Positions 1-37,254 of a stretch of 37,254 bases of DNA are shown one piece after another; position 1 is the stretch's first letter; every line of letters starts with the position of its first letter. The notes beneath the pieces were generated by a model. The model was given only the letters and a program-made list of their open reading frames with translations. It did not search any database and was not told where the DNA came from. The position numbers were made by a program, and so were the translations under genes. Source of the stretch: a virus; IMG/VR virus record IMGVR_UViG_3300025645_000191, positions 1-37,254 of that record. One strand, written 5' to 3'.

Positions 1-159
1 ACCGCACCCACATTTTAAAGGCGTGCCATTTTCAGAAATATATCCTTCAGCTATTTGTTCTTTGTAGTATTCTTCAAAAGATAAACTACTGTTAACATCG
101 GTTTTGAACTTATTGCCTAATTCTGATTGATTTAATAATTCTTGATTTTCTGCTTTCAT
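1..159 (-). CDS. Partial zinc-ribbon protein, cut by window edge
   Basis: Only the first 53 codons (ATG at 157-159) lie in the window; the reading frame is still open at base 1. The N-terminus is nearly the same as that of the minus-strand gene at 36591-36878: bases 1-107 match 36720-36826 exactly and mismatches begin at 108. The visible part ends inside a Cys-x-Cys stretch that begins the zinc ribbon of the full copy. The function is unknown, and proteins of this kind are common small phage accessory proteins. The differences in the N-terminal codons show two diverged paralogues rather than one terminal repeat. The gene is cut by the edge of the sequence, so whether it is intact cannot be told. 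Confidence 0.7.
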   Translation of the reverse strand, partial: MKAENQELLNQSELGNKFKTDVNSSLSFEEYYKEQIAEGYISENGTPLKCGCG

Positions 160-176
160 TTGTCTTTAATTTTAAG

Positions 177-213
177 ATTAGTACTTGTTTGGATCGGCAA
201 CAAGTCAAAGCCG
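177..213 (-). repeat. 37-base conserved leader with stem-loop, left copy
   Basis: These 37 bases are identical to 36896-36932. Each copy lies between a minus-strand gene and the start of a zinc-ribbon paralogue, so it is a shared 5' leader. It contains the inverted repeat CTTGTT...AACAAG (184-189 with 199-204, 9-base loop). The conservation in non-coding DNA suggests a regulatory role such as an operator or mRNA hairpin; no host-type promoter matches well inside it. Confidence 0.6.
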
Positions 214-220
214 AGAACCG

Positions 221-448
221 TTAATTCTCCTTTAAAAATTTTAGCATTGCGTCTTTATCAGTTCCGTAAACTTTCTTTACTTCGGGGAACTTATCTTTAT
301 AAATAAAAGTGTAATATAAATGCTTATGTTCTAATCTTAAAAGCTGGTTTTCAAAGGTTGACTTTTTAACGTTAATTCTATCAGCAAATTCTTGGTAAGT
401 TAATCTACTGTCAGTTAGTAAATTTCTTAATGTTGTTTTTTGTTTCAT
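221..448 (-). CDS. Small helix-turn-helix protein
   Basis: This encodes 75 residues. Residues about 8-36 (LLTDSRLTYQEFADRINVKK and following) fit a helix-turn-helix in which a recognition helix follows the phrase INVKKSTFE. It resembles small phage DNA-binding proteins, but no exact family is recognised. It lies in the leftward unit between the zinc-ribbon paralogue and the gene at 450-743, with one base separating it from the latter. It could regulate the early divergent promoters nearby; that is inference from position. The right-hand copy of the leader repeat has a different gene (36939-37160) in the equivalent place. Confidence 0.55.
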   Translation of the reverse strand: MKQKTTLRNLLTDSRLTYQEFADRINVKKSTFENQLLRLEHKHLYYTFIYKDKFPEVKKVYGTDKDAMLKFLKEN

Positions 449-449
449 G

Positions 450-743
450 TTACTTAATTATTTTAATGTTATAGCCTAATTCTTTTTCGATTTCTGCAAC
501 TGTCATTTCTTTTTGAGTTATTGGTGCCCATTTTCCGTTTTTTAAAATGCAAGTACCGCCCATAAAAAATAATCCATTTAAAAACTCATAGTTATTAGAA
601 AGAATTAATTCTTCTTCATGTCCGTTAAAATTACCTACATCATCTCCTTTTTTATAACCTATTTTTTTAGCCTCATTTATTAAAGCAGTTTTTACTTCTT
701 CTTCTGTGCAACGCATTGCAATTGGTTTAAATTCTGTTTTCAT
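450..743 (-). CDS. Hypothetical protein, first gene of leftward unit
   Basis: This encodes 97 residues of unknown function. A longer frame exists to 770, but the start at 741-743 is preferred. It follows an A-rich leader ending ATAAATATAACATT, which matches other starts here, and the longer frame would run into the promoter box at 768-775. The protein is mixed charged and hydrophobic (MRCTEEEVKTALINEAKK near the start) with no motif I recognise. It is the first gene behind the leftward promoter at 768-799. Confidence 0.65.
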   Translation of the reverse strand: MKTEFKPIAMRCTEEEVKTALINEAKKIGYKKGDDVGNFNGHEEELILSNNYEFLNGLFFMGGTCILKNGKWAPITQKEMTVAEIEKELGYNIKIIK

Positions 744-767
744 AATGTTATATTTATTAGTTCGGTA

Positions 768-799
768 CAAACTTACATATATTAAGTTTATAAAACAAA
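768..799 (-). promoter_or_regulatory. Leftward Bacteroidota-type promoter
   Basis: On the minus strand TTTG (796-799) is followed after exactly 20 bases by TAAGTTTG (768-775). This fits the Bacteroidota housekeeping consensus TTTG-N19/20-TAnnTTTG. It would drive the genes from 743 leftward. It is back to back with the rightward promoter at 832-863. Confidence 0.8.
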
Positions 800-831
800 T
801 AAAAACGTAAAAAAATTATTTTAATAAAATA

Positions 832-863
832 TTTGCACGTTAAAAAAATAAGTTGTAGATTTG
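832..863 (+). promoter_or_regulatory. Rightward Bacteroidota-type early promoter
   Basis: TTTG (832-835), a 20-base spacer and TAGATTTG (856-863) match the host consensus. The first downstream gene begins at 895, leaving a short A-rich leader. It is the probable start of the early rightward operon (895 to at least 4244). Confidence 0.85.
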
Positions 864-894
864 CCTAACGATTTAACAATTAAAACTAAATAAC

Positions 895-1176
895 ATGAAA
901 AAATTTAAAGGAACACAAGGAAAGTGGAAAGTTGAAGAAAGAAGAACTAAATTTGAAGTCAGTGTAATTTCAGAAGGTAAAAGAATATGTCAAGTAAAAT
1001 CTTATGATGGCATATTGTTTAATGATCCAACAACTAAACAAGCAAATGCAAACGCAAAACTAATATCATCAGCTCCTGAATTATTGGAAATGTTGCAGAA
1101 AATAGTAGATACTGACGAATATAGTATTGAGGATTATTTAGAGGCTAAACAACTAATCAATAAAATCTTATCATAA
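895..1176 (+). CDS. Conserved phage hypothetical protein
   Basis: This encodes 93 residues. The start GTQGKWKVEE and the later ANAKLISSAPELLEMLQKI match a widespread phage family of unknown function, in which a variable beta-rich N-terminus precedes the signature ANAxLIxxAPELLE. It is the first gene of the rightward early operon, behind the promoter at 832-863 and the leader AAAACTAAATAAC. Its stop overlaps the next start by one base. Confidence 0.75.
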   Translation: MKKFKGTQGKWKVEERRTKFEVSVISEGKRICQVKSYDGILFNDPTTKQANANAKLISSAPELLEMLQKIVDTDEYSIEDYLEAKQLINKILS

Positions 1177-1373
1177 TGAAAAAATTTAACGTAACAGTAC
1201 ATTTTAGATTCGTTCAAAATGGAGAGCAAGAAAAAGACTTTGATGTATTAGAAATTGAAGCAACGAACTTACTAGATGCTTTTTTATGCGCTAAAGAGCA
1301 GTTTAAGACAAAGAAATACATTCCTTTTCAAATGGAGTGCAACGGTGTAATTATTAACCCTAATACTTATTAA
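1176..1373 (+). CDS. Hypothetical early protein
   Basis: This encodes 65 residues with no recognised domain. It looks like an alternating beta-strand protein (FNVTVHFRFV, then an acidic stretch) with one helix. It overlaps the preceding gene by one base and is followed after one base by the next, so it is translated as part of the early operon. Confidence 0.6.
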   Translation: MKKFNVTVHFRFVQNGEQEKDFDVLEIEATNLLDAFLCAKEQFKTKKYIPFQMECNGVIINPNTY

Positions 1374-1374
1374 A

Positions 1375-1587
1375 ATGAACGAAACAATTAAAAACACATT
1401 GAAAAGTTTAGTCGCTGAAATAGACAGATTAAACAAATTAGAAAAAGAAATAGATACAAAACAAGCGTTTGAACCTAATCACTTAAATATAGATGAATTA
1501 AGACAATTAGAAAACGTTAGAAACAGTTACCAAAACAAAATTAACACTATAATAAAAGGATTATTAAAACAAAACAACAACGAATAG
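1375..1587 (+). CDS. Hypothetical coiled-coil early protein
   Basis: This encodes 70 residues, highly charged and predicted helical (LVAEIDRLNKLEKEIDTKQ), so a short coiled coil is likely. It is of unknown function. It ends in an Asn-rich tail at an AAC repeat (1570-1583). A coding-like stretch in the -1 frame continues beyond its stop (see 1605-1676). Confidence 0.6.
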   Translation: MNETIKNTLKSLVAEIDRLNKLEKEIDTKQAFEPNHLNIDELRQLENVRNSYQNKINTIIKGLLKQNNNE

Positions 1588-1604
1588 AAGATTTTAACGA
1601 CTGG

Positions 1605-1676
1605 ATGTTAAAAATTAAAAACGTGTATTATGCACAAAATCAATTAATGTTAAACGCTTATAATAGAATAGATTAA
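1605..1676 (+). CDS. Possible 23-residue peptide or frameshifted extension
   Basis: After the stop at 1585-1587 the -1 frame is open from 1545 to the TAA at 1674-1676. It encodes a plausible helical sequence (QRIEDFNDWMLKIKNVYYAQ). The only ATG in that frame is at 1605, giving 23 residues. It could be a very small gene, a decayed gene end, or an extension of the preceding gene through slippage in the A-rich stretch near 1566-1577. Confidence 0.25.
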   Translation: MLKIKNVYYAQNQLMLNAYNRID

Positions 1677-1678
1677 TT

Positions 1679-2131
1679 ATGAAAATTACAGAATTATACG
1701 GAAAACAATTTAGACTAAGTGGTAGTGTTAATAGTACTACTTACAAAATAGAAAAATTAAACAAAATAAAAAGTAGTTTAATTACTTGGAATGGAGGTAA
1801 AACTGAATATTACAATAGTGATGTTATAAAATATGTGAAAACAAAAGAGTGGGTATTAGTTGATGAAAACCCAATACAACACGATGATTTTAACGAGCAT
1901 ACAAAAGAAATAATTGTAAAAGATGCTGAGATAGTAACGCCTAGCCATTACAACAATGAAAATGGAACACTTTACAAAGTAGCTAATCAAAGAAACTGGA
2001 ATCCTTATTTATTTGATATAGTTAAGCGTTTAGAACGTGCAGATAAAAAAGGAGAGTTTGAAAGTGATCTAAATAAATCAATCGCAGTTATTCAATTGTG
2101 GTTAAAAGAAAATAAAAATGAAACTATGTAA
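1679..2131 (+). CDS. DUF3310-like protein
   Basis: This encodes 150 residues. The N-terminal half (about 1-60) is beta-rich. The C-terminal half (PSHYNNENGTLYKVANQRNW, then IVKRLERADKKGEFESDLNK) has the layout of DUF3310 and similar phage proteins: a His-Tyr start, then (I/V)KRxxRxxKKGxxxxDLxK. These are often found beside nucleotide-metabolism genes, but their role is not established. It overlaps the next gene by 14 bases. Confidence 0.55.
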   Translation: MKITELYGKQFRLSGSVNSTTYKIEKLNKIKSSLITWNGGKTEYYNSDVIKYVKTKEWVLVDENPIQHDDFNEHTKEIIVKDAEIVTPSHYNNENGTLYKVANQRNWNPYLFDIVKRLERADKKGEFESDLNKSIAVIQLWLKENKNETM

Positions 2132-2450
2132 TTGTGGAAAACAAGTAACTGCAAAAGATAAACGAAATAAAGACGGACTTCAAAAAAAATGCAATAGTTG
2201 TTATAATGAGATTAGAAATAAAAGATATAAAGAAAATCCTAATCCGATTAAACAACGGCAAAAAAAGTATAACAATTACCAGGCTAAAAAAGCAAAAGAA
2301 CACGCTAGACTAATAAGTGATACTTATGTAATTGCAGAACTAAAAAGAGGGACGACATTAACAACTAAAGACATTATAAAATTCCCTGAACTAATAGAAA
2401 CTAAAAGACAAATAATTAAAAATAAAAGATTATGCCAATCAAAAACATAG
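2118..2450 (+). CDS. Zinc-finger protein related to HNH-linked N-termini
   Basis: This encodes 110 residues. The N-terminus has CNCGKQ followed by KKCNSCYNEIRNKRYKENP, a Cys-x-Cys...Cys-x-x-Cys zinc knuckle that in other phages precedes HNH endonuclease domains. Here no HNH catalytic His-Asn-His is visible. The C-terminal part is helical and basic (SDTYVIAELKRG). It may be a DNA-binding remnant or a stand-alone form. It overlaps both neighbours. Confidence 0.55.
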   Translation: MKLCNCGKQVTAKDKRNKDGLQKKCNSCYNEIRNKRYKENPNPIKQRQKKYNNYQAKKAKEHARLISDTYVIAELKRGTTLTTKDIIKFPELIETKRQIIKNKRLCQSKT

Positions 2451-2629
2451 AAGATTTAAGAAACGATTTGCTAAACAAGTACGAAAGTAGTAATTCAGAT
2501 ACAGACATTAGAGAGTTAAGCGTTTACACTGCTACTGCATCAGCAGTCATTAGAAGTTGCAAAACTGAAATGGACTATAATAAAATTCAAGAAAATAATA
2601 AAAAGATTAAATTTTTAGAGAATGAGTAA
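2432..2629 (+). CDS. Small conserved phage protein
   Basis: This encodes 65 residues. It resembles small Bacteroidota phage proteins starting with IEDLRN(D/E)LL and ending CKTEMDYNKIQENNKKIKFL. It has no known function and is all-helical in appearance. It overlaps the preceding gene by 19 bases and the next by 8, so its place in the operon is firm even though its role is not. Confidence 0.65.
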   Translation: MPIKNIEDLRNDLLNKYESSNSDTDIRELSVYTATASAVIRSCKTEMDYNKIQENNKKIKFLENE

Positions 2630-2879
2630 TCCATTAGAATTAATACGTGTTAAAGATGCTATTAATGAATTAAGCATAACTAGGCACGTATTCGAACATA
2701 GGGTATTATCTTTAGACATTAAACCGATAAAAAGAGGATATTATAAGAAGCATGATGTTGATAGAATTAGAAAATATTTACCTAAACAAAGGTTAAAATC
2801 TAATTATAAAATAGAAATTATTAAAGTAACAGAAACATATCACATTTACGAATCTAAAATGAATAACTATGGCAACTAA
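2622..2879 (+). CDS. Helix-turn-helix DNA-binding protein
   Basis: This encodes 85 residues. IRVKDAINELSITRHVFEHR followed by IKPIKRGYYKKHDVDRIRKY has the shape of a MerR/excisionase-like winged helix (HTH_17 type): a helix-turn-helix, a short wing and a helix. The C-terminus ends TYHIYESKMN. It may be an early regulator or an accessory protein. No integrase was found, so an excisionase role is unsupported. Confidence 0.55.
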   Translation: MSNPLELIRVKDAINELSITRHVFEHRVLSLDIKPIKRGYYKKHDVDRIRKYLPKQRLKSNYKIEIIKVTETYHIYESKMNNYGN

Positions 2880-3132
2880 ATGGACAAAAGAGAAAGAGGA
2901 TATTATTTTAGAAGAAGTAAATAAAAATCCCGAACACATTAGAGATGCTTTATTTATAGCGTCTTTAAAGATAAATAAAACGCATTCGGCAACTGTTACG
3001 CATTTTTACAACAATATGAATATTGAAAATCAATCAAAAGAAGAACAAATAAAAAGAATATCGGACGAACTTATAAAAATGTACGAGCTTAATTTAGAAT
3101 TAAAAAAACAATTAGATAATGGAAAAACTTAA
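2869..3132 (+). CDS. Myb/SANT-like small protein
   Basis: This encodes 87 residues. The start (ATKWTKEKEDIILEEVNKNP), with a later HSATVTHFYNN, has the Trp spacing and helices of Myb/SANT-like DNA-binding domains seen in small phage proteins. The C-terminus is a charged helix likely to form a coiled coil. The exact role is unknown, and regulation or DNA binding is inferred. It overlaps the next gene by 14 bases. Confidence 0.5.
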   Translation: MATKWTKEKEDIILEEVNKNPEHIRDALFIASLKINKTHSATVTHFYNNMNIENQSKEEQIKRISDELIKMYELNLELKKQLDNGKT

Positions 3133-3496
3133 AAAATTAATAGGAATTAAATATAATTATAATGGTAAAAATATAATTATAACTGAAATTAAAAAAGTTT
3201 CAGATAATATAATAGTAAAAACAGATGGATTAACATATAATCTATACCAAGAAGAAGTTGATACTTTTATAGAAAACTTAAAAGACCCTAAAAAAGAATA
3301 TGTATCAACTATAAAAAATGATGCTACCTCTTTAGAAAATGATGCTACCTCGTTTGATTTAAAAACAACATTAATAGATACTATAAACAAAGTTAAAAAC
3401 GATATATCTTATGTAAAACAAGCAAACTGCATTTGTAATATAACTTCTCAAATGATTAATATTAGAAAGTTAGAATTAATGGAACTTAAAAAATGA
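3119..3496 (+). CDS. Hypothetical protein with internal NDATS repeat
   Basis: This encodes 125 residues. The N-terminal part (residues 1-50) looks like a small beta barrel (NYNGKNIIITEIKKV). Then comes a linker containing NDATS twice (encoded by the DNA repeat at 3315-3351), then a helical tail with two Cys. Similar linkers occur in other Bacteroidota phage proteins of unknown function. Its stop overlaps the start of the gene at 3493. Confidence 0.55.
   Translation: MEKLKKLIGIKYNYNGKNIIITEIKKVSDNIIVKTDGLTYNLYQEEVDTFIENLKDPKKEYVSTIKNDATSLENDATSFDLKTTLIDTINKVKNDISYVKQANCICNITSQMINIRKLELMELKK
3315..3351 (+). repeat. 16-base direct repeat inside a gene
   Basis: AAAATGATGCTACCTC occurs at 3315-3330 and exactly again at 3336-3351. 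The 21-base period keeps frame and encodes NDATS twice. It is probably a recent in-frame duplication in a linker. Confidence 0.8.
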
Positions 3497-3606
3497 AAAC
3501 ACACGCACAAAAACTCGCACAGATTAAACGAATTTTAAAGCTACTCCATCAGCGAGGAGAAAACAACGAAAAATATAATAAAATTTATCACGAATTAATA
3601 AAATAG
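3493..3606 (+). CDS. 37-residue basic helical peptide
   Basis: The frame starts at an ATGA overlap with the preceding gene and ends 5 bases before the methyltransferase gene, so it fills an otherwise empty gap. The product is basic and helical (MKTHAQKLAQIKRILKLLHQ and following). It may bind nucleic acid. The function is unknown. Confidence 0.5.
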   Translation: MKTHAQKLAQIKRILKLLHQRGENNEKYNKIYHELIK

Positions 3607-3611
3607 AAATT

Positions 3612-4244
3612 ATGAGAATATTAGTAGCATGTGAAGAAAGTCAAGCAGTAACAATTGAATTACGAAAACTAGGTCACGAGGCTTTTAGTTGTGACTTGTT
3701 AGAACAAAGCGGAGGTTATCCGGAATGGCATTTTAAAGAAGATATGTTTGAGGTTATAAAAAGAGAGCCTAAATTTGATTTAATGATAGCTTTTCCTCCT
3801 TGTACAGACTTAGCCGTTAGCGGTGCCAGGCATTTTGAAAGAAAACGTTTAGACGGAAGTCAGCAAAAAAGTATTGAGTTTTTTATGAAAGTAATTAATG
3901 CAGACGTCGAAAGAATTGCAGTTGAAAATCCTATTGGTATAATGAGTAGTTTATATAGAAAGCCTGACCAAATTATTCAGCCTTGGCAGTTTGGAGATAA
4001 AGCACAAAAAAGTACCTGTTTGTGGTTAAAAGGATTAAATAAATTAGAACCTACTAAAATTGTTGAAAAAGGAGAGTTTAAAGAATTGATTTGTAAAACT
4101 ACCGGAAAACAAAAAAGACAGGCTTTATGGTATTATGAAGCTCTTTTAAAAGCAAAAACACCCGAACAAAGAAGAACATTAAGAAGTAAAACATTTCCAG
4201 GTATAGCAAAAGCAATGGCTGAACAATGGACTAAAATAATTTAA
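3612..4244 (+). CDS. DNA cytosine-5 methyltransferase (phage type)
   Basis: This encodes 210 residues, compact for the family. It starts with MRILVACEESQAVTIELRKL (SAM-binding motif region). The catalytic motif IV is FPPCTDLAVSG with Cys64, and motif VI is VENP at 104-107. Short proteins of this layout are known in phages as C5-cytosine methyltransferase-like enzymes. It probably modifies phage DNA against host restriction. It ends the first early operon, just before the promoter at 4251-4282. Target specificity cannot be read. Confidence 0.8.
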   Translation: MRILVACEESQAVTIELRKLGHEAFSCDLLEQSGGYPEWHFKEDMFEVIKREPKFDLMIAFPPCTDLAVSGARHFERKRLDGSQQKSIEFFMKVINADVERIAVENPIGIMSSLYRKPDQIIQPWQFGDKAQKSTCLWLKGLNKLEPTKIVEKGEFKELICKTTGKQKRQALWYYEALLKAKTPEQRRTLRSKTFPGIAKAMAEQWTKII

Positions 4245-4250
4245 AATTAA

Positions 4251-4282
4251 TTTGTATAACTTAATTTAATTACGTACATTTG
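4251..4282 (+). promoter_or_regulatory. Bacteroidota-type promoter
   Basis: TTTG (4251-4254), a 20-base spacer and TACATTTG (4275-4282) match the host consensus. It starts a second operon beginning with the 55-codon gene at 4312. Confidence 0.8.
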
Positions 4283-4311
4283 ACAAATATTAATAATAAA
4301 ACTAAATAATT

Positions 4312-4479
4312 ATGACAACAGAAGAAATGAAAAAAATGGAATCAATTGATACTAAAATAGTATTGGGCGATAAAATAACAAAAGAAGAAAAGGATTTTTA
4401 TAACAAAAATTGGGATGAAATGGTAACAGGGGTTTCAGAAAAAGCAGACCATTGGAAATATCACACTGCAATAATTTAA
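4312..4479 (+). CDS. 55-residue acidic protein
   Basis: This is the first gene behind the promoter at 4251-4282, with the standard leader AAAACTAAATAATT before its ATG. The product is charged and helical (MTTEEMKKMESIDTKIVLGD) and ends WKYHTAII. There are no Cys or membrane segments. The function is unknown. The promoter and leader make it a credible gene despite its size. Confidence 0.65.
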   Translation: MTTEEMKKMESIDTKIVLGDKITKEEKDFYNKNWDEMVTGVSEKADHWKYHTAII

Positions 4480-4490
4480 AACTAAACGAA

Positions 4491-4631
4491 ATGAAAAAAG
4501 CAGAACACAAGTTTAATAAAAATATAAAAGATTCTATTGATGAAAATGCTAGGGAAAACGAAAAGGAATATTTTTTCTATTCAGAGCCAAAACCGATTTA
4601 TATACCAAAAAGAAAAAAATTTAAACGCTAA
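4491..4631 (+). CDS. 46-residue charged protein
   Basis: It follows the leader AAACTAAACGAA. The product is very charged, with a basic C-terminus (IYIPKRKKFKR). It is of unknown function. It lies in a run of four small genes ahead of the recombination cassette. Confidence 0.55.
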   Translation: MKKAEHKFNKNIKDSIDENARENEKEYFFYSEPKPIYIPKRKKFKR

Positions 4632-4643
4632 AACTAAATAATT

Positions 4644-4877
4644 ATGACAAAATTTATCAGTATCAACAAAGATACACAAGAAAAAAAAGAAACTGTTTTT
4701 ACGCATTACTTAGAGTTAAGTTTAGATAATCCTATATTATCAAAAGCTAAATATAAACCAATAGACTTTGATAAAGTAGAAGAAGTTTATACAATAAAAA
4801 ATAAAACTTTATTTAGAGTAACACTTGGTGGATCAACATCTTATTGGATAGGAACAAAAGGCGATGAGTTTAATTAA
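4644..4877 (+). CDS. Hypothetical protein
   Basis: This encodes 77 residues of unknown function, following the leader AAACTAAATAATT. It is predicted to be largely beta-strand (YTIKNKTLFRVTLGGSTSYW). Its end overlaps the next small gene. Confidence 0.6.
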   Translation: MTKFISINKDTQEKKETVFTHYLELSLDNPILSKAKYKPIDFDKVEEVYTIKNKTLFRVTLGGSTSYWIGTKGDEFN

Positions 4878-4986
4878 TTACGAGTATAACCAAAGCCTAA
4901 GAAAAAATGCTTTAGAAGTATTGGCTAAAGAAAAAGAAAAAGAACGAATTAAAAAAGAAAAACAAGATGAGAGAAACAGATATTAG
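4864..4986 (+). CDS. 40-residue Lys/Glu-rich peptide
   Basis: It overlaps the preceding gene by 14 bases and the next by 20, which is typical of this genome. The product is a helical Lys/Glu-rich peptide (LAKEKEKERIKKEKQDERNR). Low complexity makes coding less certain. The function is unknown. Confidence 0.45.
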   Translation: MSLINYEYNQSLRKNALEVLAKEKEKERIKKEKQDERNRY

Positions 4987-5503
4987 CGCAATGAAATATA
5001 GAAAGTCAACACATCTTAGCGGACTTGATATAGCTGAAATAATAACAAAAAAAGGGAAATGCATATTGACTATTGAAAGTGCATATTATGATAAAGCAGT
5101 TGATGTAGCTGGAAAAAAAGTTGATGGATACTTTATAGAGTTCCAAGGTGATTTAAAACCCATGATGTTAAACTCTATAAATAGAAAAAATATTGGTAAA
5201 GTAGTTAAAATGACTAAAAATATATCGATGTCAGAAGCTATGATGATTAATAATTGGGTGGGTCAATCTATTGAGTTTTATTTTGATGAAACTGTAAAAT
5301 TTGGAGCTAACGAAACTGGAGGAATACGCGTTAAATTAGTTTCTCCAATACCTGACATTTCAGACTTTAACGCATTGGCTATTTTAAACGAATCTAAAGC
5401 ATTAACTGAATTACCTGTTAATTGGGGTAAGTTATCAAAACAAGAACAATCTTTACCTAGTGTATTCGCGTTAAAAGAAAAACTTAAAAACACTTTGAAA
5501 TAA
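4967..5503 (+). CDS. Conserved phage protein of the recombination cassette
   Basis: This encodes 178 residues. The pattern KYRKSTHLSGLDIAEI, then KKVDGYFIEFQGDLKPMMLN and NWVGQSIEFYFDETVKFG, resembles conserved phage proteins commonly found directly before YqaJ or lambda-type exonucleases. That position suggests a DNA-binding or recombination-accessory role. No classical RecT or Erf motif is visible, so an annealase function is only inference. Its stop overlaps the next start by one base. Confidence 0.55.
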   Translation: MRETDISAMKYRKSTHLSGLDIAEIITKKGKCILTIESAYYDKAVDVAGKKVDGYFIEFQGDLKPMMLNSINRKNIGKVVKMTKNISMSEAMMINNWVGQSIEFYFDETVKFGANETGGIRVKLVSPIPDISDFNALAILNESKALTELPVNWGKLSKQEQSLPSVFALKEKLKNTLK

Positions 5504-6207
5504 TGGTAAATCATAAAGAAATAAAGCAAGGTAGTTTAGAATGGTTTGAGATTAAGTGGCGTAAAATAGGCGGTACACTTTCAAAAGGTTTATTTATCAA
5601 TTCAGATACTTTATTTATAGACTTACTTAGTCAACATATTGAGGAATTTGAGCCTAGTGAAAGTTATTCAAACGATGCAATGGAACGAGGTAATGAATTA
5701 GAACCTTTTGCACTTCAATATATTTCACAATATACTGGATTGAATTTTCAAACTACTGGATGGTTACAAAGTAAAGAATACCCTTTACTGGGCATTTCTC
5801 CCGATGGTTTAACAGAAGATGAAGAAACGGCTTGCGAAATTAAATGCCTAGCTCGTAAAGCACATACTGAAATTTTGCTTAAAAATGAAACTCCAAAAGA
5901 TAAAATATCTCAAATAGTTCATTATTTTACAGTAAATTCTAAATTAAAAAAATTATATTTCATATCTTACAGACCTGAAAGTATAAAGCCATTTATTGAA
6001 GTTTTTACACCTGAATCAATTGTTGACATGGGTTGGAAAAAGAAAATTGAAGTAAAACAGTTTGGAGTTAAAGGTCAAGAAATAAAACCAAAGATTGAAA
6101 ATATTGAAGATTTGAAAACAATAAGTCAATGGTCTGAAATAGCGAAAGCCGAAGCTAAAAAATTAGAGGCACAAATAAAAGAAACAATTAATAAATTAAA
6201 TTTTTAG
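5503..6207 (+). CDS. YqaJ-like (lambda-type) exonuclease
   Basis: This encodes 234 residues, the usual size. It starts with IKQGSLEWFEIKWRKIGGT. Motifs are MERGNELEPFA (Glu61, Glu65), LGISPDG (Asp101), CEIKC (Glu112, Lys114) and Gln137, which fit the PD-(D/E)xK nuclease core of the YqaJ family. Such enzymes degrade one strand from a double-stranded end to leave a 3' tail for annealing or recombination. It lies between the accessory gene at 4967 and the OB-fold gene at 6211, giving a recombination cassette. Confidence 0.88.
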   Translation: MVNHKEIKQGSLEWFEIKWRKIGGTLSKGLFINSDTLFIDLLSQHIEEFEPSESYSNDAMERGNELEPFALQYISQYTGLNFQTTGWLQSKEYPLLGISPDGLTEDEETACEIKCLARKAHTEILLKNETPKDKISQIVHYFTVNSKLKKLYFISYRPESIKPFIEVFTPESIVDMGWKKKIEVKQFGVKGQEIKPKIENIEDLKTISQWSEIAKAEAKKLEAQIKETINKLNF

Positions 6208-6210
6208 ATT

Positions 6211-6504
6211 ATGGAAGTAGTAGGAAAAGTAAAAGTATTAGGAGCTGAGCAAGTAGTATCAGCTAGCTACAAAAAGAGAGAATTAGTAATTGTAACAGAT
6301 GAGCAATATCCACAATTTATTGCAATTGAATTCCCACAAGATAAGGGGGATTTATTAAATATTTTAGCTGAAGGAGATTCTGTAAAAGTTTCTATTAATC
6401 TAGGTGGAAGAGAGTGGGTTAATCCACAAGGTGAAATAAAATACTTTAATTCGATTAAAGGTTGGAAATTAGAAAAAATAAACGCAGAGGCACCCAGTTA
6501 TTAA
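6211..6504 (+). CDS. DUF3127-like OB-fold protein (putative ssDNA-binding)
   Basis: This encodes 97 residues. KRELVIVTDEQYPQFIAIEF, then GDSVKVSINLGGREW and KYFNSIKGW, closely fit the DUF3127 family, which is common in Bacteroidota and phages and has an OB-fold-like pattern. A role in binding single-stranded DNA beside the exonuclease is likely but not proven by the sequence. It follows the exonuclease after three bases. Confidence 0.75.
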   Translation: MEVVGKVKVLGAEQVVSASYKKRELVIVTDEQYPQFIAIEFPQDKGDLLNILAEGDSVKVSINLGGREWVNPQGEIKYFNSIKGWKLEKINAEAPSY

Positions 6505-6525
6505 TTTTAACGACTTACCAATTAT

Positions 6526-6623
6526 AAAGTTTTTGATTAAAACTTTAGATTTAATATAAAAAAAGCAGTTAGTTGAGCTAAGCCATATACACACTTGTCT
6601 AAACAACAATGGTTAACTGCTTT
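6526..6623. other. Paired inverted repeats ahead of a zinc-binding gene
   Basis: Two structures are present. AAAGTTTT/AAAACTTT (6526-6533 with 6539-6546) is a perfect 8-base hairpin. AAAGCAGTTA/TAACTGCTTT (6562-6571 with 6614-6623) is a perfect 10-base stem enclosing 42 bases that themselves contain CCAT...ATGG. On the minus strand the second stem is followed by seven T, like a terminator facing left; on the plus strand it is followed by A. It ends 14 bases before the ATG at 6638, so it may be a leader structure. Confidence 0.5.
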
Positions 6624-6637
6624 AAAAAAAATGAATT

Positions 6638-6862
6638 ATGTTAAAATGCAAAATATGGGATTGTAAATATGTTTATAATTTTCCATCAATACCAAATAGA
6701 GCTATTTGTGTAAGATGTAAAAGGAAATTAGAACTAGATTTAAAAAAAATAAAATGGAATTTTGTAGAAAAATTTAATACAAAAACAGATTTAGGTACAG
6801 ATGAAGAAATTATAAAAAGATGGTTTAAAGAACCAAAGTATATTTTAAAACTTAAAAAATAA
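6638..6862 (+). CDS. Small zinc-ribbon protein
   Basis: This encodes 74 residues. Four Cys occur in the first 27 residues (MLKCKIWDCKY and ICVRCKRKL), giving Cys-x4-Cys and Cys-x2-Cys pairs that could bind one zinc. The rest is Lys-rich. The function is unknown. It is isolated by structured non-coding DNA on both sides and ends about 130 bases before a terminator. Confidence 0.55.
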   Translation: MLKCKIWDCKYVYNFPSIPNRAICVRCKRKLELDLKKIKWNFVEKFNTKTDLGTDEEIIKRWFKEPKYILKLKK

Positions 6863-6991
6863 ATAAATTGAAAAACTTTAGATAAATAAATATTAATTAT
6901 AACAGCTTTGAAATATAGCGTATATCTTAGACAGCAAAAGCAGAGTAAAACGTAGACAATAAAGTAGAAGTTGTTAATTAAAACTTTGATT

Positions 6992-7020
6992 AATCCATAA
7001 TTTATTTTATGGATTTTTTT
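6992..7020 (+). terminator. Rho-independent terminator
   Basis: AATCCATAA and TTATGGATT form a perfect 9-base stem (6992-7000 with 7007-7015) with a 6-base loop, followed by a T run. It ends the unit carrying the recombination cassette and the gene at 6638. Bases 6863-6991 ahead of it hold no gene or promoter I can support. Confidence 0.85.
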
Positions 7021-7050
7021 TGGTCATGTAAAAAAGTATTTGTATGTTTG
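7019..7050 (+). promoter_or_regulatory. Bacteroidota-type promoter
   Basis: TTTG (7019-7022), a 20-base spacer and TATGTTTG (7043-7050) match the host consensus. The -33 box overlaps the T tract of the terminator just upstream. Transcription would start near 7056, directly ahead of the structured RNA at 7056-7152. Confidence 0.85.
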
Positions 7051-7055
7051 TACTC

Positions 7056-7152
7056 GTTGAGCATCACCAACAAGGAAAACATTAACGTTAATCTTTTAAC
7101 GTAACGAGAAGCCCTTAACAATAGTGATGCATTGTTAGGGGTTTTCTCATTT
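7056..7152 (+). ncRNA. Candidate structured small RNA or attenuator leader
   Basis: The transcript from the promoter at 7019-7050 has no open frame until 7168. It contains a long hairpin: 7109-7122 pairs with 7131-7144 over 14 contiguous pairs (two G-U), extended by three more past a bulge, with loop AGTGATGC. A short T run follows (7150-7153). GCATCAC at 7061-7067, near the 5' end, is perfectly complementary to 7124-7130 in that loop, so a pseudoknot is possible. CTCGTT/AACGAG (7053-7058 with 7103-7108) is an alternative pairing. It is either a small RNA or a leader controlling the helicase operon. Confidence 0.55.
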
Positions 7153-7167
7153 TAAAATATATCTATT

Positions 7168-7395
7168 ATGAAAATATGTAAAAACACAATTTTGTTAACT
7201 AAAGACGGGAGGGTTTTTGGTAATGCAATAGTAACTAATGTAAATGAAAAAGGTAAATTTAATACTTATGACATTAAAACAGATTACGGAAATGAAGTAA
7301 AAGAATTGGATAGAAAATATTTACTTCAGCAGTTTTATGTAGCTGGAGAACTTCAAATGCTATCAGTTGAAAATCATAAACATTATACTTTTTAA
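7168..7395 (+). CDS. Hypothetical protein before helicase
   Basis: This encodes 75 residues, beta-rich (NTILLTKDGRVFGNAIVTNV) with a likely small barrel fold. There is no known motif. It starts 15 bases after the hairpin at 7109-7148 and ends two bases before the helicase gene, so it shares the helicase transcript and any control by that hairpin. Confidence 0.6.
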   Translation: MKICKNTILLTKDGRVFGNAIVTNVNEKGKFNTYDIKTDYGNEVKELDRKYLLQQFYVAGELQMLSVENHKHYTF

Positions 7396-7397
7396 TT

Positions 7398-9068
7398 ATG
7401 AAACCATATAAAGACCAAAAAATAATAATTGACGATATACTTAATGAATTTGAGCACAGGAATAGAATTATGTTGCAGTTGCCAACAGGAGCTGGAAAAA
7501 CAGTTGTATTTTCTTTTATTGCAAAACGTTTTATTAAAGAATATAAAAAAAAGGTTTTAGTGCTTGCTCATCGTGAAGAGCTAATAAACCAAACACTTGC
7601 AACCTTAAGAGATACAGGAGTTTCATGTGAAAGTATTATTGCATCGAAAAAAACCTTAAAACATAACGCTAACGCGTATGTGGGAATGGTTCAAACGCTA
7701 AAGAATAGATTAAGAAGCAATCCATTATTCGTTAAAGAAATAGAATTAGTTATTTGTGATGAAGCGCATTTGGATATTTTTAAAGAAGTGTTCGAATATT
7801 TCCCAAAAGCTAAAATTTTAGCGGTTACAGCAACGCCATCTTCTTTAAAAAAGATTAGTTTTACTCGTTGCCATAGGTGTAAAAAAAAATATGATGAAAT
7901 AACTGAATGCTGTGGCTACGAAACTTATGAATATACAAGAAAGTTTTATTATTCTGAAATTTATGAACACATTATTTTAGGACAATCAATATCTGAGTTA
8001 ATAGACAAAGATCGTTTAGTTCGTGATATTAATTATGAAATCGGAGTTCCTGATAAAAGCAATTTTGAAATAGATTATAAAACTGGAGATTACGATACTA
8101 AAAGTACTGATGCTTACTTTGGAATGCCGAACGTAGTTTTGAATTACGAAGAAATTTGTAAAGGAGAAAAAACAATTGTATTTAATTCAAGTACAAAAAC
8201 AAACCTATTAACATATCAAAGTTTTGTAGATGCTGGATATGAAAATGTAAAAATGTTAGATAGTGTTAATACAAAAAAATCTGAACGAAAACCTATTTTA
8301 AAATGGTTCAAAGAAACTCCTGATGCTATTTTATTAAACTGCGGTGTATTAACTGCTGGATTTGATGAGCCAACAATTCAAGCGGTTGTAATAAATAGAG
8401 CTACTTTATCTTTATCTTTATGGCTTCAAATGGTTGGTCGTGGAGGCAGAAAATGTGATTTGATTTATAAACCACATTTCAAAGTAATTGACTTAGGCGG
8501 TAATATTAAAGAACATGGTAAATGGAGTGAAGAAATAGACTGGGAGGCTGTTTTTTACGGAACAGAAGATATCCCAAGACCAAAAAAAGAAGCTCTTGAA
8601 CAAACAAAAGAATGCTTAAACTGCGGTGCGGTAATAGCTAAAAACTCTTTAGAGTGTGAATTTTGTGGACATATAGAAATTGAAAATGAAGTTGAAAAAA
8701 AGATAAGTAATGAAATAGCTAAATTAACAGACGAAATCCCAAAACCTAACGGAACAAAAATAGTCACTTATTGCAATAGGTTAGGCAAAGACAAAAATTT
8801 TGCATGGTTAATTCTAACTAATCAAATAATAGATTTATTCATTAAGCATTCAGTTACTTACGGTATGTATAATAAATCAATAAAAAACGAAAAATTTGAG
8901 CAATCAATAAGAAATATAATAAAAGAACCTTATCAAACAATTCAAGGGTCAGAACTTGATGGTGGTATTTTTAGAACAAAAGCGTGGTTAATAAAAAAAA
9001 TTAAAAATAAATTAGATAAATATTATGAAACAAATATCAGAAGCAGTAATTCAACAAGAGTGTTTTAA
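7398..9068 (+). CDS. SF2 DEAD/DEAH-box helicase with zinc ribbon
   Basis: This encodes 556 residues. Motif I is LPTGAGKT (28-35), motif II DEAH (121-124), motif III VTATP (143-147) and motif VI QMVGRGGR (344-351), which together define an SF2 helicase with both RecA-like lobes. A Cys cluster (158, 161, 171, 172) is inserted just after motif III, and a second zinc ribbon (Cys406, 409, 420, 423) follows the helicase core. Related phage helicases take part in replication or recombination. It overlaps the nuclease gene at 9025 by 44 bases, implying tight coupling. Confidence 0.9.
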   Translation: MKPYKDQKIIIDDILNEFEHRNRIMLQLPTGAGKTVVFSFIAKRFIKEYKKKVLVLAHREELINQTLATLRDTGVSCESIIASKKTLKHNANAYVGMVQTLKNRLRSNPLFVKEIELVICDEAHLDIFKEVFEYFPKAKILAVTATPSSLKKISFTRCHRCKKKYDEITECCGYETYEYTRKFYYSEIYEHIILGQSISELIDKDRLVRDINYEIGVPDKSNFEIDYKTGDYDTKSTDAYFGMPNVVLNYEEICKGEKTIVFNSSTKTNLLTYQSFVDAGYENVKMLDSVNTKKSERKPILKWFKETPDAILLNCGVLTAGFDEPTIQAVVINRATLSLSLWLQMVGRGGRKCDLIYKPHFKVIDLGGNIKEHGKWSEEIDWEAVFYGTEDIPRPKKEALEQTKECLNCGAVIAKNSLECEFCGHIEIENEVEKKISNEIAKLTDEIPKPNGTKIVTYCNRLGKDKNFAWLILTNQIIDLFIKHSVTYGMYNKSIKNEKFEQSIRNIIKEPYQTIQGSELDGGIFRTKAWLIKKIKNKLDKYYETNIRSSNSTRVF

Positions 9069-9414
9069 TTGGTTTAATAATAAATATTGCTTAAATCATT
9101 TCGAACAAAGTTTAATAATTCATTCAGTACCGAATGGTATAAATGTAAATTTACCACCTAGCGAAATGGCAAAAGCTTTAGATTTTTTAAACAAAACAGG
9201 AATGAAAAAAGGCGTATCAGATTTACTTATTCATGGTGTAAATGGGCGTTGCATTTGGGCGGAATGCAAAAGACCAGGAGAAAAACAAAGCGAAGATCAA
9301 ATAAAAATGGAAAACAAAGTAAAAAAACTTGGTGGGATTTATTTTATTTTTTATTCTTTAGATGGTTTTAAAGAAAAAATTTCACTATATTTACCATTCT
9401 TAACAACCGCTTAA
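9025..9414 (+). CDS. VRR-NUC domain nuclease
   Basis: This encodes 129 residues, the usual size for stand-alone phage VRR-NUC proteins. HSVPNG (33-38), KTGMKKGVSDLLI (Asp66), WAECKRP (Glu80, Lys82) and Gln88 form the PD-(D/E)xK core. VRR-NUC enzymes are structure-specific nucleases, and phage forms have been linked to replication or recombination intermediates. It starts inside the end of the helicase gene. A terminator begins within its last codons. Confidence 0.85.
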   Translation: MKQISEAVIQQECFNWFNNKYCLNHFEQSLIIHSVPNGINVNLPPSEMAKALDFLNKTGMKKGVSDLLIHGVNGRCIWAECKRPGEKQSEDQIKMENKVKKLGGIYFIFYSLDGFKEKISLYLPFLTTA

Positions 9415-9429
9415 AAGTGCGGTTTTTTT
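9405..9429 (+). terminator. Rho-independent terminator
   Basis: AACCGC (9405-9410) and GCGGTT (9419-9424) form a 6-base stem with an 8-base loop, followed by a run of T. The stop codon of the nuclease gene (9412-9414) is in the loop. No consensus promoter is visible before the next gene at 9458, so read-through may be needed. Confidence 0.75.
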
Positions 9430-9457
9430 AGCTAAAAATCAGTAAAAAATTTTACCA

Positions 9458-9619
9458 ATGACAAAATTAGATTGCACAAGAAAAATAGAACAATTAAGGT
9501 TTGAAAATACAGATGAAGAAGTCTGTAAAATAATCGGAGTTTCAAAGCCTACTCTTTACACAAGGTTAAGAAAAAACAACTGGAAGGTTTTAGAAATATT
9601 TAAAATAGAAAGACTATGA
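9458..9619 (+). CDS. 53-residue helix-turn-helix protein
   Basis: ENTDEEVCKIIGVSKPTLYT, then RLRKNNWK, is a clear helix-turn-helix of the type found in transposase/resolvase-like and small phage regulators. The TGA overlaps the next ATG. It may regulate replication genes or bind the iteron region at 11137-11430; that is inference. Confidence 0.65.
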   Translation: MTKLDCTRKIEQLRFENTDEEVCKIIGVSKPTLYTRLRKNNWKVLEIFKIERL

Positions 9620-10101
9620 AAATAAAAGATGCTATTTCACGAATAAGGTTTACAATTGGAAACAAAAACAAACCAAACGAAAATGATGCAGATGCTTTTA
9701 ATTCAATTTTATTACATTTTAAAAATTCAGAAGAAAAAACAATACAGGATAATTTATTATTTGCTAAACTTTATTGTTTTATTCTTGAAAAAAATGTAAT
9801 GAATTACAAAAATGCTGATTTTGCAAACGAGCAAATAAATAATGTTTTATCACAACCTTTAAAGATAAGAATCGAGAGCTTAAAGGTGTCTTTAAAAAAC
9901 ATGGAGTTATCTAATTATTTTGAAGGTAAAGGAGTTAAAGATTATAACTTAAAAAAAGCTAACGAAAATGCTGAAACTCTTAAATTTAATATGGCAGAAT
10001 TCATGGAGCTTTATGATGTTTGGGACGACGACGACAATATTAATGCTTTGTTAAATAGAAATATAAATTCATCAATTCAAAAATACAAAAACTATGTTTG
10101 A
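9616..10101 (+). CDS. Hypothetical protein before RepA-like ATPase
   Basis: This encodes 161 residues, predicted all-helical, with an acidic patch (VWDDDDN, 135-141). There is no motif I recognise. It overlaps the helix-turn-helix gene before it and the RepA-like ATPase after it, so it is probably a replication accessory protein such as a helicase partner. That suggestion rests on position only. Confidence 0.6.
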   Translation: MKIKDAISRIRFTIGNKNKPNENDADAFNSILLHFKNSEEKTIQDNLLFAKLYCFILEKNVMNYKNADFANEQINNVLSQPLKIRIESLKVSLKNMELSNYFEGKGVKDYNLKKANENAETLKFNMAEFMELYDVWDDDDNINALLNRNINSSIQKYKNYV

Positions 10102-11152
10102 ACCGTTAGAAATAGAAGTTAAAGAAACAAAACAAATATCTTTAAAAGATATTAATCAATTCAGGGTAAAGCATACAGATGAAATACCTCTTCCAGATAC
10201 TGTTTTACAAGTCGGTGGGAAAATAATAGCAACAAGAAAAAATATATTTGGAATTTCAGGAAAAGCCAAAGTAGGTAAGTCTTTTTTAATGGCATTAATA
10301 AATGCAACTGTATTACAAAAAGGTGAACTCGGAGCATTATCTTCTTACTTACCAAAGGGAAAAGATAAAATTTTATACATAGATACTGAACAATCTGACT
10401 ATCACGTTTCTTTAGCTTTGCAAAGAGTAAAAAAAATGGTAGATGCTTATAAAATGGACAATCTTTTAATGTATGCTTTTGATTCAGTACCTACGGATCA
10501 AAGAAAAGAATACACTGAATACCTTATAAACAATACAGAAGGGCTTGGGCTTGTTATTATAGATGGTATAGCCGACTTGATAAAATCAGTAAATGATGAA
10601 GTAATGGCAGTGGAGCTATACGACTGCATTAGAGCTTGGGCAAAAAATAACGACGTTGCTATTGGATATGTATTGCATCAAAACCCATCAGAAAGCAGTA
10701 AAATGAGAGGTCATCTTGGTACTATATTAACAAATAAATCGGAAACTGTTTTACAAATTACAAGCAGTAAAGATAATGATAGCGTAAAAATAGTAGAGGC
10801 GATGCAAACAAGAAACGCTAAACCTGATAATTTTAGTTTTGAAATAAAGGACGGAATGCCAATAATTATGGATGTTTGTTTTGAAGAACCAAAAGCTGGA
10901 AGAAAACAAAAAAGAACATGGACAAATATAGAAAGGTACAATGTTTTATTAGAAGCTTATAAAGGGCTTAAAAAGAGTCAATGCATAGGATACAGTATTT
11001 TATTAGAAAAAGTTAAGGAAAACACCTCAGAAATGGGAGATAACGCAATAAAAGAATTTGTCAAGTATGCAAAAGAGAATAATTGGCTTTTTCAAGACCA
11101 ACCTAAAGGAGGATATTTCTTACATGACTTTAGTGACGGTTTAATGGTTTAA
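10094..11152 (+). CDS. RepA-like/RecA-fold ATPase (AAA_25 type)
   Basis: This encodes 352 residues. Walker A is GKAKVGKS (56-63) and Walker B is LVIIDG (Asp157). Between them ILYIDTEQSDYHV is typical of plasmid RepA-like helicases and RecA-fold ATPases, and GYVLHQNP (191-198) fits the sensor region. The C-terminus (about 270-345) looks like a helix-turn-helix. It is the best candidate for the replicative helicase or initiator. Iteron-like repeats start inside its last codons and run on downstream, as for plasmid origins. Confidence 0.8.
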   Translation: MFEPLEIEVKETKQISLKDINQFRVKHTDEIPLPDTVLQVGGKIIATRKNIFGISGKAKVGKSFLMALINATVLQKGELGALSSYLPKGKDKILYIDTEQSDYHVSLALQRVKKMVDAYKMDNLLMYAFDSVPTDQRKEYTEYLINNTEGLGLVIIDGIADLIKSVNDEVMAVELYDCIRAWAKNNDVAIGYVLHQNPSESSKMRGHLGTILTNKSETVLQITSSKDNDSVKIVEAMQTRNAKPDNFSFEIKDGMPIIMDVCFEEPKAGRKQKRTWTNIERYNVLLEAYKGLKKSQCIGYSILLEKVKENTSEMGDNAIKEFVKYAKENNWLFQDQPKGGYFLHDFSDGLMV

Positions 11153-11430
11153 CAATTATTTTAATTAAACCATGCAATTATTAAACCATCAAATAAAAAA
11201 AAATTATTAAACCATCACGAAGCCACGCTATTACTGGTTTTGTTATTAAAAAAAGTGTTAAAAACGGGTGATGGTTTAATAATACAAAATAATTGTTAAA
11301 CCATCAAATAATGCAAAAAACAGCTATATTTGTAAGAAAATTACATAAGGTTTAATGGTTTAATAATACAAAAACAGGGGTGTGAGTGATGGTTTATATA
11401 CCCCCTTATATAGGGGGTATTAAACTAAAC
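11137..11430. other. Iteron cluster, candidate replication origin
   Basis: Copies of TGATGGTTTAAT or its complement crowd this mostly non-coding stretch. In plus orientation they are at 11145-11152, 11269-11280, 11356-11364 and 11387-11398. In minus orientation they are at 11165-11172, 11180-11191, 11206-11217 and 11296-11306. Variant half-copies abut two of them (11137-11144, 11348-11355). Between the copies the DNA is A+T rich. Placement directly after the RepA-like gene and lack of coding frames make an iteron-type origin likely. A lone -7-like TATATTTG at 11325-11332 suggests the repeats could also control transcription. Confidence 0.7.
11398..11420. repeat. GC-capped inverted repeat at end of iterons
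   Basis: ATACCCCC (11398-11405) and GGGGGTAT (11413-11420) form a perfect 8-base stem with a 7-base AT-only loop. This is striking in such AT-rich DNA, and it abuts the last clear iteron. It may be part of the origin or a terminator-like barrier; there is no T run on either strand. Confidence 0.7.
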
Positions 11431-11464
11431 CACCCCACCCATAAAAACTAAACGAATTTAAAAC

Positions 11465-11602
11465 ATGGCTAAAAGACAAATAGATAAGTACGCTACTATG
11501 AAAAAAGAGTATAACGAATTATTAGTAAATAAAAACAACCCTAAAAGACTCCAGCAAATAAAGGATTTTTTAGATTATTTTGAATATGGAATAAAAAAAT
11601 AA
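11465..11602 (+). CDS. 45-residue basic helical protein
   Basis: The start follows the leader AAAACTAAACGAATTTAAAAC. The product is basic and helical (MAKRQIDKYATMKKEYNELL). It is of unknown function. It lies between the origin-like repeats and the second cytosine methyltransferase gene. Confidence 0.55.
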   Translation: MAKRQIDKYATMKKEYNELLVNKNNPKRLQQIKDFLDYFEYGIKK

Positions 11603-11608
11603 AAAATT

Positions 11609-12280
11609 ATGAAAAAAAATGTATTAGAATTATTTGCAGGATCTAGATGTATTGGGCAAGTAGCAGAAGATTTAGGAATGAATGTGTTTAGTGTAGATTG
11701 GACGCCTTACGAAAAAATAGATTTATCAATTGATATAGAATTACTAACCAAAGAACAAGTTCCTTTTATACCAAACCATGTACACGCATCATTTGATTGT
11801 ACTACTTATACCATTGCAGCTATATCACATCATAGAAATGGAACAGAACCAAAAAGCGAATACGCTAAAAAATGCGACAATGTAAACCAACACGTTATAA
11901 AACTAATTAAAGAATGGAAATTAATAAATCCAAACATTACTTTTACTTTTGAAAACCCACGAGGAATGTTAAGACATATGCCATTTATGAAAGAGTTTAC
12001 AAGACATACAGTTTGGTATTGCCAATACGGAGATGATAGAGCAAAACCAACAGATATATGGACTAACTTAGATAATTGGAAACCTAAACCAGTATGTAGA
12101 AATTACAAATACGATAAAGAAGGTAATATTATTGACAAACATTGTCATCACGAAAGTGCAAGACGTGGAGCAAAAACAGGAACACAAGGTAAAAAAGGAA
12201 GTTACGAGCGATCTAAAATACCTTTAGAATTATGCTATGAGTTATTAAATTGTGTTAAAATTAAAAAAATAACACAATAA
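11609..12280 (+). CDS. DNA cytosine-5 methyltransferase-like protein
   Basis: This encodes 223 residues. VLELFAGSRCIGQVAEDLGM is the SAM-binding motif I. Motif IV is SFDCTTYT with Cys64, lacking the usual Pro-Pro before Cys. Motif VI is FENPRGM (114-120). The region TVWYCQYGDDRAKPTDIWTN is typical of phage C5 methyltransferases. The altered motif IV may change activity, but the nucleophile is present. It is the second of three methyltransferases in the window and not a close copy of the one at 3612. Confidence 0.75.
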   Translation: MKKNVLELFAGSRCIGQVAEDLGMNVFSVDWTPYEKIDLSIDIELLTKEQVPFIPNHVHASFDCTTYTIAAISHHRNGTEPKSEYAKKCDNVNQHVIKLIKEWKLINPNITFTFENPRGMLRHMPFMKEFTRHTVWYCQYGDDRAKPTDIWTNLDNWKPKPVCRNYKYDKEGNIIDKHCHHESARRGAKTGTQGKKGSYERSKIPLELCYELLNCVKIKKITQ

Positions 12281-12281
12281 A

Positions 12282-12312
12282 TTTGCGTGTTAAATAATTT
12301 GTTGTATATTTG
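12282..12312 (+). promoter_or_regulatory. Bacteroidota-type promoter
   Basis: TTTG (12282-12285), a 19-base spacer and TATATTTG (12305-12312) match the host consensus. It starts directly after the methyltransferase gene and drives the unit beginning at 12332. Confidence 0.85.
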
Positions 12313-12331
12313 CTAAAGAAATAACTATAAT

Positions 12332-12412
12332 ATGAAAAACTTTAAAAACTTTTTACAAGCATTATTACTATGGCTTGTATTTATAACCTTAGCAGTATTA
12401 TTAACTAAATAA
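12332..12412 (+). CDS. 26-residue membrane peptide
   Basis: This is the first frame behind the promoter at 12282-12312. It has a basic start (MKNFKNF) and then one hydrophobic segment of about 17 residues (ALLLWLVFITLAVLL) before a final TK. It is probably a single-pass inner-membrane peptide of unknown role. Confidence 0.55.
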   Translation: MKNFKNFLQALLLWLVFITLAVLLTK

Positions 12413-12422
12413 AAACTAAATT

Positions 12423-12836
12423 ATGAAACTAGAATTAAAACACATTGCGGGATATTTACCTTATGGATTGAAGGTTATGGAAAACTACGATGATTTTCAA
12501 ATAGAAATGCTTGGTATTTACACATTTAATGATATTTACACAGATGGTGGTGATATTACTTTTGAAGGCTTCAAACCAATCCTAAGACCATTAAGCGATT
12601 TAACAAAAGAGATTGAAGTTAATGGAGAAAAGTTTGTGCCTTTAGATTATTTTGAACAAGATAGTATTGCTGATTATTTTGCCGATAATATTTGGGTCAA
12701 ATTTCTATTTGAAGATGGCAAATGCAATGATTTAGATTTAATACCTTACGGAATGATAGAAAAACTATACGAATGGCACTTCGACATATTTAACCTAATC
12801 GAAAACAATTTAGCAATCGACATTAACACTTTATAA
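12423..12836 (+). CDS. Conserved Bacteroidota phage hypothetical protein
   Basis: This encodes 137 residues. LKHIAGYLPYGLKV at the start, PILRPLSDLTKEIEVNGEKF in the middle and IEKLYEWHFDIFNLIE near the end are signatures of a very common but uncharacterised protein of Bacteroidota phages and prophages. It is soluble, with no catalytic motif visible. It is co-transcribed with small secreted and unknown genes. Confidence 0.75.
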   Translation: MKLELKHIAGYLPYGLKVMENYDDFQIEMLGIYTFNDIYTDGGDITFEGFKPILRPLSDLTKEIEVNGEKFVPLDYFEQDSIADYFADNIWVKFLFEDGKCNDLDLIPYGMIEKLYEWHFDIFNLIENNLAIDINTL

Positions 12837-12837
12837 A

Positions 12838-13119
12838 ATGAAAGCACTATTATTAACATTACTACTATCGACTATTGCAACAGCTCAGAGCTACACAATA
12901 AAAACAATAGTAAAAGACAAACAAATTACTGGATATTTAATTATAAACGTTTCTAAGGATAAAACTATTTCAACTGAACGTCTATGTTGTTATTCAGAAA
13001 TCGAACGCTTAGGATTAAGAAAACAAGCTAAATTAATCATATCACATGATAATATTCCAACTGATAAATTAGAGCAAGAGGAGTATTTAAAAAATGGTGT
13101 AAAAAGTAATGAGTTATGA
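12838..13119 (+). CDS. Small secreted protein
   Basis: This encodes 93 residues. MKALLLTLLLSTIATAQ is a clear signal peptide with likely cleavage after Ala16 (ATA-Q). The mature part has a Cys pair (LCCYSE) and mixed beta structure. It is expected in the periplasm or outside the cell. The function is unknown. Confidence 0.6.
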   Translation: MKALLLTLLLSTIATAQSYTIKTIVKDKQITGYLIINVSKDKTISTERLCCYSEIERLGLRKQAKLIISHDNIPTDKLEQEEYLKNGVKSNEL

Positions 13120-13424
13120 AACTAACAGGTAAAACAAAAGAAGCGTTTGAGAAGTGGTTCTATAAAGAAATTGATCAAATAGGCGGTGAAGGATTAGACG
13201 ATGTGACAGATTTACATTTAAACGCATTAATTATTGAATTCTTTGATTCGGTTGGATACACTATTGACAGAGATTCTTATAATAGAAAAATGACAATAGT
13301 AGATTGGAATGACGGAAATGAAACTCATTATACTATTGATTGCGAATATTTAGATCCGTTTACTGATTGGTGGGATAAAGCAATTGAAAAGGCAAATGAT
13401 ATTTACAACAATAAACTTGCATAA
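13116..13424 (+). CDS. Hypothetical acidic protein
   Basis: This encodes 102 residues, acidic, with Trp-rich stretches (IVDWNDGNETHYT, DPFTDWWDKAIEKANDIYN). The start overlaps the preceding stop (ATGA). It is soluble and of unknown function. It is the last gene before the promoter of the sigma-like gene. Confidence 0.6.
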   Translation: MKLTGKTKEAFEKWFYKEIDQIGGEGLDDVTDLHLNALIIEFFDSVGYTIDRDSYNRKMTIVDWNDGNETHYTIDCEYLDPFTDWWDKAIEKANDIYNNKLA

Positions 13425-13447
13425 TTAAATATTAATAACTACGTTTG
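13416..13447 (+). promoter_or_regulatory. Bacteroidota-type promoter of the sigma-like gene
   Basis: CTTG (13416-13419), a 20-base spacer and TACGTTTG (13440-13447) fit the host consensus with one mismatch in the -33 box. The ATG of the next gene is only 4 bases after the -7 box, so the transcript would begin at or next to the start codon. Confidence 0.75.
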
Positions 13448-13451
13448 CTTT

Positions 13452-13898
13452 ATGATTTTAGAAGAGCTTTCAAAAAAAGATAAACTTTGGCGTAGTATTG
13501 CATTTAATATTTGCAAAGACAAATCGTTGTCTGATGAGTTAACGCAACAAATGTATGTAAAAGTATATGAAGTATCTTTAAAAAGAAACATAGACACAAA
13601 TGACTACTACATAGCTAAAATACTTTTAAATTTATTTATAGATTATATTAAAGAAAATAAAAAGTTTGTAACAAATACAGAAGTTATTAGTCTTATAAGT
13701 AACGATGAATCATTTACAATGGATGATGAGCAATTAAATATAATTAACGATTTATCATTCATAGAAAAAGAATTAATCTTATTAAATGAAAATTTAAGCT
13801 ATCACGAAATACAAAGAAAGTATAATATAAATTATCAATTTGTTAGAAGGGTAATTTTAAACGTAAAAAATAAACATGGCAAAAAAGAAAGTAAATAA
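13452..13898 (+). CDS. Sigma-70-family-like regulator
   Basis: This encodes 148 residues. Residues 10-40 (KLWRSIAFNICKDKSLSDEL, then TQQMYVKVYE) match sigma region 2, and 100-140 (LSYHEIQRKYNINYQFVRRV) match the region 4 helix-turn-helix. The size fits small ECF-like or phage sigma-like proteins. It lies just before the terminase and structural genes and is transcribed from a host-type promoter with almost no 5' leader. A role in switching on late genes is inferred; no experimental support is visible. Confidence 0.65.
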   Translation: MILEELSKKDKLWRSIAFNICKDKSLSDELTQQMYVKVYEVSLKRNIDTNDYYIAKILLNLFIDYIKENKKFVTNTEVISLISNDESFTMDDEQLNIINDLSFIEKELILLNENLSYHEIQRKYNINYQFVRRVILNVKNKHGKKESK

Positions 13899-14265
13899 AT
13901 CAAAAGGATTAGGAGATGTTATAGAAAACATTACAGAAGTTACTGGAGTAAAAGCATTAGTAGGTGATTGCGTTGGATGTAACGAACGTAAAGAAAGGTT
14001 AAACAGAAAATATCCAAACTTAAAAAATGCAAGAGAATTTACAGAATATGAGTTAGATTATTGGAGAAACTTTATTGAAGTAAGAACCGCAAAGATAGAA
14101 AGAAATACACTTTTAGAAATATGTAAACTTTATTCTGATGTACTTACTTTAAAGTATTGGCAACCATCTTGCTTTAGTTGTGGTGGTACAATTAGAAGTG
14201 TATCAAATATGATTGATAAATTAGATTTAATATATAAAAACCAAACAAATGAAAACAACAATTAA
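13876..14265 (+). CDS. Conserved phage protein with Cys pairs
   Basis: This encodes 129 residues. KGLGDVIENITEVTGVKALV, then CVGCNERKERLNRKYPN, and the later CFSCGG are shared with common Bacteroidota phage proteins that lie just before the terminase. Two Cys-x2-Cys pairs suggest zinc binding. The function is not known; position favours packaging or head assembly, but this is inference. It overlaps both neighbours. Confidence 0.65.
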   Translation: MAKKKVNKSKGLGDVIENITEVTGVKALVGDCVGCNERKERLNRKYPNLKNAREFTEYELDYWRNFIEVRTAKIERNTLLEICKLYSDVLTLKYWQPSCFSCGGTIRSVSNMIDKLDLIYKNQTNENNN

Positions 14266-14485
14266 AATATTATTAATTAGCTTAATACTTGGATCATGCT
14301 CAGCAGATGAAGTAGCTAAACAAAATTGTGATTGTACTACAACCTATTACACAATTGAACCAGGAACAAGTGGATATACTTGGTATGGAGTTACACAATC
14401 ACCTGAATTGAGTTGTGATGATGAAATGGAAACTAAAGAACATACTGGTAATGATAATATGTTTTATCAAGTTACTTGTGAATAA
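14249..14485 (+). CDS. Small lipoprotein
   Basis: This encodes 78 residues. The lipobox LILGSC places the lipidated Cys at 17 after a hydrophobic signal. The mature part is Thr- and Cys-rich (NCDCTTTYYTIEPG). It is expected in the cell envelope, and roles such as superinfection exclusion are possible but unsupported. It overlaps the preceding gene by 17 bases. Confidence 0.65.
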   Translation: MKTTIKILLISLILGSCSADEVAKQNCDCTTTYYTIEPGTSGYTWYGVTQSPELSCDDEMETKEHTGNDNMFYQVTCE

Positions 14486-14508
14486 TGTTTAAACACAACT
14501 TTTAACAT

Positions 14509-14793
14509 ATGGCATTTGAAAAAGGAAATAAACTAGGTAAAGGTAGACCAACTAAAGCAGATGAAGAAAAAGCTAATACAATAATGCTTAATGCTTTAAA
14601 AGAAGTTTACTCAAAAGAAACAGATGAGGATGCTAAGATTGCATTTATCAAAGATACTTTAATGGATAGTCAAAGAGGTCAACTATTTATAGCTGAGCAT
14701 GTATTTGGTAAACCAAAAGAAACAATTGAAACAACGCACAACGTTAATAACTTTGATATAAAAGACTTGTTTAAGGTTGATAAAGATACATAA
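14509..14793 (+). CDS. terS: Terminase small subunit
   Basis: This encodes 94 residues. The N-terminus FEKGNKLGKGRPTKADEEK is characteristic of one class of small terminase subunits, which recognise phage DNA and hand it to the large subunit. The central part is helical and the C-terminus (NVNNFDIKDLFKVDKDT) is probably the large-subunit contact. It overlaps the large subunit gene by 17 bases. Confidence 0.75.
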   Translation: MAFEKGNKLGKGRPTKADEEKANTIMLNALKEVYSKETDEDAKIAFIKDTLMDSQRGQLFIAEHVFGKPKETIETTHNVNNFDIKDLFKVDKDT

Positions 14794-15979
14794 CAAATAT
14801 AATTTACTTGGTTCGGATAGCAGATACTTTGTCATTACTGGTGGTAGGGGTTCAGGGAAATCATATTCTCTTAACTCCTTTTTGCTATTGTTAACGTATG
14901 AAGTAGGACATGTTATATTATTCACTCGTTATACATTAACTTCTGCTCACGTATCAATTATACCTGAGTTTTTAGATAAGATTGAAACGGCTAATTTGCA
15001 ACAAGATTTTTACATCACTAAGGATGAAATCATAAATTTAAAGACTGGATCTAAAATATTATTCAAAGGTATTAAAACAAGCTCAGGAACACAAACTGCA
15101 AACCTTAAATCTTTAGCGGGTGTTACTACTTGGGTATTAGATGAAGCAGAAGAGCTTAACGATGAAGATACATTTGATAAGATTGATTTTAGCATTAGAG
15201 CAAAGGATATTCAAAATAGAGTTATATTAGTTTTAAATCCAGCAACAAAAGAACATTTTATTTATAAACGTTTCTTTGAAGAAAAAGGAGTTGAGGCTGG
15301 AGCAAATGAAATTAAAGAAGATACAACTTATATTCATACTACTTATTTAGATAATTACAAAAACTTAAACGAGTCATTTATTCATCAAGTTGAGTTGATG
15401 AAAGAAAACAACCCAAACAAATATAAACATGTAATACTTGGTGGTTGGTTAGATAAAGCAGAAGGAGTTGTATTTGATAATTGGGAGTTCGGAGATTTTA
15501 ATCCTGATAATTTACAAACTTCATTTGGTCAAGATTTTGGATTTACAGTTGATCCAACTACATTAGTAGAGGTTGCAATAAATAAGAATAAAAAGATAAT
15601 ATATGTTAAAGAATATCTATATAAAAATAGATTGACTACTTCTGAAATAGCAACTATAAACATAACTCACGCACAAAGAAAAATAATTATTGCAGATAGT
15701 GCTGAACCTAGGTTAATTGATGAACTAAAGAAATTAGGATGTAATGTTATTGGAACTATAAAAGGTGCTGGAAGTATTAATGTAGGTGTAGAATTGATGA
15801 AGGACTATAAAATAATTGTAGAACATAACAGTTCAAACATAGCTAAAGAATTAAATAACTATGTTTACCTTGATAAAGGAAGTAAATTATATATTGACGA
15901 CTATAACCATATAATTGACGCAATAAGATATAATGTGAGTTACTATTTAAGTAGTGGAGGTGTCGGAGAAATTAGATAA
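14777..15979 (+). CDS. terL: Terminase large subunit
   Basis: This encodes 400 residues. Walker A is GGRGSGKS (22-29) and Walker B is TTWVLDEAEE (117-126), forming the ATPase. The nuclease half has Asp253 (GQDFGF), Asp307 (IIADSAE) and Asp388 (HIIDAIRY), the acidic triad of the RNase-H-like domain of the Terminase_3/PBSX-like family. It pumps DNA into the prohead and cuts it. It is followed by a late-promoter-like element. Confidence 0.93.
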   Translation: MIKIHNKYNLLGSDSRYFVITGGRGSGKSYSLNSFLLLLTYEVGHVILFTRYTLTSAHVSIIPEFLDKIETANLQQDFYITKDEIINLKTGSKILFKGIKTSSGTQTANLKSLAGVTTWVLDEAEELNDEDTFDKIDFSIRAKDIQNRVILVLNPATKEHFIYKRFFEEKGVEAGANEIKEDTTYIHTTYLDNYKNLNESFIHQVELMKENNPNKYKHVILGGWLDKAEGVVFDNWEFGDFNPDNLQTSFGQDFGFTVDPTTLVEVAINKNKKIIYVKEYLYKNRLTTSEIATINITHAQRKIIIADSAEPRLIDELKKLGCNVIGTIKGAGSINVGVELMKDYKIIVEHNSSNIAKELNNYVYLDKGSKLYIDDYNHIIDAIRYNVSYYLSSGGVGEIR

Positions 15980-15982
15980 ACC

Positions 15983-16012
15983 TTGTAACAAAATAACAAT
16001 TAATTAGTTTTA
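15983..16012 (+). promoter_or_regulatory. Candidate phage late promoter A
   Basis: TTG (15983-15985), a 19-base spacer and TAGTTTTA (16005-16012) come 5 bases before the ATG at 16018. The 16-base core TTGTAACAAAATAACA (from 15983) is identical at 24108 and nearly so at 26782. The -7 box lacks the final G of the host consensus. Confidence 0.6.
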
Positions 16013-16017
16013 ATAAT

Positions 16018-16617
16018 ATGAAGATAGTATTACCAGAAAATATAGCAGATATAACTTTAGAGCAAGAGCAAAAATATAATAAGCTATTGCAACGTGAGGA
16101 TTTATCTGATTATGAAAAGAACAGAAGGAAGTTAGAAATATTTACTAATCTTACTTATCATCAAACAAAAGATATTATTCAAGTAGATTTTGAAGAGTGT
16201 TTAATTCAAATTAACAAAGCATTAAGTGAGGATGTTCCATTCTTAAATAGGTTTAAAATGAATGGTCAAGAGTTTGGGTTTATAACTAATTTAGATAAAC
16301 TAAGCTCAGATGAACAAAACGCTTTAGATAATATTTCTTTAGGTGAGTTTGTTGATACTGAAAAGTATAACGCAAGTTTAGATGATATGCATAAGTTAAT
16401 AGCTATATTATTCAGACCAGTAATAAAATCAGATGCATTTGGTAATTATGAAATTGAAGAGTACAACGGGACAACTGAATGGTGTGAGTATATGATAAAG
16501 ACACCATTAAATATTGTAAGAGGTGCGTTATTTTTTTTTATCAATTTGTCAACAGAATTAGAGAGTTATATCCTGAGATATACGAGGGAGGTACAAGCGA
16601 AGGAAACGACAGTTTAG
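16018..16617 (+). CDS. Tail assembly chaperone, unshifted product
   Basis: This encodes 199 residues. The pattern MKIVLPENIADITLEQEQKY, FGFITNLDKLSSDEQ, LHKLIAILFRPVI and TPLNIVRGALFFFINLS is typical of the Bacteroidota phage protein taken to be the analogue of lambda gpG. Such proteins bind the tape measure protein and the tail tube during tail assembly. Near the end nine T lie in frame as TTT TTT TTT, and the -1 frame continues with a conserved-looking domain to 16805. It lies 6 kb from the tape measure gene, unlike the usual neighbouring order. Confidence 0.7.
   Translation: MKIVLPENIADITLEQEQKYNKLLQREDLSDYEKNRRKLEIFTNLTYHQTKDIIQVDFEECLIQINKALSEDVPFLNRFKMNGQEFGFITNLDKLSSDEQNALDNISLGEFVDTEKYNASLDDMHKLIAILFRPVIKSDAFGNYEIEEYNGTTEWCEYMIKTPLNIVRGALFFFINLSTELESYILRYTREVQAKETTV
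16531..16539 (+). other. T9 slippery site for -1 frameshift
   Basis: Nine T lie in the zero frame as three TTT codons, followed by ATC. Slipping back one base gives TAT CAA TTT and enters an open frame to TGA 16803-16805. The zero-frame stop is at 16615-16617. The shifted product has 174 shared plus 88 new residues, 262 in all. Confidence 0.65.
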
Positions 16618-16805
16618 AGTATTTTAAAAAATGGAGTTGGTACGCTACAATAGTAGAATTAAGTAATGATAATATACATAAAGTAAAAGATACTTTAAAA
16701 CTAAACGTACATGAGGCTCATTTGTTTTTAGCTCATAAAATTGATAAGATGAAAATGATGCACAAAGTACACACACCACCACAAGGAAACACAACACAAT
16801 TATGA
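16539..16805 (+). CDS. Frameshift extension of tail assembly chaperone
   Basis: This -1 frame reads YQFVNRIRELYPEIYEGG, then SLEYFKKWSWYATIVELSND and VHEAHLFLAHKIDKMKM, ending at TGA 16803-16805, which overlaps the next ATG. The phrase KWSWYATIVEL, with a later N(V/I)HEA, is like the C-terminal extension of chaperone pairs in related phages. There is no start codon or gap that would make it an independent gene of equal length. It corresponds to the T part of a lambda-type G-T fusion. Confidence 0.65.
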   Translation, partial: YQFVNRIRELYPEIYEGGTSEGNDSLEYFKKWSWYATIVELSNDNIHKVKDTLKLNVHEAHLFLAHKIDKMKMMHKVHTPPQGNTTQL

Positions 16806-17260
16806 ACCAATATACAGAACTATTAATATATTTAAAAACATTGGCTAAATTATACGGAGCTAATACAGTTACTAAAGACGCTCCAGATAGTGTTGATTTA
16901 CAAAAGACTAATATATTTCCATTAGTCAATATATCAATCGCTAACGGATCATTTAGCAATGGTTCTACTATTTCTTTTAATGTAGTGTTAGAAGCTATAA
17001 CTAATCGAGATGCAAATAAAGAAGTTGTTGATGATAAGTTTTGGAGTAATGATAATGAAGTAGATAATCACAACGATACTTTAGCTATATTAAATAAAAT
17101 GTGGGTTGCTATGTATAGAGATTTTGAAGATAAGAACATTACTTCAAGTGAGTCGCCTACATTTGAAAAGATTACTTTAGACGGTACAAATCTATTAGAT
17201 GGATGGGAGTTATCATTTGATGTTGAACTGCCTAATACAACATTAAATCTATGTCAGTAA
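16802..17260 (+). CDS. Tail completion-like protein
   Basis: This encodes 152 residues. The arrangement DLQKTNIFPLVNISIANGSF, then SFNVVLEAITNRD, then LAILNKMW and LLDGWELSFDVELPN, matches Bacteroidota phage proteins that follow the tail chaperone and have the layout of tail terminator proteins. The role at the head-proximal end of the tail is inferred. It overlaps the frameshift extension by four bases and the next gene by ten. Confidence 0.55.
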   Translation: MNQYTELLIYLKTLAKLYGANTVTKDAPDSVDLQKTNIFPLVNISIANGSFSNGSTISFNVVLEAITNRDANKEVVDDKFWSNDNEVDNHNDTLAILNKMWVAMYRDFEDKNITSSESPTFEKITLDGTNLLDGWELSFDVELPNTTLNLCQ

Positions 17261-17769
17261 AGAAAGCATTAGATGACTTTGGTAAGTATACAGTTAAACA
17301 AGCTAGGACAAACTTAACTAAGAAGAAAAAGAACGATACTAAAGGATTATATAATTCAATTAGTTATGATTTAGAGGTTTCAAAGAATAGTTTTAGTCTT
17401 TCATTCTCAATGGATGGGCATGGTAAGTTTATTGACAAAGGAGTTAAGGGCGTTAGTAGTTCAGCAAAAGCTCCAAATAGTCCTTACAAGTTTGGAACAG
17501 GAACAGGAAAAAAAGGAGGTTTAACTAGTGGTGTTGATGGATGGGTTAAGCGTAAAAGAATACAATTTGCAGATAAGAAAACAGGTAAATTTATGAGCTA
17601 TAAACAAACTGCATATCTAATTAGAAATAGCATTTGGAATAAAGGAATTGAAACAACTAACTTCTTTACAAAGCCATTTGAAGATGCTTTTAAAAGATTG
17701 CCGGATACATTAATAAACGCATTTAGTTTAGAGGTTGACAACCTATTTAATTTTACAAATAAAAAATGA
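17251..17769 (+). CDS. HK97 gp10-like tail protein
   Basis: This encodes 172 residues. The basic N-terminus (KQARTNLTKKKKNDTKGLYN), followed by GHGKFIDKGVKGV and a helical C-terminus, matches the gp10-like family of head-tail or tail completion proteins. Overlaps on both sides place it firmly in the tail operon. The precise location in the virion is not given by the sequence. Confidence 0.65.
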   Translation: MSVKKALDDFGKYTVKQARTNLTKKKKNDTKGLYNSISYDLEVSKNSFSLSFSMDGHGKFIDKGVKGVSSSAKAPNSPYKFGTGTGKKGGLTSGVDGWVKRKRIQFADKKTGKFMSYKQTAYLIRNSIWNKGIETTNFFTKPFEDAFKRLPDTLINAFSLEVDNLFNFTNKK

Positions 17770-18536
17770 TAAAAAATTTAAGCCCATATTATGTAACCAT
17801 TCCGTTTGTTGCTCCATTGAGTGGGTTAACTTGTAGTGAGTTCACTATGCAGTTGTTCGTTTGGAATGGTTTGAAATCTACACCACCAACAGAGGCTTTA
17901 TATGAGTTCACAAAACAAAACCCTACTTCAAGCGTGGGGAGTGTAAAGGTAGATATTGCTAATTTAATAAGCGATGCAATTATATTTACACAACAAGAGG
18001 GTACGGGTACGGAATTAATAAATGGGAATAATCAAGTTTGGGTTAAATGGAGAACTTTTTATAAAACTACAAACCCAATAGACAACACAACGCCTACAAA
18101 TATAAATACAACATTATCTTTAAAAGGATATGCGTATGGATTTGATGGAGAAAATACAATTACACCAACTAATAAAATATTATTAACAGGTACTGATTTT
18201 AAAGTTAGTAGAAATTCAGTTTTTGTATTACCTATTGAAATCGAACAAACTACAATAGTACTTGGTACTTTAACTATTGATAATTTAACAGTTGTTACTC
18301 ATCAAATGTATGATTTAGATTGGTCGAGTACAGGTAATTTAGGAGATATTTATTATCGTTATAGGTTGTTAGGTGATACAGATTGGTTCTTTGGACTTGA
18401 AACTGTTATAGATGATCCACAAGAAATTGAATTAGACGTTGATGCTGGAACTTATGAAGTGCAATTACAGGCATACGATAATGATAATTCAGTAGTAATA
18501 TTTTCAAACATTTTTAATTTAGAAATAGTATCATGA
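17766..18536 (+). CDS. Tail structural protein with Ig/FN3-like domain
   Basis: This encodes 256 residues, nearly all beta. Residues about 165-256 (LDWSSTGNLGDIYYRYRLLG, then VDAGTYEVQLQAYDND) resemble a fibronectin type III or Ig-like domain, as is common in tail proteins. The N-terminal half is of unknown fold. It is probably a tail tip or decoration component, inferred from composition and place. Confidence 0.55.
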   Translation: MIKNLSPYYVTIPFVAPLSGLTCSEFTMQLFVWNGLKSTPPTEALYEFTKQNPTSSVGSVKVDIANLISDAIIFTQQEGTGTELINGNNQVWVKWRTFYKTTNPIDNTTPTNINTTLSLKGYAYGFDGENTITPTNKILLTGTDFKVSRNSVFVLPIEIEQTTIVLGTLTIDNLTVVTHQMYDLDWSSTGNLGDIYYRYRLLGDTDWFFGLETVIDDPQEIELDVDAGTYEVQLQAYDNDNSVVIFSNIFNLEIVS

Positions 18537-19111
18537 TTATAACAGTAATTTCATATCCTAATAATAATATAAACTTTTCAGATGATGTCGGTAATTCTTT
18601 ACTTAGTAGTGAGTTAGTTAAATATATGTGGATAGATTTATCAGAGGCTTTAGATGATGAGTATGTTGAGATAGTTTACAATGGGGTTACTACTACTTTA
18701 TTAATTGAAGATGAGTGCAGATATACACCAATAGATATATTCTTTCAAAATAAAGAAGGAGCTGAGCAGGTTATTACTTTCTTTAAAAAATCAATTGAAA
18801 CTTTAAAGACTACTAGTGAAGAGTATGAAGGTACTAACGGACAACCTTTAAGCGGATTTCACCAATTTATTAAATATAATGTTCAAGGTAGACAATCGTT
18901 TAAGGTTAATAGTGGTTTTGTAACAGAAGATAAAAACGAAACATTTAAACAATTACTTTTAAGCAGAAGAGTTTGGAGTTATGTAGATAGCAAATTCATT
19001 CCCTTAAACGTATCAAGTGAAACAATAGAATATAAAACAAAGCAAAACGATAGACTAATTAATTACGAAATTGGTTTTGATTATGCTTTTAACGAGATAA
19101 ATAATGTTTAG
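18533..19111 (+). CDS. Putative distal tail structural protein
   Basis: This encodes 192 residues of unknown family, beta-rich. It overlaps the genes before and after it and precedes the large tail tip protein. This position and order are kept in Bacteroidota phages, where such a pair forms the tail end. No enzymatic motif is seen. Confidence 0.5.
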   Translation: MIITVISYPNNNINFSDDVGNSLLSSELVKYMWIDLSEALDDEYVEIVYNGVTTTLLIEDECRYTPIDIFFQNKEGAEQVITFFKKSIETLKTTSEEYEGTNGQPLSGFHQFIKYNVQGRQSFKVNSGFVTEDKNETFKQLLLSRRVWSYVDSKFIPLNVSSETIEYKTKQNDRLINYEIGFDYAFNEINNV

Positions 19112-21431
19112 TTTATACATAGGAGAAAGTAAGTTAGATTTATTTTCAGATGAGAATATAGAACTTACTCAGCAAATTGGTAGCGTTTCAGATATTACCA
19201 AAAACTTAGGCGATTTAACGCGTTCTTTTTCTGTTCCAGCAAGTGAAAATAACAACTCGCTATTTAAACACTATTACAATGCTAATATAGATAATACTTT
19301 TGATGCACGTACAAAGGTAAACGGAACTATTGAGCTTAATGGGATGCCATTTTCTAACGGTAAATATAGACTTGAAAAGGTAATCGTTAAACAAGGAAAA
19401 CCTTATTCTTACTCTTTACAATATTGGGGAAATTTTATAAGTATAAAAGATAAAATAAAGAATGATGAGTTAAGTATTTTAGATTTATCAGCATACAATC
19501 ACGCTTATAATTCTACAAATGTAAAGACTGGTTTAACAGGTAGTTTATTTGGAGGGGATATTATATATGCTCCATTAGTAAAGAAACAATATTACTATAA
19601 CGATAACGGCACAGATTCAACTTATAATAGTAAGTTAGCAAACATTGCGCACGCAAACGGTGGTAACGGCGGTATGTATTGGGCTGATTTTAAACCAAGC
19701 ATTAAATTATTACCTATTATAGAAGCGATTGAAAGTAAATACAATCTATCCTTTACACGTGATTTCTTTGGACGTAGTGAGTTTACAGATATTTATATGT
19801 GGTTAAACAATACTTCAAGTGCAGAAGTTAGTAAGAAGTTGCAAATAGATTTTACAAGTACTGGTAATATTTTGGATATAGCAGGCACTGAAATGAGCTT
19901 AACAGAGGACTACTATGTGGTTGGCTCTTCAAATTCAAATGTAAAAATAAATATAATACCAAGTGCTGGATTTGAAAATGTGCCTTACAAAGTTATTCGT
20001 AATTTAGACGGTGCATTGTGGACTGAATCAATTACACTTACAGGAAATACAGTCACGCAATTTAGAACAGATACAGATAAAAAGAAACATACTTTCTTTG
20101 TTGAAACTTCTTTGTCTTTTAAATTTACTACTGTGTTTATTGTTACCGTTCCATTAGGTGGATTAACAAAGACGGCTACATTTAATGAGCAAACAATAAA
20201 CCTAGACATAAATATAAATACTAATTTACCAAAAATAAAAGTTATTGACTTTTTAGCTGGTTTGTTTAAGATGTTTAAATTAGTTGTCATAGCTAAAGAT
20301 GACGGAACAATTTATGTAAATACTTTAAAAGATTATTATGCAGAGGGTAGGGTTTGGAATCTAACTCAATACATAGATGCATCAAGCTATGAAGTTGAGC
20401 GTGGCAAACTATTGAACCCTATTAACTTTAATTTTGAAGAGCCTCAAACATTATTAAACATTCAATTTGATGCTAATACAGGACAGTATTATGGAGATGA
20501 GGAATTAATATTAGAAGATGATGAAGGAGAGCAACTAGATGGAGAAAGCTATGAGGTTAAATTACCATTTGAACAAGTGATTTACGATAGATTAATAAAT
20601 ATAAATACTGGAGGGACTAGTTCATTTATGTATGGGGGTATTTTTGACGAGAATATAGAGCCTGTAAATCCTAAAATACATTTACATTACGTACAAAACA
20701 CAACACTAAACGGAACTGGTTTAGCGTATGTTAATGACTTAGGAACAAAAGAGTTAATAGATGGCAATATAAATATACCAACACATACAAGTTCTTTTGA
20801 AGATGCTCCGTTTTCTTTGGTTTGGGGTAATGAATTTAATGAATGGAACGGTCAAATAATTGAAAATACTCTTTATAAAAACTATTATAGTGATTATATC
20901 TCAAGTGTTTTTAATATAAAAAGAAGAACGTTTAAATACAAAGCAAAAGATATACCATTAAGAATAAGATTGTCGCTTAAACTTAATGATATAATACAAA
21001 TAAAAGAAAACTATTACAGACCTGATAACTTCACTACTAATTTAAAAACGGGTGATGTGTCTTTTAGTTTAATTAACTCATTTGATAATACAATTTCAGG
21101 ATTTTCAGCAGATAGAAATATAATTAATACAGACTATCAAGCTAAAATAGAAAGTATCTATGTAACAAATGGAGGTAATTTTAGTTTTAATAAAGTAGAT
21201 ACGGGTGATGGAGTTAGTTGGGTAGTTGTTTCAAGCTTAGATAATAATGTTTATTTTTCTTTTGAAGAAAATACTGGAGTACTACCTAGAATTATGGAAG
21301 TTGAAATAACAAATACTTTAACATTCCAAACTATAACAATAGTTTTAAATCAAGGAGTTAGTGGAAGCTACACCGCTGATACTACATTAATAACCGCAGA
21401 TAACACAATAATAACAGCAGATAATTTTTAA
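19104..21431 (+). CDS. Large tail tip/hub-like protein with BACON-like domain
   Basis: This encodes 775 residues. The start (ELTQQIGSVSDITKNLGDLT, then RSFSVPAS and later FDARTKVNGTIELNGMPF) is a signature of large Bacteroidota phage tail proteins. Residues about 678-753 (IESIYVTNGGNFSFNKVDTG, WVVVSSLD, ITIVLNQGVSG) fit a BACON-like Ig domain, which in Bacteroidota is thought to bind glycans or mucin. The extreme C-terminus repeats the phrase TADNTIITADN. It probably forms the tail hub or tip and helps host recognition. Confidence 0.7.
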   Translation: MFSLYIGESKLDLFSDENIELTQQIGSVSDITKNLGDLTRSFSVPASENNNSLFKHYYNANIDNTFDARTKVNGTIELNGMPFSNGKYRLEKVIVKQGKPYSYSLQYWGNFISIKDKIKNDELSILDLSAYNHAYNSTNVKTGLTGSLFGGDIIYAPLVKKQYYYNDNGTDSTYNSKLANIAHANGGNGGMYWADFKPSIKLLPIIEAIESKYNLSFTRDFFGRSEFTDIYMWLNNTSSAEVSKKLQIDFTSTGNILDIAGTEMSLTEDYYVVGSSNSNVKINIIPSAGFENVPYKVIRNLDGALWTESITLTGNTVTQFRTDTDKKKHTFFVETSLSFKFTTVFIVTVPLGGLTKTATFNEQTINLDININTNLPKIKVIDFLAGLFKMFKLVVIAKDDGTIYVNTLKDYYAEGRVWNLTQYIDASSYEVERGKLLNPINFNFEEPQTLLNIQFDANTGQYYGDEELILEDDEGEQLDGESYEVKLPFEQVIYDRLININTGGTSSFMYGGIFDENIEPVNPKIHLHYVQNTTLNGTGLAYVNDLGTKELIDGNINIPTHTSSFEDAPFSLVWGNEFNEWNGQIIENTLYKNYYSDYISSVFNIKRRTFKYKAKDIPLRIRLSLKLNDIIQIKENYYRPDNFTTNLKTGDVSFSLINSFDNTISGFSADRNIINTDYQAKIESIYVTNGGNFSFNKVDTGDGVSWVVVSSLDNNVYFSFEENTGVLPRIMEVEITNTLTFQTITIVLNQGVSGSYTADTTLITADNTIITADNF

Positions 21432-21434
21432 GAT

Positions 21435-22010
21435 ATGGCACAAGAAATAATAGGAATTGGAATAAGTGCAAACGATAATACTGGAGATCCATTGCGTACT
21501 GCATTTACAAAGACAAACGATAATTTTGCAGAACTTTATTCTCCAAAAATTGGAATATATGATTATGATAGCACTCTAGGAAGTCAATCATTTACAGGAA
21601 CTGCAATAAAATTACTAAACAATGGTTTAGGTGCATTTACAAATAAGATTTATGCTTTAGATGGAGTTACTGACTTATTTAACACAACTACTAATGAATT
21701 TGATTTTAGTGGTTTATCTTTAGGTGATAGGGTAGCTTTTAGATATGATTATCAAATAACAACATCTTCAGTTAATCAAGAAAGTAGAATTTATTTAAAT
21801 CTAGGTATTGGAAGCGGTTCGCCTTATTCAATTAATCAAGACACTAGTTTTTTTAAAACTGCTGGAGTACATGAATTATCAGGGGCAAATAGTTTTATTT
21901 ACATGGGTAATTTAGAAACTTTGAATTTTCCATCCGAATTAATGTTTACCTCTGACGCAAATGCGACAGTTATACTAAACGGTTTTGTAATTTCAGTAAC
22001 AAAAAGATAA
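21435..22010 (+). CDS. Tail fibre-like protein
   Basis: This encodes 191 residues. The N-terminus IGIGISANDNTGDPLRTAFT, then KTNDNFAELY, is a standard module of phage tail and fibre proteins, in which it links to the particle. The C-terminal part is beta-rich (QSFTGTAIKLLNNGLGAFTN) with a receptor-binding-like look. It begins three bases after the tip protein. Confidence 0.65.
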   Translation: MAQEIIGIGISANDNTGDPLRTAFTKTNDNFAELYSPKIGIYDYDSTLGSQSFTGTAIKLLNNGLGAFTNKIYALDGVTDLFNTTTNEFDFSGLSLGDRVAFRYDYQITTSSVNQESRIYLNLGIGSGSPYSINQDTSFFKTAGVHELSGANSFIYMGNLETLNFPSELMFTSDANATVILNGFVISVTKR

Positions 22011-22011
22011 T

Positions 22012-22164
22012 ATGATAGGCGAAATAATAAGAACGTTAAGGAGTAACGAGTTTTACGGAGCTGGTGAATTTACAGAAATTGCAAAAGGTAAACATGAATT
22101 GGTTAATAATTGGAAGCAATTTAAAAACAAAGCAACAAGACTATGGCACTCACAAAAGAAATAG
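22012..22164 (+). CDS. 50-residue protein before tape measure
   Basis: This frame fills the gap between the fibre-like gene and the tape measure gene and overlaps the latter by 22 bases. The product is mixed (MIGEIIRTLRSNEFYGAGEF) with a basic end. It is of unknown function. Confidence 0.5.
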   Translation: MIGEIIRTLRSNEFYGAGEFTEIAKGKHELVNNWKQFKNKATRLWHSQKK

Positions 22165-24101
22165 AAATAAAAGTAAACACTTCAGGTGCAGTTTCTAATG
22201 TTAATAATCTTAATAAAGAAATAGGTAATACAAAAAAAGAAACAGAAGAGAGCGGTGCCGCATTATCTGGAATGTCTGGTAAAATAGATAGCCTAACAGG
22301 TGGTGCGATTACTAAGTTTAAAGGATTGACAAGTGCTTTAGGTGGTGTCGCAGGTGGTTTTAAAAGTATTGGAGCGGCTATTGCTTTAAGTGGTTTAGGT
22401 TTATTAATTATTACAATTGCGGCAGTAGCTTCGGCATTTAATTCAAGTGAAGAAGGGCAAAACAAATTTGCCAAGTTAATGGGAGTTATTGGATCTGTAA
22501 CTGGTAATTTAATTGATTTACTTTCTGATTTTGGAGAGCTTGTTATTTCAGTTTTTGAAAACCCTAAAAAAGCTATTGAGGACTTTGCTAATCTTATAAA
22601 GCAGAATATAGTTAATCGTTTTAATGGACTATTAGAGTTAATTCCACAACTAGGCAAGGCAATTGGTTTACTTTTTGAAGGTAAATTTGTTGAAGCTGGT
22701 AAGGTTGCGGCAGATGCGGCTGCAAAAGTAACACTAGGAGTTGATGGAATAAGTGCAAGTATAGAAAATGCGACTAATAAAACAAAGTCATTCATTGCAG
22801 AACTTCAAAGAGAGGCTGCAATTGCGGCTCAAATAGCAGATAAAAGAGCAAAAGCGGATACGACAGAAAGAAATTTAATTGTAAAGAGGGCTGAGGCAGA
22901 TGAAAAGATTGCAATACTTAGAGAAAAATCATTATTAAGGGATCAGTTTTCAGCTAGAGAAAGAATTAAATTTTTAAAAGAGGCTTCAAGTATTGAGGAA
23001 AATATAACTAATAAAGAAATACAAACTGCAATATTAAGGCGTGATGCAATAATTGAAGAAAATAAATTATCTAAATCTAACAAAGAAGCATTAAGAGAAG
23101 AGGAAGAGTTAAAGGCAAAAGTAATACAATTAAATACTTCAAGATTACAAGGTCAAAGACGTTTAACTGCATCTATTCAATCATTACAATTAGAAGAACA
23201 AGGTGCTTATAAAGCAACTGCTGATGCAAGAAAAAAGATTACAGAAGATGAAAGAAAGTTAAAAGAGGATGCAATTAAAAAAGACTTTGACGCAGCTAAA
23301 GTTATAAGCGATAAAGCTAAAGAAGAAAACTTAACAGAGTCAAGAACTGCTATTGAAAACCTTACAGCTAAATATGAAGAGGAAAAATTATTGCTAGAAA
23401 AAAGTAATATGGAAACCTTAGATTTAGAAATTCAATACTTAAACAACCTAAACGATTTAAATGTAGCTGCTGGATTAATCGAGTTAGAAAATAAAAAGAA
23501 AAAAGAGGCTGAATTAAAAGCAATTGACGACAAGGCAAAAGCAGATCAAATAGCAGCAGAAAAGGCAGTTGCAGACGCAAAAAAAGAAATACAAGATTCC
23601 ACTATAAATAATATAAGTTCAGGGATTAATTTAATTTCTCAATTAGCTGGTAAAAATAAAACATTGCAAAAGGCGTCTATTATTGCAGAGAGTGCTTTAG
23701 GTATAGGTAAGTCAATAATAGCCACTACATCATCAAACATAGCAACTGTTGCTCAGGGTGCTGCTTTAGCGATTCCAACAGGCGGAGCGTCTGTTGCTGC
23801 TGCTGGCGCATTAGTTACTGCAAATAATATAGGTTTAGGAATTGGTATTGCTTCAAATATTGCTGCAACTGCAAAAGCGTTAAGTTCTTTAGGAGGTGGT
23901 TCTGCTCCAACAGGCGGCTCTGTTCCAACAGGTGGTGCAGCAGCTCCGTCTTTTAACCTAGTACAAGGAACAGGAAGCAACCAGATTGCACAAAGTTTAG
24001 CAACAGATAGACAACCTTTGAAAGCTTATGTAGTGTCTTCAAGCATTACAAGTCAACAAGAATTAGATAGAAATGCAAACAACGAGGGAACAATTGGTTA
24101 A
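22143..24101 (+). CDS. Tape measure protein
   Basis: This encodes 652 residues. The start is ALTKEIEIKVNTSGAVSNVN. A hydrophobic segment at 75-99 (SIGAAIALSGLGLLIITIAA) is followed by long charged coiled-coil stretches (about 215-510), then a Gly/Ala-rich hydrophobic segment (about 525-600). This is the usual tape measure layout. At about 0.15 nm per residue it would set a tail near 100 nm, an inference from the known rule. It lies downstream of the tip and fibre-like genes rather than before them. Confidence 0.85.
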   Translation: MALTKEIEIKVNTSGAVSNVNNLNKEIGNTKKETEESGAALSGMSGKIDSLTGGAITKFKGLTSALGGVAGGFKSIGAAIALSGLGLLIITIAAVASAFNSSEEGQNKFAKLMGVIGSVTGNLIDLLSDFGELVISVFENPKKAIEDFANLIKQNIVNRFNGLLELIPQLGKAIGLLFEGKFVEAGKVAADAAAKVTLGVDGISASIENATNKTKSFIAELQREAAIAAQIADKRAKADTTERNLIVKRAEADEKIAILREKSLLRDQFSARERIKFLKEASSIEENITNKEIQTAILRRDAIIEENKLSKSNKEALREEEELKAKVIQLNTSRLQGQRRLTASIQSLQLEEQGAYKATADARKKITEDERKLKEDAIKKDFDAAKVISDKAKEENLTESRTAIENLTAKYEEEKLLLEKSNMETLDLEIQYLNNLNDLNVAAGLIELENKKKKEAELKAIDDKAKADQIAAEKAVADAKKEIQDSTINNISSGINLISQLAGKNKTLQKASIIAESALGIGKSIIATTSSNIATVAQGAALAIPTGGASVAAAGALVTANNIGLGIGIASNIAATAKALSSLGGGSAPTGGSVPTGGAAAPSFNLVQGTGSNQIAQSLATDRQPLKAYVVSSSITSQQELDRNANNEGTIG

Positions 24102-24107
24102 ACATTT

Positions 24108-24137
24108 TTGTAACAAAATAACACTTTAATAGTTATA
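24108..24137 (+). promoter_or_regulatory. Candidate phage late promoter B
   Basis: TTG (24108-24110), a 19-base spacer and TAGTTATA (24130-24137) come 5 bases before the ATG at 24143. The 16-base core TTGTAACAAAATAACA matches element A exactly. It separates the tail genes from the capsid genes. Confidence 0.6.
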
Positions 24138-24142
24138 ATAGT

Positions 24143-25249
24143 ATGACAACCTACGAAGCAGAATTTAACGAGGAAGAAGTAGCTGGAGTTTATGCCATTA
24201 GTTTGGTAGAATCGCCAGCAATGGAAGGTAATTTTATTGCATTAAATAAACAAGAGGCTATACAATTTAAGGAAGTTGATGTAGAGCAACGCATTTTAAT
24301 GGGTTTGGTTTTAGAACCTAACAAACCAATTTATAGAAATCAAAACGGGGAGGAATTTAATATTGTTTTTAGCGAAGAAACTATTAAAAAATTAAGCTAT
24401 AACTTTTTCAAATCTAACTCACAAAAAAATTCTACAATTGAGCATGATGCAAAGCAAAGAATTGAAGGAGTTACTTTTGTTGAAAGTTGGTTAGTTGAGA
24501 ATCCTGAAAATGATAAGTCTTCAAACTTTGGCTTTAGTTATCCAAAAGGCAGTTGGGTTGCAACTATGAAAATAGACAACGATGAAATTTGGAGTGGTTA
24601 TGTTAAGACGGGAAAAGTAAAGGGTTTTAGTATTGATGCTATGCTCTCTTTAAAAGAAGTAAATTTTAAATCAAATATAAATATGTCAGAAGTTATTGAA
24701 AAAAATAACACTCTTTTAGAACGTTTGAGTTTTGCTTTAGGCATTACAGATAAACCAAAAGAAGAAGTAGTTATTAAATTAGGAACTATCAAGTCAATGG
24801 ACGGGCAACTAACATACGAGTTCGATGGAGATGCTCCAGCAGTTGGTTCTAATATGTCAGTAGTTGCAGAAGATGGTACAAAAATACCTGTTCCAATCGG
24901 AGAGTATGAAGTCGAAGGTGGTGCAATTGTAGTAGTTGCAGAAGAGGGAATTATTGCAGAGATTAAAGAAGTAGTTGCAACGGATGTTCCAGCACCTATG
25001 TCAGAAGCTCCAACAGTTTCAGCGACTCCAGAAGTTGAAAGCGATTTAGAAAAAGCTATCAAGTCTATTTTAGTAAAGTATTCAGAACAAAACAAATCTG
25101 AATTTGATGCTTTAAAATTAGAGTTGGCAGAAACTAAAAGTAAATTAGTAGAGTTATCAGCACAACCAAGTGCGAAACCTATTAAGGCTACACCAACACA
25201 AACAGGAACAAAATTAACATTAACACAAAGAATTAATAACAAATTATAA
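24143..25249 (+). CDS. XkdF-like prohead protease with scaffold-like C-terminus
   Basis: This encodes 368 residues. AGVYAISLVESPAMEGNFIA (14-33) is the hallmark of XkdF-type proteins. STIEHDAKQRIEGVTFVESW and GYVKTGKVKGFSIDAML continue the family domain to about residue 175. A charged linker and a helical C-terminus (about 300-345) look like a scaffold. The PBSX XkdF family is thought to act as prohead protease; catalytic residues cannot be fixed from here. It is followed directly by the major capsid gene. Confidence 0.7.
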   Translation: MTTYEAEFNEEEVAGVYAISLVESPAMEGNFIALNKQEAIQFKEVDVEQRILMGLVLEPNKPIYRNQNGEEFNIVFSEETIKKLSYNFFKSNSQKNSTIEHDAKQRIEGVTFVESWLVENPENDKSSNFGFSYPKGSWVATMKIDNDEIWSGYVKTGKVKGFSIDAMLSLKEVNFKSNINMSEVIEKNNTLLERLSFALGITDKPKEEVVIKLGTIKSMDGQLTYEFDGDAPAVGSNMSVVAEDGTKIPVPIGEYEVEGGAIVVVAEEGIIAEIKEVVATDVPAPMSEAPTVSATPEVESDLEKAIKSILVKYSEQNKSEFDALKLELAETKSKLVELSAQPSAKPIKATPTQTGTKLTLTQRINNKL

Positions 25250-25251
25250 TT

Positions 25252-26160
25252 ATGGCAAGTACATTGAATATTACAACTAACTTCGTAGGGGAAGTAGCTG
25301 GTGGATATATTGCAGAAATGGTAAAAGAAGCTAACACTATTAAAGATGGTTTAGTAACTATTTTACCTAACGTAGTGTCACCGCAATTTATTAGAAAAAT
25401 TGAAACCGCAGATGGTTTTGTAGATTATGCTTGTGGATGGACTCCAGCAGGTTCTGTTACGCTTTCTGAAAAAGAGTTAGCGCCAAAGAAAATAAAAGAG
25501 GATAGGGAATTTTGTAAAGAAGATTTTAGACAGTTATGGACAGCTCAGGAAATGGGATTCTCAGCTCATAATGATAATGGATTACCAGCAACAGAACAAG
25601 CGGCTATTTTGGCTGATATTGGAGAGAGAGTAGCAAGAAAAATAGACCAAGAAATTTGGAACGGTGATGGTTCAGATGGTAAATTAGCGGGATTAATTCC
25701 AGCATTTTTATTAGACGCAGATGTAATTGATGTTGCTACTCCAGTAGCTATAACTTCTGCAAATGTAGTAGCTGAATTAGGCAAATTTATTGATGCACAT
25801 ACAGACGAAATGTTACAAGCTGAGGCAGGTCATTATTTTGGAGTTTCTACAAATGTAATTCGCGCAATTAAAAGAGCTTACGGAACACAAGCAAGAGCAA
25901 ACGGAATCTTTTTAAATCCTAATGAATTTGATTTTGAAGGATATACTTTAACAGAAATTAAAGGATTACCTTCTAATACAATGGTAGGTTATAACAAAAA
26001 TAACGTTTTCTTTGGAACTGGCTTGCTTTCTGATTTAAACGAAATTAGAGTGAAAGATATGGATGAAACTGATTTATCAGGACAGGTTAGAACTAAAATG
26101 GTTATGACTGGTGGAGTTCAATATGCTTGGGGTGGTGAAGTTGTTTTATACAAAGCATAA
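25252..26160 (+). CDS. Major capsid protein
   Basis: This encodes 302 residues. KDGLVTILPNVVSPQFIRKI, DREFCKEDFRQLWTAQEMGF and VARKIDQEIWNGDGSDGKLA are characteristic of Bacteroidota phage capsid proteins with an HK97-like fold. The position after the protease/scaffold gene and the strong terminator just after it support this. It assembles the icosahedral shell. Confidence 0.85.
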   Translation: MASTLNITTNFVGEVAGGYIAEMVKEANTIKDGLVTILPNVVSPQFIRKIETADGFVDYACGWTPAGSVTLSEKELAPKKIKEDREFCKEDFRQLWTAQEMGFSAHNDNGLPATEQAAILADIGERVARKIDQEIWNGDGSDGKLAGLIPAFLLDADVIDVATPVAITSANVVAELGKFIDAHTDEMLQAEAGHYFGVSTNVIRAIKRAYGTQARANGIFLNPNEFDFEGYTLTEIKGLPSNTMVGYNKNNVFFGTGLLSDLNEIRVKDMDETDLSGQVRTKMVMTGGVQYAWGGEVVLYKA

Positions 26161-26171
26161 TAATAACAAAT

Positions 26172-26196
26172 AAAGGGTAGTTAATTCTACCCTTTT
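26172..26196 (+). terminator. Terminator after major capsid gene
   Basis: AAAGGGTAG (26172-26180) and CTACCCTTT (26187-26195) form a perfect 9-base stem with a 6-base loop, followed by a short T run. It probably trims or reduces the transcript past the capsid gene. Confidence 0.75.
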
Positions 26197-26212
26197 AAAA
26201 ACAAATATAAAT

Positions 26213-26725
26213 ATGGCATGTGATATTACAAAAGGTAGAGCAAAAGTCTGTAAAGATAGTATAGGGGGTAATAGTAAATTCTATCCTTTTAACTATTTAG
26301 AAGATGCTTTTACCGTAGTTAATGGAGTTGCGACAGCTATAAATCCAGCATTAACAGAAGTTTTTGCTTATGATTTAGAAGGTGATGGAAACACATTGAC
26401 TCAAAATTTCGTAGGAGAAAGAGCAAACGGAACATCTATAAACACTCAAACGTTAACTTTAATTCTTAAAAAAATGGATGCATCTACAAGTGCTGAAATG
26501 AATTTAATTGTCAAAGGTTATCCAATGGGAGTTGTAAAAGATAGAAACGGAAATTATCATTTGTTGGGAGCAGATGATGGTATTGATTTTACAGTTGATG
26601 CATCTACTGGAGGAGCTAAAACAGACTTAAATGGATATACTTTAACTGGAGTTGCTACTACTGGAAGCATTGCGCCTGTTATTGATCCTTTAATTATAGA
26701 CGACTTTTTAGCCTTAGTAGTTTAG
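26213..26725 (+). CDS. Structural protein, possibly major tail protein
   Basis: This encodes 170 residues. Its start CDITKGRAKVCKDSIGG and the part MGVVKDRNGNYHLLGADDGI, with a later GGAKTDLNGYTLTG, resemble the protein at 29261, so the two are paralogues. Proteins like this are common structural genes of Bacteroidota phages and could form the tail tube. The family role is not proven. It is flanked by two strong terminators, so it has its own transcript length. Confidence 0.5.
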   Translation: MACDITKGRAKVCKDSIGGNSKFYPFNYLEDAFTVVNGVATAINPALTEVFAYDLEGDGNTLTQNFVGERANGTSINTQTLTLILKKMDASTSAEMNLIVKGYPMGVVKDRNGNYHLLGADDGIDFTVDASTGGAKTDLNGYTLTGVATTGSIAPVIDPLIIDDFLALVV

Positions 26726-26751
26726 ATTTTTAGATTGGTTATTTTAAAATT

Positions 26752-26781
26752 AAACCCTTAATTAATTTTAAGGGTTTTTTT
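26752..26781 (+). terminator. Rho-independent terminator
   Basis: AAACCCTTAA (26752-26761) and TTAAGGGTTT (26768-26777) form a perfect 10-base stem with a 6-base loop, then T to 26781. It is immediately followed by late promoter element C, marking the end of one transcript and start of the next. Confidence 0.85.
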
Positions 26782-26811
26782 ATGTAACAAAACAACATTA
26801 ATTTAGTTTTA
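26782..26811 (+). promoter_or_regulatory. Candidate phage late promoter C
   Basis: ATG (26782-26784), a 19-base spacer and TAGTTTTA (26804-26811) come 5 bases before the ATG at 26817. The core ATGTAACAAAACAACA differs from elements A and B at two bases. It lies directly after a terminator, as expected of a promoter. Confidence 0.6.
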
Positions 26812-26816
26812 ATAGT

Positions 26817-27128
26817 ATGAACGTAGTCAATCCAAACAACACAACGCATACATTAACATTGGTACCTCGTTATTACGTTAGTGGTACTGTTGATTTATTT
26901 TTATATAATGAATCGACAACAGAGGAAACAAATGTATCTAATCTATATCTTATTGAAGATGGATATTTAACTATTACTTTTGATTTTACTTTTTTAGATC
27001 GTGATAAATATCAATATAAATTAGTAAGTGATTTAGAGATTGTTTACAGGGGTTTAATATTTGCCACAAGTGAAGATACAGAAAACTATTTAACAGATAA
27101 TAATACATACACTTACTACAATGAGTAA
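26817..27128 (+). CDS. Small head-region protein
   Basis: This encodes 103 residues, nearly all beta (TLTLVPRYYVSGTVDLFLYN). It starts five bases after late promoter C and overlaps the portal gene by eight bases. It probably has a structural or head-completion role by position. No family is recognised. Confidence 0.55.
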   Translation: MNVVNPNNTTHTLTLVPRYYVSGTVDLFLYNESTTEETNVSNLYLIEDGYLTITFDFTFLDRDKYQYKLVSDLEIVYRGLIFATSEDTENYLTDNNTYTYYNE

Positions 27129-28782
27129 AGACAATATAATTTTTTTAGAGTTAAATAATTACGTACGTCCAAAAATTGAAGAGAATAAATCTAAAAACTG
27201 GGTTTTAAACGGACGCAATAATGAATTTTATCAATACATAATTGATAGGCGTAATGGTTCGCCAACAAATGCAACTATTATTAATTCATTTGTTAATCTT
27301 ATTTACGGAAAAGGTTTAGCATATAGAGGTGATACTCTTCAAGAGTGGGCGAAATTTATTTCTGTTTTTTCAAAAAAAGAACAAAGAAAGGTAATTGATG
27401 ATTTAGAGTTATTTGGTGAGGCATCAATGCAAGTTATTAAAACAAAAGATAAAAAAGGATTAGCGGGTATTTATCATTTGCCAAAAGAAAAAGTAGTTCC
27501 TTCATTAGAAAATGAAGAGGGCGAAATTGAAAGTTATTGGTATTGTAAGGATTGGACTGATACAACTAAAAATAAACCTGATGAATTTAAAGCATTTGGA
27601 ACTTCTAACAATGAGATTGAAATCTATTGCATTTCACCTTATAAAGCTGGTAAGAATTACTTTAGTGATCCTGATTACTTGGCTGGATTACCTTATGCTG
27701 AAATGGAAGAGGAAATTGCAAACCTATATATCAACTCTATTAAAAAGGGGTTAAGTGCTGGCTATATTATTAATATTCCAAACGGAACTACTTTAACTCC
27801 AGAGGAGAAAGACAACTTAGAAAGACAAATAAAAGCTAAATTAACTGGCTCGCCTAATGCTATGAGTTTTGTAATGAACTTTCAAGCGGGTGATCAAGCC
27901 ATAACAGTTGAGGCTTTTCCTGTAAATGATAACATACATAAACAATGGGAATATTTAACAGGGGAGGCAAGACAACAATTATTAACCGCACATGGTGTTG
28001 TTAGTCCTATGTTATTTGGTATTAAAGATAGTACAGGACTTGGTAATAATGCAGATGAATTAGATACCGCAGAAGCTCAATTAATGAAGCGTGTAATTGC
28101 ACCTAAGCAATCGGTTTTTTTAGATGCTATTGATGATATATTAAACTATTATGAAATAAATTTAAACCTTTATTTCAAGCCATTAACTGAAGAGGCTATT
28201 ACTACTGATGTATCTATGAGTTCACATGTTTGTTGTTCGGATGAAAAAAAAAATCTTGACACGAGTATAGCTGATGAGTTAATTGGACTAGGAGAAGACA
28301 TAGGTGAAGAGTGGGTGTTGATTAAAAGTGAAGTATTAACAAGTGAAACGCAATTAGCTACAAGCACTGGAACGGCTAGACCAAATGCTAAAAGTGAGTT
28401 AGATGGGGATAAATTTAAATCAAGATTGCGTTATGATGGTGTAATAAGCGGAAATAGTAGAGAGTTTTGCCGCAAAATGATAAGTGCTAACAAACTTTAT
28501 AGAATTGAAGATATAAAAGCCATGAGTTCTAAGGTAGTTAATGAGGGTTGGGGACCAAATGGAGCTAATACTTATGACATTTTACTATATAAAGGCGGTG
28601 GAGCATGTAGGCATTTTTGGGTTAGAGAAACATATCAGCTTAAATCAGATGTTAATAATCCAAATGCAAAGGAAATTACACCAGCACAAGCAAGAAAAGA
28701 GGGTGAAATATTGCCTAAATTAGATAATAAGATATACCAAAAGCCAAACGATATGCCAAATAATGGTTTTTTAAACAAATAA
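27121..28782 (+). CDS. Portal protein with C-terminal extension
   Basis: This encodes 553 residues. The start (ELNNYVRPKIEENKSKNWVL), IINSFVNLIYGKGLAYRGDT and EARQQLLTAHGVVSPMLFGI (about 282-301) fit phage portal proteins of Bacteroidota. Residues 431-505 form a separate Cys/His-containing domain (Cys450, Cys496, His498, Trp500; phrase GGGACRHFW) like the end of Mu gpF-type minor head proteins. So the portal seems fused to a minor head domain. The portal ring is the DNA entry channel. Confidence 0.8.
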   Translation: MSKDNIIFLELNNYVRPKIEENKSKNWVLNGRNNEFYQYIIDRRNGSPTNATIINSFVNLIYGKGLAYRGDTLQEWAKFISVFSKKEQRKVIDDLELFGEASMQVIKTKDKKGLAGIYHLPKEKVVPSLENEEGEIESYWYCKDWTDTTKNKPDEFKAFGTSNNEIEIYCISPYKAGKNYFSDPDYLAGLPYAEMEEEIANLYINSIKKGLSAGYIINIPNGTTLTPEEKDNLERQIKAKLTGSPNAMSFVMNFQAGDQAITVEAFPVNDNIHKQWEYLTGEARQQLLTAHGVVSPMLFGIKDSTGLGNNADELDTAEAQLMKRVIAPKQSVFLDAIDDILNYYEINLNLYFKPLTEEAITTDVSMSSHVCCSDEKKNLDTSIADELIGLGEDIGEEWVLIKSEVLTSETQLATSTGTARPNAKSELDGDKFKSRLRYDGVISGNSREFCRKMISANKLYRIEDIKAMSSKVVNEGWGPNGANTYDILLYKGGGACRHFWVRETYQLKSDVNNPNAKEITPAQARKEGEILPKLDNKIYQKPNDMPNNGFLNK

Positions 28783-28784
28783 TT

Positions 28785-29273
28785 ATGGAATTTTTACTAA
28801 TAAATCCAAAAGAATTACCGATAAGCTCTATTATGGGCGGTAATATTGACATTGATAAGTATAGATATGCAGTAAGTGAGGTGCAAGTAAATGTAATTGA
28901 GCCGTTATTAGGGACGGAATTATATGATAAAATTTTAGAAGATGCAGAAGCTAATACTTTAAGCGGATTATATCTTGAATTATATACTAAATTCTTAAAA
29001 CATATAATAAAATATGAATCAATTGCTAGTTATATTGAAGTCGCTCCTTATTTAGTTACTAACGGAGGTGTATTCAAAAATGCTCCAGCAGATAAAGAGA
29101 TTGTAAGTTCTAGCGAGGTTAGTATTTTAGCATCTAGAAATCATAGTAAAGCACAAGTTTACGTTCAAAGATTTGAAAAATGGATATGTAAAAATACACT
29201 CCCTGAATATAAAAGATGGCAAGATGAAGTTAATGCACAAAACGTTAAAACAAGCGTTGGATGGTATCTATAA
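28785..29273 (+). CDS. Head-tail connector-like protein
   Basis: This encodes 162 residues, mostly helical. VSEVQVNVIEPLLGTELYDK and FEKWICKNTLPEYKRWQDEV are typical of the protein after the portal in Bacteroidota phages (DUF6712-like), taken as a head-tail adaptor. It begins two bases after the portal gene and overlaps the next by 13. Confidence 0.65.
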   Translation: MEFLLINPKELPISSIMGGNIDIDKYRYAVSEVQVNVIEPLLGTELYDKILEDAEANTLSGLYLELYTKFLKHIIKYESIASYIEVAPYLVTNGGVFKNAPADKEIVSSSEVSILASRNHSKAQVYVQRFEKWICKNTLPEYKRWQDEVNAQNVKTSVGWYL

Positions 29274-29812
29274 ATAGACAATGCAAAGACAATAAAGGCG
29301 GTATTGATAAGATTTATTTATTTAAACATCAAAACTACTTACGTTCTCAAATTATATTAAACGATAATATTTTAGTCACTTATCCTGACACAATTATTTA
29401 TGAATTTGAAGTTAATAACCAACCAAATGCAAACCAAACAAACCAAGAAAATGAAGGTGGTAAGTTTTTTGATTTAAGTATTAACTTTGATTTATCAGCA
29501 GAACTTGGAAAAGAATATAGTTATATGTTAGGGTTTGACTTTAATATAATAGTAAAAGATAGAAACGGTAAGTATAGGTTCTTAGGAAATAGAAATGGAT
29601 TAACATGTTCTGATGTTAAATACACAACTGGAGGTTCTAAAAATAGCTTAAACGGTGTTAGTTTATCGTTTAACGGAATGGAAGAAAAAGAAGCGTGGTA
29701 TATTAATAACTTAAACGACGCTGGTTTTACTATTTTTGGAGATGGAGAATTTTTACTACAAGAAAATGGAGATTTCATTTTACAAGAAGATGGATTTAAA
29801 ATAATATTATAA
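29261..29812 (+). CDS. Structural protein, paralogue of the gene at 26213
   Basis: This encodes 183 residues. FNIIVKDRNGKYRFLGNRNG, then TGGSKNSLNGVSLSF, aligns with MGVVKDRNGNYHLLGADDGI and GGAKTDLNGYTLTG of the protein at 26213. The C-terminus repeats the phrase LQENGDFILQEDGF, a small tandem motif seen at ends of tail proteins. It probably also has a tail or tube role. Confidence 0.5.
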   Translation: MVSINRQCKDNKGGIDKIYLFKHQNYLRSQIILNDNILVTYPDTIIYEFEVNNQPNANQTNQENEGGKFFDLSINFDLSAELGKEYSYMLGFDFNIIVKDRNGKYRFLGNRNGLTCSDVKYTTGGSKNSLNGVSLSFNGMEEKEAWYINNLNDAGFTIFGDGEFLLQENGDFILQEDGFKIIL

Positions 29813-30432
29813 TGGAAAATAAAAAAATAAGCGAATTAAATAGTGCGTCTTTACCTTTATCGGGTACTGAATTTGTGCCTATTGTTCAAGGTGGCGAAAC
29901 AAAAAAAGTAAATGTTAGTGAGTTAAAAACGGCTATTTCAGGCAGTTCTTTAGTTTGGAGTTATTTTTCATCAAATCAAGTAGCTGTAACAGGTACAGTT
30001 GCCAATACTATTATGGATGCAGTAGAAATACCTCCAGAATTTTTAGAAGCGGGTTTTTTAGAAGTTCAGATATTTATGAGGAGGAGTGGAAGTACAGCAC
30101 TAACAAGGTCTTTGCTATATTTTGGAACGGATGCAATAACTTTAGGAACAATAGTTGGGAAAAAAGCAATAAGCGGGACGGGTATTCTTAATAAAAGTTT
30201 TGACCGAACTATTATTTTTAATGATGATATATTAATATCAACTTCTCCTTCATTGGATGGATTTGATGACAATAGTACACCTGCAAGAGGCGATGCCTCT
30301 AATAACTATACAGTAGTCAGAGACCCTGTTTTTAATATATCTTCAAAAAATTTCTTACAAATTGTGACTTTAAATGCTGGCACTTCAGAAACAACAACTT
30401 TAGAAGGTTTTATCGTAAAAATATATAACTAA
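29812..30432 (+). CDS. Fibre-like structural protein
   Basis: This encodes 206 residues. The N-terminus KKISELNSASLPLSGTEFVP, then IVQGGETKKVNVSELK, is a widespread attachment module of phage fibre and tail proteins. The rest is beta-rich and resembles a compact receptor-binding head. It overlaps both neighbours by one base, and the next gene looks like a fibre assembly protein, so this is a likely receptor-binding candidate. Confidence 0.65.
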   Translation: MENKKISELNSASLPLSGTEFVPIVQGGETKKVNVSELKTAISGSSLVWSYFSSNQVAVTGTVANTIMDAVEIPPEFLEAGFLEVQIFMRRSGSTALTRSLLYFGTDAITLGTIVGKKAISGTGILNKSFDRTIIFNDDILISTSPSLDGFDDNSTPARGDASNNYTVVRDPVFNISSKNFLQIVTLNAGTSETTTLEGFIVKIYN

Positions 30433-30878
30433 TGGAAAAGAAATTATACTATACATGGAGCAATGAACATGATTTGCATTGTGCTTTTTTTACAGAAGAA
30501 AATAAACCAATTAATAGTCAATTAATCATTGAACCTTATATCCTAAAACCAATTTTATTAAATGGTGTTGTAGTAGAAGGAGCAACACAAGAAGAAGTCG
30601 AATTAGCTAATAAACCAATAGTTCCTGAAAGTATTTCAAGAATGCATTTGAAAATAGAATTATTAAAAAGACAAATTGAAATAACTGATATAATAGATAC
30701 AATAAATTCTATACCTGATAGTATGTTTCCTTTGATAGAAAAAAGAATAGCTATTATAAAGTTTAATGAAGCGGTAAGTTTTGACAGATATAATGCAGAT
30801 TTAAATTTAATAGGTACACTAATTGGATTAACACAAGAAGATTTAGATGATATTTTTATAAACGGTAATATTATATAA
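30432..30878 (+). CDS. Fibre-associated or tail fibre assembly-like protein
   Basis: This encodes 148 residues. ISRMHLKIELLKRQIEITDI and EKRIAIIKFNEAVSFDRYNA, in a helical C-terminus, follow the pattern of small proteins encoded after phage fibre genes that assist folding or attachment. The start is beta-like. The call is by layout and position only. Confidence 0.5.
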   Translation: MEKKLYYTWSNEHDLHCAFFTEENKPINSQLIIEPYILKPILLNGVVVEGATQEEVELANKPIVPESISRMHLKIELLKRQIEITDIIDTINSIPDSMFPLIEKRIAIIKFNEAVSFDRYNADLNLIGTLIGLTQEDLDDIFINGNII

Positions 30879-30879
30879 T

Positions 30880-31218
30880 ATGGGGATTATATTATTTATC
30901 ACTTCAATCATACTATGGTTTCCACTAACTTTGTTAAATTGGGTTGTTGTAGCTTACAAATATGGTATTTCAAATGAGTATTTCAAACAAACAGCAATAG
31001 ACATAGATAGATTTGGTAATAGAAACTTTAGAACATTATTAAATTTAACCTTGCAAATTAATGGTTATGAGTTTGGGAATATTGGCGAAACCATTTCAAG
31101 TGCATTGGGTAAAAATCAAAGAGATGAAACGCTAACAAAAACGGGTAAAATAGTATGTAATATATTAGATACTTTAGATAAAAATCATTGTTTAAAATCA
31201 ATTAATACAAAAATATAA
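30880..31218 (+). CDS. Conserved phage membrane protein
   Basis: This encodes 112 residues. The N-terminal hydrophobic segment (IILFITSIILWFPLTLLNWV) is a transmembrane helix. GYEFGNIGETISSALGKNQR, then KTGKIVCNILDTLDKNHCLK, is a signature of a frequent Bacteroidota phage protein of unknown role near the lysis genes. It may act in the membrane during lysis or superinfection control; this is inferred from place. Confidence 0.7.
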   Translation: MGIILFITSIILWFPLTLLNWVVVAYKYGISNEYFKQTAIDIDRFGNRNFRTLLNLTLQINGYEFGNIGETISSALGKNQRDETLTKTGKIVCNILDTLDKNHCLKSINTKI

Positions 31219-31481
31219 TGCAACAAAAATTCATCAACCTATTACCTACGTGGTTTAAATCGATTCCACACTTTGACAAGATACTTCATTTAATAGCTGG
31301 ATTAGTTATTTACTTTGGTTGTAGCTTATTTATTAATAACGTTTAAGCCTTGTTAGTTGTGTTTGTTGTAGGGCTTGTAAAAGAGCTAATAGACAACAGA
31401 CCAAACAGACAAAGTACTTACGATTTCATTGCTACTTTTGGGGTGCCTTTAATAATATGTATAATTCAAAATTTAAGATAA
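31218..31481 (+). pseudogene. Two-helix membrane protein interrupted by in-frame TAA
   Basis: A frame starting at the ATG 31218-31220 is broken by TAA at 31344-31346 and then continues in the same frame to TAA 31479-31481, two bases before the holin gene. The first part (42 residues) ends HFDKILHLIAGLVIYFGCSL. The second part continues ALLVVFVVGLVKELIDNRPN and then FIATFGVPLIICIIQ. Together they make a plausible two- or three-helix phage membrane protein. Either a nonsense mutation, a sequence error or true read-through explains it. Only the first 42 residues would be made otherwise. Confidence 0.65.
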
Positions 31482-31482
31482 T

Positions 31483-31794
31483 ATGGGAATAATTAGTTTT
31501 TTAGAAACGCTTGGAATTAAAACAATCTTATTTATTGCTGGAGTTGGTGGTGGATTAGCAAATTTAATGAATGAATCCAAACTAACATATTGGCAAAAAT
31601 TTATAACTGTTTTAGTTGGTGGTTTCTCAGCTAATTACTTAACTCCTATTGTAGGTGGAGTTATGAATTTAAAAGATGACACACTTTATGGAATAGCCTT
31701 TTTAGTTGGTTTTGGTGGTTTAAAATCAATTGAAATATTGTTTAATAGATTTATTAATACAAAAAAAGAAGATGAAAATAACAAAGAATTTTAG
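31483..31794 (+). CDS. Holin
   Basis: This encodes 103 residues with three hydrophobic segments (about 13-25, 40-60, 66-84) and a charged tail (RFINTKKEDENNKEF), a holin-like layout. The phrase LTYWQKFITVLVGGFSANYL is like class I holins of other phages. It forms the membrane lesion that lets the endolysin out. It overlaps the endolysin gene by 23 bases. Confidence 0.75.
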   Translation: MGIISFLETLGIKTILFIAGVGGGLANLMNESKLTYWQKFITVLVGGFSANYLTPIVGGVMNLKDDTLYGIAFLVGFGGLKSIEILFNRFINTKKEDENNKEF

Positions 31795-32143
31795 TTTAGA
31801 AGAATTTAACTGTAAAGACGGTTCAGATATGCCAAATAGTGTAATGATAAACATTATACAATTAGCAAAGAATTTGCAAGTGCTTAGGGACTATTTAGGT
31901 GTTTCAATAACTGTTAATAGTGGTTACCGTTCACCAAAGTATAACGCAAGAGTTGGGGGCGTTAAAAACTCTCAACACTTATTAGGAAAAGCAAGTGATT
32001 TAATGGTAAAAGGTTTTACGCCTAAACAAGTAGCTGATGCAATTGAAAAATTAATAAAAGAAGGTAAGATGCAACAAGGCGGTATTGGTGTTTATCCAAC
32101 TTTTACGCATTACGATATTAGAGGGACTAAAGCACGTTGGTAA
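31772..32143 (+). CDS. Endolysin, M15-type D-Ala-D-Ala carboxypeptidase
   Basis: This encodes 123 residues. The start at 31772 is chosen because it follows a purine-rich stretch and begins with the usual MKITKNFSLEEFNC; a longer frame runs from 31730. Zinc motif residues are His69 and Asp76 (SQHLLGKASD) and His113 (THYD), fitting Peptidase_M15_3. It cuts the peptide cross-links of the cell wall. The gene follows the holin, and its stop lies in a palindrome. Confidence 0.88.
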   Translation: MKITKNFSLEEFNCKDGSDMPNSVMINIIQLAKNLQVLRDYLGVSITVNSGYRSPKYNARVGGVKNSQHLLGKASDLMVKGFTPKQVADAIEKLIKEGKMQQGGIGVYPTFTHYDIRGTKARW

Positions 32144-32155
32144 CTTATAAGTTAC
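32140..32155. repeat. Perfect 16-base palindrome at endolysin stop
   Basis: GTAACTTATAAGTTAC (32140-32155) is self-complementary and contains the stop codon of the endolysin gene. It could be an operator or a weak terminator; there is no T run. Confidence 0.7.
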
Positions 32156-32186
32156 TACGAGAGTAAAAAAGCCGTATATTTACCCT

Positions 32187-32256
32187 CGACAAATAATGTA
32201 AAGGTAACATAGTACATTCAATTGTATTTATTTAGGTTCGAATCCTAATTTGTCGG
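32187..32256 (+). tRNA. tRNA-like gene with a 6-base anticodon loop
   Basis: The acceptor stem CGACAAA/TTTGTCG (32187-32193 with 32249-32255) is perfect over 7 pairs. T8 is present, and the D stem is ATGT/ACAT with GG in a 7-base loop. The T arm TTAGG-TTCGAAT-CCTAA is perfect. The anticodon stem GTACA/TGTAT leaves only six loop bases, TTCAAT, instead of seven, so the anticodon (CAA if U33 is assumed) is uncertain. There is no encoded CCA; the outer CCC (32183-32185) can also pair with GGG (32256-32258). It may be decayed or unusual. Confidence 0.6.
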
Positions 32257-32313
32257 GGTTAACTTTTGCGGTGATAATCGCCGTATAAATGCGTTAATAT
32301 AAACATTATTATT

Positions 32314-32526
32314 ATGGAAGATTTAATCGGAATGTACGAAGATTTTATAGAACCAACTAAAATAATAAACCATTTTAAAACAGATGAGGAGTTTATTAAT
32401 TGGTGCGAAATGGGTTCGAATGATGATTTAAAGTGGGCGTTAATAGCTTTTGAAGATGCCGAGGAATACATACATTGTGCGAAAATTAAAAAAGTTTTAG
32501 ATAAACGTTTGCGAGTTAAGAAATAA
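32314..32526 (+). CDS. Hypothetical acidic protein
   Basis: This encodes 70 residues, acidic and helical (WCEMGSNDDLKWALIAFEDA), with a basic C-terminus (KKVLDKRLRVKK). It is unknown. The last codons contain the -33 box of the promoter at 32508-32539. Confidence 0.6.
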   Translation: MEDLIGMYEDFIEPTKIINHFKTDEEFINWCEMGSNDDLKWALIAFEDAEEYIHCAKIKKVLDKRLRVKK

Positions 32527-32539
32527 AATTGTATGTTTG
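32508..32539 (+). promoter_or_regulatory. Bacteroidota-type promoter of a candidate small RNA
   Basis: TTTG (32508-32511), a 20-base spacer and TATGTTTG (32532-32539) match the host consensus exactly. No gene starts for 300 bases, so it most likely makes the non-coding RNA at 32545-32703. Confidence 0.8.
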
Positions 32540-32544
32540 CAATG

Positions 32545-32703
32545 TTAAAATGGTTGATACTGTTTAACTTCGTTCTAAAAAGCATGCACGCTTTAAAAGA
32601 ATATAACAGTTAATTCTGTTAATTACAGTGCCTCTCTTAACCGTTTCGCTTATTTGGTGCACTTTAAAATAATAAAACCCATTATTAATTTAGTGGGTTT
32701 TTT
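32545..32703 (+). ncRNA. Candidate small RNA with four hairpins and terminator
   Basis: A promoter precedes this stretch, and a terminator ends it at 32674-32703. It contains GTTAAA/TTTAAC (32544-32549 with 32563-32568), AAAGC/GCTTT (32579-32583 with 32590-32594), TAACAG/CTGTTA (32604-32609 with 32616-32621) and AGTGC/GCACT (32627-32631 with 32659-32663). It has no useful reading frame. The length of about 160 bases and modular structure suggest a regulatory RNA. Its targets are unknown. Confidence 0.55.
32674..32703 (+). terminator. Rho-independent terminator
   Basis: AAAACCCA (32674-32681) and TGGGTTTT (32694-32701) form an 8-base stem with a 12-base loop, then T. It ends the candidate small RNA. 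Confidence 0.8.
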
Positions 32704-32771
32704 ATTTGCTATTAACAAAACTTTACATTACATTTACACTCATAGTTTTTCATAGTTTAATTGTTTAGTTT

Positions 32772-32810
32772 AAAATTCCTTATAAATTTTATGTTTATAA
32801 GGAATTTTTT
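32772..32810. terminator. Long perfect hairpin terminator, either direction
   Basis: Bases 32772-32786 pair perfectly with 32794-32808 (15 pairs) around loop TTTTATG, followed by T on the plus strand and preceded by A. It would stop rightward transcripts before 32847. The promoter-like boxes of the next gene overlap it. The stretch 32704-32771 shows only A+T-rich sequence with two copies of CATAGTTT and no gene. Confidence 0.8.
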
Positions 32811-32820
32811 TATATATTTG
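32790..32820 (+). promoter_or_regulatory. Promoter overlapping a terminator hairpin
   Basis: TATATTTG (32813-32820) is a perfect -7 box. The best -33 match is TATG (32790-32793) at a 19-base spacing, inside the loop of the terminator hairpin. It would drive the gene at 32847. Confidence 0.55.
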
Positions 32821-32846
32821 TTTGAACTTTAAATAAATATAAAATT

Positions 32847-33086
32847 ATGGAAAACTTAAAATACAAAGATGGATTAGCTTTAGAAAACCTTAATCATATT
32901 AAAGAGTTAAGTTCTTACAATAGAAATTATTATGTAGGAATTGGAACAGATTTAATATATGCAGAAAGTGACGACGATAATACAACAGAATGGTATTTAT
33001 TAAAAAATATGGAATTTGTTTACTTAGGAGAGTCTTATTCAACTGAAGGTGATTTATTAAACAGATACGAAACAAGATGTACTTAA
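32847..33086 (+). CDS. Hypothetical acidic protein
   Basis: This encodes 79 residues, acidic (IYAESDDDNTTEW), with the standard leader AAATAAATATAAAATT. It is of unknown function. It starts a short operon with the genes at 33077, 33196 and 34389. Confidence 0.6.
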   Translation: MENLKYKDGLALENLNHIKELSSYNRNYYVGIGTDLIYAESDDDNTTEWYLLKNMEFVYLGESYSTEGDLLNRYETRCT

Positions 33087-33199
33087 CAAGGCGTTATATT
33101 CCAGCCATCAAACCTGAACGCCCGAAAGACCCGAAGCATTTAAAATGTAGTGAAGCAGTTAGGGTGGCTATTTTTAAACTAAAAAACAATAAATTATGA
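33077..33199 (+). CDS. 40-residue basic protein
   Basis: This frame overlaps the stop of the preceding gene and the start of the metallophosphoesterase-like gene (ATGA), so it fills the gap exactly. The product is Pro/Lys/Arg-rich (YIPAIKPERPKDPKHLKCSE) and basic, perhaps nucleic-acid binding. Its stretch is richer in G+C than its neighbours. Confidence 0.55.
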   Translation: MYLTRRYIPAIKPERPKDPKHLKCSEAVRVAIFKLKNNKL

Positions 33200-34392
33200 G
33201 TAAATCAAAATGGCACATATACGACGAGCAAATTAGCAAGTTGATACAATTACACGATAGTGATTTAAAAGTAGCTCAAACAGTATTAAACACAACAGAA
33301 AATAAAAAAGAAAATTATAACATACACACTCTTTGTACTTATATTGGTAGAAAGCGAAATAAAGGAATTAAAGACGCTTTAGATTCAATAAATGTAGATT
33401 ATACAACTGCTAAACATTTATGGCATGAGATAAAAGATATTGAAGGTAAGAAAATTGGAAACGCTTTTATTAAAAACCCTGACTTTAAAGAACAACAACA
33501 AGTTCAGTTTGAAGATTTATCAATTAAATTAATAGAAGATTTAAAACAATATTCGCCAAAGTTCCCAAAATTAGAACGTATAAAAGATAATGATTCTTAT
33601 TTATTAGTAGTTGATCCAGCAGACATACATATTGGGAAATTAGCTAGTGCGTTTGAATGTGGAGAAGCGTATAATAATCAAATAGCAGTAAAAAGGGTTT
33701 TAGATGGTGTTAGAGGGTTGTTAGATAAAGCCAGAGGATTTAATATTGATAAGATTTTATTTATCGGTGGGAATGATATTTTACATATCGACAACCCAAA
33801 ACGAACTACAACAAGTGGAACGCCACAAGATACAGACGGAATGTGGCACACTAATTTTTTAATCGCTAAGCAATTGTACGTAGATGTTATTGAAATTCTA
33901 TTAACTGTTGCTGATGTTCATTTTGATTTTAACCCAAGTAATCACGATTATACAAACGGATTCTTTTTGGCGCAAGTAGTCGAAACTCATTTCAGACTTT
34001 GCGAAAATATAACATTTAATACTTCTATTTCGCACCGAAAAGGGTTTCAATATCATAATAATTTCATAGGCACAACTCATGGCGACGGTGCTAAAATGGA
34101 TTTATTACCTATGTTATTTACTCAGGAAAATACTAAAATGTGGTGCGACACTAAACATAGATATATTTACACGCATCACGTTCACCACAAAACAAGTAAA
34201 GATTACATAGGTGTAACGATTGAAAGTTTAAGAAGTCCTAGCGGTACTGATAGCTGGCATCATCGTTCAGGTTACGAACACGCACCAAAGGCTGTAGAAG
34301 GTTTTATCCACTCTAAAACTAATGGTCAAGTCGCTAGATTAACACATATTTTTACTCCTTTATTAATTATTTTTTCGTATATTGTAGTATGA
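33196..34392 (+). CDS. Metallophosphoesterase-like phage protein
   Basis: This encodes 398 residues. The first 90 look like a helical DNA-binding region (HTLCTYIGRKRNKGIKDALD). The metal-binding motifs of calcineurin-like phosphoesterases follow: DIH (143-145), GGND (191-194), SNHD (248-251), THGDG (294-298) and THHVHH (326-331). The family is frequent in Bacteroidota phages, and related enzymes include SbcD/Mre11-type nucleases. Nuclease or phosphodiesterase activity is likely, substrate unknown. The last 14 residues (FTPLLIIFSYIVV) look like an added hydrophobic tail. Confidence 0.8.
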   Translation: MSKSKWHIYDEQISKLIQLHDSDLKVAQTVLNTTENKKENYNIHTLCTYIGRKRNKGIKDALDSINVDYTTAKHLWHEIKDIEGKKIGNAFIKNPDFKEQQQVQFEDLSIKLIEDLKQYSPKFPKLERIKDNDSYLLVVDPADIHIGKLASAFECGEAYNNQIAVKRVLDGVRGLLDKARGFNIDKILFIGGNDILHIDNPKRTTTSGTPQDTDGMWHTNFLIAKQLYVDVIEILLTVADVHFDFNPSNHDYTNGFFLAQVVETHFRLCENITFNTSISHRKGFQYHNNFIGTTHGDGAKMDLLPMLFTQENTKMWCDTKHRYIYTHHVHHKTSKDYIGVTIESLRSPSGTDSWHHRSGYEHAPKAVEGFIHSKTNGQVARLTHIFTPLLIIFSYIVV

Positions 34393-34643
34393 TAGGAATT
34401 TACAAAATAACAGAAACTATGACAACTAATAAAAATCAATTTAAAGAACTAGTAAAATACTTAAACATAAAAGGATGTAGATTTATGGTAAAAATGGATT
34501 ACGAAAACAATACAGAATCTATTTTTGGGGTTACTTGGTATAAAAAAGGAAAGTTTTACATGGTAAATAATATTGTAGTTGCAAAAAATATGTTAGAAAT
34601 AGTTAGTAAATTTATTCCTTATGGTCCATCAACTGTTGCATAA
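34389..34643 (+). CDS. Hypothetical protein with GIY-YIG-like first residues
   Basis: This encodes 84 residues from the ATGA overlap, or 74 from the second ATG at 34419. The first nine residues, MIGIYKITE, look like the start of GIY-YIG endonucleases, but nothing further of that domain exists. The part from 34419 on (MTTNKNQFKELVKYLNIKGC) looks like an unrelated small protein. A fusion after loss of a homing endonuclease is possible. The function is unknown. Confidence 0.5.
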   Translation: MIGIYKITETMTTNKNQFKELVKYLNIKGCRFMVKMDYENNTESIFGVTWYKKGKFYMVNNIVVAKNMLEIVSKFIPYGPSTVA

Positions 34644-34735
34644 AAAACAACAGTTAAAAAATAATTACCTGGGGACAAATTGTCCCTATGTAAAAAACAT
34701 TAACTTTAACTGACCGACATTCATGTCGGAGAGTT
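34631..34735 (+). other. Three consecutive hairpins in non-coding DNA
   Basis: AACTGTTG/CAACAGTT (34631-34638 with 34648-34655), GGGACAA/TTGTCCC (34672-34678 with 34680-34686) and CCGACAT/ATGTCGG (34714-34720 with 34723-34729) follow each other. The last extends outward with TTAACT/AGTTA. None has a T tract on the plus strand. They begin at the stop of the gene at 34389 and suggest a structured transcript region. Confidence 0.55.
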
Positions 34736-34756
34736 ACATAAAAAAAATAATTAATT

Positions 34757-34831
34757 ATGGCAAAAATAGGTTTAATAATATCAGGTTTTATCTTTTTATA
34801 TTTAATATTCACAAAAAATAAACAAAAATAA
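34757..34831 (+). CDS. 24-residue membrane peptide
   Basis: The frame follows an A-rich leader ending AATAATTAATT. The product is a hydrophobic helix (MAKIGLIISGFIFLYLIFTK) with a basic end. It could be a genuine tiny membrane peptide, but its small size leaves this uncertain. Confidence 0.4.
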   Translation: MAKIGLIISGFIFLYLIFTKNKQK

Positions 34832-34881
34832 ATTATGATTACAGAAATTAGCACTTACTTAAATGGCTACTAACTGATTTG

Positions 34882-34990
34882 TATATGAAAAGTGTGGGGC
34901 GTTTACCGTAATTGACCTGAGGTAGGAATGACCTGAAAAATGGTTGGTACTTGCGTTGGTTCGAATCCAACCCCCCGCATTTTTTATATA
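34882..34990 (+). ncRNA. tRNA-like RNA inside an 18-base-pair helix
   Basis: The 3' part has a perfect T arm, GTTGG-TTCGAAT-CCAAC (34955-34971), and an acceptor half CCCCGCA (34973-34979) pairing with TGTGGGG (34893-34899) with one G-U. Pairing continues outward without a break, so 34882-34899 pairs with 34973-34990 over 18 pairs including three G-U. The middle has TACC/GGTA (34904-34907 with 34921-34924) and a direct repeat TGACCTGA (34913, 34929), but no standard D or anticodon arm. It may be a degenerate tRNA or another structured RNA. Bases 34991-35154 after it show no gene or signal I can support. Confidence 0.5.
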
Positions 34991-35154
34991 CGTTGTTATT
35001 GTTAGTGTTTTTGGTGGTAACGCAATGACGCCTTAAATACAGAACTGGATTAATACAGATATTTAATTGTAAAAAAATATATGTAGCCAAAAATATTAAC
35101 TATAACTCGTGGATATGTATAAAAAAACGAAATTAAACTATTAAATAAAGAATT

Positions 35155-35871
35155 ATGATACAATTATTAAAAGGGGATTGCTTAGAATTAATGAAGTCTA
35201 TTCCTGATGGAAGTATAGACGCTATAATTACGGATCCCCCTTACGGGACCACAGCTTGTAAATGGGATAGCGTAATAGATTTTACTTTAATGTGGGAGCA
35301 ATTAAATAGAATTATAAAGCCTAACGGTGCAATAGTTTTATTTGGTAGCGAACCTTTTAGTTCAGCTTTACGAATGAGTAATATTAAGAATTATAAATAT
35401 GATTGGTATCTTAAAAAAACCCAAGCAGACGGATTTTTAAACGCAAAAAATCAACCATTAAGAGAATACGAATTAGTTAGTGTTTTTAATGTTAAAAAAT
35501 ACAATCCTCAATTATTAAAAGTTAAACCATTTAATACAAAAGTTTTGGCAACTGGTAAGCAATCAGGAATACACGGAAAAATTAAGAATGAATTAAAATA
35601 CGAGTTGAGAGATTTTAAATACCCAAAAAATACAATAGAGTTTAAAAAAGTAAATAGGAAAGAAAACGTACACCCAACACAAAAACCAGTAGCACTAATG
35701 GAATATCTTATAAAAACCTACACAAACGAAAAAGAAACTGTTTTAGATTTTACAATGGGTTCAGGCTCTACGGGTGTAGCTTGTGTAAATACAAACAGAA
35801 ACTTTATAGGAATTGAACAAGATGAAAAATATTTTGAAATAGCAACTAATAGAATTAACAATGAAAAATAA
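35155..35871 (+). CDS. DNA N6-adenine/N4-cytosine methyltransferase
   Basis: This encodes 238 residues. Catalytic motif IV DPPY (27-30) comes before the SAM-binding motif DFTMGSGSTG (198-207), the order of the beta class. VHPTQKPVALMEYLI (172-186) is another family signature. It methylates adenine N6 or cytosine N4 in DNA and is probably anti-restriction. It is the third methyltransferase in the window. It overlaps the next gene by 11 bases. Confidence 0.9.
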   Translation: MIQLLKGDCLELMKSIPDGSIDAIITDPPYGTTACKWDSVIDFTLMWEQLNRIIKPNGAIVLFGSEPFSSALRMSNIKNYKYDWYLKKTQADGFLNAKNQPLREYELVSVFNVKKYNPQLLKVKPFNTKVLATGKQSGIHGKIKNELKYELRDFKYPKNTIEFKKVNRKENVHPTQKPVALMEYLIKTYTNEKETVLDFTMGSGSTGVACVNTNRNFIGIEQDEKYFEIATNRINNEK

Positions 35872-36280
35872 AATAACAACCTTAACACTTTGCTTACTCC
35901 TTGTTTCTTGCGGTTCAATTACAAAGAACAAAACAAGCTCAGAAATTGAAAGCGAGAAAACAACAGATACAAGAACTAATACTCTAATAACTGAAAATAC
36001 AGACAGTTATACAATCTCTCCAGCTGATTTGTCACAACCTATTACATTTGGTGGTAAAACGTACACAAATACTATTATAAAGTATCAAAAAGAAAATAAG
36101 GTAATAGAAGTTGATGAGAATAAGAAAGTAGCTGAAAATGTCGAAATCAAAGAAACTACAAAAGACAAAGAAACGGATTATACTAATTTAATTTTAATAG
36201 TCTGCGGAATGTTTATATTTATGTTTATTATTTTGCTCGTATTTATTCATATTCAGTTAAAGAAAAACCCACTTAATTAG
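35861..36280 (+). CDS. Probable unimolecular spanin (lipoprotein with C-terminal TM)
   Basis: This encodes 139 residues. The lipobox LLVSC gives Cys17 after a hydrophobic signal. A Thr/Ser/Lys-rich spacer with a beta-like middle (about 50-85) follows, and a transmembrane helix (about 109-131, LILIVCGMFIFMFIILLVFI) ends near the C-terminus. An outer-membrane lipid anchor plus an inner-membrane helix in one chain is the layout of u-spanins such as T1 gp11, which fuse the two membranes in lysis. It is not beside the holin/endolysin pair. The 3' end lies in a terminator shared with the convergent gene. Confidence 0.6.
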   Translation: MKNKITTLTLCLLLVSCGSITKNKTSSEIESEKTTDTRTNTLITENTDSYTISPADLSQPITFGGKTYTNTIIKYQKENKVIEVDENKKVAENVEIKETTKDKETDYTNLILIVCGMFIFMFIILLVFIHIQLKKNPLN

Positions 36281-36290
36281 TGGGTTTTTT
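36263..36290. terminator. Bidirectional terminator between convergent genes
   Basis: AAAAACCCACT (36263-36273) and AGTGGGTTTTT (36279-36289) form a perfect 11-base stem with loop TAATT, with T after it on the plus strand and T from the A run on the minus strand. The stops of the genes at 35861 and 36273 lie within it. Confidence 0.85.
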
Positions 36291-36491
36291 GTATAATCTT
36301 TTTAATAATAAATTGTTTTCTTCTTGTAATATTCTATTCTGTTTTTTTAGATTATCAATTAACTTATTCATACATAATGGAAATTCAGAATTACTATTTA
36401 ATCTTCTTAAAATAGCATTTTCTGTTTTATAAATTTCATTATCTCTGCGAGATTTTTTTAAATCATATTTTAATTTTTCTTCTTTAGTCAT
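36273..36491 (-). CDS. Coiled-coil hypothetical protein
   Basis: This encodes 72 residues, charged and helical with leucines (LIDNLKKQNRILQEENNLLL), so a coiled coil is likely. It is the last gene of the leftward unit. Its stop is in the shared terminator. The function is unknown. Confidence 0.6.
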   Translation of the reverse strand: MTKEEKLKYDLKKSRRDNEIYKTENAILRRLNSNSEFPLCMNKLIDNLKKQNRILQEENNLLLKRLYKKPTN

Positions 36492-36590
36492 ATTTATATG
36501 TTTTTAAAAAGCGAAAGTTTTATTTTTATAAGTATCTATAAATTAATAAGTTATAAATAGAGGTTCGTACATACACGAGTTAACAGTAAT

Positions 36591-36878
36591 TTAAACACAC
36601 CAGTTGCCATAAGCCCATGTACCTACTATTCTTAAACATTCTTCATTTTTACATTCAAGCGAATATTCTTCAATCCATCCTTCGCCATAATATTGATTTA
36701 CTTGTTTAAAATCAGTACAACCGCACCCACATTTTAAAGGCGTGCCATTTTCAGAAATATATCCTTCAGCTATTTGTTCTTTGTAGTATTCTTCAAAAGA
36801 TAAACTACTGTTAACATCGGTTTTGATCTTATTGCCTAATTCGGATGGATTTAATGATTTTTGATTTTCTGTGTTCAT
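36591..36878 (-). CDS. Zinc-ribbon protein, full copy
   Basis: This encodes 95 residues. Its first half equals the partial gene at 1-159 with a few changes. Cys50, 52 and 54 (LKCGCGCTDF) and CKNEEC (Cys76, Cys81) could bind zinc, and the end GTWAYGNWCV is typical of small phage zinc-ribbon proteins. The role is unknown. It is preceded by the 37-base leader repeat. Confidence 0.7.
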   Translation of the reverse strand: MNTENQKSLNPSELGNKIKTDVNSSLSFEEYYKEQIAEGYISENGTPLKCGCGCTDFKQVNQYYGEGWIEEYSLECKNEECLRIVGTWAYGNWCV

Positions 36879-36895
36879 GGTTTTTTAATTTAAAA

Positions 36896-36932
36896 ATTAG
36901 TACTTGTTTGGATCGGCAACAAGTCAAAGCCG
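36896..36932 (-). repeat. 37-base conserved leader with stem-loop, right copy
   Basis: This is identical to 177-213, with the stem CTTGTT/AACAAG at 36903-36908 and 36918-36923. It lies between the stop of the gene at 36939 and the start of the zinc-ribbon gene. Confidence 0.6.
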
Positions 36933-36938
36933 TTTCCG

Positions 36939-37160
36939 TTATGCGGGATGCTGTGATACCGCATAAAAAGTAAATACATCAGAACATTTACGTAAATCAG
37001 TTACGATATGGTATTCTTTGCCATCTATTTGAAAAGAAGTTAAATAACAATATTGTTTATTATTATTTGAAATCCTGCCATCTTTAATAACTCTTTGAAC
37101 TAATGTTAGTACTGAAATATCATCCATTTCTGTCTGATTTTTAATTATTATTTTGCTCAT
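36939..37160 (-). CDS. Conserved phage hypothetical protein
   Basis: This encodes 73 residues. DISVLTLVQRVIKDGRISNN, then KEYHIVTDLRKCSDVFTFYA, matches a common small Bacteroidota phage protein of unknown function. The leader AAATTAAATATAAAATT fits local starts. No host-type promoter is seen upstream to the window end, so transcription probably comes from outside the window. Confidence 0.7.
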   Translation of the reverse strand: MSKIIIKNQTEMDDISVLTLVQRVIKDGRISNNNKQYCYLTSFQIDGKEYHIVTDLRKCSDVFTFYAVSQHPA

Positions 37161-37254
37161 AATTTTATATTTAATTTATTAGTAAAAAAAAACAGAGTCG
37201 CACACGTCAATACGATTTAGAAATGTCACATACGTTAACTTTCCTATGTTTATG

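Follow-up and report, generated by a model that had tools for sequence, protein, structure and literature searches.

Phage sigma factors that serve dedicated late promoters are a known kind of regulatory system. In Salmonella phage 7-11, the sigma factor SaPh711_gp47 works with the host core polymerase at late promoters of the form GTAAtg-16-aCTA, RNA starting 6-9 bp past the promoter (PMC8948821), and self-amplification of this sigma factor has been proposed from sequence (PMC4331800). The gp36 protein of phiEco32 is likewise a phage sigma factor for middle and late genes; its promoters consist of a single element, tAATGTAtA, and it lacks homology to sigma region 4 (PMC8948821). In bacteria, AAC at -35 and CGT at -10 are typical of ECF promoters; those of ECF41 have TGTCACA, a spacer of 16 +/- 1 and CGTC or TGTT, and ECF autoregulation is common (PMC3426412). 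For flavobacterial phages, a search of open-access papers gave no report of late promoters or of sigma-driven late transcription.

The DNA analysed here (the window) is a virus record of 37,254 bases with 29% G+C. The cultured phages nearest to it are Nonlabens phages P12024S and P12024L (genus Inhavirus), with 61% identity in the terminase large subunit (TerL) and 42% in the portal protein. They have the gene order of the window, and a gene annotated as 'Sigma-70 region 2' precedes their terminase. As in phiEco32 and 7-11, the window combines a phage sigma-like gene with a motif repeated at late genes; here the sigma factor is ECF-like and the phages are those of Bacteroidetes. The features considered are as follows.

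13417..13447, plus strand: host-type promoter TTG-N20-TACGTTTG, 4 nt before the ATG of the sigma gene
13452..13898, plus strand: ECF-like sigma gene (148 aa, sigma2 and sigma4 only), the proposed reader of the elements
14777..15979, plus strand: TerL gene, just 5' of element 1
15983..16012, plus strand: putative late promoter element 1 (matrix rank; same place in relatives)
16018..16617, plus strand: first gene of the putative late unit 1 (199 aa, function not assigned)
22143: tape-measure-like gene in the late region
24108..24137, plus strand: putative late promoter element 2 (matrix rank; kept before protease orthologues)
24143..25249, plus strand: Peptidase_S78_2 / XkdF-like protease gene, first of the putative late unit 2
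25252-26160: capsid-like gene, directly after the protease gene
26752..26777, plus strand: terminator-like hairpin, 4 nt upstream of element 3 (hairpin scan)
26782..26811, plus strand: putative late promoter element 3 (matrix rank; kept before orthologues of the 26817 gene)
26817..27128, plus strand: first gene of the putative late unit 3 (103 aa)
27121-28782: portal gene, after the 26817 gene

The original prediction, made from the letters of the window, was that TTG-N19-TAGTTWTA lies exactly 5 nt before three late starts and may be read by a phage sigma factor. The positions proved accurate: in all three elements TAGTTWTA, which lacks the TTTG ending of the host -7 box, stands 5 nt from the ATG at 16018, 24143 or 26817. 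Sequence search also recovered the repeated 16-base core, TTGTAACAAAATAACA at 15983 and 24108 with 0 mismatches and ATGTAACAAAACAACA at 26782 with 2 mismatches. Element 1 consists of an upstream box TGTAACA (15984-15990) and a downstream box TAGTTTTA (16005-16012). The choice of TTG as the conserved part, on the other hand, did not hold, as the third copy has ATG there and the invariant letters in relatives are ACA and GTT. Similarly, the spacer had been described as kept in both length and sequence; its length is indeed constant (N16 between ACA and GTT), while its sequence varies once relatives are included.

With up to 2 mismatches allowed, the loose consensus TTG-N19-TAGTTWTA occurs 106 times in the window versus 97 times in shuffles. 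Such matches are common in an A+T-rich genome; therefore, the significance of the elements rests on comparison with other phages. When the window was scored with a matrix built from 153 sites of other phages, the window itself being excluded, the three elements ranked first to third (29.3, 28.6 and 25.7 bits), while the maximum scores of 60 shuffles of the window averaged 12.5 bits and reached 18.7 at the highest. The same matrix found no site on the minus strand of the window comparable to the three. The three elements are thus real and beyond chance.

In related phages, the core is kept before the same three genes, as had been anticipated; both boxes are present after TerL and before the protease orthologues. 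A scan of 2.9 million viral contigs with the exact consensus, made without any gene information, yielded 37 unique sites, and 23 of these precede orthologues of the genes at 16018 (7), 24143 (7) and 26817 (9), in most cases at 5 nt from the start codon; of all 37 sites, 20 are followed by an ATG at exactly this distance. The element is therefore specific to these genes. Its conserved core is [TG]NAACA(A)-N16-[ACT]GTTWWA rather than TTG...TAnnTTTG, with T[G/A]TA preceding ACA in relatives, although the invariance of ACA and GTT is partly built into the search. The geometry is rigid: in the upstream regions of relatives, ACA and GTT are separated by N16 in 170 unique sites, and by every other gap from 8 to 24 in 2-32 sites each. 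Among 77 non-redundant upstream regions, ACAA and GTTW stand at one distance in 37 and at neighbouring distances in none. In P12024S, several late genes are preceded by a version particular to that phage, AAAACAAA...CGTTAATA; the genes with CGTTAATA upstream are those at 3031, 5412, 21280, 23961, 25201 and 26802. In P12024S and P12024L the downstream box is CGTTAATA and the spacing is mostly one base longer than in the window.

The elements of one phage change in concert. Different promoters of the same phage differ at 21% of positions in the 4 nt before ACA (0.21) and at 28% in the downstream box, while the same promoter compared between phages differs at 43% in the upstream flank and at 48% in the downstream box (permutation p=0.0001 for 44 phages with at least two sites, an approximate value, as related phages are not independent). 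Repeated versions include AACGTTTTA, with three copies in G003, AATGTTTTTAAA, with three in L022, and TGTTACA, with two in L127. Paralogous promoters closer to each other than orthologous ones are what one shared trans-acting reader per phage predicts.

A candidate for this reader is encoded at 13452. That this gene is sigma-like, stands before the late region and has a host-type promoter upstream was upheld by sequence profiles, by the predicted fold and by the site at 13417-13447. Homologues of it are present in 67 of 80 TerL loci. Sequence of 2 kb or more upstream of TerL is available for 61 relatives, and 57 of these carry the sigma gene 5' of TerL, usually at 0.5-1.5 kb. Pfam Sigma70_r2 matched 20 of 32 homologues (best 6e-9) and Sigma70_r4_2 matched three family members; the window's own protein gave E=0.003 against Sigma70_r2, under the curated cut-off, so the ECF assignment rests on the family. 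Profile matches in PDB were to ECF sigma factors, the best with 1.9e-7 over 145 positions, and the sigma4 part is covered by a match to RpoE (5uxx, profile positions 12-156). The structure model (mean pLDDT 81) has two helical parts connected through a linker of low confidence, with helices at residues 103-147 in the sigma4 part, and superimposes on the sigma2 fragment of SigR (1h3l) with an rmsd of 1.9 over 63 columns. Its top fold matches were also ECF sigma factors, with modest Foldseek E-values (best 7.6e-4) and a TM of about 0.4 for the full-length chain, which may reflect a different placement of the two domains. Hence the protein of 148 aa has sigma2 and sigma4, and neither region 1.1 nor sigma3, as in ECF (group 4) sigma factors.

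The promoter upstream of this gene is of the type used by the Bacteroidetes primary sigma factor, TTTG / TAHHTTTG (PMC6847099). Intergenic sites of the form TTG-N19/20-TAnnTTTG are located at 833, 4252, 7020, 12283, 13417 and 32509; from 13.5 to 32.5 kb, all plus-strand sites of this form fall within genes. A scan of the window for E. coli-type promoters revealed no excess over shuffles. In the closest relative, L287, whose sigma protein is 61% identical, an element lies 5 nt ahead of the gene that comes immediately before the sigma gene, and a host-type TTG-N20-TAGGTTTG is found just upstream. The sigma operon of L287 could thus be started early by the host and then amplify its own expression, comparable to the autoregulation of bacterial ECF sigma factors; the window's sigma gene has only the host-type promoter upstream.

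Taken as a promoter, TGTAACA-N16-AGTT is best read from its sequence as ECF-type, rather than as a modified host promoter with -33 and -7 boxes. The upstream box contains AAC, and the -10 box is AGTT, with CGTT or TGTT in relatives; those relatives having TGTCACA, CGTT and TGTT fit the known ECF variants more closely than the window does. The two-domain sigma factor and the spacer agree with bacterial systems such as ECF41 (16 +/- 1; PMC3426412), which differ in having CGT rather than AGTT at -10; the window system, moreover, would control viral late genes.

The most serious alternative is that the host primary sigma factor reads the elements together with a phage activator bound at the ACA box, as at middle promoters of the MotA type. 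Any phage-specific trans factor would fit the concerted evolution, and the box spacing is close to that of the host -33/-7 promoters, which serve the phage's early genes. However, the phage element has no terminal G as in the host TTTG and has an invariant G before TTT, where the host box virtually never has one (PMC6847099). The three elements do not carry the Bacteroidetes -7 box TAHHTTTG, and of 163 related regions with the element just 3 contain the host form TAnnTTTG. No activator gene was noticed. We therefore regard an activator as unlikely, and an ECF-type promoter read by the phage sigma factor as the preferred explanation.

The position of the elements relative to the ATG bears on the transcript start. 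The distance from the G of the downstream box to the ATG is 11 nt in 95 of 185 sites, with a second mode at 18-25 nt. As the G of the ECF -10 motif lies at about -12 (PMC3397946), the 11-nt distance predicts an RNA start at about the AUG, that is, at or within about 2 nt of it by ECF geometry; with host-type geometry (PMC6847099) the leader would be about 2 nt long. Sites of the second group would produce short leaders. For the gene that opens each late unit, the mRNA is therefore probably leaderless or nearly so, while 87% of the predicted transcripts of F. johnsoniae have leaders of more than 10 nt (PMC6847099) and the 7-11 promoters are not reported as leaderless. A fixed distance to the ATG in more than half of the sites, in Bacteroidetes, which do without Shine-Dalgarno sequences and use an A at -3 (PMC6847099), could also suggest a translation-initiation signal or an mRNA leader element instead of a promoter. 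We consider this very improbable: the spacing between the boxes stays fixed while the distance to the ATG has two modes, the element heads blocks and is absent from most genes, element 3 directly follows the hairpin, and a box 23-35 nt upstream matches no known initiation signal. The hairpin comes from a scan that found 5 hairpins versus 5.4 expected from shuffles.

The ECF-like form of the element could also point to an ECF sigma factor of the host, since Bacteroidetes possess many of them. The exact consensus of the window type, however, matched once in a sample of 295 bacterial genomes from the class to which G015 belongs, the reversed control giving an equal number; G015 is a Bacteroidetes MAG with a related TerL and serves only as a stand-in for the host. 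In the genomes sampled the element is accordingly not a housekeeping promoter, a use that had been named at the outset as a refutation. Furthermore, the version of the element varies by phage, and the phage's own ECF-like sigma gene adjoins the late region, which makes a host ECF reader slightly less probable still than a translation signal. An origin by chance, or by a recent duplication of intergenic DNA, for which the 16-mer common to two copies might speak, has a negligible probability, as position and geometry are kept across phages with about 40-80% protein identity, while spacers and flanks differ.

Thus, we consider it likely, on sequence grounds, that the elements are ECF-type late promoters read by the phage sigma factor 13452, which supports the proposed late switch. 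In the early stage, the host polymerase carrying the Bacteroidetes primary sigma factor would read TTG-N19/20-TAnnTTTG sites, including the one at 13417-13447. The product of gene 13452, a two-domain (sigma2-sigma4) ECF-like sigma factor, would then join the host core polymerase and direct it to TGTAACA-N16-AGTTWTA at 15983, 24108 and 26782. Three late units would start there: one from 16018 onward, after the terminase gene, one with the protease and capsid genes, and one with the gene before portal. Such a scheme resembles 7-11 in having a phage sigma factor, bipartite late promoters with a 16-nt spacer and host-type early promoters; 7-11, in contrast, is an enterobacterial podophage with other boxes. 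Whether a whole family of Bacteroidetes phages has its own ECF sigma factor, late mRNAs leaderless by design and co-evolving private versions of sigma factor and promoter is, in our judgement, evenly balanced.

The proposed scheme would explain, at the level of sequence, how a large group of Bacteroidetes phages without cultured members passes from early to late expression, and the related cultured pair P12024S and P12024L makes it testable. The many matched pairs of sigma factor and promoter are natural data on ECF promoter choice and a possible source of orthogonal promoters for use in Bacteroidetes. If the late mRNAs are leaderless, they would also test ribosome starts in hosts free of Shine-Dalgarno sequences.

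Several further candidates were rejected. Residues 64 and 67 of the sigma factor (the DxxR motif of region 2.4) were proposed to set the base 5' of GTT; this prediction, clean in the first set and fixed before more sigma genes were fetched, held at 22 of 38 new sites and gives no rule, the DxxK sigma factors having A in 15, C in 7 and T in 4 cases on the new contigs. With this code failing, the sigma factor is paired with the element on the grounds of location and family, of the type of promoter and of the concerted change. The idea that sigma-less phages have lost the element was also discarded: the contigs concerned are incomplete, and in two of them the sigma gene lies 6-7 kb upstream. Two weaker matches lie inside genes.

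13666..13695, plus strand: weak match inside the sigma gene (codon-shuffle p=0.17)
21161..21192, plus strand: possible fourth element, role uncertain (23.2 bits; codon-shuffle p=0.004)

The first, tried as a terminase promoter, was rejected as not significant in the window, while in L020, L031 and L053 the intragenic element of the sigma gene reached significance (p=0.005 in every case, the minimum of the test). The second lies within the gene at 19104-21431, about 240 nt upstream of 21435.

Late-type elements, the two-box candidate late promoters for which a phage ECF-like sigma factor is the proposed reader, fall in the linker region of the sigma gene in several relatives and, weakly, in the window; they may drive the terminase genes.

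Window 13666-13695, weak match inside the sigma gene
L020:470, L031:3534, L053:1423 and L005:8671, elements inside the sigma gene of related phages
L287:3791, reverse strand (contig IMGVR_UViG_3300045742_000025), predicted tandem host-type and late-type promoters 5' of the sigma operon

In L287, the closest relative, these tandem promoters may serve positive autoregulation of the operon. At window 13440-13451 the predicted host-type promoter stops 4 nt before the sigma ATG, and the sigma mRNA may thus be leaderless, as the late mRNAs may be.

Towards its 3' end, gene 19104-21431 contains a fourth strong match (codon-shuffle p = 0.004), which has no ATG nearby and lies about 240 nt 5' of 21435.

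Window 21161-21192, + strand, match to the late-type element, 23.2 bits (matrix of 153 sites from other phages)

The cultured Nonlabens phage P12024S (L251, NC_018271) repeats a version of the element particular to itself, AAAACAAA...CGTTAATA, whose copies stop a few nt 5' of ATGs.

NC_018271 3031, 5412, 21280, 23961, 25201 and 26802, copies of this element

In a sister group (L021, L022, L025, L045 and similar loci) downstream boxes are of the TGTTTT type and G-to-ATG distances are about 12-24 nt; the leaders predicted from sequence reach about a dozen nt. Three related contigs have GTCGGAANCTTGAC shortly 5' of the ATG following TerL.

L063:3291, L067:3159 and L079:2933, GTCGGAANCTTGAC

The sub-threshold prok_STING domain match of window gene 16018-16617 (E = 0.0018) is probably spurious. 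Gene 26213-26725 is flanked on both sides by hairpins.

Window 26172-26195 and 26752-26777, terminator-like hairpins
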